From: Pedobacter sp. PAMC26386 | GTDB lineage: Bacteria > Bacteroidota > Bacteroidia > Sphingobacteriales > Sphingobacteriaceae | NCBI GenBank assembly: GCA_014302835.1 | Contig: CP060294.1 | Span: 4,117,067 to 4,181,066, forward strand | DNA: 64,000 bases | Direction: 5' to 3' | Shown here: piece after piece, positions 1-64,000 of the stretch | How positions within the stretch are numbered: the stretch's first letter is position 1 | Layout of the letters: the number at the start of each line of letters is the position of its first letter | Notes under the pieces: generated by a model | What the model was told of the DNA's origin: nothing | Seen by the model: only the letters and a program-made list of their open reading frames with translations | The model's database searches: none | Translations under genes and position numbers: made by a program

Positions 1-1287
1 ATTGCGGTACTGGGAAGTGATGTAATCCTGTTGTCTGAATTAAATCAACAATATGTAATGTACCTGAATTCAGGGAATCCTGTTGATGAGAAGGTAAAAT
101 GCTATATCCTTCAGCAAATGCTGGTTCAACATTTATTAAAGCAACAAGCAAATATTGACTCCGTAATGGTGGATGATAAGCAGGTAGACGATGAGCTGGA
201 TAAAAGGATGCGTTACCAGATTCAGCGTGCGGGAGGCCAGGATAAACTGGAAGAATTCCTTAACCGTTCTGTATTACAATATAAAGATGAGTTGAGACCT
301 GACGTAAAAGATCAGCTTCAGGCCAACAAAATGCAGGGAACTATCACTGAAAAAGTGAGTATTACCCCAGTAGAAGTAAAAAAATACTACGATTCTTATA
401 AAAAAGACAGCTTACCAGATATTCCTGCTGAATATGAAGTTGGCGAGATTGTTCTTAATCCAGAGCTTACAAAATCAGAGAAGCAACGTTTTTATGACAA
501 GCTTGATGCGATCAGACTGCGTGTTAAAAGTGGAGAAGACTTCGGCTTTTTAGCAAAAACTTACTCTGAAGATCCTGGTTCAGCACCTGAAGGTGGTGAT
601 TTAGGCTTCTTTGACCGTACGATGATGGCTAAAGAATTTACAGCCTTTGCTTTTAAGCTGAAACCAGGAGAACTTTCTCCAGTATTCGAAACAGATTTTG
701 GTTATCACATTTTACAAGTTGTAGAACGAAGAGGCGAGCAGGTACATGCCCGTCACATTCTGATTCGGCCGCAAACAACTCCACAGAGTTTGGACCGTGC
801 CAAATTGCATGCAGATAGCGTTTACAACAATGTAATTGCCAACAAACTAAGTTTCTCAGCGGCAGCATCACTTTACTCTTCAAATAAAGAGTCTAAATAC
901 AATGGAGGCATGCTTTTATTTGCAGATAACGTTACCGCAAGAACAACATTTATTCCAGCCGATAAACTGGATCCTAAAGTATTCCTTGTGGTAGACACCA
1001 TGAAAGTTGGTGAAATCTCTAAACCAGTACCTTATACAGCAGCAGATGGAAAACAAGGATACAAAATCATCCTGTTAAAATCTAAAATAGCACCTCATAA
1101 AGGGAACCTTGAACAAGATTACGCTAAATTCAAGGAAAAGGCACAGCAACAGAAAATGGACCGTGTAATGAGTGAATGGTTTGAAAAAAGAAGAAAAAAC
1201 ACTTACATTAGGATTGATCCTACCTACACCTCATGTGATGAGCTGAAGATCTGGACGAAACCATTGCCGTCAGCCGAAACAAAATAA
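1..1287 (+). CDS. SurA-like peptidyl-prolyl isomerase/chaperone, 5' end missing
   Basis: The frame is open from base 1, so the true start lies upstream; the TTG at 31 is internal. The visible 428 residues hold a SurA-type N-terminal chaperone region (about 1-130), then two parvulin (PpiC) rotamase domains. The first carries the family pattern SEDPGSAPEGGDLGFF and FGYHILQV (about residues 185-240). The second starts at HARHILIRP and is more divergent. SurA proteins escort outer-membrane proteins through the periplasm and isomerise X-Pro bonds. The MoxR gene begins 2 bp after the stop, so the two are probably co-transcribed. Family is confident; whether this is the main SurA or one of several paralogues cannot be judged here. 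Confidence 0.88.
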   Translation: MAVLGSDVILLSELNQQYVMYLNSGNPVDEKVKCYILQQMLVQHLLKQQANIDSVMVDDKQVDDELDKRMRYQIQRAGGQDKLEEFLNRSVLQYKDELRPDVKDQLQANKMQGTITEKVSITPVEVKKYYDSYKKDSLPDIPAEYEVGEIVLNPELTKSEKQRFYDKLDAIRLRVKSGEDFGFLAKTYSEDPGSAPEGGDLGFFDRTMMAKEFTAFAFKLKPGELSPVFETDFGYHILQVVERRGEQVHARHILIRPQTTPQSLDRAKLHADSVYNNVIANKLSFSAAASLYSSNKESKYNGGMLLFADNVTARTTFIPADKLDPKVFLVVDTMKVGEISKPVPYTAADGKQGYKIILLKSKIAPHKGNLEQDYAKFKEKAQQQKMDRVMSEWFEKRRKNTYIRIDPTYTSCDELKIWTKPLPSAETK

Positions 1288-1289
1288 CT

Positions 1290-2252
1290 ATGCAGTACAA
1301 CAACGACAAAGAGGCAGTTGATGCCCTACACCAATTTTATAAGAACATAAAAAGTGAAATTGGTAAAGTCGTTATTGGACAGGATGAAGCAGTTAAATCG
1401 GTACTCATCTCCATTTTAAGTAATGGACATTGCTTATTGGTAGGCGTACCAGGTCTGGCCAAAACCCTGCTGGTGCAAACCGTAGCAGACGTTCTGGATC
1501 TTAATTTTAACAGAATACAATTTACCCCCGATCTGATGCCAGGGGATATCATTGGCTCAGAAATCTTAGGAGAAGACAGGAACTTTAAGTTCATTAAAGG
1601 TCCTGTCTTCTCTAATATTGTTCTGGCAGACGAGATCAACAGGACTCCCCCAAAAACCCAGGCAGCCCTTCTCGAAGCCATGCAAGAGAAATCCGTTACA
1701 GCTGCGGGTCACAAACATGTCCTGCCCAACCCCTTTTTCGTACTCGCAACCCAGAACCCCATTGAACAAGAGGGCACCTATCCACTTCCAGAGGCGCAGC
1801 TTGATCGTTTCATGTTTAATGTGCTGTTAACCTACCCGACCTTTCAGGAAGAACTGGTTATCGTTAAAAACTCGACCGGAAACAACCCTGTTACCCTTAA
1901 AAAGCTAATCAACGCTGACCAGATCCAATTCTTTCAGCAATTGATCAGAACCATTCCCGTAACCGACAACGTCCTGGAGTACGCCGTTAAACTAACCGGA
2001 AAAACCCGTCCAGGTAACCCTTTGGCCACCCCCGAGATCAACCAGTATGTAAACTGGGGAGCAGGCCCAAGAGCCTCCCAATTCCTGATTCTCGGCGCTA
2101 AATGCCATGCTGCTATCTCTGGTAAATACTCCCCTGACATCGAAGACGTACAAGCAGTCGCAGAAGCTATCCTCCGCCACCGCATCGTAAGAAATTACCG
2201 CGCAGAAGCCGAAGGCCTAACCGTAGAAAAAATCATCAAAAATCTCCTGTAA
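1290..2252 (+). CDS. MoxR-family AAA+ ATPase
   Basis: This 320-residue protein has the MoxR layout: IGQDEAVKSVL near residue 28, Walker A GVPGLAKTLL near 52, Walker B IVLADEINR near 110, and the sensor region FVLATQNPIEQEGTYPLPEAQ near 150-170. MoxR ATPases act as chaperones that mature or insert metal centres, often with vWA (DUF58) partners. No DUF58 gene follows here, because the next gene is convergent, so its client is unknown. It starts 2 bp after the SurA-like gene, which suggests a role in envelope protein quality control; that is inference. A second MoxR with a DUF58 partner lies at 46689-47666. Confidence 0.93.
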   Translation: MQYNNDKEAVDALHQFYKNIKSEIGKVVIGQDEAVKSVLISILSNGHCLLVGVPGLAKTLLVQTVADVLDLNFNRIQFTPDLMPGDIIGSEILGEDRNFKFIKGPVFSNIVLADEINRTPPKTQAALLEAMQEKSVTAAGHKHVLPNPFFVLATQNPIEQEGTYPLPEAQLDRFMFNVLLTYPTFQEELVIVKNSTGNNPVTLKKLINADQIQFFQQLIRTIPVTDNVLEYAVKLTGKTRPGNPLATPEINQYVNWGAGPRASQFLILGAKCHAAISGKYSPDIEDVQAVAEAILRHRIVRNYRAEAEGLTVEKIIKNLL

Positions 2253-2391
2253 ACCTTTAACGTTTCTCTAAATAACCAATCCTCCCGGCTTCTTCCCAGT
2301 TGAAGAGCTTGTTTTCCATTCTATTCATTATTAGAATTCCCAAAGAAGTAATCCTTAAAAGATTTCGATTATGGAATCGCAAAAAAAAGCC

Positions 2392-3279
2392 TTACTTCCC
2401 TGGCAATTCCAATCTCTGGAATAGATTAGGAAAATCAGTGATGATACCATCAACACCCAACCCCACCATATACTCCATATCTTTCAAACTATTAACCGTC
2501 CAAGGAACAATTTTTATCCCAGCAGCATGACACCTATCCACTAACCCTTTCCCAACCAATACCGCATACGGGCTATAAAACGTCGGATTAAATCCTAAAT
2601 CTTTAATATTATTTTCAAAATCCTCTTTTTCATCGATCATCAGAGCCGTTTTGATCTTCGGATATTTCTCATGTACATATTGCAAACATCTAATATCAAA
2701 AGCCTGTATGATCGTCCTTTTACTCATCTTTTTCTTCTCTACAACATCCATAACCAACTGAGAAAACTCTGCCGGTTCCGGATGAAACTCCAGGTCTCCC
2801 TTTCTGATCGTTTTAATCTCAATCGCATAATTAGGCTTAGGCAATTTATGAAGCTTAGCATAAGCCTCTACAGAATCCATTACCTCACTCAGCAACGGTT
2901 TATAAGCTTTAATCTTTTGCTGCCCAGGAAAACGCTTATGCACTTTACTCCCAACATCATATTTACGGATCTGGTCATAATCCATTTCATACATATTATA
3001 CTTCTTCTCATCTTTAAGCGGAATTTCTTTACCATCCGGAGTCAGGCTGATCTCATTGTTAAAATAAGGCTCATGAGAAAGCACCACCTGTTTATCTTTT
3101 GAGATCACCACATTCATTCCCAAAGTTGTTACCCCAAGATCTAAAGCTCTCAGCATACCGCCAATTGTATTTTCAGGCATTAACCCTCTGGCACCGCGCT
3201 GTCCTTGTTTATCAAAAGTCTGCGCATAGCTCTGGATACTGAACAATAATGCGACCCCCAATAGTAATTGTTTCTTCAT
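2392..3279 (-). CDS. GDPD-fold secreted protein, probably catalytically dead
   Basis: The 295-residue protein has a signal peptide (about 1-19, cut after YAQ) and a glycerophosphodiester phosphodiesterase TIM-barrel sequence: RGLMPENTIGG, VVLSHEP, YAIEIKT and a C-terminal GVDGIITDFP. Family enzymes use an HRG histidine, an E-x-D metal pair and a second histidine. Here HRG reads QRG (Gln27) and E-x-D reads G-M-N (Gly54, Asn56), both confirmed from the codons. His69, Glu154 and Lys156 remain. The fold therefore looks intact while the metal and acid/base site is broken. It is probably a pseudoenzyme or ligand-binding protein in the periplasm. It stands alone, convergent with the MoxR gene. Confidence 0.85.
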   Translation of the reverse strand: MKKQLLLGVALLFSIQSYAQTFDKQGQRGARGLMPENTIGGMLRALDLGVTTLGMNVVISKDKQVVLSHEPYFNNEISLTPDGKEIPLKDEKKYNMYEMDYDQIRKYDVGSKVHKRFPGQQKIKAYKPLLSEVMDSVEAYAKLHKLPKPNYAIEIKTIRKGDLEFHPEPAEFSQLVMDVVEKKKMSKRTIIQAFDIRCLQYVHEKYPKIKTALMIDEKEDFENNIKDLGFNPTFYSPYAVLVGKGLVDRCHAAGIKIVPWTVNSLKDMEYMVGLGVDGIITDFPNLFQRLELPGK

Positions 3280-3383
3280 GTTTCGTTTCTTTAATGATTT
3301 AACGGTTAAACTGCATTTATATGATTTCCAATCAACTGCGTCGATTCAATATGATTGGAATATTCGCTCACAAAATCATATAA

Positions 3384-3432
3384 CAAAAAAGGTTTCCTAA
3401 CAGCCGTTACAATAAGCTGCTAAGAAACCCTT
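3384..3432 (-). terminator. Rho-independent terminator of the NTF2-like gene
   Basis: On the minus strand a 14-bp stem (3391-3404 with 3416-3429) closes fully if two G-T wobbles are allowed, and six T follow it. On the plus strand the same two positions are A-C mismatches. It therefore fits a minus-strand terminator after the gene at 3489-4346. Confidence 0.7.
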
Positions 3433-3488
3433 TTTATTTGAGAATTAACGCCTCTTCAAATGATAAATTTAAACAGGCATTAAAGAAC

Positions 3489-4346
3489 CTAACGTTCCGC
3501 AGGCGTATAAACCTGTTGAATTAAATTCCAGTTAAAATCAGCCTGACGCTCATAAATGAACACATAATTAAAACTCTCTCTTAAATCTGTTCTGTAATCA
3601 ATAGTTGCCACGCCATAAGTATAAGCTAAATCTCCACCTAAAGCTTTATCGGCGCCCACAGTTCTTAAACTCATTTTACTCACCATACTATTATAAAATG
3701 CTATGATTTTATCTTTTCCAATGACCGGTTCATAACCAGGAAAAATAACTCTCGCATCAGGATTCAGGAAACCACCATAAGCAGCAATACCATAAGACTT
3801 CAATGTCGCATTCAGTGTTTTTTCCGTTGTTAGAATAATATCCTTACCAGCTGCAATTTGTTTAGACCCACCAAATTTAGGCTTAAAATAATCCTTAGGC
3901 TCTACAAAATGAGTAGCTATTGGCTGTAACGGTTTATGATGAGGTGCACCTAAATCAATAACCAGTTCCCACTTACCATTGATTGCTTTCCAAATAGAAA
4001 GATAATGACCATAAGTTTTCGTCTCTCCGTCTACCATGTATCCACCAGAAGTAAACCCCCAGTCACCACTGCGCGAAACTTTCGCATAATCAGGAGCCCA
4101 ACTCAGATTTTTATCGTCAGCTTGATTCGCATAAAACACCTTGGCATCAACCGGATTAGGTCTGAATACCAATGCACCTTTTGCACTAAAAGCATCAAAA
4201 GCAGATTTGACCCCATCCTTTGCCGCTTTTGATGCAAATTCCTCTTCAGTTTTCACTAATGAACTTGTAGTTCCATCTGTATGCTGAGCAAATGCACCCA
4301 AAGTAAAAGTTGCAGCCACCAGGGTGCAGATAATTTTATTGATCAT
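3489..4346 (-). CDS. Secreted protein with two NTF2-like (DUF4440/SnoaL) domains
   Basis: The 285-residue protein has a signal peptide ending near residue 20 (LGAFAQ) and two cone-like NTF2 repeats. The first covers about 30-150, with WGFTSGGYMVDGETKTYGHYLSIWKAINGKWELVIDLG. The second covers about 160-283, with YGGFLNPDARVIFPGYEP and a C-terminal FNWNLIQQVYTP. These domains bind small ligands or act as modest isomerases/hydrolases; no catalytic set can be named. It begins 19 bp after cysS on the same strand and is probably read from that transcript, although the functional link is not obvious. Confidence 0.75.
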   Translation of the reverse strand: MINKIICTLVAATFTLGAFAQHTDGTTSSLVKTEEEFASKAAKDGVKSAFDAFSAKGALVFRPNPVDAKVFYANQADDKNLSWAPDYAKVSRSGDWGFTSGGYMVDGETKTYGHYLSIWKAINGKWELVIDLGAPHHKPLQPIATHFVEPKDYFKPKFGGSKQIAAGKDIILTTEKTLNATLKSYGIAAYGGFLNPDARVIFPGYEPVIGKDKIIAFYNSMVSKMSLRTVGADKALGGDLAYTYGVATIDYRTDLRESFNYVFIYERQADFNWNLIQQVYTPAER

Positions 4347-4365
4347 GTTTGATAAAATAAGTGTT

Positions 4366-5826
4366 TTATAATTTATTCCAGGTAGTACCTTCTTTACTAT
4401 CCTTCAATTGAATACCAATATCCTGAAGACCTATACGAATCTTATCAGAGGTCGCATAATCCTTATTCTCTTTCGCGCTTTTTCTGATATCGATCACCAT
4501 ATCCAGAACATCATTCAGCTCAGTATTTGAACTCTCTTCATCCTTCAATCCAAAGATATCATAAACAAAATCCTGCATCAGTTGCTTCAACTTATCCAGT
4601 TCAGCAGCCGAAATAGCTCCCTTACCATCATAAACAGTATTGATTATTCGCGCTGCCTCAAACAGTTCAGCAATAACTACCGGACTATTAAAATCATCAT
4701 TCATTGCTTTTACACAATTCAATCTGATCGGTTCAATTTCAAAATTACTAGTCGCAGCAGGAATCAGTTTCTCCAATAAGCTCAATGAATTCATCAGTCT
4801 TCTGAAACCTTTTTCTGAAGCATCCAGAGCATCGTTTGAGAAATCCAGTGTACTGCGGTAATGTGCCTGAAGCATAAAAAACTTAACTGTCATCGGGCTA
4901 TATCCTTTTGTTAGCAAAGGATGATCCCCAGAAAACAATTGCAACGGCATAAAACCATTACCCGCCGATTTAGACATTCGCTGACCATTAACCGTCAGCA
5001 TATTTGTATGCATCCAATATTTAGCAGGATGTTTATGGTAACAAGCCTCTGACTGCGCAATTTCATTGGTATGATGCGTAGCTGCAAGATCCATCCCACC
5101 GCCATGAATATCAAATTCTTCGCCCAGATATTTTGCACTCATCGCAGAACATTCAATATGCCAGCCCGGGAAACCAACGCCCCATGGAGAAGCCCAGCGC
5201 ATCAGTGTTTCAGGTTTAGCCTTAATCCATAAAGCAAAATCCAGTCTTCCGCGTTTCTCGTCCTGTCCGTCCAGTTCTCGTGTATTGGCCATCATATCAT
5301 CAAGATTACGATTGGTCAATACCGTATAATTATAAGTTTTACTATATTTTTCAACATCAAAATAAACCGTTCCAGCAGTTTCATATGCATAGCCATTGGC
5401 GATAATATCCTTAATCATCTCAATCTGCTCGATAATATGACCTGTAGCCGTTGGCTCAATGCTTGGAGGTAATGTATTGAACATTCTCAAAACCTCGTGG
5501 AAACCGAGTGTATATTTTTGCACAATCTCCATAGGCTCCAATTGCTCCAGTTTCGCTCTTTTAGCAAACTTGTCATCACCTTCATCACGATCACCCTCCA
5601 AATGGCCCGCATCCGTAATATTACGAACATAGCGAACTTTGAAACCTATATACTTCAGGTATCTGAAAATTAAATCAAAAGAGATGAACGTACGACAATT
5701 ACCCAAATGCACATCACTATAAACAGTAGGCCCACAAACGTACATGCCTACATGGTGGCCGTTTAGGGGTTCAAAATTCTCCTTTTTGCGCGTAAGGGTA
5801 TTGTAAAGCTGTAAACCGTTCTCCAT
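4366..5826 (-). CDS. cysS: Cysteinyl-tRNA synthetase
   Basis: This 486-residue class I synthetase charges tRNA-Cys in the cytoplasm. The HIGH motif is HLGN (residues 40-43, in CGPTVYSDVHLGN) and the KMSKS loop is RMSKS near residue 281. Zinc ligands are consistent with Cys31, the Cys in GWHIECSAMS, and the His/Glu of HHTNEIAQSEA. The C-terminal DALR and anticodon-binding part is present, and the length is normal for the family. It is followed at 19 bp by the NTF2-like gene. Confidence 0.97.
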   Translation of the reverse strand: MENGLQLYNTLTRKKENFEPLNGHHVGMYVCGPTVYSDVHLGNCRTFISFDLIFRYLKYIGFKVRYVRNITDAGHLEGDRDEGDDKFAKRAKLEQLEPMEIVQKYTLGFHEVLRMFNTLPPSIEPTATGHIIEQIEMIKDIIANGYAYETAGTVYFDVEKYSKTYNYTVLTNRNLDDMMANTRELDGQDEKRGRLDFALWIKAKPETLMRWASPWGVGFPGWHIECSAMSAKYLGEEFDIHGGGMDLAATHHTNEIAQSEACYHKHPAKYWMHTNMLTVNGQRMSKSAGNGFMPLQLFSGDHPLLTKGYSPMTVKFFMLQAHYRSTLDFSNDALDASEKGFRRLMNSLSLLEKLIPAATSNFEIEPIRLNCVKAMNDDFNSPVVIAELFEAARIINTVYDGKGAISAAELDKLKQLMQDFVYDIFGLKDEESSNTELNDVLDMVIDIRKSAKENKDYATSDKIRIGLQDIGIQLKDSKEGTTWNKL

Positions 5827-5898
5827 TAGTATATAATTTATATTTTGCCCGGGAATATGCAGGGCTCAAGAAAACAAAGATAAAAATTTGCTAGTATA

Positions 5899-7008
5899 TT
5901 ATCTGATTCTTAAGTCACTTCTTACAGGGAAATGATCAGATAATCTGGCCTGTATAATCCGGTGATTAATTACCTTGATTGTCTTTGTTGCAGAGATATA
6001 ATCAATCTGAAAATTTGGGAATTTCCCGTTATAAGTACGGCCTAATCCCGTCCCCTGCTCTACAAAAGTATTATGCAGAGATTTGGTTAGTTGTGTTACC
6101 GCGTAAGATGCCGGTGTATCATTAAAATCGCCAGCAATTAAAAATGGAGTTTTACACGTCTTCATATGATCTTTCATGATATCAACCTGTCCGCTTCGTT
6201 TGAGGAATGCTGTTTTCAGCATACTGACTATCCTTTTTGCCGGCAAAATCTCAGTATCCATTTTCTGAGTCACTTTATCCAGATAAACATAATCCTGTTT
6301 ATCAAAAGATATAGATTGCAGGTGCACATTATAAACCCGCACCTTCTCTTTGTTAATCATAATATCAATATAAATACTTGCATTGCCTCCATGATTCGTA
6401 CTAAACACGATACTCCCTTTATTTACAATCGGATACCTGGAAAAAATAGCCAGACCGGTAGACTCGTAGTCATTTCCAGAAGAGGGAATAAAATAAAAAT
6501 TTGAGGTTTTTAAGATCTGTTTCAGACTATCAGTTATCGCAAATGTGCCTTTGCGGCGGGTATAATATTCCTGAAAACAAATGATATCAGGATTTTCATT
6601 TTTCACTACCTCGAGCATCTGTTGTTTAACAGACTCATTACTGGCTTCACCATAAGGCTTAAAGCTATGCACATTGTAGGTCATCATCCTGACCAGATCA
6701 GGTGCTGATTTAGGCCCTTCACCAGACTCTCCTATAAAACCGATAGTAGCAATCAGTGGGTGCCAGCCAATCAATATGATTACAATAGTACCCAAAGCAA
6801 ATACTATTCTGCCGCGCAATATCCAAAAGATGATAATGATTACATTGATTAACAATACAAAAGGATAAGCCAGCCCAAAGAAAGCAATAAGCGGATGCTC
6901 ACGCGGATCAAGATTCCCTGCCAATATCCCCAATAACAGGGAAAAAGCAGCAGCAATTCCAATCAGCAGAATAATCTTTCCTAAAAATGTAAGCTTACGT
7001 TTCTTCAT
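5899..7008 (-). CDS. Membrane-anchored endonuclease/exonuclease/phosphatase (EEP) family protein
   Basis: The 369-residue protein has three N-terminal membrane helices (about 10-30, 40-62, 66-90) and then an EEP (DNase I-like) domain. The catalytic motifs are intact: MTYNVHSF, ICFQEYYTR (metal Glu), VYNVHLQS, AGDFNDTPAS and the terminal SDHFPV. The catalytic domain most likely faces the periplasm. The substrate (nucleic acid, sphingomyelin or phosphoinositide type) cannot be told from sequence. The start codon overlaps the stop of the upstream rhomboid gene (TAATG), so it is the last gene of the mutL operon. Confidence 0.88.
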   Translation of the reverse strand: MKKRKLTFLGKIILLIGIAAAFSLLLGILAGNLDPREHPLIAFFGLAYPFVLLINVIIIIFWILRGRIVFALGTIVIILIGWHPLIATIGFIGESGEGPKSAPDLVRMMTYNVHSFKPYGEASNESVKQQMLEVVKNENPDIICFQEYYTRRKGTFAITDSLKQILKTSNFYFIPSSGNDYESTGLAIFSRYPIVNKGSIVFSTNHGGNASIYIDIMINKEKVRVYNVHLQSISFDKQDYVYLDKVTQKMDTEILPAKRIVSMLKTAFLKRSGQVDIMKDHMKTCKTPFLIAGDFNDTPASYAVTQLTKSLHNTFVEQGTGLGRTYNGKFPNFQIDYISATKTIKVINHRIIQARLSDHFPVRSDLRIR

Positions 7009-7874
7009 TAATCCTTACTCGCCTTGAATAAAATCTCCTTTTCTTCTTTACTTAACTTATCATACCCGGACTTGGAAACTTTATCCAGAACAGCATCAAC
7101 CTCTTTCTGGTTAACTTTATTACTTTTATTTCTTGCTCCACCTTTAGGGTTATCGTTTTTAACCACTCTTAAAGTAGGTTTTCGCTCAAACCAGCCACTC
7201 AAGTCACTCCCCCCCTGCAATACCTTAATATAAACAAAACCTAGTAATGCGCCACCCAAATGTGCAAAACTACCACCAGGATTTTGAGAAGCAATACTAA
7301 TCAGATCAATCACGATATATGCCATTAACAAGTATTTCAGTTTAACTTCTCCGACCAGTAGTAAACGCATTGAATAATCGGGTACCAGGGTTGCTGTAGC
7401 TACAGCAATCGCCATAACGGAGGCCGATGAACCAACAATTGTCGCATTATAGATACTACCCGCAAAAGCAGGAAAAATATTGTAAGCCAATGCATAAATT
7501 ACTGCACCCATTACTCCTCCGGCAAGATAGACAAAGTGGAACTGGCGTGGTTTGAGAAAATCTAAAAAGATCTTACCCATCCAAAAGAGCCACAACATAT
7601 TAAACAGAATATGAAAGATATCTGTATGAAAAAACTGGTAAGTTAATATGGTGTAAAACCGGAAAGGAAGTTTAGGCAACGCCGCAGGAAAAGCAACATA
7701 CTGGCTTACGTAATCAAAAAACCGCATGCTTGTGTTACCTGCAAGAAAATAGGTCACACCAAAGAGTGCCACTGCTACATATATAATCGTGTTAATCCCA
7801 ATATAAAAAAACACAGGATTCCCAGACTGGAAAACTTTATACTTTAGGTCCGCTAACAGATTTTTCTTAGTCAT
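7008..7874 (-). CDS. Rhomboid-family intramembrane serine protease (second copy)
   Basis: The 288-residue protein has six or so membrane helices. The catalytic serine lies in GSSAS (the usual motif is GxSG, here ending in Ala) near residue 150. The partner histidine is in FAHLGGALLGF near 205. The region FHTDIFHILFNMLWLFWMG matches the rhomboid N-terminal HxxxN element. A charged tail of about 60 residues follows the last helix. It overlaps the upstream rhomboid gene by 8 bp and the downstream EEP gene by 1 bp. The GSSA variation may still be active because the Ser is kept. Confidence 0.9.
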   Translation of the reverse strand: MTKKNLLADLKYKVFQSGNPVFFYIGINTIIYVAVALFGVTYFLAGNTSMRFFDYVSQYVAFPAALPKLPFRFYTILTYQFFHTDIFHILFNMLWLFWMGKIFLDFLKPRQFHFVYLAGGVMGAVIYALAYNIFPAFAGSIYNATIVGSSASVMAIAVATATLVPDYSMRLLLVGEVKLKYLLMAYIVIDLISIASQNPGGSFAHLGGALLGFVYIKVLQGGSDLSGWFERKPTLRVVKNDNPKGGARNKSNKVNQKEVDAVLDKVSKSGYDKLSKEEKEILFKASKD

Positions 7875-8607
7875 AATAATCGTAAAATGTATTTTTCTCT
7901 TTCCATAACTTCACGAGTATAAACCCCAACAACGCTCCACCTAAATGGGCATAATGCGCTACAGAATCACCTTGAACACTGGCTACACCCAAACTCAGTT
8001 CTATCAGAATATACACCGGAATGATATATTTAGCTTTAACTGGAACAGGAATAAACATAATATAAAGTTCGGCATTTGGATAAAGCATTCCAAAAGCAAC
8101 AAGCAAACCAAATATAGCACCTGAAGCACCCACCATCGGGCCGGAATAAATACTTAATATCGTTTGAACCTGCTGTGGAGCCAGTCCTCTCAGATTTAAA
8201 GAGGCTATTCCTTTTGCAATATCAATAGTCACAGCACCTGGATTAATTGCAGAACCTGTCATTTGATAAACTTCAAAAGCCTGTACTCCCCATTGTAATG
8301 CCAGTGCACCTAAACCTGTAATCAGATAAAAATTGATAAACCGTTTAGTCCCCCATCTGGTTTCCAGTACCGAACCAAAAGAAAACAAAGCAAACATATT
8401 GAATAAAATATGGGTAAAATTTCCATGCATAAACATATACGTAATTGGCTGCCAGATTTTAAACAGCGGGGAATCAAAATAAAAGGCGCCCAGCAAAAGA
8501 TCAAGATCAATCCCTTTAGATTGAAAAATATATTTAGCCGCAAAGAACAACCCATTGATGATCAGCAGGTTCTTAACAACTGGAGGTATATGAATATTAT
8601 TCATCAT
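7867..8607 (-). CDS. Rhomboid-family intramembrane serine protease (first copy)
   Basis: The 246-residue membrane protein has the canonical site: GASGAIFG (Ser near residue 165) and YAHLGGALLGF (His near 220), plus the HGNFTHILFNMFALFSFG element. Rhomboids cut single-pass membrane proteins within the bilayer. The ATG overlaps the mutL stop (TAATG), so translational coupling is likely. The two rhomboids are distinct in sequence rather than a recent duplication. Confidence 0.93.
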   Translation of the reverse strand: MMNNIHIPPVVKNLLIINGLFFAAKYIFQSKGIDLDLLLGAFYFDSPLFKIWQPITYMFMHGNFTHILFNMFALFSFGSVLETRWGTKRFINFYLITGLGALALQWGVQAFEVYQMTGSAINPGAVTIDIAKGIASLNLRGLAPQQVQTILSIYSGPMVGASGAIFGLLVAFGMLYPNAELYIMFIPVPVKAKYIIPVYILIELSLGVASVQGDSVAHYAHLGGALLGFILVKLWKEKNTFYDYYD

Positions 8608-10496
8608 TACTTATCAAATTTTCTATCTATTTCTGTTAACGACATGGTCTGGATGACTGGTCTTCCACTGATACTAAAGTTCGGTGCTTTACACGCAAAC
8701 AATTGTTCAATCAACATATTCATCTCTTGCTGCCCTAAAACAACCCCACTTTTTATTGCACTGTTTTTTGCCATACTCCGTGCAAGCGCATCTCTTTTAT
8801 CCAGTTTTAACTCCTGCTGAGAATTTTTAAATCCTTCAATTAAATGTTCAAAAAGTTGTGTCTCATTGATCTGGTTACTACCAAGATCAACAGGGATTCC
8901 TTCGATCACTAAAGTGTTTTTCCCAAATTCCCTAACCTCAAAGCCCAGACTCTTAATATCATCCAGTAAACTTTTAGCAAGTTCATAGTCATTCGGGCTT
9001 AATGTAACCGTTTGCGGGAATAAACTTTGCTGCGAAGCCCCTTTTCTATCTTCCAGATTTACGCTAAAACGCTCATATAAGATCCTTTCGTGTGCAGCCT
9101 GCTGATCAATCAGCATTAAACCTGATTTAATCTGTGAAATAATGTATTTGTTGTGCAGCTGCATTAACTGCTTCTGTATAGGCGCGTATTTATCATCAGG
9201 GCCATTGCCAGGCAGTTCCATTGCCACCTGCTCTACAGGCTTCTCTTTAGAAATTTCATACAATGATCCCCAATTTTTAGAAACAGGCTGTTGTTCCCTT
9301 CCTCCAGTATTTCTGAAGCCCGAAAAGCCTTTATCAGCATCATATCCTTTCTCCTCAGAAAAGCTCTTATCGGCCAATGCCTTATCCTCAAAAGGATTAA
9401 AGTCGGGATTAAAGCTAATACTTGGCGGAATAATTTCGTCCAGAGACTTAGGGCTGATCATTCCGCTAAAAGCCGTTTCCTGATCAAAATCAATAGTTGG
9501 GCTAATATTAAACCGGCCTAAAGAACGTTTAACCGCCGAATGGATAATCGCATAAATAGATTTCTCATCCAGGTATTTGATTTCCGTTTTAGTAGGATGC
9601 ACATTGACATCAATCTTAGCCGGATCAATATCTATAAACAGCACATAGAACGGGAAGTTATCATCTGATAACAAGTCCTCATAAGCTTTATTTAATGCAT
9701 GATTCAAGTAAGCATCTTTGATGAAGCGATTATTTACAAAGAAGAACTGCTCTCCCCTTGTTTTCTTCGCAAACTGAGGCTTACCAATAAACCCTTTAAG
9801 ATTGATAATTGTCGTATCCTCCTCAACCGGAATAAGTCTTTCATTATAATTATTTCCAAATAAATGGACTATTCGTTGCTTTAAGGCCGATGAAGGTAGT
9901 CTGAAAATCTCCATTCCATCGTGATGCAAACTGAATGAAATTGCAGGATTAGCCAATGAAACCCTTTGGAATTCATCAATAATATGCCTCATTTCAGCCG
10001 GATTACTTTTCAGAAAATTACGTCTTGCCGGAGTGTTGAAGAATAAGTTTTTGATACTTATACTTGTTCCTTCCGGTGTAGCTACGGGTTCCTGTTTAGT
10101 GATCGTTGCGCCCTCAATCTCGATTAAAGTACCTAATTCATCTTCATAACGGCGGGTTTTCATTTCAACCTGAGCAATCGCCGCGATAGAAGCCATTGCT
10201 TCCCCACGGAAACCCATGGTACGTATTGCAAACAAATCTTCCGCTTTACGTACTTTCGAAGTTGCATGGCGCTCAAAACACATACGTGCATCAGAAACGC
10301 TCATTCCACATCCATTATCAATCACCTGAATCAAGACCTTTCCAGCATCTTTAAGGATCAATTGTATCTTATTCGCCCCCGCATCAATGGCATTTTCCAT
10401 CAACTCTTTCACTGCCGATGCAGGTCGCTGAACTACCTCTCCGGCAGCAATTTGATTCGCAACACTCTCGGGTAAAAGTTGTATTATATCTGACAT
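8607..10496 (-). CDS. mutL: DNA mismatch repair protein MutL
   Basis: The 629-residue protein has the GHKL ATPase module: ENAIDAGA, VIDNGCGM, RHATSKV and GFRGEA within residues 35-105. The S5-like and MutL_C dimerisation domains follow. In the C-terminal domain the endonuclease motif reads DQQAAHERILYE, with Gln where the canonical His sits. The two zinc-site motifs also look degraded: AKNSAIK in place of (A/S)C(R/K)xxIK, and SISGRP in place of CPHGRP. Mismatch repair signalling is secure, but the nicking activity is questionable. It is the first gene of a four-gene overlapping operon (mutL, two rhomboids, EEP). Confidence 0.97.
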   Translation of the reverse strand: MSDIIQLLPESVANQIAAGEVVQRPASAVKELMENAIDAGANKIQLILKDAGKVLIQVIDNGCGMSVSDARMCFERHATSKVRKAEDLFAIRTMGFRGEAMASIAAIAQVEMKTRRYEDELGTLIEIEGATITKQEPVATPEGTSISIKNLFFNTPARRNFLKSNPAEMRHIIDEFQRVSLANPAISFSLHHDGMEIFRLPSSALKQRIVHLFGNNYNERLIPVEEDTTIINLKGFIGKPQFAKKTRGEQFFFVNNRFIKDAYLNHALNKAYEDLLSDDNFPFYVLFIDIDPAKIDVNVHPTKTEIKYLDEKSIYAIIHSAVKRSLGRFNISPTIDFDQETAFSGMISPKSLDEIIPPSISFNPDFNPFEDKALADKSFSEEKGYDADKGFSGFRNTGGREQQPVSKNWGSLYEISKEKPVEQVAMELPGNGPDDKYAPIQKQLMQLHNKYIISQIKSGLMLIDQQAAHERILYERFSVNLEDRKGASQQSLFPQTVTLSPNDYELAKSLLDDIKSLGFEVREFGKNTLVIEGIPVDLGSNQINETQLFEHLIEGFKNSQQELKLDKRDALARSMAKNSAIKSGVVLGQQEMNMLIEQLFACKAPNFSISGRPVIQTMSLTEIDRKFDK

Positions 10497-10616
10497 TTAT
10501 TTCCTTGGTAAAGGTCGCTAATTTAACGAAAATAAGCCTTATACATAAATCTTTTGATTATAAATACCATTTAATGACGAAGCCGGTACAAGCTTTTTAT
10601 ATCTTTAGCGTTCTGA

Positions 10617-12452
10617 ATGAACTATAAGCTTTTTATGTACAAAAACAATCTTGTTCAAACTATCACCGTTTGCATTCTTGCCATTTCTACCCTCAGTGCC
10701 TGCGCACAGGAACATCAAAAAAATGTAGAACTGATCAAAGTCAATTCTACCATTGTTCAGCATACTGTTTTATTGAACAACCAGAGCGGTATTATTCCGC
10801 TTACGGCCTTAGAAAAGAAAACTATTGCCTCGGTTAACCTGGGCTTTAACTATCAAAATATATCAGATAGCTTATTGAATAAATATGCAAAAGTCACTTC
10901 TTTCAGCTCCACAGGATATGAAAATTCTCCCGAATTAAGAAAGCTGGAAGATGCACTGAAATTTTTCAATACAGTAATCATTTCTATCCCCGACCAGGAA
11001 ACGACTAAAGCCAAATACATCAATTTCATCAATTCTCTAGCCAAAAGTAAATCAGTCATTGTGGCCTTATATGGTCAGCGAACCAACCTGATACCATTCG
11101 ACTCACTCAATGCACCGTTAATCTGGAGTCAGGATAAAAGTATTCAGGCAGCCTCACTCATTCCACAGCTCATTTTTGGAGGAATCGCCGTAACCAATAA
11201 ACTAACAGCCAATATTTCTGGCAAATACCTGGCAGGATCAGGCTTTACCACTATGGTAACCCGTTTAAAATACACTGTTCCGGAAGACGCGGGTGTTAAC
11301 TCCGTCAACCTTCAGGAAATTGACAACATTACTGCCGAAGCTATTGCTGCAAGAGCCGCTCCGGGAATGGTCGTTTTAGTGGCAAAAGATGGCAAAGTCA
11401 TTTTTAACAAGGCTTATGGCACACATACTTATGATGGCCCGCCAGATAAGGTAACAGACATCTTCGACTTGGCTTCTATTACTAAAATAACGGCTACAAC
11501 ACCTATGGTGATGCGGTTAGTTGAAGAAAAGAAATTAAAACTAGACACTAATATAGGCGCGTACATTGCGCTGGCCAGACCAACTGCAATGAACAACATT
11601 CCTGTTAGAGAGGCCATGTTGCACCAGGCTGGTTTTATCCCTTACATTGCCTTTCATGATGGCGTAAGGCCAACAGATCATAGTCCGGATTCATCCGCCG
11701 CCTATCCAACTAAAGTAGCCGATGGATATTTTATCAGAAAAGATTATTTCAAAGATGTCATGTGGCCGCAAATGCTCAATGCGCCCATCAGAACAAGAGG
11801 CAAATATGTTTACAGTGACATTAGCATGTATGTCATGAAAGACATTGTAGAACAGATCAGCGGAGAACACCTGAACGATTACGTAGCTGAGAAATTTTAC
11901 GCCCCTTTAGGCATGCAAACTGCCGGTTTCCTTCCACGTAACCGTTTCCCTAAAGAACAGATCATCCCTACAGAGAACGATACTTATTTCAGAAAAACAT
12001 TACTGGTTGGCTATGTTCATGATCAGGGTGCAGCTCTTGTGGGTGGTGTTTCGGGACATGCCGGTCTCTTTGCCAGTTCAAATGATATGGCAATCATGTA
12101 CCAGATGTTTTTGAACAAAGGAACTTATGGTGGCCAGCAATATTTCAAACCGCAAACTGTCGATACTTTTACCGCACAGCAGTCTAGCATTAGCAGAAGA
12201 GGATTGGGGTTTGATCGCTGGGATCCTAATATTGCTAAAAAATACCCATCAACAACAGCTTCGCCGCAAACTTACGGACACACCGGTTATACTGGCACCG
12301 CGGTCTGGGTAGACCAGGCACGAGGTCTGGTTTATGTGTTTTTATCGAATCGTGTCAATCCATCGGTGACCAACAAATTAGTGAGCATGGGAATCCGTTC
12401 TCGTATTCAGGACGTGATCAACAGTGCGATTGACAAAGGAATGGAAAATTAA
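10617..12452 (+). CDS. Lipoprotein fusing a GH3 C-terminal-like domain to a serine beta-lactamase-family domain
   Basis: The signal ends in a lipobox (TLSAC, Cys at about residue 29). Residues 45-215 resemble the C-terminal domain of family 3 glycosidases (HTVLLNNQSGIIPL, then an alpha/beta fold), but the GH3 catalytic barrel is absent. Residues 225-605 form a class C beta-lactamase/esterase-like domain. Its motifs are SITK near 286 (SxxK), YSD near 398 (YxN position) and HTG near 555. Such proteins are usually peptidases, esterases or cell-wall hydrolases rather than true beta-lactamases. In Bacteroidota the complete GH3-beta-lactamase fusion is commonly around 1000 residues, so this is a shortened version. 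ATG at 10635 is an alternative start. Confidence 0.82.
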   Translation: MNYKLFMYKNNLVQTITVCILAISTLSACAQEHQKNVELIKVNSTIVQHTVLLNNQSGIIPLTALEKKTIASVNLGFNYQNISDSLLNKYAKVTSFSSTGYENSPELRKLEDALKFFNTVIISIPDQETTKAKYINFINSLAKSKSVIVALYGQRTNLIPFDSLNAPLIWSQDKSIQAASLIPQLIFGGIAVTNKLTANISGKYLAGSGFTTMVTRLKYTVPEDAGVNSVNLQEIDNITAEAIAARAAPGMVVLVAKDGKVIFNKAYGTHTYDGPPDKVTDIFDLASITKITATTPMVMRLVEEKKLKLDTNIGAYIALARPTAMNNIPVREAMLHQAGFIPYIAFHDGVRPTDHSPDSSAAYPTKVADGYFIRKDYFKDVMWPQMLNAPIRTRGKYVYSDISMYVMKDIVEQISGEHLNDYVAEKFYAPLGMQTAGFLPRNRFPKEQIIPTENDTYFRKTLLVGYVHDQGAALVGGVSGHAGLFASSNDMAIMYQMFLNKGTYGGQQYFKPQTVDTFTAQQSSISRRGLGFDRWDPNIAKKYPSTTASPQTYGHTGYTGTAVWVDQARGLVYVFLSNRVNPSVTNKLVSMGIRSRIQDVINSAIDKGMEN

Positions 12453-12507
12453 AATCCCTATAAAACAGGGGGATATAAAATCTAACTGATTTTTTTTCAA
12501 AAGACAT

Positions 12508-12538
12508 TTTGTATTCAGGATCAATTTTTCTATAATTG
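12508..12538 (+). promoter_or_regulatory. Promoter of tRNA-Thr
   Basis: A TTTG box (12508-12511) lies 19 bp before TATAATTG (12531-12538), one mismatch from the Bacteroidota -7 consensus TAnnTTTG. The tRNA begins 30 bp downstream. Confidence 0.7.
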
Positions 12539-12568
12539 CACCCGGTTAGACAATAACCGCTTATTAAA

Positions 12569-12641
<73 letters not shown>

Positions 12642-12650
12642 CGGAAACAA

Positions 12651-12682
12651 AAAAGGGTTCATGAAAGTGAACCCTTTTTTTA
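12651..12682. terminator. Bidirectional terminator between tRNA-Thr and the 2OG oxygenase gene
   Basis: The stem GGGTTCA/TGAACCC (12655-12661 with 12668-12674) is flanked by A and T runs on both sides, so it can end the tRNA transcript and the convergent oxygenase transcript. Confidence 0.85.
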
Positions 12683-12696
12683 TTTTGAAAAATCTC

Positions 12697-13659
12697 TTAT
12701 TTCTTCAAACCTATTTCTCTAAGACGTTCATCCAGATATTCTCCGGCAGTCATATCAGAATACTGTTTTGGATGCGATTCATCCACACAAGAATCAAGAC
12801 TTGTTAAATCCATATCAGAACGCGGGTGAAGGAAGAAAGGAACAGAGAAACGTGAAGTTTTCATCAATTCTCTTGGTGGATTAACCACTCTGTGCGTAGT
12901 TGAACGAAGTTTATTATTCGTTAAACGCTGTAACATATCTCCTACATTGACAACAATATCTGAATGATGTGCTTTAATTGGCAACCATTCATTACTGCGT
13001 GTTAAGACTTCTAGACCATCAGCACTTGCACCAATCAGTAAAGTAATCAGGTTAATATCTTCATGTGCACCTGCACGAACAGCATCAGCTGGTAATGCCT
13101 CCGGATGCTCAATCGGGAAGTAATGAATACCTCTCAAAATAGAATTTCCGTTATGTACATGCTTATCAAAATAATCAATTGGTAAACTCAAATAAGTAGC
13201 AATTGCTCTTAACAAATGCTTACCATTACTTTCCAGTTTTTGATAAACTTCGTTAGTTACCTCGTTGAAACCTGCGATTTCTTCCAGGTATTCATTCTCA
13301 GGATATTCATATTTAATTGGATCCCCATCAACGACAGTTTGACCGATCTGCCAGAATTCTTTAAGATCGGCAGTTTTAGCACCTTTAGCAGTTTCTTTAC
13401 CTGGACTAGTATAACCACGTTGTCCGGCAAGTTCAGGTTTTTCATACTTCGCTTTCTGATCTGCCGGTAAACGAAATACTCCCTGGATATTCTGATATAA
13501 TTTATCAATTAACTCCTGGCTTAAGCCATGGTTGGTAATCGTTACAAAACCCGAATCATTAAAGGCTCTGCCTAGTTCATCAGAAAATTTTTTACGATCG
13601 TGCTCTGTTCCGTCAATATAAGAACCAAGATCTAAGGTTGGAATATAAGGTGTAGACAT
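12697..13659 (-). CDS. Isopenicillin N synthase-like 2-oxoglutarate/Fe(II)-dependent oxygenase
   Basis: The 320-residue protein has an N-terminal DIOX_N domain (about 5-120, with FVTITNHGLS) and a C-terminal 2OG-FeII_Oxy jelly roll (about 165-290). The iron ligands are His and Asp in AGAHEDINL (about 197-199) and His in TTHRVVNPP (about 254). The 2-oxoglutarate-binding Arg is the one in SRFSVPFF. These enzymes hydroxylate or desaturate small molecules; the substrate is unknown. It is monocistronic, with a terminator after it and a long regulatory gap before it. Confidence 0.9.
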   Translation of the reverse strand: MSTPYIPTLDLGSYIDGTEHDRKKFSDELGRAFNDSGFVTITNHGLSQELIDKLYQNIQGVFRLPADQKAKYEKPELAGQRGYTSPGKETAKGAKTADLKEFWQIGQTVVDGDPIKYEYPENEYLEEIAGFNEVTNEVYQKLESNGKHLLRAIATYLSLPIDYFDKHVHNGNSILRGIHYFPIEHPEALPADAVRAGAHEDINLITLLIGASADGLEVLTRSNEWLPIKAHHSDIVVNVGDMLQRLTNNKLRSTTHRVVNPPRELMKTSRFSVPFFLHPRSDMDLTSLDSCVDESHPKQYSDMTAGEYLDERLREIGLKK

Positions 13660-13997
13660 AATATTTGCTTAATGTTTGATTCGAAATTATAAAACAATTG
13701 TTAATAAAGTTGTCTGTAGCGAACTATCTCACCATAGCTTACTAATTTACAACAATTTAAGTTATTAACATTTAACAGTCAAACAAAATTTAACAAAGAA
13801 TTATCTAAAAAAGTCACACGTGTGACAATAGCCAAACGTCATACCAGATTTTATCAGTACACTGTCAATTTAGGTCATATTCTCCCAAATATGAAACCAC
13901 AGTCTCTCTAGCTGCGTATAATGACTAACAGATCAAGTAAATTTGTTTGGCTAAACTGCCATAATTCATTCATACTTTATACTAAACTATAGTCAAA
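13660..13997. other. Divergent intergenic region with no gene
   Basis: This AT-rich stretch separates the divergent oxygenase and msrA genes and must hold both promoters. Apart from the 14-bp palindrome at 13813-13826 I see no gene or repeat. No full TTTG/TAnnTTTG pair is convincing. Confidence 0.6.
13813..13826. promoter_or_regulatory. Perfect 14-bp palindrome GTCACACGTGTGAC, possible operator
   Basis: The two 7-base half sites abut without a spacer, in the middle of the gap between the oxygenase and msrA genes. Placement and symmetry suggest a dimeric regulator shared by the two divergent genes. It is not the TGTGA-N6-TCACA form of CRP sites. Confidence 0.4.
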
Positions 13998-14597
13998 ATG
14001 AAATATCTATCAATTCTATTTTTAATCCTTTTATCAGTTAACGGTGCAGATGCGCAGCAGAAAAAATCACAGAAAGCAACCTTCGGGATGGGATGTTTCT
14101 GGTGTTCAGAAGCCTTATTTCAACGGCTGGACGGTGTGACTAAAGTAAAGTCAGGATATGAAGGTGGCCAGCTTGCCGACCCAACCTATGAAGAAGTTTG
14201 TACAGGCACAACTGGCCATGCGGAAGTGATTGAGGTTACTTATGATCCTGCAAAGATTTCTTACGATGAATTACTGGAAGTATTCTGGAAAAGCCACGAC
14301 CCAACTACGTTAAACCGTCAGGGTGCTGATTCAGGAACTCAATACCGTTCAGTAATATTCTATAGTACTCCTGAGCAAAAAACTGCTGCCGAACAATATA
14401 AAGCTGAATTAAACAAAATAAATGCTTTTGGAAAGCCAGTTGTTACAGAAATCACTAAAGCGCAACCTTTTTACGTAGCAGAAGGTTATCACCAGGATTA
14501 TTTTAACAAGAATGCAGACAAGCCTTATTGCCGGTTAGTGATCCTGCCAAAAATGGAAAAACTAGAGAAGATATTTAAAGCCAAACTGAAACATTAA
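13998..14597 (+). CDS. msrA: Exported peptide-methionine (S)-S-oxide reductase
   Basis: The 199-residue protein has a signal peptide (about 1-19, cut near ADAQ) and an MsrA domain with the catalytic GCFWC (residues 32-36, Cys33). It also has SGYEGG, TGHAEVIEVTYDP, a DPTTLNRQGADSGTQYRS block, and a C-terminal Cys in KPYCRLVI that may resolve the sulfenate. It reduces oxidised methionine in envelope proteins, with its export implied by the signal. No msrB is adjacent. Confidence 0.95.
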   Translation: MKYLSILFLILLSVNGADAQQKKSQKATFGMGCFWCSEALFQRLDGVTKVKSGYEGGQLADPTYEEVCTGTTGHAEVIEVTYDPAKISYDELLEVFWKSHDPTTLNRQGADSGTQYRSVIFYSTPEQKTAAEQYKAELNKINAFGKPVVTEITKAQPFYVAEGYHQDYFNKNADKPYCRLVILPKMEKLEKIFKAKLKH

Positions 14598-14622
14598 TCA
14601 AAAACGGAACCAGTTCCAGAAA

Positions 14623-14662
14623 TAAAAAAGGGTGCTGAATATTAGTTCAGCACCCTTTTTTA
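14623..14662. terminator. Bidirectional terminator between msrA and the SGNH gene
   Basis: A 10-bp perfect stem (14630-14639 with 14646-14655; GGGTGCTGAA) is flanked by an A run on the left and a T run on the right, so it works in both directions between convergent genes. Confidence 0.9.
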
Positions 14663-14679
14663 TTATAGATTTTATAAAA

Positions 14680-16020
14680 TTAAGGGAATTTCACACCTCT
14701 GTATTTTGTCACATCCACAGTTGGAATACTTGAACCATATTGCGAATTGATAGATTTGATAAATTCATTCGCTACGATTGAGTAACCTATTGGAGTCAGG
14801 TGAATTCCATCCAGAGAGAAAAGGTTTCCGGTAATGTATGCTGCACTAACAACAGCTCCATTAACTTCCCTGCCAGCTGCATAGCTTTTGAACAATGCAT
14901 TCGCATCAAATAAAGCAAGACCATTTGCCGCAGCTACTGATTTAATAGTTGCATTATAGGAATTTGTATAATCCACAATTACTGCTGCCTCTGCCTGATC
15001 TAAAACATACTTACTTTCAACAGGGTTTCTAGGATCCAAACCATATGGCTGACCAGCCGCATTTGGTTTCCCAATTATATTTGCAGAAGATAATGTAAGC
15101 AACAAATAATCAGCTGCCGTAGCAGCTCTCGGTGAACCAGTTCCCGGCTGAATAAAAACAGCCTTTGCATTTGCAGTTGGATTCGCCACATTTACCTTAG
15201 CTAATATTGCATTTATAGTAACTGTTGTAAAGTACGGCGTACTTAATACATCAGGAATAGTTGCAACTACACCCTTAGCTCCAGTGCCGCCAGTTCCACC
15301 TTTCACTAAAGTACCAGCCGCAAGATTATACAGTTGAGTAAAAAGAGCCTTATCAGTAGGCAAATCAGCCGCTGTCGCAGCACCGCCTGTTGCATAACCT
15401 AATACATCATTATTACCTAACCACATACTGAAGAAAGTAAATGGTTTAGCAGTTACAAAACTAAGATATGGAGTAGTATTAGCAGGTGAAGTATTTGGCA
15501 ATAAACGCTCAAAATAAGGATTTACATTTCCATAATAAGTAAGTGTAATATGGTTTAACCTGATTCCCGGTACGCCGTAATTATTCAGGTCTCCTGTATA
15601 TTTTGTAAAAAGAGGAACCGTGCCAAATCCAGGTACAGTTACTGACCCGATTACAGCCTGAGCAGGAACATTAGTAATAATTGGATCTGCAGGTAAAGGT
15701 GGTGTCGGTGTTGTAAAACCTGTCAATGACATATGCCCTGTTCCATCTGCCTGGTTCGCATTAAAGAAAGGTGTACTAAAAGTTCCACCACCAACGGCTT
15801 GCATTTGTGTAGCAATCATCAATGGAAATGAATTCTGCTGTCCTTCCAGATACAACCCATTATCAGCAAAACCTGACGTCAGGGAGTTTCCAACAGCAAT
15901 ATATCGTGAAAAATCAGCAGTTCCTTTGCTGGGGGTAATGGTTTTTAGATCTGGTTTGCAAGAAGCTGCAGCAACTACAGCAACTGCAAGAATACTTCTG
16001 AATATAAATTTCGAGTTCAT
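14680..16020 (-). CDS. SGNH/GDSL-hydrolase lipoprotein
   Basis: I start at the ATG at 16020 rather than 16047, because the protein then opens with a clean lipoprotein signal (AAASC, Cys21). The SGNH blocks are AVGNSLTSG (residues 42-50, with Ser as nucleophile of a GDSL-like motif), WLGNNDVLG (the Asn block) and DGIHLTPIGY near 405 (catalytic Asp and His). The 446-residue length and the Ala/Gly/Thr-rich middle fit outer-membrane lipoprotein esterases of Bacteroidota. It begins 20 bp after the FadL-like porin gene, so a shared role in lipid or ester uptake is plausible. Confidence 0.9.
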   Translation of the reverse strand: MNSKFIFRSILAVAVVAAASCKPDLKTITPSKGTADFSRYIAVGNSLTSGFADNGLYLEGQQNSFPLMIATQMQAVGGGTFSTPFFNANQADGTGHMSLTGFTTPTPPLPADPIITNVPAQAVIGSVTVPGFGTVPLFTKYTGDLNNYGVPGIRLNHITLTYYGNVNPYFERLLPNTSPANTTPYLSFVTAKPFTFFSMWLGNNDVLGYATGGAATAADLPTDKALFTQLYNLAAGTLVKGGTGGTGAKGVVATIPDVLSTPYFTTVTINAILAKVNVANPTANAKAVFIQPGTGSPRAATAADYLLLTLSSANIIGKPNAAGQPYGLDPRNPVESKYVLDQAEAAVIVDYTNSYNATIKSVAAANGLALFDANALFKSYAAGREVNGAVVSAAYITGNLFSLDGIHLTPIGYSIVANEFIKSINSQYGSSIPTVDVTKYRGVKFP

Positions 16021-16040
16021 AATGTTTTGCTGAAAGGTGA

Positions 16041-17255
16041 TTACCATTTATAAGATAAAGAGATGCCTGGGATATAAGCAACCGTTTTGAAAGTCCCGCT
16101 TAAATTTGTCTCAATATTAGTCTCATTTCTTGATTTAATATTTTCATACAAGAAAGATAAATCGATATTGAATCTTTCAGACGCTTTGTATCCTAAACCT
16201 GCACTTAGCAAAATACGGTTAGCATCCGGTACTTCTGGAGTCACATAACCTTTTCCAACTGGTGTAAATGCATAAGCAGCACCTAATCTTAAAGCTAAGC
16301 GGTCCGTAGCCATATTCTGGATACCTACACGTACAGCACCTCCATCATGATAATTTCTTGGAGAACTTGTGTTTGGAATTCTTGAGTTGTTGTCATAATC
16401 AAATGCCAATACTTTGTATTTGCTCCAGTGAACCCAGTTTGCATCCACAGCAATAATCGTTTTAGAGGATGGGTAAAATCCTAAACCGATAGAGGATGTT
16501 GCCGGTAAAGGAAGTTGCGCAGTAAATTTAGTAGGAAATCCACTTTGCAATGCTTGAGGAACCTTAAAGATAGCATCGCCATCTTTTACATTAGCAGTTA
16601 CCTGTGAACGGTGTGTCACACCAATAGTTACGCCAGATATCGTTTCTACATAAATACCAGCATTCCAGCCAAAATCATTTGAATTACCTTTAAGCTGTGC
16701 AGTAGATGAGGTACCATCGTTCAGAGTAATTGGAACGGCTCTTCGTAAATCAACTTTTCCATTCGCATAAACAAGGCCGGCACCAATACCGATATGATCT
16801 GTAATTTTGTAACTCAAGGTAGGCTGAACATAGATAGCCTGAAGATCTAATGAGGTCACGGTATACTTACCAGTCCAGTTTGGATCCCAGTGGACTGCAC
16901 CACCAAATGGCACATAAACACCCAATCCAAAACGAAGTCTGTTCTTCGGATTACCAAATACAGCATAAGCTGCTGGCGGTACTGATAATTTATCTTTTGT
17001 GTATTCTGTAATGTTAGAACCATTCTCTCTGAAAGCAGCTTTCAGGAAAATTGCACTTGCACCAACTTGTACACCATTTTTTTTAAGGAATGAGACAGCT
17101 CCAGGATTAAAAAACACAGCTGCTTCGTCTAAAGCAACCCCTGTACCTGCACCGCCCATCGCGGTCTGCTTTTGTCCCTGAAGGTTAACCTGGAAGGATT
17201 GGGAGTAGCCCAGAATAGGCACCGCCAGTAAGAAACTTAGTAAAATCTTTTTCAT
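16041..17255 (-). CDS. OmpP1/FadL/TodX-family outer-membrane transport protein
   Basis: The 404-residue protein has a signal peptide (about 1-18, ILGYSQ) followed by FQVNLQGQKQTAMGGAGTGVALDEAAVFFNPG, the FadL N-terminal hatch signature. Alternating beta strands run to a terminal aromatic (SLSYKW). FadL-type channels move hydrophobic compounds across the outer membrane. It is the first gene of a two-gene unit with the SGNH lipoprotein, consistent with uptake and hydrolysis of lipids or esters (inference). Confidence 0.92.
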   Translation of the reverse strand: MKKILLSFLLAVPILGYSQSFQVNLQGQKQTAMGGAGTGVALDEAAVFFNPGAVSFLKKNGVQVGASAIFLKAAFRENGSNITEYTKDKLSVPPAAYAVFGNPKNRLRFGLGVYVPFGGAVHWDPNWTGKYTVTSLDLQAIYVQPTLSYKITDHIGIGAGLVYANGKVDLRRAVPITLNDGTSSTAQLKGNSNDFGWNAGIYVETISGVTIGVTHRSQVTANVKDGDAIFKVPQALQSGFPTKFTAQLPLPATSSIGLGFYPSSKTIIAVDANWVHWSKYKVLAFDYDNNSRIPNTSSPRNYHDGGAVRVGIQNMATDRLALRLGAAYAFTPVGKGYVTPEVPDANRILLSAGLGYKASERFNIDLSFLYENIKSRNETNIETNLSGTFKTVAYIPGISLSYKW

Positions 17256-17570
17256 ATTTGGTTGGTATTAAATTGATAATGTATCCGCCCTAAAAGTTTA
17301 AGCTAACTCCCGCATTCATAGATTATAACAATCCAAAAGAAATTGAGATTGGCCGATTTATTTTATGCAAGCATAACAATTAACGATTTTACTAAATAAA
17401 TAAAACTTATCCAAATCTTAAGGCAGATTTCTTTTCATTCATTTAATTCAATATCATGCAAAAGTAAAAACACAGCCAGCTCACATCAAAACTAAATAAC
17501 ATACTTACATTTGTTAACACTGTTATTAATTAGATGTTGTAACAGCTTTATAACCTTGAATAATAAAATT
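17256..17570. other. Divergent intergenic region with no gene
   Basis: This AT-rich gap lies between the FadL-like gene (minus) and the nitroreductase (plus). TACATTTG at 17507-17514 matches the -7 consensus on the plus strand, but no TTTG box lies at the right distance. I see no ORF with support and no long repeat. Confidence 0.5.
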
Positions 17571-18203
17571 ATGAGTTTAATAGATGCGCTGAAATGGCGG
17601 TACGCAGTAAAAAAAATGAATGGAGAAAAGGTCCCTCAAGCTAAGGTTGACCAAATCGTTGAAGCAGCACGTCTTGCGCCAACTTCATCTGGCCTACAAC
17701 CATTTAAAGTAATTGTGGTGACTAACCCGGAATTAAAAGCAAAAATTCAGACGGTTGCTTTTGGACAGTCTCAAATAGTTGATTCTTCACACCTGCTTAT
17801 TTTTGCAGCATGGGAGAACTATACTGAACAAAACATCAGATCTGTTTTCGCACGTACAAATGCGGAACGAGGTCTGCCGGATGAAACTCCATCAGACTAT
17901 GAAATCCAATTGAGCTCAAACTACACAACTAGAACTGAAGAAGTGAACTTTAACCATGCCGCACGACAAGCTTATATTGGCTTTGGCGTAGCACTTGCAG
18001 AAGCTGCCTTATTAAAAGTAGACGCAACTCCAATGGAAGGATTTAATCCTGCAGAACTGGATGAGTTGTTAGGTTTAAGACAAAGAGGCCTTCGCAGTGT
18101 GACGCTGTTGCCATTAGGCTACAGAAGTGAAAACGAAGATTGGTTAATTAACTTGAAAAAAGTACGAACACCAAAAGCTGAGTTCGTAATCGAATATAAC
18201 TAA
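17571..18203 (+). CDS. Nitroreductase-family NAD(P)H-dependent oxidoreductase
   Basis: The ATG at 17571 gives the family N-terminus MSLIDALKWRYAVKKM; the 20 extra residues upstream look like leader, not protein. The 210-residue product has the FMN-binding Arg/Lys region at the N-terminus, EAARLAPTSSGLQPFKV, and the C-terminal LGYRSENEDW. It belongs with NfsB-like flavin reductases that reduce nitro compounds or quinones. It stands alone and ends in a terminator. Confidence 0.92.
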   Translation: MSLIDALKWRYAVKKMNGEKVPQAKVDQIVEAARLAPTSSGLQPFKVIVVTNPELKAKIQTVAFGQSQIVDSSHLLIFAAWENYTEQNIRSVFARTNAERGLPDETPSDYEIQLSSNYTTRTEEVNFNHAARQAYIGFGVALAEAALLKVDATPMEGFNPAELDELLGLRQRGLRSVTLLPLGYRSENEDWLINLKKVRTPKAEFVIEYN

Positions 18204-18217
18204 GAAATAAATCTATT

Positions 18218-18250
18218 AAAGAGGGTGTCTTAAAAGGCATTCTCTTTTTT
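18218..18250 (+). terminator. Terminator after the nitroreductase gene
   Basis: A 12-bp stem beginning AAAGAGGGTGTC pairs with GGCATTCTCTTT (with G-T wobbles) and a six-T run follows. Confidence 0.8.
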
Positions 18251-18294
18251 ATCTTTAAACAAACGCAAAGCCATTCTATCAGTTATACCGAATT

Positions 18295-18317
18295 ATCAAT
18301 AGTTTGTAACTATTGAT
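18295..18317. promoter_or_regulatory. Perfect 10-bp inverted repeat before the thioredoxin-like lipoprotein gene
   Basis: ATCAATAGTT (18295-18304), a TGT spacer and AACTATTGAT (18308-18317) form a perfect palindrome that ends 21 bp before the ATG at 18339. It could be an operator or a leader hairpin. No T run follows it, so it is not a terminator. Confidence 0.45.
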
Positions 18318-18338
18318 TTAATTTATCGTCTTAGGTAT

Positions 18339-19049
18339 ATGATAAGAAAAACACTTCTGTTATTGCTCTTGTCTTTATGCCTCTTGAACAATTCATGCAC
18401 CATGGTCGTGAAGGGCCTCGCAAAAGCTGTTGCTAAGAGTTATGATGATCATTCCAACATGAATCTCTCTCCTTTGGTTCTTACAGATACCAATGGAAAA
18501 AGTTCAACACTTTCTTCTCTGTTTGCAGGAAAGACGGTTTACATGTACATATGGAAACAACCACAGAACTTACCTCCCGGAGAAGACAATATGGATTATA
18601 GAAACCTCAAAAAGCGCTTTGCCAAATATAGTGATGTCGTATTTATCAATGTTTATACTGGAAGTACAGAACAAGACTGGAAGCAAATTCTTAAACTAAA
18701 AAATCCAGAGGTGAGTGCTTATCATCTCTCTTCAGTTCCTGTAAATAACGCTTTCAGTACCCTAATGCAAAATTCGACCTCTCCTCAGATTTTAGGTAAG
18801 GACGGAAAACTGTTGGGGTTCAAAGGGCCTAAACCCACAGATAAAATTGTGGTTGACTATGCGCTATATCAGGCACGAAATGGAACTGACGCAACAACTG
18901 CAACAAAAACACTGATTAAGGGGATTGATAGCAAAAGTCAATTTAAAAACAAAAAATTAGCAGACTGGTACGAAACGCACTACGGACAAAAGCCAAGCGA
19001 AAAATTGAATATTAGTATTTCTAATTCAGAAAATAATTCTTCCAATTAA
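18339..19049 (+). CDS. Lipoprotein with a thioredoxin-like fold lacking CXXC
   Basis: The 236-residue protein has a lipobox (LNNSC, about Cys20). The region from LSPLVLTDTNGKSSTLSSLFAGKTVYMYIW resembles the TlpA/AhpC-TSA thioredoxin fold, followed by the usual VVFINVYTGSTEQDWKQIL and PQILGKDGKLLGFKGP strands. The redox CXXC is absent: the position after the first strand reads WKQPQNLPPG. It is therefore more likely a structural or binding lipoprotein than a thiol oxidoreductase. The function is unknown, and a polar Ser/Asn tail ends the protein. Confidence 0.65.
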   Translation: MIRKTLLLLLLSLCLLNNSCTMVVKGLAKAVAKSYDDHSNMNLSPLVLTDTNGKSSTLSSLFAGKTVYMYIWKQPQNLPPGEDNMDYRNLKKRFAKYSDVVFINVYTGSTEQDWKQILKLKNPEVSAYHLSSVPVNNAFSTLMQNSTSPQILGKDGKLLGFKGPKPTDKIVVDYALYQARNGTDATTATKTLIKGIDSKSQFKNKKLADWYETHYGQKPSEKLNISISNSENNSSN

Positions 19050-19058
19050 TCAGGACAT

Positions 19059-19092
19059 CAAAACGCGTTGTGCCACCAACACGCTTTTTGGA
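19059..19092 (+). terminator. Probable terminator after the thioredoxin-like lipoprotein gene
   Basis: An imperfect stem around GCGTTGTG and CAACACGC is followed by TTTTT. The stem has two mismatches, so this is weaker than the other terminators in the window. Confidence 0.45.
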
Positions 19093-19349
19093 CACCTTTT
19101 TTTCTGTGCCTTGTCCATTTCTGATTCAACCCGGATAAGACCCATTGTAAACCCAAATCAGTAAAAACTCTCCACTTTGGTAAAGTAAAACCAGTATAAG
19201 ACACACACCTAAACAGAAATGGTATTTAAAATTTCACCCCTTTTAATCCATTTTTAAATGTCAAAATATGTTAAAGGTGTTCCAATTTGATAGAACGTCT
19301 TGCTTAATTCAATATATTAGCAAGATTAATCCCGTATTATAAGCTATAC
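19093..19349. other. Intergenic leader region with no gene
   Basis: This AT-rich sequence lies before the large MG2/plug protein. A TTTG at about 19288 and TATATTAG near 19314 are spaced slightly too far apart to call a promoter. I see nothing else in it. Confidence 0.4.
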
Positions 19350-22073
19350 ATGAAATACTTTAAATTATTATTTGCATTATCTATACTTTGTTTTGCGCTA
19401 AGCTTCCAGGCATCTGCCCAACAGGACACTACAATACTCAGTTCTATTCTTAATAAATCCAAGATCATTGCGGAACAACATCCTGTAGAAAAAGTTTATC
19501 TCCATTTTGATAAGCCCTATTATAGTGTAGCAGATACCATGTTTTTTAAAGCTTACGTTACTTTTGAACAGAATGTCCCCTCCCCATTAAGTAAAGTGGT
19601 TTATATAGATGTACTGAACAGTCAGGATTCTCTGGTCAAATCATTTAAACTACCAGTCACCAACAGTGTTGCTTATGGAAGCCTGGAGCTGGACATGGTC
19701 AACTTTAAACAGGGTAATTATTATGTCAGAGCTTATACTGTATGGATGTTCAATTCCAGTCCGGATTATTTTTTCACCAAGACTATTCCAATAGGAGAAG
19801 CAATTGATAAAAAACTAATTACCCATTTAACTTATAATAATATACAAACAGATAAAAGTCAGGTCATCAACGCGCAGATTCAATTTAAAAATCTGGATAA
19901 AGCGGTTCTTGCCAACAAACCAGTTAACTGGAGTGTCACCTCTAACTACGACGTAGTAAGTAAAGGCAGAGGAGTTACGGATCAGAATGGTATTATAAAA
20001 ATAAGTATTACACCTAAAAAAAATGAATTTATCACCAAAGGTGATTTGACTACAGAACTGAATATGGGCAACCAGGAAGTTCTCAATGCTTCCTTTGTTT
20101 TGAAGCCCAAAACAGGAAGTACAGATATCCAATTTTTCCCGGAAGGTGGTGAACTGGTCAAAGGCATTCCTACACAGATTGCCTTTAAGGCAATTAAACA
20201 AGATGGACTGGGCATTGAGGTGAAAGGGACTATTGCTGACAGTGACGGCAATCAGATTACCGCTTTTAGCTCTACTCACCTAGGTATGGGTGCTTTCTAT
20301 CTAAATGCAGAAGGTGGTAAAACTTACAAAGCAACAGTCAATTTCAGTGATGGTACAAAAAAGGTAGTAGACCTACCGAAAATTACTGAATCAGGAATCG
20401 CTGTACAAGCTAGCTCGGCCACTTCTGGTCTAATCAATTTCAAAATTGTAGCCAGCGATTCTTACTTTCAGCAGAATCAAGGTAAAAGTGTCTACCTGGT
20501 CGCACAAAATGCGGGACAGGTTTATTATGCCGCACAATCAAAATTACTGACACAGGTTACCGCAGCAAAAATATCGACAGATAAATTTCCTTCAGGAATT
20601 ATTCAGTTAACTCTTTTCTCTTCAACCGGAGAACCCATAAGTGAACGTTTGGTTTTCGTACTTCATAAAAATGCGATGAACCTGACTTTAAAATCAGACC
20701 TACCTGCTTATAAAACAAGACAGAAGGTAAGAATGACCGTTTCTGCCAAAGATTCAACACAACGATTGGTAGGGAATTTCTCTATAAGTGTAACTGATCA
20801 GCAGAAAGTACCAGTGGATGAAAATACAGAGACAACTATATTAAGTTCGCTTTTACTAACCTCCGATCTTCAGGGTTTTGTAGAACGTCCAAATTATTAC
20901 TTTGTTAAAACTGATGAAAAGAAACGTGCTGAACTGGATGTATTGATGCTGACTCAAGGGTATCGCCGGTTCTCTTATAAAGAAATCATGGCTGGCAGAT
21001 TCCCTGGAAATACATTTCTTCCAGAACAGGGCATCAGTGTTACTGGTATTCTGAGAGACCGGACAGGAATGCCGGTTCGAAAAGGTGCATTACGCTTAAC
21101 TAGTCCGGGAAGAACGCTTTCATCGGAAACCCTAACTACAAATTCTGGTCTTTTTGCTTTCCCTAACCTGGTTTTTGAAGATGGTGCGGAATTGCTGATT
21201 AATGCAAAATATAATTCTCAGGGAAGCAATATGATGATTGTGCTTGATAACCCTCCAGTTCCTGAGATCACCAGCAATCCTAACCTCGCAACTGAAGTTG
21301 TGAATATTGACAGTACGTTATCAGCTTATCTGGATAACAGTAAAAAACAATACAGCAACCTGCGTACGCTTAAAGAAGTTAAAATTACAGGTGCAACCAT
21401 TAAAAAGCCAAGCCATGTTGATCATAGTGCTTTAACAGGCTTAAGTATGCAGGCTGACCACCAGATTGATGGAGAAAGATTTAAAGGCTGTAATGACATG
21501 TTAATGTGTCTTAAAACATTAGCAATGGGATTGACTTTTGATACAGACAAGTTCTTTGTTACCCGCGATTACGTGCAGGGCAACAGAAGTACACCAGTAC
21601 AGGTATTTATCAATGGTAATGCTGTTGATGCGATTAACTTAAGCAGTGTACAGCCAGCGGACGTAGAATCTGTTGAAATCTTTTTAAAAGATCAGCTGGG
21701 TCTTGTCTTTAAGAACTACAACTGTAATGGTGTATTAGTTGTCAATACCAAGAAAATACCTAAATCAAACATGAGTCTTGCTGACCTCAAGAAAATGATG
21801 CCACAAAGCAACATGCTTAAATTCACGCCTAAAGGATACACGAAAGCGAGAGAATTTTATGCACCTAAATACTTAACACAAACAAGCTCATATACAGGCA
21901 ACGACTTAAGAACAACCATTTATTGGAATCCCAAAGTTGAAACAAATGCCACAGGCGATACCGTACTCGAATTTTATAACGCAGATGGTAAAGGCACATA
22001 CAGAGCCGTTATTGAGGGCGTAGATGTGAATGGTAATGTTGGCCGTTATGTTTACCGTTATACAGTTAAATAA
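19350..22073 (+). CDS. Large exported MG2 / TonB-plug-like protein
   Basis: The 907-residue protein has a signal peptide (about 1-23, QASAQQ). Near residues 48-150 it carries an alpha-2-macroglobulin MG2-type domain (KVYLHFDKPYYSVADTMFFKAYV), with further Ig-like beta domains to about 640. A region around 740-815 resembles a TonB receptor plug (VFINGNAVDAINLSSVQPADVESVEI, GVLVVNTKK), but no beta barrel follows. The C-terminus (TTIYWNPKVETNATG) is typical of this Bacteroidota family. Its role is not established; surface binding or assembly is a guess. It is monocistronic and convergent with the CBS gene, 3 bp apart. Confidence 0.75.
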   Translation: MKYFKLLFALSILCFALSFQASAQQDTTILSSILNKSKIIAEQHPVEKVYLHFDKPYYSVADTMFFKAYVTFEQNVPSPLSKVVYIDVLNSQDSLVKSFKLPVTNSVAYGSLELDMVNFKQGNYYVRAYTVWMFNSSPDYFFTKTIPIGEAIDKKLITHLTYNNIQTDKSQVINAQIQFKNLDKAVLANKPVNWSVTSNYDVVSKGRGVTDQNGIIKISITPKKNEFITKGDLTTELNMGNQEVLNASFVLKPKTGSTDIQFFPEGGELVKGIPTQIAFKAIKQDGLGIEVKGTIADSDGNQITAFSSTHLGMGAFYLNAEGGKTYKATVNFSDGTKKVVDLPKITESGIAVQASSATSGLINFKIVASDSYFQQNQGKSVYLVAQNAGQVYYAAQSKLLTQVTAAKISTDKFPSGIIQLTLFSSTGEPISERLVFVLHKNAMNLTLKSDLPAYKTRQKVRMTVSAKDSTQRLVGNFSISVTDQQKVPVDENTETTILSSLLLTSDLQGFVERPNYYFVKTDEKKRAELDVLMLTQGYRRFSYKEIMAGRFPGNTFLPEQGISVTGILRDRTGMPVRKGALRLTSPGRTLSSETLTTNSGLFAFPNLVFEDGAELLINAKYNSQGSNMMIVLDNPPVPEITSNPNLATEVVNIDSTLSAYLDNSKKQYSNLRTLKEVKITGATIKKPSHVDHSALTGLSMQADHQIDGERFKGCNDMLMCLKTLAMGLTFDTDKFFVTRDYVQGNRSTPVQVFINGNAVDAINLSSVQPADVESVEIFLKDQLGLVFKNYNCNGVLVVNTKKIPKSNMSLADLKKMMPQSNMLKFTPKGYTKAREFYAPKYLTQTSSYTGNDLRTTIYWNPKVETNATGDTVLEFYNADGKGTYRAVIEGVDVNGNVGRYVYRYTVK

Positions 22074-22076
22074 ACC

Positions 22077-22505
22077 CTAGCTGTTAATATAACCTTCCAG
22101 TTGGGAAATGGTCTGCTTTTGATCTTCAATGATGAACTTAACCACATCACCAATCGAGACCATCCCAATCACCTGGTTATCCGCTAGTACAGGTAAATGC
22201 CTGATATGTCTGTCGGTCATTGTTTTCATACAATGATCCAGACTGTCATCGGGCGAAACAGTAATTGGCTGTGCAGTCATCACTTCATTTAAAGAAGTGT
22301 CTGCAGAAGTTTTACCCTGAAGAATAATCTTCCTGGCATAATCTCTTTCTGTGAATATCCCTAATAATTGACTGTCTTCCAGAATGAGCAGTGCACTGAT
22401 GTTCTTTTCCATCATTACGCTAAGGGCATCCAGTACAGATGTTTCTGCCGGAACCGAAAAGATCTGTGCTGATTTAGTGCTGAGTAGTTGTTTTACGGTT
22501 TTCAT
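22077..22505 (-). CDS. CBS-domain protein (two CBS repeats)
   Basis: The 142-residue cytoplasmic protein is made of two CBS motifs (about 10-65 and 75-135). Each has the typical end pattern: LLGIFTERDYARKI and VIGMVSIGDVVKFI. The Bateman pair binds adenine nucleotides and senses energy state, but no effector domain is attached, so the target is unknown. Its leader holds a perfect 13-bp inverted repeat that ends 2 bp before the ATG (see 22508-22582). Confidence 0.92.
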   Translation of the reverse strand: MKTVKQLLSTKSAQIFSVPAETSVLDALSVMMEKNISALLILEDSQLLGIFTERDYARKIILQGKTSADTSLNEVMTAQPITVSPDDSLDHCMKTMTDRHIRHLPVLADNQVIGMVSIGDVVKFIIEDQKQTISQLEGYINS

Positions 22506-22507
22506 AA

Positions 22508-22582
22508 CAGGTTAAGAATTAGCTAATTAAATTTACTAAAAAAATTCTAATTTAGGAGAGCCCGTTTAAAATTCTTAACCTG
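22508..22582 (-). promoter_or_regulatory. 13-bp inverted repeat in the CBS gene leader
   Basis: CAGGTTAAGAATT (22508-22520) and its exact complement (22570-22582) flank 49 bases. Read on the minus strand the 3' arm ends 2 bases before the CBS start codon, so in RNA the stem would cover the ribosome entry site. It may be a translational control element, or an operator pair with DNA looping. Confidence 0.45.
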
Positions 22583-22598
22583 CTTTTTTTTCAAAATG

Positions 22599-24182
22599 TT
22601 ATTTCTTTTCTATCTGGCACTTTAATCCTTCTTCGGTCATCACTCCTTCGTACCTGTCTTCTACAAAATTTTCATCATCACAATCCCATAAAGAATATCC
22701 TCTCAGATACCGGTCAAGATTCTTGCTGATCCTTAGTTTAGTACCAACCGGCAACTTAACGACCAGTTCTACCTCCTGGTCTCTCCAATATTCATTTTTC
22801 TGCAAACGTACTTCTGAGGCAAAATTCAGCAAAGAATCCTTTTGTATAAAATTATATCGGATATTCTTTGCGTGACTTAAAGCTGCTGCAAAATCTCTGC
22901 CTTTTGAACTGTAACTCTCCACAAGAGAAGGTACATTACCATCGCTTTTTTCAATTCTAATGGTTACATTTCTAGGTGCATTATTTGATCTTCCCGAATC
23001 TTTCTGAATAACTTTACCTACATAATCTGTTGAATTCAACTGATAACGTAAACTATCTTCTTTACTAAAAACCATAGATCTATCGATTTCCAAAGTATAT
23101 ACTGGAAAGGTTTTCAGGGATAAGTTCTGTGTGAAGCTAGCTTCCTGTTTAAATTCACTGCCAATTCTTGCGACAAAGAAAATACCAGTTGAAAGTGCAC
23201 ATAACCAGATTAACAACAGGCCATAAGATACCATCCGGTTAATAGGGCGGCTGTTAAAGGCAACACGCACTGAAAGTAAAATCAAACCCAATAGCGGAAT
23301 CCCAATAGTAATAAATACAGAAATACTAAAAATGGTTAAATAAGATCCATTGACAATATTAAATGGGAAAAGCTGGGTCACTCCAGAATACCCTACACCC
23401 AAAATAGCAGCCAGCGCGACAACATCACTCAAGAACAATACAGATCCGGTAATCATTAATACAACCGCAATAAATTTAAAAATAACCTTCCCGGACCCTT
23501 GTAAAAAAGCGCCTAAAATGCCTATAAATTCTGTGATAAAGTTTCCTGATTGTTTAACTAAAGGCTGTAAATGTTCATTTGCATTTTTGAGGTTTTCTTT
23601 TAGGCCTGACAGTTCTTCTTCAAAGCTTTTCTTGAAGCCCTGTAAATTAGCAGCTTCTCCTTTCATTGCCATTTTCTCAGTTCTGGTCAATGCCCTGGGA
23701 ATAGCAATCCATAAAACCAAATAAGCTAGTAGCCCTGACCCTCCTAAAAAAATCGACAATACGGCAACGATTCTTAAGATACTAACATCCATTTTAAGAT
23801 AATGGCTTAAGCCAGAGCAAACCCCTGCGATCATCGCCTCATCTGTATCTCTATAAATTTTTCGCACTGTGGATGCATAAGCATTTGTATAGTCATTAGC
23901 TGGATCTTCATCAGACTGGTCTTCGAAATCCTTAACAGAGCCCATTAAACCAATCACCACCTGAACATCTTCCCGTTCAATCACCTGTTTTTGCTGCGTA
24001 TGCAGAATTTCCGTAAACATTTCAGCTATCCTGTTTTCAATGTCTGAAACAATTTCAAAGTCATCTGCGCTTTTACCAAAGTGCTGTTTAACTTCTATCA
24101 GGTAATTGGTCAGTAACTCATAGGCATCTTCTTCAATGTGAATGATAGAATTACCAATATTTATATTAAGTGTCTTTTTCAT
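22599..24182 (-). CDS. PspC-domain membrane protein
   Basis: The ATG at 24182 (MKKTLNINIGN) is chosen over the longer frame because it lies 4 bp after the padR stop and begins with the conserved family N-terminus. The 527-residue protein has a cytoplasmic part (about 1-110) and then a PspC domain (about 112-168, DEAMIAGVCSGLSHYLKMDVSILR with LVLWIAIP). Four further membrane helices follow, then a C-terminal beta-rich domain of about 200 residues. PspC proteins respond to membrane stress. Co-transcription with padR suggests an envelope-stress sensor controlled by PadR. Confidence 0.9.
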   Translation of the reverse strand: MKKTLNINIGNSIIHIEEDAYELLTNYLIEVKQHFGKSADDFEIVSDIENRIAEMFTEILHTQQKQVIEREDVQVVIGLMGSVKDFEDQSDEDPANDYTNAYASTVRKIYRDTDEAMIAGVCSGLSHYLKMDVSILRIVAVLSIFLGGSGLLAYLVLWIAIPRALTRTEKMAMKGEAANLQGFKKSFEEELSGLKENLKNANEHLQPLVKQSGNFITEFIGILGAFLQGSGKVIFKFIAVVLMITGSVLFLSDVVALAAILGVGYSGVTQLFPFNIVNGSYLTIFSISVFITIGIPLLGLILLSVRVAFNSRPINRMVSYGLLLIWLCALSTGIFFVARIGSEFKQEASFTQNLSLKTFPVYTLEIDRSMVFSKEDSLRYQLNSTDYVGKVIQKDSGRSNNAPRNVTIRIEKSDGNVPSLVESYSSKGRDFAAALSHAKNIRYNFIQKDSLLNFASEVRLQKNEYWRDQEVELVVKLPVGTKLRISKNLDRYLRGYSLWDCDDENFVEDRYEGVMTEEGLKCQIEKK

Positions 24183-24186
24183 CGGT

Positions 24187-24522
24187 TTATAGGTTAGTTT
24201 GGTTCTTTGATTTCGCAATAGCAAAGGATAATTCTTGCCAGGTTCCATCTAACGAGGCCAATATTGCGGTCCCTAAAGGTGTAAGCGTATAATATTTACG
24301 GGGAGGACCTGAGGTAGACTCTACCCAGTTATAACTCAATAACCCGTTGTTCTTTAATCTGGTTAATAAGGGGTAAAGCGTGCCCTCTACAACCAGCAGT
24401 TTCGCCGACTTCAATTCAGCGATAATATCAGAGGCATAAATCTCTCCCCTTGATATAATCAGGAGCACACAATATTCCAGTATGCCCTTCCGCATTTGCG
24501 TTTGTGTATTTTCTGCTATCAT
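24187..24522 (-). CDS. PadR-family transcriptional regulator
   Basis: The 111-residue winged-helix protein has the PadR signature: MRKGILEYCVLLIISRGEIYASDIIAEL, VVEGTLYPLLTRLKNNGLL and SGPPRKYYTLTPLG. Short PadR proteins (subfamily 2) bind DNA as dimers and often repress their own operon with a membrane protein gene downstream, exactly the arrangement seen with pspC. A perfect 20-bp inverted repeat overlaps its promoter. The -7 box ends only 4 bp before the ATG, so the message may be leaderless. Confidence 0.95.
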   Translation of the reverse strand: MIAENTQTQMRKGILEYCVLLIISRGEIYASDIIAELKSAKLLVVEGTLYPLLTRLKNNGLLSYNWVESTSGPPRKYYTLTPLGTAILASLDGTWQELSFAIAKSKNQTNL

Positions 24523-24526
24523 AATT

Positions 24527-24558
24527 CAAAGTTATGTGTTTTATATAGTAATGTGCAA
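24527..24558 (-). promoter_or_regulatory. Promoter of padR-pspC
   Basis: On the minus strand TTG (24556-24558), a 21-bp spacer and TAACTTTG (24527-24534) match the Bacteroidota consensus. The expected start site falls on or next to the padR ATG at 24522. Confidence 0.7.
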
Positions 24559-24585
24559 TACATAGTACTATATAAAACACATAAC
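24531..24585. promoter_or_regulatory. Perfect 20-bp inverted repeat over the padR promoter, likely PadR operator
   Basis: The arms are 24531-24550 and 24566-24585, exactly complementary, with a 15-bp spacer. Each arm carries ATGTGTTTTATATAGTA or its complement. One arm overlaps the -7 box, so binding would block transcription: classic autorepression geometry. Confidence 0.75.
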
Positions 24586-24660
24586 AAAACATAACACACT
24601 GATTTAAAGCTATATAATTTTAACAAAAAATGATATACGAAAATACATTCAGGCAATTTA

Positions 24661-24708
24661 TGATCAAAATCAGTCCTTTCAGTCAATTGAATCGACCGAT
24701 TTTGATCA
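24661..24708 (-). terminator. Hairpin after the WG-repeat gene, possibly a terminator
   Basis: TGATCAAAATC (24661-24671) pairs with GATTTTGATCA (24698-24708), and the stem extends inward to 15 pairs with one mismatch. There is no T run on the minus strand, so the termination role is uncertain. Confidence 0.4.
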
Positions 24709-24731
24709 CAAAAATCACTCTTGAAAAATGA

Positions 24732-26276
24732 TTACTCTCTGTATTCCTGCCCAGTGCGGGGATTGATATAATACGAAATTTGAGTACCGTTTTCAGTTTT
24801 TGTCACACGGGAATTGTAATCAATAGTATCATAAACAGGGGGTGTAATCTGTTGATTACTTTCCATATCAAGAAGTCCATACCACTCTTTTCGGGTGCTG
24901 TTGTCTTCTTTAGCCAATGTATAGATAATGATGCCTGGCACAACTTCATTTCCAAGATAACTGTAGACCGGTGCCACCAGCCACTTTTCTTTTGAAAAAT
25001 CGTAAATGCCATATTTCTTAGAAACAGCATCTTTACCGCTAAACATGTTTTTAGAAAAATCAGTATGATGCGCCCTGTAATCAAATGGGAAAGTCTTGAA
25101 TTCCAGGTTCCGGGTTAGGATCCCTTTTTTCACAGACCTGGTCAGCAGCATCTCTCCGCTACCAAGCATCTGATCAAGACCTTCATAAGCAGGAATTTCG
25201 GTATTCCAGTTGCCATCGCCATCCAGCAAGAGCATTCTCCGTTCATTAATCTTTCCAAATACAGCTAATACCAGGAAATATTTGCTATCAGGGACAGAAG
25301 AAATAAGAACTGCATGCGCTAATATTTCGGCGGCTGGAACCAATTCAGTTCCTCTCTTATAGTCTTGAATCTGAGTTGGAAATGGTTTGTTTAAATCTGG
25401 AAACAGATAGGTTTTACCCTCATTATTTTTAAAAATAAAATCGGCTATTGTCGGAAAGGGATACATGCCTGGATTCTGTTTCAGCACTGTAATAATTTTA
25501 TCTGGGTTCACATGGAGTAAGATGCTATCTACCATGGTAAAGTTTTCTTTGTTCTGCTTCTCGCCTTTGATATTCAATTTAAAATATTGTTCCTTGTTAA
25601 AAGCCAGTATTGAAGTATCATCGATCAGTTCAAGGACATTACCTGCTACTTTCTTTAATTGATGGTCAGCATTCCTTACAAATAAATTGTCACCAACTTT
25701 TAAAGTATTGCCTAAACTGGAAAGGTGAATATAGCTTGGAATACCTCGGCTTGGCTCCCAATCTTTACGCCAATATTGTGTACGATCTTTGTCTTCTTCT
25801 TCCCTGGTTTCTTTAAAAATCACCTGGTCATCAGGCAAGGATTTAATCGTCCAGGTTGCTCTAGGCACACTTGTAGACAAGAAAGGCCCTTTATTACTTG
25901 TACTTAGAACATTAAATTCCGGCATCAGTTTCCATTTCCAGAACTGTGCTCTCGCATTAGATTCGGTTTTGTAAATCGCCAGGGTAAATACGCCCTTCGC
26001 ATAAATTTGAAGTGAGGGATATTTCAATGGAACAATAACTTTCCCAACTTCATTTATCACCCCATAAAGACCGTTCTTACACACAACAGCATACCCATTT
26101 TTAAATGGGTCTCCCCCATCAAACTCAGGCTGAATCAACACCTTACCTTCAAGATTGCAATAACCAAATTTACCCGATTTAGCTAACCAGGGATATTGTG
26201 CATTAGATGTTTTCTCCTGGGCAATCCCAGTATTGGAAAGAAGCATAGCGATAATTACAGAATAAATAAATTTCAT
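24732..26276 (-). CDS. WG-repeat exported protein
   Basis: The 514-residue protein has a signal peptide (about 1-19, NTGIAQ). WG-type repeats begin at residue 30: SGKFGYCNLEGKVLIQPEFD and NGLYGVINEVGKVIVPLKY are two consecutive copies. A similar unit near 425 (SKKYGIYDFSKEKWLVAPVYSYLG) and another close to the C-terminus indicate a beta-propeller-like array interrupted by a divergent centre. The function is unknown; these repeats are thought to bind partners in the envelope. It precedes no clear operon partner except the small membrane gene 15 bp upstream. Confidence 0.75.
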   Translation of the reverse strand: MKFIYSVIIAMLLSNTGIAQEKTSNAQYPWLAKSGKFGYCNLEGKVLIQPEFDGGDPFKNGYAVVCKNGLYGVINEVGKVIVPLKYPSLQIYAKGVFTLAIYKTESNARAQFWKWKLMPEFNVLSTSNKGPFLSTSVPRATWTIKSLPDDQVIFKETREEEDKDRTQYWRKDWEPSRGIPSYIHLSSLGNTLKVGDNLFVRNADHQLKKVAGNVLELIDDTSILAFNKEQYFKLNIKGEKQNKENFTMVDSILLHVNPDKIITVLKQNPGMYPFPTIADFIFKNNEGKTYLFPDLNKPFPTQIQDYKRGTELVPAAEILAHAVLISSVPDSKYFLVLAVFGKINERRMLLLDGDGNWNTEIPAYEGLDQMLGSGEMLLTRSVKKGILTRNLEFKTFPFDYRAHHTDFSKNMFSGKDAVSKKYGIYDFSKEKWLVAPVYSYLGNEVVPGIIIYTLAKEDNSTRKEWYGLLDMESNQQITPPVYDTIDYNSRVTKTENGTQISYYINPRTGQEYRE

Positions 26277-26291
26277 TTTAGATAGATCAGG

Positions 26292-26756
26292 TTAAATTCT
26301 TCCACCTCCTATATTGTTAATCAATAGCAGCCAGGTCAGAATTCCCGGGATTAGGCCAATAACCCCGCCTACAAGCCAGATCCACCGTCTTGAAGCGATT
26401 GCAATTAACAAACAGACTACAAAGTAGAGAGCGGCTAAGACCACCTCTGCACCCATACTATAGCACAATGCACCTATTGTATAAATAACAATAATAATGA
26501 GATTGATGGTCATAATTTTAGTAACAGATAACTTTGGCTGATCTCCATTTCTAAAAACATATGGATACGCAATAGCGCATCCGATCAGAAAGACAATAAA
26601 AAAGAATATAATCGGAAGTGATAACATAGGCAACAGACTAATTAATTCCACAAATAGCTTGTAAATATAGGATAGAACTAGGCTAATGCGTATTTTTTCA
26701 TAGAAATAAAGAAAGAATTTTACGGACATCAACTGTGCTATAAACAGTACACACAC
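26292..26756 (-). CDS. Small multi-pass membrane protein of unknown function
   Basis: The protein is up to 154 residues with about four membrane helices; the last two (LYFVVCLLIAIASRRWIWLVGGVIGLIPGILTWLLL) are clear. The start is uncertain. Methionines at residues 10 and 44 are alternatives, and the latter begins the first convincing helix (MLSLPIIFFFIVFLIGC). I recognise no family. It is 15 bp upstream of the WG-repeat gene on the same strand, so the pair is probably one transcript. Confidence 0.55.
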   Translation of the reverse strand: MCVLFIAQLMSVKFFLYFYEKIRISLVLSYIYKLFVELISLLPMLSLPIIFFFIVFLIGCAIAYPYVFRNGDQPKLSVTKIMTINLIIIVIYTIGALCYSMGAEVVLAALYFVVCLLIAIASRRWIWLVGGVIGLIPGILTWLLLINNIGGGRI

Positions 26757-26891
26757 AAGAGATTGAGTGTTCCAGGAATATCAAAAAAGCCCTCGTTTTT
26801 ATAAAATAAAAAAGCTATGTCAACAGAAAGAAATAATTATTAACATTTTAACATTCTTGTCGTCTTTGGCGCAGGGTTTGTTTTAGACAAA

Positions 26892-27071
26892 ATGATCATT
26901 AACTACTCAGATATGCTAATTAAATTGAATCTTTTAACTCAAGCCTTTGCCAGGTCAGAGCGTGTGAGACAAGAAAAAGCGATAACTCAAAAACAATGGG
27001 TCAATCTCGATAGAGTAGTCATGATTATTCTGTTGCTGGCTGTCATTGCCGGAGCTATCCTATTCTCTTGA
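26892..27071 (+). CDS. Small single-pass membrane protein, 59 residues
   Basis: The ATG at 26892 opens a 59-codon frame. It has an amphipathic, charged first half (ARSERVRQEKAITQKQW) and one clear C-terminal membrane helix (VVMIILLLAVIAGAILF). It lies alone in a 386-bp gap, is followed 38 bp later by a strong plus-strand terminator, and points away from both neighbours. This supports a genuine small transcript. I recognise no family. Sequence conservation would be needed to be sure it is coding. Confidence 0.5.
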   Translation: MIINYSDMLIKLNLLTQAFARSERVRQEKAITQKQWVNLDRVVMIILLLAVIAGAILFS

Positions 27072-27109
27072 ACAAATTAAGACCTTAAAATAATATATTA
27101 ATTTTTTTT

Positions 27110-27137
27110 AGCGTTCATCTTAGATGAACGCTTTTTT
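27110..27137 (+). terminator. Terminator after the 59-residue membrane protein gene
   Basis: AGCGTTCATCT (27110-27120) pairs with AGATGAACGCT (27122-27132), followed by TTTTT. The minus strand has no T run, so it works only in the plus direction. Confidence 0.8.
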
Positions 27138-27142
27138 ATGCT

Positions 27143-28285
27143 TTATAATAGCAGCGTATCTATCCGGTGTGCCATGACACGTTCCTGTACAGGAGACCAG
27201 GAATAGATTGTAAAATGTCCGTCCTGCGAAGCAACCAAAGCGATAGCATCATTCTGATCTTGTATAAACTGGGCAGCAGAAAGATGCCTCGTCCCACCAA
27301 CTTTAGCAGGATGCATCACTACCGCTCCTCCACCCGCAATAGGTTCAATAAATGATAATTCTTCGATGAGCTCTTTACCTTTTGCACGCCCGATTTTTGC
27401 TCCGAACGCCAATAACTCATAGTCATCACTGATCACCGTAGCACCATCAATAGCAGTTAACCCGGCAAGATGTTCTACTTCTCTTTTCAATATGGTTTGC
27501 CAGAAGATCTGGCTTGCCTGTTTCCGATCTTGCTTCAATAAGTTAGACAAACCGCAAAAAGCCGGCTGTATACCATACTGAATTGGTTTTATAATAGATT
27601 GTAACCAATTTTTTGTCCCGTTAGGCACAACCAGTAAAGTACCACCGCGCTCATGTGAGCGCATGGATACTGCCAGCTGAATTAACACGTTCACTGTATC
27701 ATTCCAGTAAGAAGGCGCAGTAAGATCTAATAAAGAGAGTAACATTGGCGGACAATCCGGATGTCTTGCACTATTTACATCGACAATTTTGATCTGGTCG
27801 CCTTTCAGCACCGCGATATTGGTGAATTTCCCAAATCCATAGATTCTGCGGTGCTTAATAACCAGCAATGCTGGTTCTGACACGTCCAATACAAAACAGA
27901 AATTAGGTATACTTGTGGTTGTTCCCCAGATATAAAGTTCTCCATCTTCCTGCCAGACGCCAATATGAATACCTGCACGCTCAACACCTGGCGCAATCTT
28001 GGTTAAGACTGTCGGGTTAAGTGGCAGACGGTTTTTAAAAAGTAATGGACTGCCTCCCTGGGCGGGTGGCAAAAAAGCCAGTGAGATTTTTGGAGAATGT
28101 CCTTCTTCTTTACGGATGCTGGCCCAAAAGGTCGCATCAATAATTGCTTCTACAATCTCTGCCGAAGGCAAAGGTGCAAGATCTTCCTCCCCACTTTCTC
28201 TGGCAGCTGCAAGATGCTGCGCAAAAATAGCTTCAACCTTAGGAGCGATAATTTGAGCCGCTTGATAAGTAGGTTTATAGATCAT
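27143..28285 (-). CDS. DACNV-like sensor protein with a degenerate DisA_N (diadenylate cyclase-like) domain
   Basis: The N-terminal 120 residues (PTYQAAQIIAPKVEAIFAQHL...) form a sensor-like region. The C-terminal part from about 220 resembles the DisA_N/DAC fold: IDGATVISDDYELLAFGAKIG near 275 corresponds to the DGA motif, and GGTRHLSAAQFI near 333 to the RHR motif. The second Arg of RHR is Leu here, and the C-terminus VASQDGHFTIYS matches the DAC end strand. Real cyclases make c-di-AMP; with RHR altered this is more likely a nucleotide-binding sensor. It sits 22 bp downstream of rlmF on the same strand and is probably co-transcribed. Confidence 0.7.
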   Translation of the reverse strand: MIYKPTYQAAQIIAPKVEAIFAQHLAAARESGEEDLAPLPSAEIVEAIIDATFWASIRKEEGHSPKISLAFLPPAQGGSPLLFKNRLPLNPTVLTKIAPGVERAGIHIGVWQEDGELYIWGTTTSIPNFCFVLDVSEPALLVIKHRRIYGFGKFTNIAVLKGDQIKIVDVNSARHPDCPPMLLSLLDLTAPSYWNDTVNVLIQLAVSMRSHERGGTLLVVPNGTKNWLQSIIKPIQYGIQPAFCGLSNLLKQDRKQASQIFWQTILKREVEHLAGLTAIDGATVISDDYELLAFGAKIGRAKGKELIEELSFIEPIAGGGAVVMHPAKVGGTRHLSAAQFIQDQNDAIALVASQDGHFTIYSWSPVQERVMAHRIDTLLL

Positions 28286-28307
28286 GGCTTAAAGTTAAGA
28301 TATTAAA

Positions 28308-29255
28308 TTATTTTTCCCATCGCTTTTTGCTCCATTCTGCCTGCTCATCGGCAGACAAAAAAGTCCATGCGACAAAACGACTCTGTTTTTGTCCCTGAGC
28401 CATTTCGACGGTTTTCACCCCCTTAACACCAACCTTATCGAGTGCATAATAGACAGTGGATAGGTGTGCGCTTTTTGAGACTAAAGTCGTAAACCAGCTG
28501 CATTGTTTTGCGATCTGTGCGCTTTCTTCAATCATCCTGCGGATAAACTCTACTTCACCACCTTTACACCACAATTCAGAATTCTGACCTCCAAAATTAA
28601 GCACAACTTCTCTTCCTTTCTGTTTCCCCAGGTTACGTACCTTACGCTGACTGCCTTGCTGTGCTTCTTCGGCGGAAGCATGAAAAGGTGGATTACATAA
28701 AGTCAGATCAAACAATTCTCCCGGTTTTACAATTCCGCGAAAAATACTGCCCGGAGAATTCTGCATTCTGAAAGTCAGCGCATTGGTCAGAGTGGGGTTG
28801 ATGGCAGCAATATTAACTGCTGAGCTGATTGCGCGTTTATCTACATCAGAACCCACAAATTGCCATCCATATTCCTGGTGACCAATAATCGGATAAACAC
28901 AGTTTGCTCCTACACCGATGTCCAGTACTTTGACCGAATTTCCTTTTGGGACTACATTTCCATTAACCGATGCCAGTAAATCTGCCAGGTAATGGATATA
29001 ATCTGCCCTGCCTGGAATTGGCGGACAAAGATAATTTTCGGGAATATCCCAATCTGATAAACCATAGAAATGAATCAGTAAAGCTTTATTGAGTGTTTTT
29101 ACAGCTTCAGGATTGGAAAAATCCACAGATTGATCTCCATAAGGATTAATAAACACAAAAGATTCCAGTTGCGGACAACTGTTAATTAATTGTGGAAAAT
29201 CGTACCTAGAACGGTGCAGATTTCTGGGATGCAGGATTTGTTTTTCAACAGACAT
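28308..29255 (-). CDS. rlmF: 23S rRNA (adenine-1618-N6)-methyltransferase RlmF
   Basis: The 315-residue SAM-dependent methyltransferase carries the RlmF N-terminus (LHPRNLHRSRYDFPQLI, SFVFINPYGDQSVDFSNPEAVKTLNKALL). It also has the SAM loop VLDIGVGANCVYPIIG and the N6-adenine catalytic motif NPPF (about residue 187). Length and blocks match the family along the whole protein. A perfect 11-bp inverted repeat lies between 29259 and 29286, just before the start codon. Confidence 0.95.
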   Translation of the reverse strand: MSVEKQILHPRNLHRSRYDFPQLINSCPQLESFVFINPYGDQSVDFSNPEAVKTLNKALLIHFYGLSDWDIPENYLCPPIPGRADYIHYLADLLASVNGNVVPKGNSVKVLDIGVGANCVYPIIGHQEYGWQFVGSDVDKRAISSAVNIAAINPTLTNALTFRMQNSPGSIFRGIVKPGELFDLTLCNPPFHASAEEAQQGSQRKVRNLGKQKGREVVLNFGGQNSELWCKGGEVEFIRRMIEESAQIAKQCSWFTTLVSKSAHLSTVYYALDKVGVKGVKTVEMAQGQKQSRFVAWTFLSADEQAEWSKKRWEK

Positions 29256-29258
29256 AAT

Positions 29259-29286
29259 TTAACGCTTACACAAAGGTAAGCGTTAA
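29259..29286 (-). promoter_or_regulatory. Perfect 11-bp inverted repeat holding a -7 box before rlmF
   Basis: TTAACGCTTAC (29259-29269) and GTAAGCGTTAA (29276-29286) flank six bases. On the minus strand the middle reads TACCTTTG (29271-29278), an exact TAnnTTTG -7 box, so the palindrome is centred on a putative promoter 16 bp before the ATG. No clear -33 box is visible. Confidence 0.45.
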
Positions 29287-29320
29287 TTGATACATTTTGC
29301 GAGATTTAAGGGTATTTACC

Positions 29321-30730
29321 TTAGGATTTAACCACGGGGGCCAAAAAATCTGCCGGCATTGCTGCTGCATTTAACATGAAATTATGCAGTTCATAATTTT
29401 TAATGAATGGTTTTAACAACTCACTTCCAGGGCCGAACATAGTCAGTTCAACATAATCAGCAGTGTGATTCATTCCTGCCCATTGCACGAGCGTATATTT
29501 CCCCTGAATTTTTGCCAGCTCATTAAATGGCAGGTTAGCCGCGTTATATAATTGACCCGGAATGATATCAGAGAAATGTGTTAACAATTGTTTTGCTTCG
29601 GCAGAGGTAATGCCGATGCCTGTTCCCGCTTCAATTAGATCAGCTACATTTTTCTCACTTGAAGAATTGTTCAGCTGATTTAAGATCCATTCGTTGCTAT
29701 GTTTAAAGTGTTGAATCCGGTCAAAGTCTTTATTGCTATCACCATAAAATAAACCAGGATTAGCATTCCCATGATCTGTAGTAATAATCACCAGAGTTTC
29801 GCCATCCTTTTCTGCAAATTCAATAGCCTGCCCTACGGCCTCATCAAAAGCAAGCTGATCAAAGATCAAACCTCCAGTATCATTTCCATGAGCTGCCCAG
29901 TCCACTTTACCACCTTCAACCTGCAAGGCAAATCCTTTAGGGTTATCTTTCATCAACGAGATTGCTTTATTCATCATTTCGGCCAATGAAGGCACGCTTT
30001 TCATCAGTTCAGGAGAGTTCTTACGATCTATTTCATAAGGTAAACCGTCAGGTGCAAAAATACCGATCACAGGTCCGGAATTTTTAAGACTCAGCATCTC
30101 CTCTCTATTCTCAGCAACCTTAAATCCATGAGCCAGAAACTGAGGGATGATACTTCCACCTTTTCTTTTTCCATCGAAATGTTGTGCACCCCCACCCAGC
30201 ATGACATCAAATTTCAATTTCAGATACATTTCTGCAATTTCATCCTGTCCGTCACGGCTATCTATATTAACACAGAAACCTGCTGGTGTAGCATGGGTAA
30301 CAGGGACCGTGGTTACACAACCCACCTTTTTACCGCTCTGCTTAAATTTTTGCAAAATTGGCTGAGGAGTTTCTCCTTTCGGACCTACATTCAGCGACCC
30401 GTTTTTCACACGCATACCTCCACCCCACGAAGAGCTCGCAGCCGCAGAATCAGTAACCAATGAATTTGCGGATGCGGTATCCATCAATGAGCGGGTAACT
30501 TTAGCTTCTTTATAAAGTTGTATCCAGTTAGTTCCTTTACCAAAAGCACGATTTGCATAAATATCTGCCATATTTAACGTGCCAGTACTCATTCCATCAC
30601 TGACCAGCATAATAATGTTCTTCGCTTTTTTAGCAAAAGGTTTAGACTGCGCTAACAGCGTTGAAGGTGATAAAAAAGGCAAGCCTAACCCGGCTAGCAA
30701 GCCTCCTTTTAAGAGTGATCTTCTATTCAT
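29321..30730 (-). CDS. Alkaline phosphatase (PhoA family) with a Tat-like signal
   Basis: The 469-residue protein starts MNRRSLLKGG, a twin-arginine signal running to about residue 27. Metal and nucleophile motifs are intact: IMLVSDGMSTG (Asp45), VTDSAAASSSWGGG (Ser95 in D-S-A), DWAAHGNDTGG, TTDHGNANPG and GMNHTADYVEL. It hydrolyses phosphomonoesters in the periplasm to release phosphate. On the minus strand TACTTTTG (plus coordinates 30753-30760) is a good -7 box upstream. It stands between the FucP-type transporter and rlmF, with a hairpin separating it from the transporter gene. Confidence 0.94.
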   Translation of the reverse strand: MNRRSLLKGGLLAGLGLPFLSPSTLLAQSKPFAKKAKNIIMLVSDGMSTGTLNMADIYANRAFGKGTNWIQLYKEAKVTRSLMDTASANSLVTDSAAASSSWGGGMRVKNGSLNVGPKGETPQPILQKFKQSGKKVGCVTTVPVTHATPAGFCVNIDSRDGQDEIAEMYLKLKFDVMLGGGAQHFDGKRKGGSIIPQFLAHGFKVAENREEMLSLKNSGPVIGIFAPDGLPYEIDRKNSPELMKSVPSLAEMMNKAISLMKDNPKGFALQVEGGKVDWAAHGNDTGGLIFDQLAFDEAVGQAIEFAEKDGETLVIITTDHGNANPGLFYGDSNKDFDRIQHFKHSNEWILNQLNNSSSEKNVADLIEAGTGIGITSAEAKQLLTHFSDIIPGQLYNAANLPFNELAKIQGKYTLVQWAGMNHTADYVELTMFGPGSELLKPFIKNYELHNFMLNAAAMPADFLAPVVKS

Positions 30731-30816
30731 ATGTATGCTAATTTTAACCTGACAAAAGTATCCTTCAGCTATTCGCTTAACTTGAAGCAGGCATTACCAT
30801 ATTGTTAATAAACGAC

Positions 30817-30849
30817 AAAGCCACCCGTTTTTATCAAACAGGCGGCTTT
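30817..30849 (-). terminator. Terminator after the sugar transporter gene
   Basis: AAAGCCACC (30817-30825) pairs with GGCGGCTTT (30841-30849), with one wobble on the minus strand. The T run after it on the minus strand is short, so confidence is moderate. Confidence 0.55.
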
Positions 30850-30868
30850 GTTTTTAATAATGAAATTA

Positions 30869-32281
30869 TTAATGATTAGTTCTTACTGGCTTTTCATGTA
30901 CAGCATGTCCGCGTTTAGCACAGTATAATCCGAAAATCAGAATATATAAATAGCATAATGCAGGTAGGATAAATGAGGTTTGAATACCAACTGAATCCGC
31001 AATACTACCTTGAATTAAAGGCAACAATGCACCGCCTAAAATAGCCATAACCAATAAAGAAGAACCCTGACTTACATATTTTCCCAATCCGGAAATTGCC
31101 AGGGTATAAATATTAGAAAACATAATAGAGTTAAACAGACCTATACCTAAAATTGGATAAAGTGCCATACTGCCTTTGCTGAAGATAGAAAGAAGCAATA
31201 ACGCGATATTCACCCCGGCAAAGATCACTAATGTACGTGCAGGAGCAGATTTACCGATGACAAAAGCTATAATGTTTAGGACAATAAAGACGATGAAGAA
31301 GCTCGTTTGAGCAAAAGTCAGATCAACAATACTGAACACCAATAAATAAACAGCGGCCGCAGCCAGTATCATATAAATAAGTTTCTTAGTCTTAGGTAAT
31401 TCACTGAGTGAAATTGATCCTAAAAATCTTCCGATCATAGCACCACCCCAGTACAGCGCAAGATAGTTTTTACTCACTACTTCTGTCAGATTGGTTACAT
31501 CGGGCTGTTCCATAAAGGCAATCAGCAAACTTCCTATTCCTACTTCAGCTCCTACATAACAGAAAATACCAAAGATTCCCATTTTCAACTGTGGGAATTT
31601 CAAAGCTCCCAGGCCTCTTTCTGAAGATTCTTCACTGCTGAAAGAAGGAAGTTTCACCATACTGATCACTATCGCCAGCACCACAAGAATACCTGCAAAA
31701 ATTAAATAAGGAATACGGGTAGAATCTGCTGAAGCTGCTCCGTTTTTTTCAAGAAACAGAGTGAAAATCAAATGTCCTCCAAGAATTGGAGCAATTGTAG
31801 TTCCGAATGAATTAAATGCTTGTGTCAGATTTAAACGACTGGAAGCACTTTCTTCTGGTCCTAATAAAGTTACATATGCATTTGCAGTGATCTGTAAGAT
31901 GGTAAATCCTAAGCCCAGTACAAATAATGCAGCAAGGAAAACACCATAAATAGATAATGTTGCAGCTGGATAGAATAAACAGCATCCTACGGCAGATAGA
32001 AGTACACCTGCAATAATCCCCTTTTTATAACCAACTTTGTTTACGGGATCTCCGGTATAATACGAAATCAGAAAATAGATTAACGACCCGATAAAATAAG
32101 CACCAAAAAAAGCAAACTGCACTAGCATAGATTGTTGAAAGTTCAAATGAAACTGCACTTTCAAATGCGGAATTAAAATATCATTCATGCAGGTAATAAA
32201 CCCCCACATAAAGAAAAGGAGCGTCATTGTAATAAGCGGAATAATAGAACTATTTTTTTTAACGGGGGTAATGGTTTCCAT
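30869..32281 (-). CDS. FucP/GluP-type sugar:proton symporter (MFS)
   Basis: The 470-residue protein has twelve membrane helices and the FucP-family opening FFMWGFITCMNDILIPHLKVQF. It continues with FFGAYFIGSLIYFLISYYTGDPVNKVGYKKG and a central hydrophilic loop (about 215-230). Family members import L-fucose, glucose, galactose or related sugars with protons across the inner membrane. The exact sugar cannot be read from sequence. It is monocistronic and divergent from dgkA. Confidence 0.93.
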   Translation of the reverse strand: METITPVKKNSSIIPLITMTLLFFMWGFITCMNDILIPHLKVQFHLNFQQSMLVQFAFFGAYFIGSLIYFLISYYTGDPVNKVGYKKGIIAGVLLSAVGCCLFYPAATLSIYGVFLAALFVLGLGFTILQITANAYVTLLGPEESASSRLNLTQAFNSFGTTIAPILGGHLIFTLFLEKNGAASADSTRIPYLIFAGILVVLAIVISMVKLPSFSSEESSERGLGALKFPQLKMGIFGIFCYVGAEVGIGSLLIAFMEQPDVTNLTEVVSKNYLALYWGGAMIGRFLGSISLSELPKTKKLIYMILAAAAVYLLVFSIVDLTFAQTSFFIVFIVLNIIAFVIGKSAPARTLVIFAGVNIALLLLSIFSKGSMALYPILGIGLFNSIMFSNIYTLAISGLGKYVSQGSSLLVMAILGGALLPLIQGSIADSVGIQTSFILPALCYLYILIFGLYCAKRGHAVHEKPVRTNH

Positions 32282-32470
32282 GTTTGTTTAAAATATCTGA
32301 ATTGGTTAATTGCAAAAAAGCACCGTATTTAATAGGCCTAAATCGAATCGGCAAATAAAAGAAAATAAACTGTTTCCTAAACGGATAATTGTGTTGATTA
32401 GGTAAAAATAACGATGCAAGAGGCTCCAGATGTTAGTTTTTCTTTATAAGTTTGATTGATAGCTGATGAT

Positions 32471-32818
32471 ATGCGAAGATTAATAAAGAGTTTTGGATAT
32501 GCGTTATCCGGGATTGCTTATACCACAAAAACGCAAATGAACTTTAAGATCCACCTGGTTGCGACGCTATTGGTTGGAATTACAGGATGGTATTTACAAC
32601 TATCCAGCAATGAGTGGCTGTGGATTATACTTGCTATTGGCCTTGTACTGGTTGCTGAACTTTTAAATACAGCAATTGAACTTTTAGTAGACCTGGTATC
32701 ACCAGATTTTAATATTCAGGCTGGGAAAATCAAGGATGTTGCTGCCGGAGCTGTAATCGTTGCTGCTTTTATTTCGGTAATTATAGCGGCCATTATTTTT
32801 ATTCCAAAACTAATCTGA
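32471..32818 (+). CDS. dgkA: Diacylglycerol kinase family membrane protein (DgkA/undecaprenol kinase-like)
   Basis: The 115-residue product (start ATG 32471) has three membrane helices and the DgkA signature AELLNTAIELLVDLVSPDFNIQAGKIKDVAAGAV. The family phosphorylates diacylglycerol or undecaprenol in the inner membrane. I prefer this ATG over the TTG at 32456 because a TAAGTTTG -7 box at 32447-32454 would place the transcription start after the TTG. It ends 1 bp before recO, so the two form an operon. Confidence 0.93.
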   Translation: MRRLIKSFGYALSGIAYTTKTQMNFKIHLVATLLVGITGWYLQLSSNEWLWIILAIGLVLVAELLNTAIELLVDLVSPDFNIQAGKIKDVAAGAVIVAAFISVIIAAIIFIPKLI

Positions 32819-32819
32819 T

Positions 32820-33545
32820 ATGCTCCACAAAACCCGTGGAATAGTGTTAAAAACAACTTTATACAGTGAAAACAGTGTAGTTGTACAAATTTTTACGGCT
32901 AAATTCGGTATCCAGTCTTATATGATTAATGGCGTTAAAAAGCCAAAGGCTAAAATCAGGATGAATATGCTGCAAGCTCTTCACCTGGTAGATATGGTCG
33001 TTTATCATAAAACCAATTCCAGTATCCAGCGTATTTCTGAGCTCAGGCCTTCTCCTGTATTCCGCAGCATTCCTTATGATATTATAAAAAGTACGATCAT
33101 TATTTTCTTAAATGAGGTGCTTTATAAAAGTATACGCCAGCAAAATGCGGATGAAAATATCTTTGATTATATTTTCAATGCTGTTTGCTGGTTTGACGAA
33201 ACCGATCAGGCTAATGCCAATTTTCACCTTGCTTTTTTGTTGAAATTATCCCGGTTTTTAGGTTTCGCCCCTAGTACGGAGACCAAAAGTGATCAAAGTT
33301 ATTTCGATTTGCAGGAAGGAGAATTTAAATCTCTACCCCCTATTCATCCCTATTTTATAGAGAAAACAGCCGCAGAATTATTTATTTTACTGTTTACAAC
33401 TCCTTTTGAAAAATTAAATGAAATAAAAATAGACAATACAACAAGGAGACTGATTCTCGATAAAATACTGATATACTACACCTTACATACTGCTTCTTTT
33501 GGGGAAATAAAATCCCACCAGGTATTAGAAGAGATCTTATCTTAA
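32820..33545 (+). CDS. recO: DNA repair protein RecO
   Basis: The 241-residue protein opens with the RecO OB fold (TRGIVLKTTLYSENSVVVQIFTAKFG, QSYMINGVKKPKAK). An alpha-helical domain follows, ending NFHLAFLLKLSRFLGFAP, then a C-terminal region. RecO helps load RecA onto SSB-coated single strands with RecR. No zinc-finger cysteines are evident, which is common outside Firmicutes. It is coupled to dgkA with 1 bp between stop and start. Confidence 0.95.
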   Translation: MLHKTRGIVLKTTLYSENSVVVQIFTAKFGIQSYMINGVKKPKAKIRMNMLQALHLVDMVVYHKTNSSIQRISELRPSPVFRSIPYDIIKSTIIIFLNEVLYKSIRQQNADENIFDYIFNAVCWFDETDQANANFHLAFLLKLSRFLGFAPSTETKSDQSYFDLQEGEFKSLPPIHPYFIEKTAAELFILLFTTPFEKLNEIKIDNTTRRLILDKILIYYTLHTASFGEIKSHQVLEEILS

Positions 33546-33560
33546 AAATATTAAAAAAGT

Positions 33561-33591
33561 TTTGGAGTTTTAGTTTAGAGGTGTATATTTG
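33561..33591 (+). promoter_or_regulatory. Promoter of the tRNA-Val pair
   Basis: TTTG (33561-33564), exactly 19 bp, then TATATTTG (33584-33591): a perfect Bacteroidota sigma-ABfr-type promoter. The first tRNA begins 58 bp after it. Confidence 0.85.
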
Positions 33592-33649
33592 CACTCCCAA
33601 CAACGAAGAAGGCTACATAAATGGCAGAATCGAAGTTAGGAAGACCAAA

Positions 33650-33724
33650 GGGAAATTAGCTCAGCTGGTTCAGAGCACCTCGTTTACACCGAGGGGGTCG
33701 GGGGTTCGAACCCCTCATTTCCCA
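33650..33724 (+). tRNA. tRNA-Val (anticodon TAC), copy 1
   Basis: A 75-nt cloverleaf with acceptor GGGAAAT/ATTTCCC and discriminator A. The anticodon stem is CCTCG/CGAGG with loop TTTACAC giving TAC, and the T arm has GGGGGTTCGAACCCC. CCA is not encoded as such (ACA follows). Confidence 0.97.
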
Positions 33725-33730
33725 CAAATA

Positions 33731-33762
33731 AAAGCTCTTCTAAATTTAGAAGAGCTTTTATT
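33731..33762 (+). terminator. Hairpin between the two tRNA-Val genes
   Basis: AAAGCTCTTCTAAA pairs with TTTAGAAGAGCTTT, a perfect 14-bp palindrome followed by a short T tract. It can end the first transcript or act as a processing structure between the two tRNAs. Confidence 0.7.
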
Positions 33763-33803
33763 TAAACATAGCCTGTTAAGGCTATAACATAACAAAGACC
33801 AAA

Positions 33804-33878
33804 GGGAAATTAGCTCAGCTGGTTCAGAGCACCTCGTTTACACCGAGGGGGTCGGGGGTTCGAACCCCTCATTTCCCA
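33804..33878 (+). tRNA. tRNA-Val (anticodon TAC), copy 2
   Basis: It is identical base for base to copy 1, and nine bases before it (AGACCAAAG) are also shared, so the pair arose by a local duplication of about 85 bp. No second promoter is clear, so it may be read through from the first. Confidence 0.97.
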
Positions 33879-33883
33879 CAAAC

Positions 33884-33915
33884 AAAAGCCTTTCAGTTAT
33901 ACTGAGAGGCTTTTT
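33884..33915 (+). terminator. Terminator after tRNA-Val copy 2
   Basis: AAAAGCCTTTCAG pairs with CTGAGAGGCTTTTT (one mismatch), followed by a T run. Confidence 0.75.
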
Positions 33916-34147
33916 CGTTTAACAGTGTTTCTATTAAGAAACTCCAGGATCAAGGCTAAAACTCCACCTCGCAACGAGCTCTCCTTTTATATTCACAAAT
34001 ATAACCCTGCCATTTCCGAACACAACACCGTCCGAAAACGTACACCAAAACACCGCATTAACCACATAAGCAGCCTGCAAACCCTCTACAACCTATTTCC
34101 CTCTAAATGGCACTCCTTGTGTTTTACAGTTCCTATATAAAAATATT

Positions 34148-34651
34148 ATGGTCCGTAAAATTCTCAGTCTAACATTCCTTGCACTTCTTTCCGCTAACCT
34201 TTGCTGGTCACAGCAAACCAGCCAAGTCCAGTCAAAAGCAAACATCAGCCTGTTTAATCAAATAGCAGCAGCAGACAGCACCCTATTCCATGCTGTTAAC
34301 ACCTGTGATAGTGTCACCTACATCAAATTCTTCAATCCGGATGTAGAATTCTATCATGACCTTGGCGGCTTAACTGTTGGTTCAGACAATGAACTAAAGT
34401 CATTCAAAGAAATGTGTGCCAGAGGCAGCCATATCCGCAGGGAATTAATAAAAGGCTCACTCGAAGTTTATCCCATCAGAGGATATGGTGCTATAGAGAT
34501 TGCTACCCATCGTTTTTATCACACCAATAAAGGACAACAGGAAAAATTAAGCGGAACCTATAAGTTCCTGCATGTATGGCAATTTAAAGACAACCAATGG
34601 AAACTTGCCAGAATAATCAGCTACGGCCATGAGGAGATGCACAATGACTAG
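34148..34651 (+). CDS. Secreted NTF2-like (DUF4440) protein
   Basis: The 167-residue protein has a signal peptide (about 1-21, NLCWSQ) and a single NTF2 cone: AADSTLFHAVNTCDSVTYIKFFNPDVEFYHDLGG, then YGAIEIATHRFYHT and FLHVWQFKDNQWKLARIISYGH. The family binds or converts small ligands; no catalytic residues can be named. Its last codons overlap the start of the beta-lactamase-like gene (ATGACTAG), so the two are translated together. Confidence 0.8.
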   Translation: MVRKILSLTFLALLSANLCWSQQTSQVQSKANISLFNQIAAADSTLFHAVNTCDSVTYIKFFNPDVEFYHDLGGLTVGSDNELKSFKEMCARGSHIRRELIKGSLEVYPIRGYGAIEIATHRFYHTNKGQQEKLSGTYKFLHVWQFKDNQWKLARIISYGHEEMHND

Positions 34652-35750
34652 AGCGATCAGACTATCCATATTTTCCCTACTGCTCTTTATGACACCCTGT
34701 TATGCCCAAATTAAGGTATCAGGCGGAAAATCTTTCACAGCCGCAGCCCTGGACCACTTTTTAACCAAACAAATTGACTCTATAGGCATACCTGGCTTAT
34801 CTATTGCAATTATAAATGATGGCAGAATAGTCTACCACCGCACTTTAGGCGTTTCTAATCTTTCAACAGCGGCGCCACTTAATAGTAAATCTATCTTTGA
34901 AGCGGCCTCGCTTTCCAAAACAGTATTTACCTATTTTGTACTCAGACTGGCCGACAAAGGCGTGCTAAATTTAGATACTCCACTGTATAAATATATGGCA
35001 TACCCAGATATTGCTCATGACAAAAGATATCAATTAATTACTGCACGTATGGTGCTGAGTCATACTTCTGGTTTTCCAAACTGGCGCAGGGATAATTTAT
35101 TAGACACCACTCAACACATCAAGCCAGGAAATCTCTATTTAAAATTCACTCCCGGAACAAAATTCTCTTACTCAGGTGAAGGATATTATTACTTAGCCCA
35201 GGTTATTGCACATTTGACCAAGAATGACCTGCAATCACTTGACCAGCTTTTCCAAAAGGAAGTCTCCATCCCTTTAGGACTACCATATGCATGGTTTAGT
35301 ACTCATTCTTTCATCACCAAACATAAGGTCACTGGCTATATGAATGGAAAAGCTATTCAGAGATGGCCTGGTTCAATACCAAAACAAGACTCTACATGGT
35401 TTGGTGCTGCGGGAGGTTTACACACTGAAGCAGATAGTTATGCCCAGTTTTTAATCAAACTGATGAACGGTACAGGCTTATCGGATCAGATGGCTAATGA
35501 AATATTTAAAGAACAGGTCACCTTTCCCCGTGAGGAAGATCATGATGGAGAATCGGGCTGGGGACTAGGTATTGCTATTCTCCCAACACCAAAAGGAACT
35601 GACTATGAACACAGTGGAAACAACGGGAACTTTCAATCTTACTTCAGAATCAACAAACAGCAAAAAAATGGTTACGTATTCTTTACAAACTGCGATCAAG
35701 CACCATTATTCAATGAAAAATTAGCGCATTATTTTTCGACTGGAACTTAA
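34644..35750 (+). CDS. Exported serine hydrolase of the class C beta-lactamase family
   Basis: I start at the ATG at 34644, which overlaps the upstream stop and gives a normal signal peptide (ending near CYAQ); 34629 is an alternative. The 368-residue domain has the SxxK serine in SLSK (about 89), YSG near 176 (YxN position) and HSG near 322 (KTG position). These features are common to peptidase and esterase relatives (family S12), so resistance to antibiotics should not be assumed. Coupling to the NTF2-like gene suggests one two-gene operon. Confidence 0.88.
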   Translation: MTRAIRLSIFSLLLFMTPCYAQIKVSGGKSFTAAALDHFLTKQIDSIGIPGLSIAIINDGRIVYHRTLGVSNLSTAAPLNSKSIFEAASLSKTVFTYFVLRLADKGVLNLDTPLYKYMAYPDIAHDKRYQLITARMVLSHTSGFPNWRRDNLLDTTQHIKPGNLYLKFTPGTKFSYSGEGYYYLAQVIAHLTKNDLQSLDQLFQKEVSIPLGLPYAWFSTHSFITKHKVTGYMNGKAIQRWPGSIPKQDSTWFGAAGGLHTEADSYAQFLIKLMNGTGLSDQMANEIFKEQVTFPREEDHDGESGWGLGIAILPTPKGTDYEHSGNNGNFQSYFRINKQQKNGYVFFTNCDQAPLFNEKLAHYFSTGT

Positions 35751-35886
35751 TTTCAAATAAAAAGCACCATCAATCATCAATAGACCTTGTTAAATTTAGT
35801 TTTCCACAAACACAATAATTAATATTAAACTAACAGTAGAGCCTTTTTATCCGTATATTTTTGTCTGCTAAACAAAAATCTTAGAT

Positions 35887-38800
35887 ATGAAAAAAACTCT
35901 ACTCTTAATCTTATTGTATTCAGCCTTATTTTTCCCGGCAACGATCTTTGCACAGATCACTCGCTGGGATTTTACAGGCCCCGGTATGTTAAATACCTCT
36001 ACAGCCGCTTACGCTGATCCCGGCCTGTCCTCAACCCCCATATTAACCCGGGCAGGAATAGTGGTTGAAAGCCAGGCCATCAATTCTTTTCGCACAACCA
36101 AATTTGCAAAAATACCGATTGCAGTAACGAATCCTGATTATTTTCAGTTTACACTTTCTGCGGCAAGCGGAAAAAAACTTTCCTTATCCACAATTGACGC
36201 GACCTATCACGGTACCCAAACTTATTGTGCAGCACCTGGTGGTGCATTAAACCAATTTGCCTATAGCTTGAATGGTGAGCCATTCACCTTAATTGGTACA
36301 CCTACCGTAGTCACAAAAACAGATGGTACTCCTAAAAGTGTATTTCCAACTATTGATCTGTCAACTATAGCCGCTTTGCAAAATATACCTTCCACTACTA
36401 TCGTCACGTTTCGCTATTACGCCAGCGGACAGACAACTACTGGTGGGTGGGGATTTTACACACCTGATCTGGATAGGAATCAAGGTCTTAAAATTGGTGG
36501 TATACTTACAGACAATGGAGCAAATACTCAACCAGTTAACGCCTCAGGTTATCCTAAAGTTAATAACATCACCCCTTCTTCTATAGATCTGTTAAGTAAT
36601 ATCAATGTAGCAGGAACAACTTACTATACCTTAATCCCCGCAACAGGAACAGCTCCGGCTACCACTGCCCAGGTTAAAAATGGTCTGGATGGAAACGGAA
36701 GCCCTGCTTTCAAATCAGGTTCTTTAACAAATACGGCAAATTTAGATGCGGTCCTGACGCTAAATGGATTAAGTAGCACTACGGCTTATAAACTTTATGT
36801 GGTATCGGCAGATTCTGCTACTCCCCCTAATCTTCAAACTACATTTACGACTATCAATGCAGTAACAGCAGCGCCTCAGGATTTAACACCTCCGGTCTTT
36901 GTCACAGGTTATCCTAAAGTAAATACAATCACCTCCAGCTCACTTAATCTGCTAAGTAATATCAATGAAGCCGGAACAACTTATTATGTCTTAATTCCTG
37001 CTACGGGAGCAGCACCAACTACGCCAACTCAGGTTAAAAATGGCCTGGATGGTACAGGAAGTCCTGCTTTTAAAACTGGTTCTTTCACTAATACTGCAAA
37101 TATGGAGGCTTCTGTAAGTATTAACAGTTTAAATTCCTCTACAGCATACATCCTCTATGTGGTTGCCGCTGATGCAGCAACCACTCCAAATCTTCAAGCT
37201 ACAGTTACTACAGTAAATGCAACTACTATTGGTAAACCATTAGTCAACTCACCAATTATTATCAGTCAATATTATGAAGGTACATCTGTAAATAAATGGA
37301 TTGAATTGACCAATCTTGGGAATACACCATTGAATACAGCTTCTCCTCAATTAAAGCTAGCTTTATATAATATATCGGGAGACGCCGGGCCAATTAACAT
37401 TACTGCCACCCCATCTCAGACAGTCGACCTGAATGTGATTATTCCTGCTCAGGGATCTGTACTTATCGGGAATACTGGTAATGGCGGTGAAGTACCTTAT
37501 TTAACTGCTGCAAGTGCAGCCCAAACCAGTAATACCGTAATTAATTTTAATGGAAATGATGGTGTTGCTATCTTAGATGCATCCAACAACATCATTGATG
37601 CCTTTGGACAGGGTGTAAATGCAAAAGATGTTTCTTACGTTAGAAATATAACTGTCACTGCGCCAAGCCCGGTATTTATTGCCGGCGACTGGACAAGATT
37701 ACCCTTATCCATTGTTCAAAATGCCATTGATGATGATGACCTGAATAGCTTAGGCGTACATTTCCCTCCTAACTTATCTCCTTGTGCAGCACCAACAGTA
37801 GCGCCAACTACATTAGCCTTTAGCGCAGTTACTACGAATAGTATTACAGCAAGCTTCACTACTTCTACAGATGCCAATGAATACCTCGTGATCCGTAGTA
37901 CAAGTAATAGCCTAACTGTACTTCCACAAGACGGAACAACTTACAATGCCGGAACTGCGATAGGCGGAGGAATTGTTGCCGGGAGGATAGTAAATAACAA
38001 TCTGGTTGACAACAATTTACTAAGCTCTACTAAATACTATTATTTCATTTTTCCGCTAAATAATATTTCCTGTACCGGCGGGCCAAAATACCTGACAACA
38101 AATTATCTGACAGGAACCCAGACCACAAAAACTTTAGCGGCATGTGCCACACCAGCAAATCAACCTGCCAATTTCACAATTACCTCTTCAAACTACAATT
38201 TTGTTCAGGCCAGCTATACACTGGCAAATGATGCTGATGAATATCTTGTAGTCATGAGTACTAGTAATTCTCTTACTGCCAACCCAGTGAACCAAACAGT
38301 CTACAATATTGGTGATCAGATTGGCGGTGGTATTGTAATCAAAAGAGGCACGGGCAACAGTTTTATAAGAAACGGTCTGGCACAAAACACGACCTACTAT
38401 TTTTACATTTTTGCCTTGAACAGCAGCTGTAGTGGTGGACCTTTATATTTAACCGCAGCCCCGCTAACCGGCATTCAGAAAACAGGCATTTTAGATGCCG
38501 ATAACCTGAACTTTTATTATGGAAACCTGCATAGCCATAGCAGCTATTCTGATGGGAATAAAGACGACACAAAGAAAACCCCTAAAGAAGATTATGAGTT
38601 TGCTAAAAATTCCATGAAAATGGACTTCTTAGGGATCTCTGAGCATAACCATACACAAGCAGGAATGTCACTGGCCAACTGGAAACCCGGTATTGAAGCG
38701 GCAAAGAATGCAACAACATCAACTTTCCTGGCGCTTCACGGAATGGAGTGGGGAGTAATTAGCGGGGGTGGTCACGTAATTGTTTATGGCATCGATTCAT

Positions 38801-41088
38801 TGATTGGCTGGGAACCAGGTGAAAACCAAATCTACGTACCTAAAAGTACCTATACAGGCAAGACAGGTTTATTCAATATCATCAACCGTCATGGCCTGAA
38901 TGCGATTGCAACACTTGCACATCCTAATACGACAGATTACAATAATATCTCGGCCACTTATGATATCAGTGCAGACAGTGCGATAGTTGGTGCAGCCTTA
39001 GAAAGCGGGCCTGCATTTTCAACGAATATCACTTATTCTGACCCTGCAAGTTCAATGAGTTATTTAAGTTATTATAACCGAATGCTTGCCAGAGGATATC
39101 ACCTTGGCGCAACCATAGATCATGACAATCATAATTTAACTTTTGGCCGTCATACCCGCGCAAGGCTTGTTGTTTTAGCACCTGCCCTTACCGAGAATGA
39201 CTTATTTGATGCGATGAAGAAAATGCGTTTCTATGCATCAGAAGATTCTGCGGCCAAAGTTACCTTCCTGCTGAATAAAGAACCTATTGGCAGTGTCTTT
39301 ACGGGAGCAGGTGTTCCTGAAATTTCTGTGAATACAGGAACGACCAGCCCCGTTACCAGTATTAAACTATTCTATGGTACACCAGGAAACGGTACTAATC
39401 CAGTTCAGGTTACCAGCAGCACTAGCGGGACATTAAGCTTTACCCATGATGGCTTAGCAAACCTAACCACAGGATACTACTATGCTGATATTGTGGAAGC
39501 AGACGGCAGCAGAATTATCACTTCTCCAATCTGGTATAGCCGTGATGATAGTTACGTTAAAAAGACACAGACTATTACCTTTATCCCGGAAAGAAGTGCT
39601 ACTTATGGAGATCCTGATCTTGAAATTGGGGCAAGCAGTGATAATCCTGCTATCAAATTAACCTATACCAGCAGTGATCCTAAAAAGGCTACTGTAACGG
39701 ATGGTAAAATCCAGATTCTTAACACTGGTAAAGTTACCATCACGACAAGTCAGAAGGGTGATGCTTACTTTAGTGCGGCTGCAAAACAACAAATACTGAC
39801 CATAATTCCAAAATCAATCTTTGTTAAGGCAGAGGCCAAACAGAAGTTAACAGGTACTTCAGATCCGGCATTAACCTATACAACAACCTCCACATTACTG
39901 GGCACAGCTGCTTTTACTGGAAATCTGACCAGAGATGCGGGCGAAAATCCAGGAAATTACACGATCAGTCGGGGTACATTGGCATTAGACACCAATTACC
40001 TGATCAATTATACTCCTGCTACTTTACAAATTATAGCAAGACCTTCTGGTAACCTGAGTGGAGACATTAGTACAAGCGTAAATTCACCCTCACCAGTCAT
40101 TACCTTCACTGCAAAAACTGGCACTGCACCTTTTACTTTTACGTATACGATCAACGCAGGTCCAGAACAGACGGTAACTTCGACAGGGAATACAGCTTCG
40201 GTAACTGTTCCAACTTCAACAGCAGGAATATTCACTTATACACTGACCAACATCAAGGATGTTAACAGTAGTGAAGTTCAAAATGTATCTTCAACAGTTA
40301 CTATACGCCCATTACCAACAGCGATGATTACAGGTACAGGACCAGTATGTGTAAACGGATTATCACCAACAATCACCTTTACTGGTGCAGCAGGTACAGC
40401 TCCTTACACTTTTAGCTATACGCTTAATGGCAGCAGTAAAACGATAACGACGAATACAACTATCGCTACAATAAAAGCACCAGTAAACAATTCAGGTATA
40501 TTTACCTATACTTTATTGAGCGTAACCGATGCTTATGGAGCACAGTCTCAGACAGGAAGTGCAGTGATTACAATTAATGAATTGCCTCTGGTACAAATCA
40601 TCAGTGATAAAGGCGAAAACATTTCTAAAGGAGATGTCTTACAACTAACAGCAACTGGCGGTGTAAGATACAGCTGGACTGGAAGCGAGATCCTGGCCGG
40701 ACAAAATAGCGCCACCTTAACTATCAGACCAAAGCAAAGCGGTACTTATAAAGTATCTGTAATGAACATCAGTGGCTGTAGTACAGATCAAACCATCAAT
40801 ATCACTGTCAACGATGACTATAAGCTGGAAGCAGGGACTTTAGTCACTCCTAATGGCGACGGTATCAATGATAAGTTCGTGATTAAGAATATCGATTATT
40901 ATCCAAACAATACGCTAAAAATATTTGATAAAGCCGGACGTGTGTTCTATACCAAACATGCCTATGCCAACGATTGGGATGGAACCCTGAACGGCAGTGC
41001 CCTAACAGCAGGCACCTATTACTACATTCTGGATCTGGGGCCTGGTTTAGGCACTAAGAAAGGTTATATCAATATTTTAAGAGACTAA
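35887..41088 (+). CDS. Giant T9SS-exported protein with lamin-tail, PHP phosphoesterase, MBG and type B sorting domains
   Basis: The 1733 residues are laid out as follows. A signal peptide covers 1-22. A beta domain is followed by two near-identical Ig-like repeats, each about 122 residues (from about 217 and 339, GYPKVNNITPSS / GYPKVNTITSSS). A lamin-tail-like domain spans about 454-620 (IIISQYYEGTSVNKWIELTNLGN), then two fibronectin-like repeats cover about 636-870. A PHP/CehA-like metal hydrolase spans about 873-1215, with HSHSSYSDGN, GISEHNH, LAHPNT and DHDNHN. MBG and Ig-like repeats run to about 1650, and the type B C-terminal domain begins at TPNGDGINDKF. It is exported by T9SS to the surface. 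It is followed by porP/sprF. Confidence 0.88.
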   Translation: MKKTLLLILLYSALFFPATIFAQITRWDFTGPGMLNTSTAAYADPGLSSTPILTRAGIVVESQAINSFRTTKFAKIPIAVTNPDYFQFTLSAASGKKLSLSTIDATYHGTQTYCAAPGGALNQFAYSLNGEPFTLIGTPTVVTKTDGTPKSVFPTIDLSTIAALQNIPSTTIVTFRYYASGQTTTGGWGFYTPDLDRNQGLKIGGILTDNGANTQPVNASGYPKVNNITPSSIDLLSNINVAGTTYYTLIPATGTAPATTAQVKNGLDGNGSPAFKSGSLTNTANLDAVLTLNGLSSTTAYKLYVVSADSATPPNLQTTFTTINAVTAAPQDLTPPVFVTGYPKVNTITSSSLNLLSNINEAGTTYYVLIPATGAAPTTPTQVKNGLDGTGSPAFKTGSFTNTANMEASVSINSLNSSTAYILYVVAADAATTPNLQATVTTVNATTIGKPLVNSPIIISQYYEGTSVNKWIELTNLGNTPLNTASPQLKLALYNISGDAGPINITATPSQTVDLNVIIPAQGSVLIGNTGNGGEVPYLTAASAAQTSNTVINFNGNDGVAILDASNNIIDAFGQGVNAKDVSYVRNITVTAPSPVFIAGDWTRLPLSIVQNAIDDDDLNSLGVHFPPNLSPCAAPTVAPTTLAFSAVTTNSITASFTTSTDANEYLVIRSTSNSLTVLPQDGTTYNAGTAIGGGIVAGRIVNNNLVDNNLLSSTKYYYFIFPLNNISCTGGPKYLTTNYLTGTQTTKTLAACATPANQPANFTITSSNYNFVQASYTLANDADEYLVVMSTSNSLTANPVNQTVYNIGDQIGGGIVIKRGTGNSFIRNGLAQNTTYYFYIFALNSSCSGGPLYLTAAPLTGIQKTGILDADNLNFYYGNLHSHSSYSDGNKDDTKKTPKEDYEFAKNSMKMDFLGISEHNHTQAGMSLANWKPGIEAAKNATTSTFLALHGMEWGVISGGGHVIVYGIDSLIGWEPGENQIYVPKSTYTGKTGLFNIINRHGLNAIATLAHPNTTDYNNISATYDISADSAIVGAALESGPAFSTNITYSDPASSMSYLSYYNRMLARGYHLGATIDHDNHNLTFGRHTRARLVVLAPALTENDLFDAMKKMRFYASEDSAAKVTFLLNKEPIGSVFTGAGVPEISVNTGTTSPVTSIKLFYGTPGNGTNPVQVTSSTSGTLSFTHDGLANLTTGYYYADIVEADGSRIITSPIWYSRDDSYVKKTQTITFIPERSATYGDPDLEIGASSDNPAIKLTYTSSDPKKATVTDGKIQILNTGKVTITTSQKGDAYFSAAAKQQILTIIPKSIFVKAEAKQKLTGTSDPALTYTTTSTLLGTAAFTGNLTRDAGENPGNYTISRGTLALDTNYLINYTPATLQIIARPSGNLSGDISTSVNSPSPVITFTAKTGTAPFTFTYTINAGPEQTVTSTGNTASVTVPTSTAGIFTYTLTNIKDVNSSEVQNVSSTVTIRPLPTAMITGTGPVCVNGLSPTITFTGAAGTAPYTFSYTLNGSSKTITTNTTIATIKAPVNNSGIFTYTLLSVTDAYGAQSQTGSAVITINELPLVQIISDKGENISKGDVLQLTATGGVRYSWTGSEILAGQNSATLTIRPKQSGTYKVSVMNISGCSTDQTINITVNDDYKLEAGTLVTPNGDGINDKFVIKNIDYYPNNTLKIFDKAGRVFYTKHAYANDWDGTLNGSALTAGTYYYILDLGPGLGTKKGYINILRD

Positions 41089-41099
41089 TTTACTGAAAC

Positions 41100-42017
41100 A
41101 TGAGATTAATTATATATACAAAGCAAATTAGCCGTATTACCCTGTGTTTATTTGCTGTTACAGTTTTATTTTTAAATACAGCGAAAGGTCAGATACTACC
41201 GCTCAATGCCCAATACTTCCAAAATAAGTATTTTGCGAATCCATCTATGGCGGGGATAAACAGCGGTTTGAATATCAATGCAAGTTTACGCAAACAATGG
41301 TCTAACATCCCTGGCGCACCATTAACACAGGGGATTACTTTAGATCAGCAATTAAATAAAGTTGGCCTGGGGATCAATGTCTATAACGAAAAAGCAGGAG
41401 GCATACAGTTCACCAAAGCAATGGCTACTTTTGCTTATCATTTACCATTGAACGATGATGATCAGAAACTGAACTTTGGTATATCTTTCGGTACAAGCCG
41501 GGAAAGATTCGATAGAAACAGTGTGCAAAATAGTGATGGCAATGATCCGTCTATAGCCCGTTTTAATGATAAAGGCTATTACTTTGATGGGGATTTCGGT
41601 GCATCCTATACTTCTAACGGGTTAAACATCGAAGGTACATTACCTAATATGCGATCGGTTCTTAGAAAAGATGATGTGAATTATGCTGATAAACCTACAT
41701 TTTACACGGCGATTAGCTATAAACTTGCGTTTGGCAGTGGTATGGATGGGGTTAATTTAGAACCCAAAGCTGTATTCAGAGGCATTAAGAACTATAAAAA
41801 CTTATGGGATGCTGGTGTGAATGCCAATTTTGCCGATGATAAATTATCGGTGATGGGCATGTATCACAGTACAGAAAACGCCACTGTAGGCTTTGGGATC
41901 AATTACCTAAAGAGCTTATATATCATGGCCTATTACAATACTGCGACATCTGCATTAAAAGGTTATACCGGAGGAGATTTCGAAATCAACCTTCGTTTCA
42001 ACATAGGAAAAAAATAA
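41100..42017 (+). CDS. PorP/SprF-family type IX secretion outer-membrane protein
   Basis: The 305-residue protein has a signal region up to about residue 30 (TAKGQILPLNAQYFQNKYFANPSMAG, the family opening) and a predicted beta barrel ending NLRFNIGKK. PorP/SprF proteins work with T9SS, and one is usually encoded immediately after a cargo protein with a type B sorting domain, as here with 11 bp between them. A strong terminator follows. The pair forms an exported cargo-partner module. Confidence 0.92.
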   Translation: MRLIIYTKQISRITLCLFAVTVLFLNTAKGQILPLNAQYFQNKYFANPSMAGINSGLNINASLRKQWSNIPGAPLTQGITLDQQLNKVGLGINVYNEKAGGIQFTKAMATFAYHLPLNDDDQKLNFGISFGTSRERFDRNSVQNSDGNDPSIARFNDKGYYFDGDFGASYTSNGLNIEGTLPNMRSVLRKDDVNYADKPTFYTAISYKLAFGSGMDGVNLEPKAVFRGIKNYKNLWDAGVNANFADDKLSVMGMYHSTENATVGFGINYLKSLYIMAYYNTATSALKGYTGGDFEINLRFNIGKK

Positions 42018-42035
42018 CACTTAGATTGCGATGAC

Positions 42036-42071
42036 AACCCGGCTGGATATTTATTCAGCCGGGTTTTTTAT
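42036..42071 (+). terminator. Terminator after porP/sprF
   Basis: AACCCGGCTG (42036-42045) pairs with CAGCCGGGTT (42056-42065), a perfect 10-bp stem followed by TTTTTT. Confidence 0.92.
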
Positions 42072-42093
42072 GGATTGCTCAACAGCAATTTAG

Positions 42094-42825
42094 CTATTGT
42101 GCAACAGAAGTCACGTGGCTATAATCTTTAACTACTGTATTTAAAAAAGCCAGTTCATGCATACCTACTGGTAAACTTACCGCTAATCGTGCTTTTATTT
42201 GATCAGACATCGCATACACCAGCTCATAGTGGGCAGTCTTATAATAGGTCTCCAGCACTTCATGAATCAATTCCATATCATGGTCGTTTAACTGATGAAC
42301 ATTGCTAAAAACAGGAATATATTCTTCTTGTACGGGTGCAAACGCAATCTGGTCAATTGTTGTCCGTCCTACAGTTTTGATTACAGTAGTTCCCGCTACC
42401 AGGTCACCAATCCGTTGGTTACGTTCGGATAAAGCAACACAAAGTAAGCCGCCTATCTGCCCCGTAAGCCAAAAATCAACCAGCCTGAATAACCAGCGGA
42501 TAAAACTTTGTCCAATACTCGCTTGTCCGCCATCAAGGCTGACGACCTTAATTTTCATTAATTTCTTTCCCGGACTTTGCCCCTTGAAAAAAATCTCACA
42601 AATCAGGTGATAAAAGACATGGACTACCGCATAAATGATTATCAACCCAATAAAGAAAGTCTTTTCGGTACTTTTCGGCGTTAATCCGCTAAACAACAGA
42701 AACAATAAACCTACACCAGTCAGCACACCAAAGTCTATCATTCTAGCCGCTATACGTTCGCCCAAACCACCTATAGGATAGTCTATATCTACATGCTGGC
42801 TTGTATTTACTTTTATTGTTTCCAT
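42094..42825 (-). CDS. RDD-family membrane protein
   Basis: ATG 42825 (METIKVNTSQHVDIDYPIGG) is the start. A TTG three codons upstream is unlikely because a TATATTTG -7 box (42832-42839, minus strand) overlaps it, which leaves only 6 bp of leader. The 243-residue protein has the RDD region GERIAARMIDFGVLTGVG, helices near 30-75 and 110-130, and the conserved SPGKKLMKIKVVSLDGG. A cytoplasmic tail follows. It is divergent from the SpoIIM gene and belongs to the same conserved cluster. Confidence 0.9.
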   Translation of the reverse strand: METIKVNTSQHVDIDYPIGGLGERIAARMIDFGVLTGVGLLFLLFSGLTPKSTEKTFFIGLIIIYAVVHVFYHLICEIFFKGQSPGKKLMKIKVVSLDGGQASIGQSFIRWLFRLVDFWLTGQIGGLLCVALSERNQRIGDLVAGTTVIKTVGRTTIDQIAFAPVQEEYIPVFSNVHQLNDHDMELIHEVLETYYKTAHYELVYAMSDQIKARLAVSLPVGMHELAFLNTVVKDYSHVTSVAQ

Positions 42826-42874
42826 AAAGTTCAAATATAATATTGATATTTAATTAATTATTGCAAAATCACTT

Positions 42875-42906
42875 TTTGTCAGTATTTTAACAGAAAATTA
42901 GATTCG
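42875..42906 (+). promoter_or_regulatory. Possible promoter of the SpoIIM-DUF58 operon
   Basis: TTTG (42875-42878), 20 bp, TAGATTCG (42899-42906; one mismatch to TAnnTTTG). The ATG at 42909 follows after only 2 bp, implying a very short or absent leader. Confidence 0.5.
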
Positions 42907-42908
42907 AC

Positions 42909-43868
42909 ATGAGGGAGGCTTTGTTCGTTAAACAGAATTCTGAAAAATGGAAGACCTATGAGCGTTCTCCTGCGACCAGCCCTGATGAAGTAGCTGATCG
43001 TTTCATAGATATTACCAATGATCTTTCCTATGCTAAAACATTCTATCCGAAATCTAAAACTACTTCCTATTTAAATGGATTAGCCTCTACCCTGCATCAG
43101 TCAATTTACAAGAATAAAAAAGAAGACAGCAACCGGTTTGTTCATTTCTGGAAATTTGAACTACCCCTGCTTTTTTATACCTACCGTCTGCAAATACTTT
43201 ATGCATTTCTTTTCTTTACCATTTCTGCTTCAATAGGGGCACTGTCGGCCAAATACGATGATCATTTTATCAGACAGATCATGGGTGACAGCTATGTGAA
43301 TATGACCAATGAGAACATTACCAAAGGTGACCCTTTTGGAGTTTATAAAAAAGAGTCTCCAGCTCCTATGTTTTTTTCAATCGCTGCGAATAACATTTAT
43401 GTGTCACTACTAATGTTTGTCAGCGGTATATTTTTATCTATCGGCCCCATTTTCTACTTGCTGCAAAATGGGATTATGCTTGGTTCTTTTGAATATTATT
43501 TTTTCAGCAGAGGCCTGGGAATAGAATCTATCCTGGTCATCTGGATTCATGGTACTTTAGAAATCTCTGCTATTATTCTTGCCGGAGCTGCCGGACTTGT
43601 ATTGGGATACGGTCTTCTCTTCCCAAAAACATATACTCGTTTTCAAGCTTTTAAAAAAAGCGCTAAAGATGGAACTAAAATCGCATTAGGACTGGTTCCC
43701 ATCCTCTTAGTCGCTGCTTTTTTTGAGGGTTTTATTACCCGGCATACAGAAATGCCTGTATGGCTCAGTATAACGATTTTAGGGGCGTCCCTTTTATTTA
43801 TCATCTGGTACGTAATTCTCTATCCATTAATCCTTTCGAAACGTAATCAATCCCATAACAATGTCTGA
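42909..43868 (+). CDS. SpoIIM-family (DUF95) membrane protein
   Basis: The 319-residue protein has an N-terminal cytoplasmic part (MREALFVKQNSEKWKTYE to about 75) and then five to six membrane helices. The family motif NGIMLGSFEYYFFSRGLGIESILVIWIHGTLEISAIILAGAAGLVLGYGLLFP lies near 190-240. The sporulation name is historical; Bacteroidota do not sporulate. In this cluster it is the first gene of a MoxR-DUF58 operon and overlaps the next gene by 8 bp. Confidence 0.92.
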   Translation: MREALFVKQNSEKWKTYERSPATSPDEVADRFIDITNDLSYAKTFYPKSKTTSYLNGLASTLHQSIYKNKKEDSNRFVHFWKFELPLLFYTYRLQILYAFLFFTISASIGALSAKYDDHFIRQIMGDSYVNMTNENITKGDPFGVYKKESPAPMFFSIAANNIYVSLLMFVSGIFLSIGPIFYLLQNGIMLGSFEYYFFSRGLGIESILVIWIHGTLEISAIILAGAAGLVLGYGLLFPKTYTRFQAFKKSAKDGTKIALGLVPILLVAAFFEGFITRHTEMPVWLSITILGASLLFIIWYVILYPLILSKRNQSHNNV

Positions 43869-44760
43869 AAAAGTAGAATTCAAAAAACTCAGAGAGTTCG
43901 GAGATATCATTAACGATACCATCCGGTTCTTCAAAGAGAACTTTAAGCCTTTAATAAAAGTCTTCTTTTATTTCTGCGGATTATTTATTGTAGCCGGAAT
44001 AATCGCATCAATTTCACAACAGCTCGGAATGAAGCAGGTATTCAGAAACATAGCTGGCATGAATAGTTATGCCGGACTACAAAATATATTTACAGTTAGC
44101 TATTTCGCTGTTGTCTTTATTGCAATGATCAATTATACCGCAATGAATATCTCTGTTATTAGTTTTATTGCCCTTTATGTAGAAAAGGGAAATGTAGCCC
44201 CCACGGTAGATGAGGTATGGGGTTACTTCAAATATTATTTTCTCCGGGTATTTGGCAGTGGTCTGCTCCTGGGAATGTTCATGACTGCTTGTTTTTGCCT
44301 TTGCTTAATCCCTGGATTCTATGTATTTCCGGCAGTTTCATTGATGATTCCAATCATGATATTTGAGAACTCCAGCCTGGGTTATGCATTTAGCCGCTCT
44401 TTCAAATTATTAAAAGAAAATTGGTGGATGACCGCAGCAACGCTATTTGTGCTTTGGATCATCGCCTATGCAACTTCGTCTCTGATGTCTTTACCCGCAA
44501 TCATCTTGACAGCGATTAGTACATTAACTAATGGGATCCAGGGATTAAGTGTGGGCGTAATTATCTTTTCTACAATTCTTCAGAGTATTTGCCAGTTTTT
44601 TCTGATTGTACCGCTTATTGGCGTCTCTCTTTGTTATTTTAATCTGTCAGAGCGCCAGAACAGCACTGGCTTAATGGAACGTATTCAACAAATGAACCAA
44701 AAAAATGACGCATTCCCGAGCCGGGATGAGAACTCCTTCCCCGGTAAAGAAGAATATTAA
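43861..44760 (+). CDS. Multi-pass membrane protein of the SpoIIM-MoxR-DUF58 operon
   Basis: The 299-residue protein starts MSEKVEFKKLREFGDIINDTIRFFKENFKPLIKVF and has about six membrane helices. The pattern is like the membrane domain of glycerophosphodiester phosphodiesterase-type or DUF4013-like proteins; I would not name it further. A polar tail (SRDENSFPGKEEY) ends it. It overlaps the SpoIIM gene and is 1 bp from the next gene, so it is tightly coupled. Confidence 0.8.
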   Translation: MSEKVEFKKLREFGDIINDTIRFFKENFKPLIKVFFYFCGLFIVAGIIASISQQLGMKQVFRNIAGMNSYAGLQNIFTVSYFAVVFIAMINYTAMNISVISFIALYVEKGNVAPTVDEVWGYFKYYFLRVFGSGLLLGMFMTACFCLCLIPGFYVFPAVSLMIPIMIFENSSLGYAFSRSFKLLKENWWMTAATLFVLWIIAYATSSLMSLPAIILTAISTLTNGIQGLSVGVIIFSTILQSICQFFLIVPLIGVSLCYFNLSERQNSTGLMERIQQMNQKNDAFPSRDENSFPGKEEY

Positions 44761-44761
44761 T

Positions 44762-45511
44762 ATGTTTAAATATCTGATCACCTTGTTGTGTTTATTTTTA
44801 ACAGTACAATCTTTCCCCGTTCATGCGCAGCAGTCTTTTCCTGTTCATACGCAGAAATCTGTACCTGTAAAAGTCAGACCGCTCAAGAGTGACAGTAGCA
44901 ATTTGCAGCTCAGAAATTTTGATGCACAGCAAATTAAGCGCTATAAAGAACAACGCGAATTCAAATACAAGGAGACAGCAGCCATAGATTATAGTTTATG
45001 GGAGAGGTTTTGGGCCTGGTTCTGGAGTCTGTTCCAAAGTATGACAAATACCAGCTATTCCATTGGTTTTTTCAGATATGTCATTATAGGTGCTTTTATT
45101 GGATTAATTGTTTTTGTGATCATTAAATTTACTGGTGTTGATTTCAGAATCTTTACAGGAAAATCAAAAGTGATAGCCGTTCCCTATGCGGAATCCGTGG
45201 ATAATATTCATGAAATAGATTTCAGGGTTGAAATAGATAAAGCAATTGGGAGTGCAAATTACAGACTCGCGGTAAGACTGATGTATTTACGTTCGTTGAA
45301 AAAACTGAATACACTTAACCTGATTAACTGGCAACCAGAAAAAACCAATCAGACTTATATCAAAGAGATTACAGATCCGCATAAAAGAGAACAATTCAGC
45401 TTGCTGACTACTCAGTTTGAATATATCTGGTATGGAGAATTCTTTATTGATCAGGAGAATTTTAACCAGGTAAAAAGCAGCTATGACCAGTTTAATTCCG
45501 AAACACGATGA
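44762..45511 (+). CDS. DUF4129-like single-pass protein of the same operon
   Basis: ATG 44762 gives a signal peptide (MFKYLITLLCLFLTVQSFPVHAQ). A duplicated short stretch (QSFPVHAQ / QSFPVHTQ) and a linker of acidic and basic residues follow. A membrane helix sits at about 104-126 (FFRYVIIGAFIGLIVFVIIKFTG), and the cytoplasmic C-terminal region YRLAVRLMYLRSLKKLNTLNLINWQPEKTNQTYI is typical of DUF4129. The stop overlaps the next gene's ATG (ATGA). The role within the MoxR system is not known. Confidence 0.8.
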   Translation: MFKYLITLLCLFLTVQSFPVHAQQSFPVHTQKSVPVKVRPLKSDSSNLQLRNFDAQQIKRYKEQREFKYKETAAIDYSLWERFWAWFWSLFQSMTNTSYSIGFFRYVIIGAFIGLIVFVIIKFTGVDFRIFTGKSKVIAVPYAESVDNIHEIDFRVEIDKAIGSANYRLAVRLMYLRSLKKLNTLNLINWQPEKTNQTYIKEITDPHKREQFSLLTTQFEYIWYGEFFIDQENFNQVKSSYDQFNSETR

Positions 45512-46689
45512 GGGGCATGAGATCATATCTTATCGGCAGTGCCATTATAATAATCCTGTACCTGGTTGCGCAATATTATAAGCCACAACCAACAGACTGG
45601 TCTCCAAGTTTTTTAAAGGAAGATAAAATACCCTTTGGACTTTATATTTTAGACCATGAACACTCAAAAATATTCCCCGGCACCACGATAAAAACAACCA
45701 GACAACCGGTATACAATACATTGAAGGATAATAGATACAAGAATACTACCTATCTTTTTATTGCCGGCAATCTAAAATTTGATAAACTGGATTACCAGGA
45801 ACTGGTGAAGTTTATGAACCAGGGAAACCAGGTGTTTATTGCAGCTTTTGATTTAGGCAAAATTTTGAGTGATACCCTCAAACTTGAAGCAAACACTAGT
45901 TTTTCCACAAAATTACGCGCTGTACCTATCCACTTTACCAATCCTTTACTCCTTCCTAAAAATAGTTATGTGTTTGACAAAGGCATGGGGGATCAGTATT
46001 TCTCTACTGTTGATTCTTCGCGCTGTACAGTATTAGGAAGAAATGCCAATGGTCAGATCAATTTCGTAAAATATACTTTTGGCAAGGGGGCTTTATATGT
46101 GTTACCCAACCCGCAACTGCTAACCAATTACAGTTTATTAAATACTGCTGGTTCAAGCTATGCAGCAAAAGCACTTTCTTATCTGCAAAAAGTTGAAACC
46201 CTGATCTGGGATGAGAGCAGTACACTGGGGCCTATCAAAGACGAGTCTATACTGAGCGCTTTTCTAAAACACGACCAATTGCGCTGGGCTTATTATCTAT
46301 CGCTAATTGGCCTGCTGGTCTTTGTAATCTTTGAAATTAAACGCAGACAAAGAATTATTCCCATTTTACTTCCTTTAAAAAACTCTTCTGCCGACTTTGT
46401 AAAAATAGTAGGCAAGGTCTATTACCAGGAGCGTGATAACAGTGATATTGCACAAAAAAAGATCAGTTACTTTCTGGAATTTATCCGGTTAAACTACCGG
46501 CTGAAAACTTTAAAAACTGAGGAAGAATTCATCTCGGCTCTTGTGCTGATCTCAGGTGCTCAAGAAGAAACCGTCAGACAATTATTTACAGTAATCAATG
46601 GAATCCAGGCTGGTATTAAAGTTACCGATGGCCGTCTCATTGAACTGAACAAACTAATAGAGAAATTTTATAATCAAGCGAAACAATAA
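45508..46689 (+). CDS. DUF4350-like membrane protein of the same operon
   Basis: The 393-residue protein has a short N-terminal helix (about 5-22). A globular part follows, with YLFIAGNLKFDKLDYQELVKFMNQGNQVFIAA, a fold related to DUF4350 ABC-associated domains. A second helix lies near 264-284 (LRWAYYLSLIGLLVFVIFEI), with a cytoplasmic alpha-helical tail. The start ATG overlaps the previous stop (ATGA); ATG at 45517 is possible. The stop overlaps the MoxR start (TAATG). Confidence 0.8.
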   Translation: MRGMRSYLIGSAIIIILYLVAQYYKPQPTDWSPSFLKEDKIPFGLYILDHEHSKIFPGTTIKTTRQPVYNTLKDNRYKNTTYLFIAGNLKFDKLDYQELVKFMNQGNQVFIAAFDLGKILSDTLKLEANTSFSTKLRAVPIHFTNPLLLPKNSYVFDKGMGDQYFSTVDSSRCTVLGRNANGQINFVKYTFGKGALYVLPNPQLLTNYSLLNTAGSSYAAKALSYLQKVETLIWDESSTLGPIKDESILSAFLKHDQLRWAYYLSLIGLLVFVIFEIKRRQRIIPILLPLKNSSADFVKIVGKVYYQERDNSDIAQKKISYFLEFIRLNYRLKTLKTEEEFISALVLISGAQEETVRQLFTVINGIQAGIKVTDGRLIELNKLIEKFYNQAKQ

Positions 46690-47666
46690 TGGAAGCTGAA
46701 ACATCTAATCAAAGAACCGATCTCACCCAGTTAAATTCGGCAGTAGAGCAGATCAGGGAGTCAATCGGTCATATTATAGTCGGTCAGAAGGATACCATTG
46801 ACTTTCTGATTGCAGGTATTCTGGCCGATGGCCATCTTTTACTGGAAGGTGTACCCGGAGTGGCTAAAACGCTTAGTGCGAAATTGATAGCAAAAAGTAT
46901 CAATGCGGTATTTTCAAGGATTCAGTTTACACCCGACCTTATGCCTTCTGATGTTTTGGGAACCTCAGTTTTTGATCCCAGATCAGCATCCTTCGACTAT
47001 AGAAAAGGTCCGATTTTTGGTCATATCATCTTAATTGATGAAATCAATCGTGCCCCAGCAAAAACGCAGTCTGCCTTATTTGAAGTTATGGAAGAACGGC
47101 AGGTCACAGTAGACGGCCACACTTATCCAATGGAGGAACCTTTCATGGTCCTGGCTACACAGAACCCTGTGGAGCATGAAGGAACTTACAGATTACCAGA
47201 AGCACAATTAGATAGGTTCCTGTTTAAGATAGAGATTAAATACCCGACCCTGGAAGAAGAAATAATAATTTTATCCAGACAGCATCAGCATAAACTTGAA
47301 GATGAACTGAAAGAGATTAAAGCAGTACTGAGTATAGATCAGATCAAAACCTGCCGGGCATTAATCAAAGCATTACATGTAGAACCGAAGCTAATTGAAT
47401 ACGCGGCAAAGATTGTACATGAAACACGTAACAATAAGTCGCTTTACCTGGGTGCTTCTCCCCGTGCGTCCTTAGCACTGATCAATGGTGCAAAAGCAAT
47501 TGCTGCTATGCAGGGACGGGACTTTGTAACGCCGGAAGATATTATAAAAGTAGCTGCTCCGGTACTTGCCCATAGGATTATGCTGAGCCCCGATAAAGAA
47601 ATGGAAGGGTTAACTACCAGTGACCTGGTTGCACAGATTATTCAAAAAATAGAAATTCCAAGATAA
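46689..47666 (+). CDS. MoxR-family AAA+ ATPase with DUF58 partner
   Basis: The 325-residue ATPase has IGHIIVGQKDTIDFLIAGILADGHLLLEGVPGVAKTLSA (Walker A near 55), HIILIDEINRAPAKTQ (Walker B near 112) and the sensor VLATQNPVEHEGTYRLPEAQLDRF. It acts on clients with the DUF58 protein encoded 12 bp downstream. It is related to, but clearly different from, the MoxR at 1290-2252. Confidence 0.95.
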   Translation: MEAETSNQRTDLTQLNSAVEQIRESIGHIIVGQKDTIDFLIAGILADGHLLLEGVPGVAKTLSAKLIAKSINAVFSRIQFTPDLMPSDVLGTSVFDPRSASFDYRKGPIFGHIILIDEINRAPAKTQSALFEVMEERQVTVDGHTYPMEEPFMVLATQNPVEHEGTYRLPEAQLDRFLFKIEIKYPTLEEEIIILSRQHQHKLEDELKEIKAVLSIDQIKTCRALIKALHVEPKLIEYAAKIVHETRNNKSLYLGASPRASLALINGAKAIAAMQGRDFVTPEDIIKVAAPVLAHRIMLSPDKEMEGLTTSDLVAQIIQKIEIPR

Positions 47667-47678
47667 ACAGCAAAGCGT

Positions 47679-49022
47679 TTGAAAGACTTATATATCAAAT
47701 ATTACAAAGACCTTTTTCTGGGTAAAAGACTGTTTGCTGGTTTAGGCTTATGCGTGAGCTTATTTCTGTTTGCTTTTTTTCTTCCCTGGCTGGGAGACCT
47801 GCCTTATATTGGCTTTGGCGTATTGGTTTTACTGGTTTTCATAGACCTGGGACTACTGTTCAGAACCAGGGGCGTTTTTCTGCGGCGCGATCTTCCGGAA
47901 AGACTGAGCAACGGGGACGACAACGAACTCCGTATTGATGTAGAGAGTTTTTTCCCCTTCCCAATCCGGATTGGAATTATAGATGAAATTCCTTTTCAAT
48001 TTCAAAAAAGAGATATATGGTTCAAAAGCACTTTAAAAGCTGGTGAGCATAAAACAATCCTTTATACACTACGGCCGGTAAAAAGAGGTGAATATGTATT
48101 TGGTCAAATCCGGTTATACGTACAATCACCATTGGGATTGATTTCCAGAAGATTTAATTTTGGTGATGCACATACGGTCCCGGTTTACCCTTCTTTTCTC
48201 CAGCTACGCAAATATGAGCTAATGGCTATTTCAAACAGACTAACTGAAATAGGGATTAAAAAAGTGAGACGTATTGGTCATAGTATGGAATTTGATCAGG
48301 TAAAAAACTATGTACAGGGTGATGACTACCGTACTGTAAACTGGAAAGCAACAGCCAGGAAAGGTGAGCTCATGGTTAATTCTTATGTAGATGAAAAGGC
48401 ACAGCATATCTATTGCATCATCGATAAATCAAGAGCTATGAAAATGCCTTTTGACGGATTGAGCTTAATGGATTATGCAATTAATGCAAGCCTTGTACTC
48501 TCCAATGTAGCGCTACTAAAAGATGATAAAGCTGGGCTCATCACTTTATCAGAAAAGATAGGCAGCATAGTGCCCGCAGATCGCAGACCAGGTCAGCTGG
48601 GAAAAATAATGGAAATTCTATACAAGGAAAAGACGCAATACCTGGAAAGTAATATTGAAGCTTTGCACCTGGCTATCCGAAGGGTAATTAAACAACGCAG
48701 TCTGATTGTATTTTTCACCAATTATGAAAGCATGTCTGCATTGCACAGACAGCTTCCATTTTTAAAACATATAGCTAAATTTCATTTGCTGTTGATTGTC
48801 TTTTTTGAGAACACAGAAGTCAAATCGATCAGTGAAATACCAGCAAAGGATGTTGAAGGGATTTACATTAAAACTATCGCAGAAAAATTTGTCTATGAGA
48901 AGAAACTCATGGTCAAAGAACTGGCAAAACACGGTATCCTCAGCATCCTTACTCCGCCAGAAAAGTTAACCATCAATGTGGTTAACCGATATCTTGCTAT
49001 AAAAGCGCAGCAAAAGATATAG
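47679..49022 (+). CDS. DUF58 (vWA-like) protein, MoxR partner
   Basis: The start is a TTG (47679): the next in-frame methionine is far inside the protein and the N-terminus KDLYIKYYKDLFLGKRLF is the usual family opening. Two membrane helices (about 17-56) lead to a beta domain. The DUF58 core follows near 200-260, with DYRTVNWKATARKGELMVNSYVDEKAQHIYCIIDKS, whose terminal Asp-x-Ser fits a vWA metal site. The family cooperates with MoxR in envelope maturation. It is the last gene of the operon. Confidence 0.92.
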   Translation: MKDLYIKYYKDLFLGKRLFAGLGLCVSLFLFAFFLPWLGDLPYIGFGVLVLLVFIDLGLLFRTRGVFLRRDLPERLSNGDDNELRIDVESFFPFPIRIGIIDEIPFQFQKRDIWFKSTLKAGEHKTILYTLRPVKRGEYVFGQIRLYVQSPLGLISRRFNFGDAHTVPVYPSFLQLRKYELMAISNRLTEIGIKKVRRIGHSMEFDQVKNYVQGDDYRTVNWKATARKGELMVNSYVDEKAQHIYCIIDKSRAMKMPFDGLSLMDYAINASLVLSNVALLKDDKAGLITLSEKIGSIVPADRRPGQLGKIMEILYKEKTQYLESNIEALHLAIRRVIKQRSLIVFFTNYESMSALHRQLPFLKHIAKFHLLLIVFFENTEVKSISEIPAKDVEGIYIKTIAEKFVYEKKLMVKELAKHGILSILTPPEKLTINVVNRYLAIKAQQKI

Positions 49023-49027
49023 CCTGC

Positions 49028-49981
49028 CTAGCTTAAACTAAGTTCCATTTGTATATTACAGCGTTCATATGGAGTAATCCGCCCCGCTACCTTCACAAAA
49101 CCTAACTTGTGATACAAATTAATTGCAGGCTTCAGAATCGTATTACTCTCCAGATATATTTTCTTAGCACCCAGTTCTTTCGCTTTTTGAGCAATCGCAC
49201 TGCCTAATAACCAACCAATGCTTTTACCCTGTACATCTGGAGAAACAGCCATTTTAGCCAGCTCATAATCATAATCCGGGTCATCCATTTTAATCAACGC
49301 ACAAACACCTACTGGTTCTTCTTTATACAGCGCCACAAATATATACCCGCCTTTATCCAAAATATAGCCCTGAGGGTCATCAAGTGCATTATAGTCAGCT
49401 TTCTCCATCTTAAACCAATTGGAGATCCACTGTTCATTCAATGCCCGGAACGCTTGCTGATATGCGGGTACATAAGCAACAATGCTTACGTCTTTACTTT
49501 CTCTTTCTTTTTTAATCTCCTGCACTCGGCGCAAAAGGGTTTTTTGTCCCAATAAAAACTCCCACTCTTCCATCGCTTTCCATAAATCATTTCTGGATTG
49601 CGCAGCTATATCCGCTACAGCTTTATCCAGATCAGCATATTGATTTTGTATTTTTACCGTTATTTCATCTCCTTTTGCTGAAAGACTTACCATATTTCTA
49701 CGACCATCAGATTCGTCTTTTTTTTCATCAACCAGTCCCTTTTTCACCATTTCTCCAATAATCTTACTTACCGAAGGATGCGAATGACCAATCTCTTTTG
49801 CTATTGCTGTAATAGTCATTGCTTCTCCTTGTGAAAGCACATAAAAAACGGGGAACCACTTAGGCTGCATATCGATATCATAGAACTTGTAAATCTGCGC
49901 CGCATCTTCTGTGATCTTTTCGGTTAACATCCGCAATCTGCTTCCTATTGCTTTTTTACCTACCTGATTGAAAAACTCCAT
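49028..49981 (-). CDS. MarR-type regulator fused to a GNAT acetyltransferase
   Basis: The ATG at 49981 (MEFFNQVGKKAIGSRLR) is the family start. Residues 1-150 form a winged-helix MarR domain (ITAIAKEIGHSHPSVSKIIGEMVKKGLVDEKKDESDGRRNMVSLS). Residues about 165-317 form a GNAT domain with the acetyl-CoA loop VQGKSIGWLLGSAIAQKA. The acetylated substrate is unknown. A perfect 12-bp inverted repeat lies 10 bp upstream of the ATG, a likely autoregulatory operator. It is convergent with the DUF58 gene, 5 bp apart. Confidence 0.93.
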   Translation of the reverse strand: MEFFNQVGKKAIGSRLRMLTEKITEDAAQIYKFYDIDMQPKWFPVFYVLSQGEAMTITAIAKEIGHSHPSVSKIIGEMVKKGLVDEKKDESDGRRNMVSLSAKGDEITVKIQNQYADLDKAVADIAAQSRNDLWKAMEEWEFLLGQKTLLRRVQEIKKERESKDVSIVAYVPAYQQAFRALNEQWISNWFKMEKADYNALDDPQGYILDKGGYIFVALYKEEPVGVCALIKMDDPDYDYELAKMAVSPDVQGKSIGWLLGSAIAQKAKELGAKKIYLESNTILKPAINLYHKLGFVKVAGRITPYERCNIQMELSLS

Positions 49982-49990
49982 CTTATACAA

Positions 49991-50018
49991 ACATTTACGT
50001 AACTGATTACGTAAATGT
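49991..50018. promoter_or_regulatory. Perfect 12-bp inverted repeat before the MarR-GNAT gene, likely operator
   Basis: ACATTTACGTAA (49991-50002), spacer CTGA, TTACGTAAATGT (50007-50018). MarR dimers bind this kind of near-palindrome, and the site lies where the promoter should be. Confidence 0.7.
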
Positions 50019-50162
50019 AGCAATGATTTTTAATATTCAAAATATTAACGGATAAAATATCTTCATTGGTGATTAGAATCAGCTCATAACATGATGAGCA
50101 TCACAGTTAAACGCCTTATTTTTCATGATTTTTACAAAAGTAAACTTTAAATATTCTTTGCG

Positions 50163-51091
50163 ATGAAAACGATAACCGTATTAACAGATTTTTCTGAAAG
50201 AGCAGAAAATGCAGCGAGATATGCGCTACATCTGGCACAACATCTACAAGCTAACATTATACTTTATCATTCTTTTTTAGTCCCTGCGTCAGAGCCCTTA
50301 AGCGGTCAGGTCTACTGGTCTATGGAAGAATTAATACTTTGCAGCAGGACAGCAGAGAGCAATTGAATTTACTTGAAGGCCGGTTAACTGAAGAACTATC
50401 AATTCTCCCGATCAATGCTTTCAGGCCTTCAATAACTTGTGCATGTCAGGAAGGTCCTTTATACAGACATCTTAATAAAACTTTATCAAACAGAGATATC
50501 GTGCTTCTGGTTATGGGAACACATAGAAAAGGACTGGCCTCATTAATCATGGGTAACCATATGCGGGATATCATTGGTTCAGTACCGACACCTGTTTTGA
50601 TTGTACCTGAAAATCAAAGCTTTAAAAAGATGAAGAAATTGGTTTTTGCGACCGATATGAATGATTCTGATCTTGACATTATCAATGCATTGACTGAGCT
50701 GGCAAAACCTTCACATGCAGAGCTTACTCTGGCGCATATACAGATTCCCGAAATATCTGAAGAGGAGAATAAAAAGCAGGTTACAAATTTCCTCGAAGAT
50801 GTGGCCAATAAAATAAACTATCCCAAAATCTATTACAGAGAGGTTAAAGAAACCCCATTGAAAGCAGGATTAAAATGGCTTACTGAAAATGTTGCCTGCG
50901 ATTTGTTTGTGATGGTACACCGACATAAAAACTTCCTGGAGCAAATCTTCAACCTAAGCAATACACAAAAAATGGCCGCAAATACTAATTTACCTCTACT
51001 GGTTTACCCTTGTCCAGAAACCATTTCTCGGGGAGCCAGAGATATAGAATTGAATTATCAGGAAAATATAATTGCATCGGTGATTAGCTAA
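50163..51091 (+). pseudogene. Universal stress protein gene, split by a one-base frameshift
   Basis: Frame one encodes MKTITVLTDFSERAENAARYALHLAQHLQANIILYHSFL to 50366. The rest of a two-domain UspA protein continues from about 50330 in another frame: GLASLIMGNHMRDIIGSVPTPVLIVPE, then a second Usp domain. Adding one A to GAAGAATTAAT near 50326-50331 joins them seamlessly (MEEINTLQQD), giving about 309 residues. There is no slippery heptamer. It may be a recent inactivation, a phase-variable event or a sequencing error. The C-terminal fragment could be made alone from TTG 50339. A 6-bp GCTCAT/ATGAGC stem lies upstream. Confidence 0.8.
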
Positions 51092-51135
51092 TACAACTTT
51101 ACAAGAAGCGCAACCTTAGACATCGCTATCCAATA

Positions 51136-51172
51136 GAAAGGCCATTCCTTTATTTTTTAAGAATGGCCTTTC
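51136..51172. terminator. Hairpin between the Usp gene and the lipoprotein gene
   Basis: GAAAGGCCATTC (51136-51147) and its exact complement (51161-51172) flank 13 bases. It lies between convergent genes, but lacks a T run on either side, so termination is probable rather than certain. Confidence 0.5.
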
Positions 51173-51207
51173 CAATGAAAGTTCAACAAATTGAATACTG
51201 AATAATT

Positions 51208-52707
51208 TCACCCCTTATTTGCCAAAAATGTTTTAACAATTGTACACTTCGGTGATCCGTCTTTTGGCACCACATCGAAAGACACCCTAAGCCCTAAATT
51301 AAGACTAATAGTATTTGGTCTTGGGGCACTATGCTGAATACCCGTTACTGTACCTGTGTACACTACGTTTTCTGCTACCTGCTCTAATGTACCGCCTATT
51401 CTTAGACCTCCATTATCCAGAACATCCATCATCACAACTTGTTTACTAATGTTAGTTATGTTTGCTATTTTGGTTACCTCAGGATTAAAAATAAGCTGAT
51501 AAGAAGTCTCGTCTATGCCATATCGCTGATCTACATTGTAATATTCCCCGTTTTCGTCATTAACCAGATCTGAATATACTGTCTCCAAAATTCTCGGCTT
51601 TCCGGAAATATAAAAGACGCCCATTGGTAAAGCATAATTAGGATAAAAAGGAACAGTATTTACAACCCCTTGTGTCCCCGGAATGCTGAATACATTATCG
51701 AATAGTTGAGATTCCGTAGTTGCAGTACCTGTAATTTTAATTTTAGTGTTAATTTTTAAATTAACCGTCTCAACAGATGTATTTGATGTCCCCCCCAATA
51801 TACCACTAAAAAACCCTTTAATGATCCCTCCAAGTGCACTTTTTGAGGCAGAAATAACTGGGTCTTTTATCAGCGCCGGCAGAAAGCTTAATTTTGCGGC
51901 CGAATCACCGCCAATTTTTAAGGCACCGTCAAGGATACCGTTGGCAATACCGCCGAAGAAACTAGGACCACCCGATTTGCTGGATATAGTACCAGTAAGA
52001 TCTCCGGTTTGTGTACCATTTAGTGAGATGTTCGTAATGCTGTTTGGATTTATCTGCCACTCGAGACGGAATTGATCATATGGACGCCCAGCCGTACCTG
52101 GATCATAAGCCATTTCAAACTCCGCCGCATACCAGGCTCCTGTAGTAGAGACTTTATAGGGTTGTATTTGTCCAACTGTCATGCTTCGCACATTGTAATC
52201 AACTAAATCCTGAGCAGCAAAATTTAACAATGGAGAAGCTGCTGAGCTTGCGCCACGGAGATTTAAGAAATGGGTGATATTACTCGAAGGGTAATTACCA
52301 CCAGGAGCGATATAAAAATAGACTCTTAAAAGACCTCTGTATTTGTTATACAACATGAAATATGATGGATTATAGACAGTTGCTGCACTGAACGTATTAT
52401 AGACTAATTCCCAGCCATTGATACTTTTATAATCGAAGACCATGTTATCATCAATTTTCGCCCCTCCCAAACCTCCCTGCCAAGGCACAGGAATTGGACT
52501 AGTACCAGCTGGCGCTGGCATGAAGGAGATATTTTCCCAATCTAATGGCGGAGTCGGATTTCCTGCCAGTAGATTAGCATTCTTCGATAAGGACGATTGA
52601 CTTGCGTCTGTCAGTTTCTCAGGTAAGACTTCTTTTCTACAAGAAGAAACAATAAGAAAAGCTAAAATTAACAAAAGACACCTTCTGAGTGTAAATTTTA
52701 AATTCAT
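51208..52707 (-). CDS. Large lipoprotein of unknown function
   Basis: The 499-residue protein has a lipobox (FLIVSSC, Cys23) and a Pro/Ser-rich start. A Gly/Ala-rich middle follows (SASKSALGGIIKGFFSGILGG near 285-305), then a beta-rich C-terminal half. I recognise no family and see no catalytic motif. The length and lipobox fit a surface or periplasmic lipoprotein. It is transcribed away from the riboswitch-SusCD unit, so the two share only their intergenic gap. Confidence 0.75.
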   Translation of the reverse strand: MNLKFTLRRCLLLILAFLIVSSCRKEVLPEKLTDASQSSLSKNANLLAGNPTPPLDWENISFMPAPAGTSPIPVPWQGGLGGAKIDDNMVFDYKSINGWELVYNTFSAATVYNPSYFMLYNKYRGLLRVYFYIAPGGNYPSSNITHFLNLRGASSAASPLLNFAAQDLVDYNVRSMTVGQIQPYKVSTTGAWYAAEFEMAYDPGTAGRPYDQFRLEWQINPNSITNISLNGTQTGDLTGTISSKSGGPSFFGGIANGILDGALKIGGDSAAKLSFLPALIKDPVISASKSALGGIIKGFFSGILGGTSNTSVETVNLKINTKIKITGTATTESQLFDNVFSIPGTQGVVNTVPFYPNYALPMGVFYISGKPRILETVYSDLVNDENGEYYNVDQRYGIDETSYQLIFNPEVTKIANITNISKQVVMMDVLDNGGLRIGGTLEQVAENVVYTGTVTGIQHSAPRPNTISLNLGLRVSFDVVPKDGSPKCTIVKTFLANKG

Positions 52708-52977
52708 AATAGGTTATTTTAGATTTATTATAATTTATAATTAATTAAAAATATAAAAAAAATCATAAACAAGCAACAAATCAAGTAGTTACAATTAATA
52801 AAAATTATTAGAATCTCAAACAAGCGATAGTCAAGCATATATTTACTTACGTATATCTTTCTGTAATCAGCTTATCTGTCTGTCAAATCTCAAAAAAATA
52901 CCTCAATAACATAAATACTATAGAATTAGTAGTTTATTTATATATTTGCAAACGATTTAGCTGTTCATTGAATTTTT
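52708..52977. other. Divergent intergenic region before the riboswitch
   Basis: This is very AT-rich DNA with no ORF. It must hold the promoter of the lipoprotein (minus) and the -7 box TATATTTG at 52941-52948 (plus), but no TTTG lies at the right distance for that box. Confidence 0.5.
52941..52948 (+). promoter_or_regulatory. -7 box TATATTTG upstream of the SAM-I riboswitch
   Basis: This exactly matches TAnnTTTG and lies 29 bp before the aptamer P1 strand, so the riboswitch would begin close to the transcript 5' end. The -33 box is not convincing. Confidence 0.5.
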
Positions 52978-53084
52978 ACTTATCCAGAAAGACCGAGGGA
53001 AAGGCCCTATGAAGTCTTAGCAACCTATACACTCTTGATGTAAAAGGTGCTAACTCCTATCCACATGAAGCGGAAAAGATAAGT
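52978..53084 (+). promoter_or_regulatory. SAM-I (S-box) riboswitch aptamer
   Basis: The aptamer has P1 ACTTATC (52978-52984) and GATAAGT (53078-53084). It also has P2 AAGAC/GTCTT with GAGGGA and GGCCC, the core TGAAGTCTTAGCAACC, a P3 stem with ACA/TGT, and the closing GGTGCTAACTCC and GGAAAAGATAAG. These are the conserved blocks of the S-box family, which binds S-adenosylmethionine. It points at the SusC gene at 53392. P4 is weak. A second GATAAGT at 53141-53147 could pair with the same P1 strand. I see no strong terminator directly after the aptamer, so the expression platform is unclear. Confidence 0.85.
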
Positions 53085-53214
53085 GATAGATATAACCTTT
53101 TACTAATTGGTTTACTGTCATCTGTTTCATTAAAATTTCTGATAAGTAAGAACCTCTCAAAGGAGACTAATTCATAAATACAGATGAAACTAAACACACC
53201 AATTATATAATTAG

Positions 53215-53316
53215 ATGAAAACAACCTTTACTCAATTCTTCAAGAGCCACATTGGCTCCCCTCTACTCTCAGCTATGCAATCCTACAGATATAAGCAGGA
53301 ATCCTGCTTTTGTTAA
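53215..53316 (+). CDS. 33-residue leader ORF between the riboswitch and SusC, ending Cys-Phe-Cys
   Basis: ATG 53215 opens a short frame: MKTTFTQFFKSHIGS, then PLLSAMQSYRYKQESCFC and stop TAA. It lies 131 bp after the aptamer and 75 bp before SusC. The last codons overlap a small hairpin (AAGCAGG, loop AAT, CCTGCTT, 53293-53309) followed by a T-rich TTTTGTT. This is the geometry of a leader peptide with a nearby terminator. Coding status is not proved, and no ribosome-binding site is obvious. Confidence 0.4.
   Translation: MKTTFTQFFKSHIGSPLLSAMQSYRYKQESCFC
53293..53315 (+). terminator. Weak terminator-like hairpin in the leader
   Basis: A 7-bp stem AAGCAGG/CCTGCTT with a 3-base loop is followed by TTTTGTT, overlapping the end of the 33-codon leader ORF. 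It could be an attenuator. It is too short and AT-poor in its tail to be a certain terminator. Confidence 0.35.
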
Positions 53317-53391
53317 TGCTTATTCGAATCAGTACTCAAAAAAACACACCAATTTTTCAATCCGGGACATCGTTCCGCCATTCAATTAAAT

Positions 53392-56300
53392 ATGTATAAA
53401 ACTTACAAATACTTATTTGGGATTATATTATCCTTTATAATCGTACAGACTGCGACCGCACAATCTGCTAAAATTTCTGGAGTGGTCACAGAGAAGTCCA
53501 ACGGGCAACCCATTCCAGGAGTAAGCATTTCTGTTAAAGGCACAAACATTGGTACACAAACAGATGGCAATGGTAAATTCAGCATTACTGCCAAGCCGAA
53601 TGATATATTGAAAATTGTATCTATAGGATACAGACCTCAAGAGCTTAAGATCACCGCAGCAACTGCTATAGCTATACAGCTGGAGGAATCTTCTAATGAA
53701 TTAAGTGAGATCGTAGTTACCGCGTTAAACATTCCTAAAGAGAAGAAATCATTGGGATATGCTGTTCAGGAACTAAAGTCAAAAGATATCTCAGAAGCAA
53801 AAGAAACAAATCTGATCAATTCATTTTCCGGTAAAATAGCCGGAGTACAAGTTACGAACAGTCAGGGTGACATGGGGTCTTCCAGGATTATTATCAGAGG
53901 AGAAACCTCTATCTCTGGTATTAATCAGCCTTTGTTTGTGGTTGATGGTATTCCCGTAGACAATACCCAAAACTTAGGTACAGGCGGATCACGTGATTTT
54001 GCGAATACAATATCAGATATCAACTCTGAAGATATTGAATCCATGAGTGTACTAAAAGGCCCGAATGCCGCCGCACTTTATGGCTCCAGGGCCGCTGCAG
54101 GGGTGATTCTGATTACCACAAAAAAGGGGAAGAACGCACAGGGATTAGGCATCAGTGTCAATTCAAACACTACATTTTCAACCTTATTGACTATACCGTC
54201 TTATCAAAACTCATTTGGACAAGGCGCAAACGGCAAATTCAGCTATGTAGATGGTAAAGGCGGTGGCATCAATGATGGTGTCGATGAAAGCTGGGGTCCA
54301 AGATTAGATGGCCGATTGCTGCCACAATTCAATTCTAACGGAACACCAACACCCTTTATCGCCCATCCAAATAATGTACGAGATTTCTTTAATACAGGAC
54401 GTACATTGAATAACGGAATCGCCATTTCCGGATCAGGAGAAAAGTATGATTTGCGTTTTTCTTATAACAACCTGGATCAAACGGGTGTTATTCCAAACTC
54501 CTCGCAATCAAAAAACTCTTTCCTGCTAAATGCAACTTATAAAATCACACCAAAACTGACTTTTAATGCCTCAGCTAATTATGTAAACAGCAGCGCAGCA
54601 AATTTACCTGGTTCAGGCGGAAAAAGAGCAAGCAGTACCATGTTACAGTTCACCTGGTTTGGCCGTCAGGTCGATGTAGCTCAATTAAAAACCTATAAAG
54701 ATGCCGATGGGAATAATATCAACTGGAATAACAGCTATTACAGTAACCCATACTTTGTTGCTTACGAAAACACAGTAGGTCAGATCCGTAACAGACTCAT
54801 TGGAAGTGCAGAATTAAACTATAAAATAATTGATGGTTTATCTGCAAATTTCAGAACAGGAAATGATTATTATACCGACCGCAGAAAGATTAAAATTGCT
54901 TACGGAACTAATGGTACACCATTTGGCTCTTACGAGGAAGATGCCTACACTTTTAGTGAAAACAATACAGAAGGCCGACTGGATTTCACTAGAAAATTGA
55001 ACTCCGATTTTAATCTTGACCTTTTATTAGGTGGAAACATCCGTACTACTACTTTTGAGAACAATGATCAGAAGGCACCTAAATTAGCTGTCGATAATCT
55101 TTATACTTTAAGTAACTCGCGTGATCCACTGATCTCTTCTAACTATTTTTCCAAGCAAAGAGTATACAGTACTTTTGGTTCTGCACAAATAGGCTTCAGA
55201 AATTACGCCTACTTGAATTTAACTGCCCGGAATGACTGGTCTTCTACCTTACCGGTAAAGAACCGTTCTTATTATTATCCTTCAGTAAATGCAAGTTTAA
55301 TTCTGACTGAAGCATTTGATATCAAGAGTGATGTTTTAAATTTTGCTAAACTTCGCGGCGGATGGTCGCAGGTGGGCAAAGATGCCAGTCCTTATCAACT
55401 ATACAATAATTTTGCTTTCACGGCTCCTTTTGATAGTAATCCTCAGCAAAGTCTCAATGATACGGACTTGAATCCGAACCTTAAACCAGAAACGACCAAG
55501 TCTACTGAAGCAGGTTTTGAATTGGGCCTTTTCAAAAACAGGATACGTTTTGACTTCAGTGTATACAATACAAACAGTATCGACCAGATTTTAAGTCTGG
55601 ACGTTAGTCCGACTACCGGTTACCTTAAGAAACTGGTTAACGGTGGTACCATTAATAACAAAGGAATAGAAGCTCAATTAGGCCTTACTCCAATTAAAAC
55701 AAAAAACTTTACCTGGGATATCAATGTAAATTATTCAATGAACCGCAGTAAAGTAAAATCTCTGTATCAGGACGTGCAGAGTTATGAACTGGGATCAGAT
55801 GGATCAGTGCAGATATTAGCCACTGTAGGACAACCTTACGGCACAATCTTCGGAACAGCCTATGACAGAAATGCTGCCGGAGACATCATAGTTGGAGCAA
55901 ATGGGACACCACAGGTTAGTCCATCTAAAAAGATCCTTGGAAAATATACACCAAACTGGTTAGGTGGGATTACAAATAGCTTTACTTACAAGAGAATCAA
56001 CCTAAGCGTGCTCGTAGATGCTCATATTGGCGGTAACATATATTCTGGAACTAATAGTACAGGAACTTACACTGGTGTATTAGCGTCTACCCTTCCAGGC
56101 CGCGGCACAGAAAACGGTGGAATCAGTTATTACAATGACGCATCTGGTAAAGCAATTCAAATTGCTGTTGGTACAGCGGCTCCCGGCAATGCCGCAGTAT
56201 ATGATGACGGAATGATCTTTAAAGGTTCATTAGCAAATGGCTCTCCAAATAATACTATTATAAGTGCTTCTCAGTATTACAAATCCCTTAACAATGTAGA

Positions 56301-56562
56301 TGAGGCTTTCGTCTATAATGCTACCTACATCAAACTGAGAGAAATAAAACTAGGTTATACTTTACCTAACCAATGGATCAAATCCATAGGCCTGCAAAGT
56401 GCAACAATCTCGGCAGTTGGTAGAAATTTGTTCATCCTGCATAAGAATGCACCAAATATAGATCCTGAATCTGCTTTTAATACGGGTAATGGGCAAGGTC
56501 TTGAAGATCTCGGACTCCCTACAGTCCGCACCATTGGTTTCAATCTTAACTTTAAATTCTAA
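53392..56562 (+). CDS. SusC/RagA-family TonB-dependent outer-membrane transporter
   Basis: The 1056-residue protein has a signal peptide (about 1-23, TATAQ). A carboxypeptidase-D regulatory-like domain follows (SGVVTEKSNGQPIPGVSISVKGTNIGTQTDGNGKFSI), then a TonB-box region (ELSEIVVTA). The plug has the SusC signature FVVDGIPVDN, and a large beta barrel ends FNLNFKF. It imports a ligand through the outer membrane with the SusD partner encoded 5 bp downstream. A SAM-I riboswitch lies upstream, so methionine-related supply is the likely regulator. No sugar-degrading enzyme is encoded in this unit. Confidence 0.94.
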   Translation: MYKTYKYLFGIILSFIIVQTATAQSAKISGVVTEKSNGQPIPGVSISVKGTNIGTQTDGNGKFSITAKPNDILKIVSIGYRPQELKITAATAIAIQLEESSNELSEIVVTALNIPKEKKSLGYAVQELKSKDISEAKETNLINSFSGKIAGVQVTNSQGDMGSSRIIIRGETSISGINQPLFVVDGIPVDNTQNLGTGGSRDFANTISDINSEDIESMSVLKGPNAAALYGSRAAAGVILITTKKGKNAQGLGISVNSNTTFSTLLTIPSYQNSFGQGANGKFSYVDGKGGGINDGVDESWGPRLDGRLLPQFNSNGTPTPFIAHPNNVRDFFNTGRTLNNGIAISGSGEKYDLRFSYNNLDQTGVIPNSSQSKNSFLLNATYKITPKLTFNASANYVNSSAANLPGSGGKRASSTMLQFTWFGRQVDVAQLKTYKDADGNNINWNNSYYSNPYFVAYENTVGQIRNRLIGSAELNYKIIDGLSANFRTGNDYYTDRRKIKIAYGTNGTPFGSYEEDAYTFSENNTEGRLDFTRKLNSDFNLDLLLGGNIRTTTFENNDQKAPKLAVDNLYTLSNSRDPLISSNYFSKQRVYSTFGSAQIGFRNYAYLNLTARNDWSSTLPVKNRSYYYPSVNASLILTEAFDIKSDVLNFAKLRGGWSQVGKDASPYQLYNNFAFTAPFDSNPQQSLNDTDLNPNLKPETTKSTEAGFELGLFKNRIRFDFSVYNTNSIDQILSLDVSPTTGYLKKLVNGGTINNKGIEAQLGLTPIKTKNFTWDINVNYSMNRSKVKSLYQDVQSYELGSDGSVQILATVGQPYGTIFGTAYDRNAAGDIIVGANGTPQVSPSKKILGKYTPNWLGGITNSFTYKRINLSVLVDAHIGGNIYSGTNSTGTYTGVLASTLPGRGTENGGISYYNDASGKAIQIAVGTAAPGNAAVYDDGMIFKGSLANGSPNNTIISASQYYKSLNNVDEAFVYNATYIKLREIKLGYTLPNQWIKSIGLQSATISAVGRNLFILHKNAPNIDPESAFNTGNGQGLEDLGLPTVRTIGFNLNFKF

Positions 56563-56567
56563 TCTCC

Positions 56568-58001
56568 ATGAAAACAAAATATATACCTCTTTTACTGTCA
56601 GGCTTATTGCTACTTACAGTTACATCTTGCAAAAAGACACTGGATGAAACCAATGTGAATCCAAATGCATCAGAGTCAGCACAACCAGAATTCCTGTTAA
56701 CAGGGGCAATTAAAAATACAGCTGATACTTACTGGGGCACCACTAACAACATGAATTCAAGTTTACTTTTTGTGCAGCACTGGGCAAAAATTCAGTATAC
56801 TGATCCAGACAGATATATCTTTAGTAATACAGGTTTTCAGGATTTATGGACTACAGGATACCGTAAAGGGGTCGTGAACCTTAATCAGCTGATTAAGCTG
56901 GCAGATGTCAAGGGAAATTCAAATTATAAAGGCGTTGCCCTGGTGCTTAGGTCCTGGATATTTGCCATGGAAACAGATGCTTATGGCGACGTTCCCTACA
57001 CACAAGCCGGCGATATCGGTCAATACCTGACTCCTAAATACGATACCCAAAGGGACGTATATCTCGGAATATTAAACGATCTTAAAACCGCACAAGCCAG
57101 TTTAGACCCAGCCGGGAAAGCAATTCTGGGAGATATAATTTATGCAAACTCTATTGCTTCATGGAAAAAATTCACCAACTCTTTGCGTTTAAGAATCGCC
57201 TTGCGCATTGCAGACCGCGAACCGGAAATAGCCAGACAGGTTATTGCCAGCATCCAAGCCGAAGGCGGAACTTATATCAGTTCAAATGCTGAAAATGCAC
57301 AATTGAATTACAAAGACTCACCTAATCAAAATCCGGTTAGTAACACCTTTGACACCCGCGATGATTACCGCGTCAGTAAAACGCTGGTAGATCAGTTAAC
57401 TGCCTCAAGTGATCCACGTCTTCCTATCTATGTCAGTAAAGCTGCTGCAACACAACTCTACACCGGTGTCCCTAATGGATTATTAACAGGTGATGCGGCC
57501 GCTCTTGGATTAACCAATACATCAAAACCTGGCGCTTACTTTCTTGCTCCTAAAGCACCAGCGGTTATTATCAGTTATGCAGAAATATTATTTGACCGCG
57601 CAGAGGCAGCCGCAAGAGGATTTACAGGTGAAGATCCAGCTTCACTTTACAACCAGGCTGTAGAAGCATCTTTATTACAATATGGAGTTTCTAAAACAGA
57701 CATTGCAACCTATAAAGCCAGAACAGATATTCAATATGATCCATCAAATTATAAAAAGTCAATCGGGAATCAAAAATGGATTGCCCTCTTTGGCCAGGGA
57801 TTAGAAGCTTTCGCAGAATGGAGAAGATTGGACTACCCCATACTTACCCCGGCAGCTGCAGGTTCCTTAAACGGGCAGATCCCTGTTAGATTTATTTATC
57901 CCGGAACTGAACAGTCACTAAATCCTGTAGGTTATAAAGCTGCGGTGGCCCACCAGGGAACAGATGCTTTAACTACTAAACTTTGGTTTGATGTAAATTA
58001 A
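56568..58001 (+). CDS. SusD/RagB-family surface lipoprotein, partner of the riboswitch-linked SusC
   Basis: The 477-residue protein has a lipobox (TVTSCKK, Cys about 21) and belongs to the SusD-like family (SusD_2 type): KKTLDETNVNPNASESAQPEFLLTGAIKNTA, then TPR-like helices with SWKKFTNSLRLRIALRIAD. It ends with the usual QKWIALFGQGLEAFAEWRRLDYP. It caps the SusC channel. It lies 5 bp after SusC. This family has been linked to peptides and other non-sugar ligands as well as glycans, so the substrate is open. Confidence 0.93.
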   Translation: MKTKYIPLLLSGLLLLTVTSCKKTLDETNVNPNASESAQPEFLLTGAIKNTADTYWGTTNNMNSSLLFVQHWAKIQYTDPDRYIFSNTGFQDLWTTGYRKGVVNLNQLIKLADVKGNSNYKGVALVLRSWIFAMETDAYGDVPYTQAGDIGQYLTPKYDTQRDVYLGILNDLKTAQASLDPAGKAILGDIIYANSIASWKKFTNSLRLRIALRIADREPEIARQVIASIQAEGGTYISSNAENAQLNYKDSPNQNPVSNTFDTRDDYRVSKTLVDQLTASSDPRLPIYVSKAAATQLYTGVPNGLLTGDAAALGLTNTSKPGAYFLAPKAPAVIISYAEILFDRAEAAARGFTGEDPASLYNQAVEASLLQYGVSKTDIATYKARTDIQYDPSNYKKSIGNQKWIALFGQGLEAFAEWRRLDYPILTPAAAGSLNGQIPVRFIYPGTEQSLNPVGYKAAVAHQGTDALTTKLWFDVN

Positions 58002-58159
58002 CTACAATTCCCCTTATACTATCATCCTATTTATAGATGTATTATTGTGATTATCATTTTATTAAATATTCAGAATCATATAAATTTATCATTTAAATCA
58101 CTGATATTTAAGGGGACTATTTATGTACTACCTGATATTCAGCCGTTAAAAAAGAAGCT

Positions 58160-58570
58160 ATGAGAATACTACTCACTTTGATAACCTGTTGTGTACTGTT
58201 TTTTTCTTGCAGAAGAGCACACTCTTCAACCGACCTGACTACAGGAACAGCACAAGTAAAAACAGAAGCAAATGCAGTATCATCAACAGATACTGATGCC
58301 GATGACAATGTAAAAGTTGCTGGTGTCCCACAAAAAGCTTATACCGTTGCTGCTTATGTGGCTAAGACCGGCAAAGCACCTCAGGGATACGTTGGTGGAA
58401 CGGTTTTTCAGAACAGGGAAGGACGATTGCCGCAAGGCACAGCTTACAAAGAATATGATGTGAACCCTAAGGTCAGAGGGCAAAACAGAGGGGCAGAACG
58501 GATTATAATCGGAGCTGATGGCGTTCGGTATTATACCGGAGACCATTATAGAATATTTACAAAATTTTAA
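58160..58570 (+). CDS. Barnase/RNase N1-like ribonuclease with a lipoprotein signal
   Basis: The 136-residue protein has a lipobox (CCVLFFSC, Cys about 17), a Thr/Asp-rich linker and then a microbial ribonuclease domain (about 50-136). The motifs are GYVGGTVFQNREGRLP, a YKEYDV block (catalytic Glu), RGAERIIIGADGVRYY and TGDHYRIF (catalytic His). The family cuts RNA after guanosine. The gene for a barstar inhibitor starts 4 bp after the stop. The lipoprotein signal predicts export, with the RNase tethered outside the cytoplasm, perhaps to damage neighbouring cells. Confidence 0.9.
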   Translation: MRILLTLITCCVLFFSCRRAHSSTDLTTGTAQVKTEANAVSSTDTDADDNVKVAGVPQKAYTVAAYVAKTGKAPQGYVGGTVFQNREGRLPQGTAYKEYDVNPKVRGQNRGAERIIIGADGVRYYTGDHYRIFTKF

Positions 58571-58574
58571 AGAT

Positions 58575-59021
58575 ATGAACGGATTTTGCCTCTTTGAAGC
58601 CGGAAAAGAAAAGGATTTAATCAACGACAACGTACGTATTGTACGCATAGATGGTCGTGAAGTTGTAACTGTCGATGAGTTTATTCACGAATTAGCAAAA
58701 CAGCTGGACTTTCCTGATTATTATAGCAGCAGTCTGGATTCACTGGAAGAATTGCTAAATGATTTAAGCTGGCTGGATGAATCCAGGTTCGCCATTGTAG
58801 TTCGGAATTACTCTTTTTTCTTATGTGAAGAAAAAAATCCTACCCGGAAAACCAATTTACTGGGTTTATTAAACGACGTAGCCGAACAATGGGATAATGT
58901 ACCTAATTATCCGGGAGAAGAGGATTTCAGGAGTAAAGCTGTTTTTAACATCTACATTGAAAAGGCACCCGCAGCAGTTGCTGAACTCGAAAAACTTAAG
59001 ATCACCTATAACGAAGTATAA
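58575..59021 (+). CDS. Barstar-family ribonuclease inhibitor (immunity protein)
   Basis: The 148-residue start at ATG 58575 (MNGFCLFEAG) gives a compact barstar fold. It has VRIDGREVVTVDEFIHELAKQLDFPDYYSSSLDSLEELLNDLSWLDESRFAIVV, the Asp/Glu-rich face that plugs the RNase active site, followed by FNIYIEKAP. It lacks a signal peptide, so it stays in the cytoplasm and would protect the producer from its own or its kin's RNase. It is coupled at 4 bp to the RNase gene. Confidence 0.92.
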   Translation: MNGFCLFEAGKEKDLINDNVRIVRIDGREVVTVDEFIHELAKQLDFPDYYSSSLDSLEELLNDLSWLDESRFAIVVRNYSFFLCEEKNPTRKTNLLGLLNDVAEQWDNVPNYPGEEDFRSKAVFNIYIEKAPAAVAELEKLKITYNEV

Positions 59022-59028
59022 AGGTTAT

Positions 59029-59064
59029 AAAAAAAGGATGCTGCCGTTGCCAGCATCCTTTTTT
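59029..59064. terminator. Bidirectional terminator between barstar and GH92
   Basis: A perfect stem AAAAAAAGGATGCTG/CAGCATCCTTTTTT (59029-59043 with 59051-59064) has A and T runs on both sides, so it ends both convergent units. Confidence 0.93.
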
Positions 59065-59083
59065 ATAGATCACATTTCACCAC

Positions 59084-61348
59084 TTATTCGGCTCCACCAG
59101 ATTTAGGCCGGTCTGCCTCACTTACACCCCAGGTAGCAGATGGCTGTGCATCCATATACAACGTCAGCATCCCTCCTGCAACCAGATCTTTATGTCTCAG
59201 GTAATTTTTAGTATAAGGCTTACCATTTAACAGCGCCTTTTGGATATACTTATTTTTAGGACTGTTGCCAATCACCTTAACCTCAAATTTCTTAGCACCA
59301 GGAAGGTTAATAACCGCCTGATCTACCAATGGCGACCCAAATACATATTCTCCATTAGCCGGATTAACAGGATAAAATCCTAAAGCTGAAAACACATACC
59401 ATGAAGACATCTGTCCTAAATCTTCATTCCCACAAAGACCATCAGGTTTAGAAGTGTACAATGAATCTGTAACCTGGCGTACTACCTGCGCTGTTCTCCA
59501 GGGTTTTCCAGCATAAGCATACAGATAAGGTGTATGGTGATTAGGCTCATTCCCTTGCGCATACTGACCAATTAAACCACTGATATCAGGAGAACCGCCA
59601 CTTTCTACCACAGAACTAATGCTAAACAAAGAATCCAGTTTCCTGGTAAAACCAGCCTCACCACCAAATAAATGGATCAGACCTTCAGGATCCTGTGGTA
59701 CTAACCACGTATATTGCCATGCATTACCTTCAGTATAGTCATCTTCACGATGTTTAGAAGCTACCGGGTCAAAGGGCTTACGCCAGCTGCCATCCGCAAG
59801 CTTACCACGCATAAATTCTACCTGCGGATCAAAATATTCAGCGTATAACTTAGCTCTTTTACTAAAATAAAGATAATCCTCTTCTTTATGCATTGCTTTT
59901 GCCATACGGGCGATACACCAGTCATCAATTGCATATTCCAATCCTTTTGCAACAGCCTCGTTCACTTTATCGGCAGGAATATATTTTACTTGCTGAGCAT
60001 ACTCTATACCATCCTCCTTTTGCATTGCAGAATGTTTGATCGCCTCATAAGCCAGGTTTACATCATAATTTCTGAATCCTTTCAGATACGCATCAACTAT
60101 AATCGGCACCGCATGGTATCCAATCATCGTATTTGTTTCATTTCCCATCAAATGCCATACAGGTAGTTTACCCTGCTGCTTATAGATAGCCAGAAATGAA
60201 CTGACAATATCTGATACCTTATCAGGATGTACAATTGTATACAAAGGATGGAAAGCACGGTAAGTATCCCATAAAGAAAAAGTCGTATAATTATCAAATC
60301 CTGGTTTGTGATAAACTTTCTTATCTGTACCACGGTAATCACCATTCGCATCATTAAATAGCGAAGGAGCGATCATGGTATGATATAAAGCAGTATAGAA
60401 AACTTTTTTAGTCTCCATACTACCCTGAATTACAATTTTAGACAATTCTTTATTCCATTTGGCCGTTGCTGAAGTAACTACTTTTGCGAAATCCCATGCC
60501 GGAATCTCTGCTGTTATATTAGCCAGTGCATTTTCATAACTTACTGGAGAGATACCCACTTTCATTTGCAGGACATTTTTCTCAATCGATTTGAAATTCA
60601 GTACAGCTTTCATTTTTCTACCCTTTGCCTCCATACCAGTAGCTACCTGCGTACTGTCATAAAGTGACATACTGCTTAAAGGTTGTGATAACTTAAGCGC
60701 AAAATATAACCGCTGATCTTTAGCCCATCCCGTAGACAAACGATAACCTACCAAAGTAGTACTGTTGACCTGTTTGATGTAAGTTTCTACCGGTTTATCC
60801 CAGCCTATACCATCACTCAAATCCAGCATCACATGCGGATTATCCTGTTTAGCACTAAAAGTATACCGGTGAAAACCAACTCTTTCAGAAGCCGTCAGTT
60901 CTGCTTTGATCTTATATTTATCCAGCACAACACTATAATATCCTGGTTTGCTTACTTCATTGGCATGAGAAAAAGTAGAAAGGTATCCGTTTTCCTGATC
61001 TGTCTTGGTTCCCTTATTTAGCTGTACCTTACCCGTAGCTGGCATAACCAATACATCGTTTAAATCACCAATTCCGGTGCCACTTAAATGCGTATGTGTA
61101 AAACCAACAATCGTATTACTCGAATAATGGTAACCACTGCACCAGTCCCAGCCTTCAAAAACATTAGTTGGCCCCAACTGTACTGCGCCAAATGGCACAT
61201 TAGCACCGACAAATACATGCCCGTGTGCAGCCGAACCGATGATCGGATCTACATATTGACTTAAATTACTCTGCGCATTCAGATTAAAACCAAAAATGAA
61301 ACTGCAAATAAATACTAAACCCGTTTTTTTTCTACTCATTTTACCCAT
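59084..61348 (-). CDS. GH92 alpha-mannosidase family protein
   Basis: The 754-residue exported protein (signal to about residue 25, NLNAQ; ATG 61339 is an alternative) has the GH92 N-terminal beta domain with HTHLSGTG near 84-92. The catalytic domain follows, with GNETNTMIGYHAVPIIVDAY, EDDYTEGNAWQYTW near 537 and GNEDLGQMSSWYVFSALGFYPVNPANGEYVFGSP near 641. GH92 enzymes are calcium-dependent exo-alpha-mannosidases, usually acting on 1,2-, 1,3- or 1,4-mannose of N-glycans or yeast mannan. It lies directly downstream of a SusCD pair, so it fits a mannan/N-glycan utilisation locus. A hairpin separates it from susD. Confidence 0.93.
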   Translation of the reverse strand: MGKMSRKKTGLVFICSFIFGFNLNAQSNLSQYVDPIIGSAAHGHVFVGANVPFGAVQLGPTNVFEGWDWCSGYHYSSNTIVGFTHTHLSGTGIGDLNDVLVMPATGKVQLNKGTKTDQENGYLSTFSHANEVSKPGYYSVVLDKYKIKAELTASERVGFHRYTFSAKQDNPHVMLDLSDGIGWDKPVETYIKQVNSTTLVGYRLSTGWAKDQRLYFALKLSQPLSSMSLYDSTQVATGMEAKGRKMKAVLNFKSIEKNVLQMKVGISPVSYENALANITAEIPAWDFAKVVTSATAKWNKELSKIVIQGSMETKKVFYTALYHTMIAPSLFNDANGDYRGTDKKVYHKPGFDNYTTFSLWDTYRAFHPLYTIVHPDKVSDIVSSFLAIYKQQGKLPVWHLMGNETNTMIGYHAVPIIVDAYLKGFRNYDVNLAYEAIKHSAMQKEDGIEYAQQVKYIPADKVNEAVAKGLEYAIDDWCIARMAKAMHKEEDYLYFSKRAKLYAEYFDPQVEFMRGKLADGSWRKPFDPVASKHREDDYTEGNAWQYTWLVPQDPEGLIHLFGGEAGFTRKLDSLFSISSVVESGGSPDISGLIGQYAQGNEPNHHTPYLYAYAGKPWRTAQVVRQVTDSLYTSKPDGLCGNEDLGQMSSWYVFSALGFYPVNPANGEYVFGSPLVDQAVINLPGAKKFEVKVIGNSPKNKYIQKALLNGKPYTKNYLRHKDLVAGGMLTLYMDAQPSATWGVSEADRPKSGGAE

Positions 61349-61363
61349 ATGAATTGTAAAAAT

Positions 61364-61413
61364 AAAAAAACACCGGCCTTTTTATGCCAAAAAGGGCAAT
61401 AAAAGACCGGTGT
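61364..61413 (-). terminator. Terminator or attenuator between susD and GH92
   Basis: On the minus strand ACACCGGTCTTTTA pairs with TAAAAAGGCCGGTGT around a GCCC/GGC inner stem, followed by seven T. It may partly reduce GH92 expression relative to SusCD. Confidence 0.8.
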
Positions 61414-61431
61414 GTATGTAATTTTATTGTT

Positions 61432-63087
61432 TTAGAAATTTCCTTTAGCTACATCCCACCATAATCTTGTACCACCATTGTCAGGGCCACCCAATAACTG
61501 GATACCTTTATCTAATTCAGTACTGTTTGTATTACGTTCGTTCTGTGGAAATGGCAATCTTCTGATTTGAATATCTGTAATGATTGTACCTCCACTGTTA
61601 TTTTGAACTACAGGGAATAATTTAGGATACCCCGTACGACGGAATTCAGACCATGCTTCTTGACCTTCTGGGAAAATCGCCAACCATTTCTGTGTAATGA
61701 TACGTTCCAATTTCAGCTCATTAGAAGCTGACTCATCCCATTTTACAGTTACAGAAGTTGGTGAGGCTGCGTTGTTAGCTGCATTTCTAGGATCCAGATA
61801 AGCTGCTGGCACATTGGTATTATTAGCAAGGTAAGCACTCGCATCACCTAACCCATATTGCTGGAATGAAGTATTGACCCCAGATTCATATAAACTCTGA
61901 GCAGATCCACCCGCATTTGCCCATCCTCTTAAAGCTGCTTCAGCACGTAAGAAATAAACTTCCGCAGCCGTCATTAACTGAACAGAGCTGGATTTTGAGA
62001 ATGTAGGTGTTCCATCATTCACGTTCAGACCAGAATATCCTACGTAATCATCTTTTGAAGCGATGTTTGCTCCAATACGAATTCCTTTATACTGACCTGC
62101 TACATTCTTATCAGTAGCCTTATCAAAATATTTTGGCAACCTTGGATCTGCATAACCAGAAAGGTAAGATTCTATCGCAGCACCCATTCTTGTATCTCCC
62201 CAATCTTTAGAAATAAATACTAACGGATTGCTGAAACCTGTACCAAGAACTTTAACAGCCATATTATCAGCAGGAGTAGATAACAACCCTCCATTTGCAA
62301 GATTCATAGCTTTCTCTCCTTCTAACCGTGCTTTTGCAGGATCAACTTTCACCAGGCGCAACGCTAATCTCAGACGCAAAGAATTTGCATATTTCAACCA
62401 GGTAGTCAGGTTACCATCGTAAACAAGATCAAATTCCTTAAAGTTGAAAGGAAGAGTTTTTCCAGCAGATACAAAGTCATTAATTTTCTTTTGCGCATCA
62501 TCCAGTTCAGTAAAGAACTGGTAATAAACATCCTTCTGACTGTCATATGGGTTATTCACCTTTAAGCCAACAGTGCTGTAAGGTATAGGTCCATATATAT
62601 CGGTCACTCTACTCATTGCAGTGACCTTGATCAGTTGAGATACTGCCCAAACTGATGGATAAGTCTGATCAATACCATTGTTTTTTAGTTTCCTTACATT
62701 GGCCATTATATTTAAATAACCAACCTTAAATGCTTCACCATTCCAACCTTGAACCATGAAATAGTTAGTATTGTTATTACCACCATTAAATGGATTAGGT
62801 GCCATAAAATAGCCAGAAAAATTATCAGCATTTAAACTCTGCTGAACCTGGTATGAGTTTGGATCACCACCGCCAGAAAAATTAACAACTGATCTCTGCT
62901 CCATCTGGAAGAAGAATTTCAAATCATTATAATCAGAAATTAATTCTTTATCAGCGATACCAACTGGATCTGTATTAATATTTTCAAAACTTTTTTTGCA
63001 GGAAGTGATGGTCAACACCACCAGACATAGGACACCCATTACGTGTAGCCTGCTGGTCGGAATTGATATATTGAATTTCGTTTTCAT
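61432..63087 (-). CDS. SusD/RagB-family surface lipoprotein of the GH92 locus
   Basis: The 551-residue protein has a lipobox (VVLTITSCKK, Cys about 29). The family core is NINTDPVGIADKEL, then YANSLRLRLALRLVKVDPAKARLEGEKA, then QKWLAIFPEGQEAWSEFRRTGYPKLFPV, ending with a C-terminal Trp-rich motif. It binds the ligand above the SusC pore. It lies 37 bp downstream of the partial susC on the minus strand. Confidence 0.94.
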   Translation of the reverse strand: MKTKFNISIPTSRLHVMGVLCLVVLTITSCKKSFENINTDPVGIADKELISDYNDLKFFFQMEQRSVVNFSGGGDPNSYQVQQSLNADNFSGYFMAPNPFNGGNNNTNYFMVQGWNGEAFKVGYLNIMANVRKLKNNGIDQTYPSVWAVSQLIKVTAMSRVTDIYGPIPYSTVGLKVNNPYDSQKDVYYQFFTELDDAQKKINDFVSAGKTLPFNFKEFDLVYDGNLTTWLKYANSLRLRLALRLVKVDPAKARLEGEKAMNLANGGLLSTPADNMAVKVLGTGFSNPLVFISKDWGDTRMGAAIESYLSGYADPRLPKYFDKATDKNVAGQYKGIRIGANIASKDDYVGYSGLNVNDGTPTFSKSSSVQLMTAAEVYFLRAEAALRGWANAGGSAQSLYESGVNTSFQQYGLGDASAYLANNTNVPAAYLDPRNAANNAASPTSVTVKWDESASNELKLERIITQKWLAIFPEGQEAWSEFRRTGYPKLFPVVQNNSGGTIITDIQIRRLPFPQNERNTNSTELDKGIQLLGGPDNGGTRLWWDVAKGNF

Positions 63088-63124
63088 TTTTATTATCTTT
63101 TATTGTAAACAGAACTACTGGTTA

Positions 63125-64000
63125 TTAAAAATTAGCATTTAAAGAGAAGCCATAGTTACGTGTCGCTGGTGGCATAAAAATGTCTACCCCAGAAAGTCCG
63201 TTCCCTGTTGACATACTCAACTCCGGATCGAATGGCGCTTTCTTATAGAAATAAGCAAGATTTCTACCCGTAACAGATAATTTTAAGTTCTTAATAAAAC
63301 CTGGTTTTAAAGGCACTGTATAACTAAAAGATAGTTCTCTCAAACGAACTACAGTGGCACTATACATATGTTCACTTGAAATACCTTCTCTACCACCTAC
63401 AACACTATACCATTTCTGAGCATCTACTTTAGAGACTGCATTTCCTGCAGGATCCACCCCGTTAACAGTAACACCACCCTGATCACGGGCAGTACCTGTA
63501 ACCTTGGCAACTCCATATTGTTCAAGCATAGATTCAGTAATAGACATTACTCTACCGCCAATTTTACCATCAACAAGGAAATTTAAAGAGAAGTTTTTAT
63601 AGTTGAAGCTATTGCTCCATCCCAATTGCCATTTTGGATTTGCATTTCCCAGGAAAGTGTTATTACCACCATCGGCAGCAATTGGCTTACCATTACCATC
63701 AATCATTACTCTTCCCTGAGCATCACGTTTTAATGAAGAACCATAGATATCACCAAACGATCCACCCTCTTTAAATTTAGAGACATAGTTTGCACCCGAC
63801 GCCCCGCTTAAAGTAAATTCAGAGATTTCTGAAGAAAGGGCAAGAATTTTATTCCTGTTCATAGAATAATTTACTCCCGTTTTCCATTTTAAACCATCGC
63901 CGTTCAACACATCATAACCCAAAATAATCTCTATACCTTTATTCTGAACATTTCCTGCATTGAAATAGTATTGGTTATACAAGGAAGCTTGTGAAGCGTC
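63125..64000 (-). CDS. SusC/RagA-family TonB-dependent transporter, C-terminal part only
   Basis: The gene continues beyond the window edge: the frame is open from 64000, and the methionine at 63982 is a TTG-encoded internal position. The visible 291 residues are the end of a beta barrel (NKGIEIILGYDVLNGDGLKWKTGVNYSMNRNKIL and a terminal NYGFSLNANF). It is the channel partner of the SusD at 61432-63087 and imports the mannose-containing glycans that GH92 would process. Confidence 0.93.
   Translation of the reverse strand, partial: DASQASLYNQYYFNAGNVQNKGIEIILGYDVLNGDGLKWKTGVNYSMNRNKILALSSEISEFTLSGASGANYVSKFKEGGSFGDIYGSSLKRDAQGRVMIDGNGKPIAADGGNNTFLGNANPKWQLGWSNSFNYKNFSLNFLVDGKIGGRVMSITESMLEQYGVAKVTGTARDQGGVTVNGVDPAGNAVSKVDAQKWYSVVGGREGISSEHMYSATVVRLRELSFSYTVPLKPGFIKNLKLSVTGRNLAYFYKKAPFDPELSMSTGNGLSGVDIFMPPATRNYGFSLNANF

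Follow-up and report, generated by a model that had tools for sequence, protein, structure and literature searches.

Introduction

SAM-I riboswitches are known from methionine and cysteine genes, and leader peptides with cysteine codons have been described in Actinobacteria, ahead of the cys operons of Mycobacterium and of cbs in Bifidobacterium (excerpts of PMC1262725 and PMC4633059). Two sensors in tandem are reported for the Salmonella mgtCBR leader, where attenuators for ATP and proline act additively (PMC3641672, in excerpt). With respect to transport, SusCD systems that carry peptides are already known, namely RagAB and BT2263/64, and a Bt2263/64-peptide complex is mentioned in the same source (PMC7782687, in excerpt); a non-glycan SusCD is not new in itself.

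The SusC/SusD pair presented here lies in a 64,000-nt stretch of DNA from Pedobacter sp. PAMC26386, referred to as the window, and is preceded by a SAM-I (S-box) aptamer and a short ORF ending in cysteine codons. Like the SAM-I riboswitches of methionine and cysteine genes, this leader type has a full aptamer and metY among its targets, and 43 of the 60 long leaders at Pedobacter SusC genes show an intrinsic terminator behind the aptamer (2.4 expected). Unlike those riboswitches, the one here has a SusCD importer of the outer membrane as its target and a leader ORF with Cys codons behind it, and the window's clade is without a terminator after the aptamer (0 of 4 leaders). The actinobacterial leaders share with it a small reading frame in which consecutive Cys codons adjoin the stop, placed before sulfur genes, and the mycobacterial ones also have no conserved terminator as far as the same excerpts (PMC1262725, PMC4633059) describe them; the present case differs in coming from Bacteroidota, in preceding a transporter of the outer membrane and in having a riboswitch added. 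As in the excerpted account of mgtCBR, there are two serial sensors, one of which is an ORF rich in the codons of one amino acid, whereas here SAM would be sensed through an aptamer and, as proposed, cysteine through the ORF. A literature search found Cys-codon leader ORFs described for Actinobacteria only, going by excerpts of the papers, and found no publication joining SAM riboswitch, SusC, methionine and Bacteroidetes.

The S-box aptamer and the SusC/SusD pair

The features of this part of the locus are as follows.

52941..52948, + strand: likely -7 promoter box, TATATTTG
52977..53085, + strand: SAM-I (S-box) aptamer
53392..56562, + strand: SusC/RagA-type TonB-dependent outer-membrane transporter
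56568..58001, + strand: SusD-like surface lipoprotein

The aptamer matched Rfam RF00162 over its full length (model positions 1-108) with 82.9 bits and an E-value of 4.7e-18, above the gathering score of 44.4 bits, and this covariance match bears out the original prediction of an S-box in the window. The predicted spacing of 307 bp to SusC also agreed with the sequence, 306 nt being found between the aptamer and the SusC ATG. Binding of SAM would be expected of an RNA of this class. The likely promoter box fits TAnnTTTG, given as the main sigma factor consensus for a Flavobacterium (PMC9723704, in excerpt), and the same stretch is present in close relatives.

The SusC protein scored 645.4 bits against TIGR04056 (cut-off 368.25), placing it in that family, and 60.3 bits against TIGR04057 (cut-off 46.2), and contains the Pfam plug, barrel and CarbopepD_reg_2 domains. 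The gene directly 3' of it belongs to the SusD/RagB group by its match to PF12771 (371 bits, cut-off 27, E 8.2e-111); no NCBIfam match was found for this SusD at E 0.001. The TIGR04056 and PF12771 matches confirm the pair predicted downstream of the S-box. SusD ends the unit and, as had been claimed, no glycoside hydrolase is attached, neither of the two genes coding for one. Nearby, on the opposite strand, a GH92 gene is accompanied by a SusD and a SusC of its own.

Within the genus, 71 of 78 orthologs carry a same-strand S-box 132-405 nt from SusC and the S-boxes of four further orthologs (L148, L150, L151, L152) were confirmed by Rfam, so that an S-box stands just upstream of SusC in 75 of 78 Pedobacter orthologs. 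Absence of the switch before orthologous SusC genes, which had been named as grounds for giving up the prediction, is thus not what was found. As the regular expression used for S-boxes recovered 96 of the 112 already known, with several from Chitinophagaceae escaping it, absence of an S-box was judged solely by Rfam runs. Two S-boxes were found in the genome of Pedobacter sp. PAMC26386, one at SusC and the other at metY, and because the sole other S-box precedes metY, sulfur-linked uptake is the natural reading. To this extent the prediction of sulfur-linked uptake stood, with the conservation of the S-box and the metY target in its favor; it was incomplete, the S-box being one of two modules.

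A cysteine-rich leader ORF

The second module lies between the aptamer and SusC.

53215..53316, stop included, + strand: leader ORF MKTTFTQFFKSHIGSPLLSAMQSYRYKQESCFC, frame open, with Cys at codons 31 and 33

What is conserved in this ORF is the clustering of Cys and often Met codons towards the C-terminus, as in the ends CCCC, MRCCC and RMRMPC of relatives; the peptide is conserved mainly at this end and its body varies. By fixed criteria, a Cys-tailed ORF was found in 114 of 130 leaders, from Sphingobacteriaceae and Chitinophagaceae. Under the strict criterion of at least two Cys the count was 92 of 130, compared with 13.3 expected from shuffles, so that a single ORF call can be chance (L198, L200 and L331 are examples), and 15 on the reverse strand. 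When 129 leaders were thinned to 85 non-redundant ones, 62 had at least two Cys in the 8-codon tail versus 4.8 in shuffles, and 42 had at least three versus 0.38 (maximum 2). This analysis kept two non-orthologous SusC leaders (L061 and L109) and used 300 nt, cutting off a few long ORFs, both of which lower the observed count.

Among 22 related ORFs, the synonymous share of single-site codon differences was 0.41 versus 0.21 expected, and both Cys codons were used in 63 ORFs (119 TGT, 88 TGC), which together argue that the peptide is conserved and not the DNA alone. Judged by its codons and conservation, the ORF has the form expected of the leader peptide in a cysteine attenuator, namely a small, presumably translated frame whose regulatory codons lie close to the stop.

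Of the 130 leaders, 16 had no Cys-rich ORF, and these include the leaders of four close relatives and, in genus g16, of three among the five orthologs; the ORF calls in the other two g16 orthologs (L198, L200) sit far upstream and may be chance. Nor was one found at the other two S-box-led SusC genes (L061, L109). In L029 and L031 a stop codon lies ahead of the Cys codon, and the genome of L029 is still included among the 22 motif cases of the 130-leader count. Both the ORF at 53215-53316 and a hairpin at 53293-53309 had been overlooked in the original prediction.

The leader ORF at metY and other genes

All five metY S-box leaders that were read carry a Cys-rich ORF, starting 6-8 nt past the aptamer, and the metY S-box of the window's genome is also followed by one. 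The pattern ATGTGYTGYTGY gave 77 matches in six genomes versus 10 for the reversed pattern; 70 of the 77 were read, most being without a leader-like frame. Clear leaders of this kind precede metY in five of the six genomes, and others precede a porin, a gene SusC-like by eye, and two proteins that resemble each other by eye, the one scanned being AhpC/TSA. Several other short frames with the pattern are probably chance. A poly-Cys tail would be a simple marker for finding a cysteine regulon in Bacteroidota.

Separability of the two modules

Two copies of a direct repeat flank the short ORF, as read from the sequence.

53192..53211, + strand: first copy of the direct repeat, ahead of the short ORF
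53342..53361, + strand: second copy of the direct repeat, past the short ORF

In the leaders compared, S-box, ORF and transporter are conserved together, the Cys-codon ORF is about as widespread as the S-box, and either regulatory module can be absent where the other is present. Four close relatives with 89-90% identical SusC keep the S-box only, the stretch between the two repeat copies and with it the ORF segment being missing. Conversely, a Cys ORF was found with no S-box on the same strand for L167, L169, L177, L174, L178 and the G139 locus, among others. The upstream DNA searched measured 1.5 kb for most of L163-L188 and between 804 and 929 nt for L189-L202, which could let a more distant S-box escape; for L174, L178 and L202, much of this stretch is filled by another gene.

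Alternative pairings, terminators and hairpins

The following elements were considered between the aptamer and SusC.

53076..53097, + strand: P1 3' strand and following bases, pairing with 53109-53128 in the proposed SAM-free structure
53109..53128, + strand: putative switching element GGTTTACTGTCATCTGTTTC, able to pair with 53076-53097 or 53180-53200
53141..53147, + strand: second GATAAGT copy, present but not conserved, its role unsupported
53180..53200, + strand: downstream partner of the switching element in the proposed SAM-bound structure, just before the short ORF
53293..53309, + strand: hairpin AAGCAGG-AAT-CCTGCTT, then TTGTT; terminator-like site overlapping the ORF's last codons
53363..53377, + strand: small hairpin (consensus stem), 14 nt ahead of the SusC ATG

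As the aptamer in the window is without an intrinsic terminator, switching was inferred here from alternative pairings, with few close relatives supporting them, and in this clade the short ORF may be controlled at the level of translation. Across the window and the seven relatives nearest to it, the 53076-53097/53109-53128 duplex ranges from -13.3 to -16.1 kcal/mol, and between 3 and 36 shuffles in 300 did as well (36/300 for the window); its stem occurs as TGATAG/CTGTCA, TGATAG/CTATCA and TGACAG/CTGTCA. The competing 53109-53128/53180-53200 duplex has -17.2 kcal/mol in the window, with 2/300 shuffles as good, and its counterparts have -17.7 kcal/mol in G017 (9/300) and -17.1 kcal/mol in G015 (3/300); in G043 (148/300) and in the four short-leader relatives (183 to 254/300) this pairing was no better than shuffles. 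With respect to GATAAGT, which occurs twice in the window (53078-53084 and 53141-53147), the suggestion had been that the second copy might swap pairing of P1. The duplex of this copy with the P1 5' strand and its flank was equalled by 0/300 shuffles in the window, but the copy differs in the seven closest relatives, where 24 to 155/300 shuffles were as good, and the swap, strong in the window alone, was rejected as a conserved mechanism.

One Pedobacter group has a second terminator-like hairpin in 24 of 26 chosen leaders, and in 22 of those its 5' arm contains the ORF's Cys and stop codons. Over 80 leaders, Cys codons pair with post-stop bases above expectation (mean z -0.69, compared with -0.01 for a control stretch). 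U-tract hairpins 3' of the leader ORF showed no enrichment over all clades (12/80 versus 9.9 expected), so that the Cys step would operate without a general terminator; a general intrinsic terminator at this place, clear in the one Pedobacter group, was accordingly rejected. In the window, the local fold of the 53293-53309 hairpin has -11.2 kcal/mol (z -2.7, 6/200 shuffles as good), and the consensus of four sequences has a stem at this site, built from differing bases. Because this hairpin and the Cys codons share sequence, polymerase would already have passed by the time a ribosome stalled there, and a simple terminator model misfits. The 53363-53377 stem reads GGGAC/GTTCC or GGAAT/ATTCC in the clade's four long leaders and falls in the segment absent from four relatives. 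A hairpin with GTGGAATTGYTTTGCCC was also seen before SusC in many Pedobacter, and it occurs almost solely there: six genomes gave six matches, of which five lie at SusC, and the genome of the window gave none. In addition, tRNA-like leader elements were noted, their stems judged by eye.

Proposed two-signal control and alternative explanations

We consider it fairly probable that the SusCD leader is a SAM-I riboswitch and a cysteine leader ORF in series, so that the importer would be made only if SAM and Cys-tRNA are low. With plentiful SAM the aptamer would close P1, upon which an intrinsic terminator would form directly after the aptamer in many Pedobacter, while in the window's clade 53109-53128 would be freed to pair with 53180-53200 and the leader ORF would be poorly translated. 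With plentiful Cys-tRNA the ribosome would reach the end of the leader ORF, and SusC expression would be stopped by a structure farther on; one Pedobacter group would use an intrinsic terminator for this block, others possibly a hairpin or a Rho- or translation-based one. With both SAM and charged Cys-tRNA in short supply, the ribosome would sit on the Cys codons and SusC and SusD would be made. Pedobacter, which are soil bacteria, and their relatives would thus probably make the importer only when both sulfur amino acids are scarce. Leader and riboswitch would form a compact natural two-signal gate. We lean, with some reserve, towards the broader picture of a NOR gate of SAM riboswitch and polycysteine leader, through which SusCD of Sphingobacteriaceae and Chitinophagaceae scavenge both sulfur amino acids, with the sensors exchanged as modules and a wider cysteine regulon comprising metY, an AhpC/TSA-domain protein and a porin. 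If true, SusCD would be a scavenger for both sulfur amino acids and the poly-Cys leader a mark of this regulon.

It is unlikely that the S-box alone controls SusCD, as originally predicted, the short ORF being untranslated or a neutral leader stretch. The S-box is indeed strong and conserved, and the four close relatives that have lost the ORF segment retain it together with their closely similar SusC; however, Cys-rich tails lie far above chance across the 130 leaders, the leader ORFs show a bias towards synonymous change, a like ORF occurs in metY leaders, and the ORF is present where no same-strand S-box was found (L167, L169 and the G139 locus, for example). Cys runs could bind metal, and the peptide might itself be a product, such as a secreted metal- or thiol-binding peptide re-imported by SusCD. 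The adjoining peptide and receptor genes, the metal-binding capacity of Cys runs and the thioredoxin-fold genes in some of the operons would suit such a role, which we nevertheless regard as highly improbable, given that conservation is mainly at the end of a variable body, that SusD ends the window's unit with no export or maturation gene seen beside it, and that like ORFs precede metY, an AhpC/TSA-domain protein and a porin.

Likely cargo of the transporter

Under the two-signal control proposed above, regulation hints at the cargo of this SusC ortholog group, which sequence alone does not, and would point to scavenging of sulfur amino acids via SusCD, not to glycan import. Because a Cys-codon ORF is present besides the S-box, a cargo yielding both Cys and Met fits better than methionine alone; peptides, a source of both, are the likely cargo, and this is the weakest step of the explanation. 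A less favored but possible reading keeps the leader as proposed and has a non-peptide cargo, for instance a sulfated glycan, glutathione or a sulfonate: the SusC family is broad, regulation does not reveal cargo, and a GH92 locus is close by. The closest solved chain to the window SusD is 5j5u (E 1.1e-48), and BT_2263 ranks only 15th of 26 solved relatives (E 3.2e-26); the 14 chains that outscore it include several named as glycan-binding, which adds weight to a non-peptide cargo, and the SusD does not speak for peptides. Against this, BT_2264, reported with peptide in the excerpted source (PMC7782687), is by far the closest solved chain to the window SusC (E 7e-131, 441.6 bits; the next only 174.1 bits), with RagA matching SusC at E 1.8e-39. 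The two-gene unit also lacks a sulfatase or glycosidase. In addition, a relative's S-box operon (L109) encodes M14 and S9 peptidases, a thioredoxin-fold protein and a gene SusD-like by eye, though with a different SusC that is just 26% identical.

The S-box and the SusCD unit

The original prediction placed a SAM-I riboswitch (S-box) ahead of a SusC/SusD pair, and this arrangement was borne out by a covariance match and by gene calls. The following features are relevant here.

52977-53085, + strand: SAM-I aptamer, full-length Rfam match (82.9 bits, E 4.7e-18)
53215-53316: leader ORF of 33 codons between aptamer and SusC, ending ESCFC
53392-56562: SusC, downstream of the aptamer
56568-58001: SusD, downstream of SusC

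The second copy of GATAAGT which had been described is present in the window. The genome is a single contig (window, 4,117,067-4,181,066), and one further S-box was found in it, ahead of a metY-type gene. SusD is followed by a barnase-type ribonuclease and barstar pair (58160-58570 and 58518-59021) with counterparts in close relatives, matched by size and position, and then by a separate glycan locus on the minus strand (59084-64000), in which a GH92 gene is joined by another SusD and by what, by eye, is the end of a SusC. On the other side a divergent gene (51208-52707, minus strand) encodes a 499-aa protein that matched no Pfam family at E 0.001; several relatives instead carry a divergent SusC paralog (40-41%) on that side.

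Conservation of the S-box upstream of SusC

S-boxes were found in 144/145 Pedobacter genomes. The SusC orthologs in the genus search formed a sharp class of 78 genomes (61-100% identity, at least 1427 bits), the next-best matches having at most 42% identity and 711 bits. A same-strand S-box lay upstream in 71 of these orthologs at 132-405 nt (median 325), and Rfam added four (G090, G065, G113 and G089). The S-box thus precedes 75/78 orthologs in the genus. It was absent from the stretches searched upstream of SusC in G139 and G115, and in G120 the contig ends too near SusC to judge.

A sample of 301 genomes of the wider family, Sphingobacteriaceae, provided 40 further orthologs (56-73% identity). 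The S-box was within 500 nt of SusC in eight, and at 942-1108 nt with another ORF between in 15; the one such ORF scanned, in L163, encodes a 186-aa thiol-disulfide oxidoreductase-like protein. In one it was on the opposite strand, and in 16 none was found in the upstream DNA examined. An S-box was also present in 4/12 loci titled Ferruginibacter, Segetibacter, Filimonas, Niabella, Paraflavitalea, Longitalea or Niastella. A check placed Segetibacter and Niabella in the Chitinophagaceae, the family to which we also assign the other five.

A cysteine-rich ORF in the leader

The leader ORF is a further module which the original prediction had missed. Across relatives its Cys end is kept while its body varies: close relatives end in PPMQTAYCC, YMQKNCCC or, with a shorter frame, YMQKICIC, other Pedobacter in RMRMPC, KRMHCCSI or IPMCCCGI, Mucilaginibacter in MQSMRCCC or MCCCCCC, and Chitinophagaceae in MRCCCC or ACCCCC. 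Among 85 non-redundant leaders, 62 had at least two Cys within the last eight codons (4.8 expected) and 42 had at least three (0.38 expected, and never more than 2 in any of 200 shuffles); the reverse strand gave six with two and none with more. In a set of 130 leaders (78 from Pedobacter, 40 from the rest of the family and 12 from Chitinophagaceae), 92 satisfied a strict Cys criterion, as against 13.3 in shuffles (at most 22) and 15 on the reverse strand. Another 22 had Cys together with an RMR or RMC motif (shuffles 0.1), including G107, where the frame ends ahead of the final Cys codon, and 16 had neither. Both Cys codons were used (119 TGT, 88 TGC), and synonymous changes were in excess (0.41 versus 0.21 expected).

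The interpretation as S-box-governed sulfur uptake is upheld in part, by the conservation of the S-box in the genus, and the Cys module changes the reading: the sequences suggest a dual SAM and cysteine leader ahead of an importer, perhaps for peptides.

The two modules, S-box and Cys ORF, can each occur alone. In four close relatives, whose SusC is 89-90% identical, the S-box is retained and the ORF-bearing stretch is missing; in the window this stretch has direct repeats on both flanks. Conversely, L167, L169, L174, L177, L178 and the G139 locus carry a Cys-rich ORF with no same-strand S-box in the upstream DNA examined; in L174 and L178 the upstream gene could itself follow an S-box. In all five metY S-box leaders read, a Cys-rich ORF begins 6-8 nt downstream of the aptamer. 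No such ORF was present after the S-boxes that lead 20 cysteine desulfurase-type and four metH-type genes (named by reading sequences, not by scan), six DUF4833-size-class genes, or the other two S-box-led SusC genes (L061 and L109), and the S-box-led redoxin-domain gene in L103 had one weak candidate. The six size-class loci (L079, L083, L084, L089, L097 and L104) have an S-box ahead of a 190-214 aa gene; the L079 protein, the only one scanned, is DUF4833 (PF16117), a possible S-box target.

How the leader would act

A U-tract terminator followed the aptamer in 43/60 long Pedobacter SusC leaders (2.4 expected), and in aligned leaders the loop of this terminator is able to pair with the 3' strand of P1, the ordinary arrangement of SAM-I riboswitches. 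In one group of Pedobacter a second hairpin resembling a terminator comes next: the motif was found in 24/26 chosen leaders, and in 22 the Cys and stop codons of the ORF lie in its 5' arm. An earlier stop ends the frame in L029 and L031, and in L004, missed by the motif search, a similar stretch was seen by eye. With two terminators in series, the importer would be expressed only when SAM and charged Cys-tRNA are both low.

In the window's clade, none of the four long leaders has the first terminator. Here 53109-53128 has two possible partners, the 3'-strand side of P1 and 53180-53200, the latter directly ahead of the leader ORF. The pairing with P1 occurs in the window and in each of the seven sequences closest to it (equalled by 3 to 36 of 300 shuffles); that with 53180-53200 is strong in three of the four long leaders, and in the remaining five sequences it does not surpass shuffles. 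From these alternative pairings we infer that SAM would act on translation of the leader ORF. The Cys codons lie partly within a hairpin that spans 53293-53309 (z -2.7); relatives carry counterparts that differ in sequence. In this clade a Cys stall could possibly be relayed to SusC by a Rho-dependent or translational step. Across all clades, U-tract hairpins after the leader ORF were not enriched (12/80 versus 9.9 expected); the Cys codons pair more with the bases that follow them than a control stretch does (mean z -0.69 versus -0.01).

Some 40-55 nt ahead of SusC, many Pedobacter leaders (e.g. L363 and L366) have a hairpin that varies and then GTGGAATTGYTTTGCCC. This combination is nearly confined to the site and was not observed in the clade of the window.

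Cargo

Among solved SusC chains BT_2264 was by far the nearest (E 7e-131, 441.6 bits; next chain 174.1 bits, RagA 139 bits), and a Bt2263/64-peptide complex is mentioned in PMC7782687. In contrast, BT_2263 ranked only 15th of 26 solved relatives of the window SusD, which was closest to 5j5u and several chains named glycan-binding. Three Pedobacter loci (L085, L096 and L101) have a third gene after SusCD; the one that was scanned encodes a thioredoxin-fold protein carrying DUF4369. In G115 an S-box leads an operon (L109) of a different SusC (26%), a SusD-like gene (by eye), a thioredoxin-fold protein of this kind and M14 and S9 peptidases. Peptides are on balance the favoured cargo, short of proof. 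Another S-box-led operon with a different SusC (30%) was observed in G043 (L061).

Relation to published work

No paper found joined SAM riboswitch, SusC, methionine and Bacteroidetes, and by title or abstract start none of the matches listed concerned an S-box- or Cys-ORF-led SusCD. Because most subscription papers lay outside the literature searched, priority for a dual SAM/Cys leader cannot be claimed. Portions of PMC2211319 describe S-boxes in Bacteroidetes/Chlorobi metagenome fragments, with targets all seen before, one gene excepted, and the main text of PMC3766115 contains neither SusC nor TonB. Excerpts of PMC9723704 and PMC7366714 mention, for Bacteroidota at large, short ORFs that resemble leader peptides, and excerpts of PMC1262725 and PMC4633059 describe Cys leader peptides in Actinobacteria.

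tRNA-Cys-like elements

In Mucilaginibacter, a tRNA-Cys-like element precedes the poly-Cys ORF of three SusC orthologs (L190-L192) and, in L314, a TlpA-like gene preceding the SusC ortholog; no S-box was found in the upstream DNA examined at these four loci. The element has anticodon GCA and what looks like one additional base in the 3' strand of the acceptor, was not called by ARAGORN in L190-L192, and shows T-stem changes which look compensatory by eye. Genuine tRNA-Cys genes lie elsewhere in G312, G276 and G346. A 23-base pattern of the element (at most two mismatches) matched in 57/149 Mucilaginibacter genomes (e.g. L369, L374, L385, L386 and L372), and its reversed control in none. Among 23 pattern loci read, some adjoin SusD, TlpA-like or desulfurase-like genes (by eye). 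Since some matches were called as ordinary tRNA-Cys, they may be extra tRNA genes.

Two tRNA genes in the window (33650-33724 and 33804-33878) are identical in sequence and received equal scores when aligned with Rfam. The window's genome also has a second tRNA-Cys (GCA) and a tRNA-Met (CAT), at L397:2260-2331 and L398:2339-2410, which have the acceptor ends AGTCATG and CATGACGT in common.
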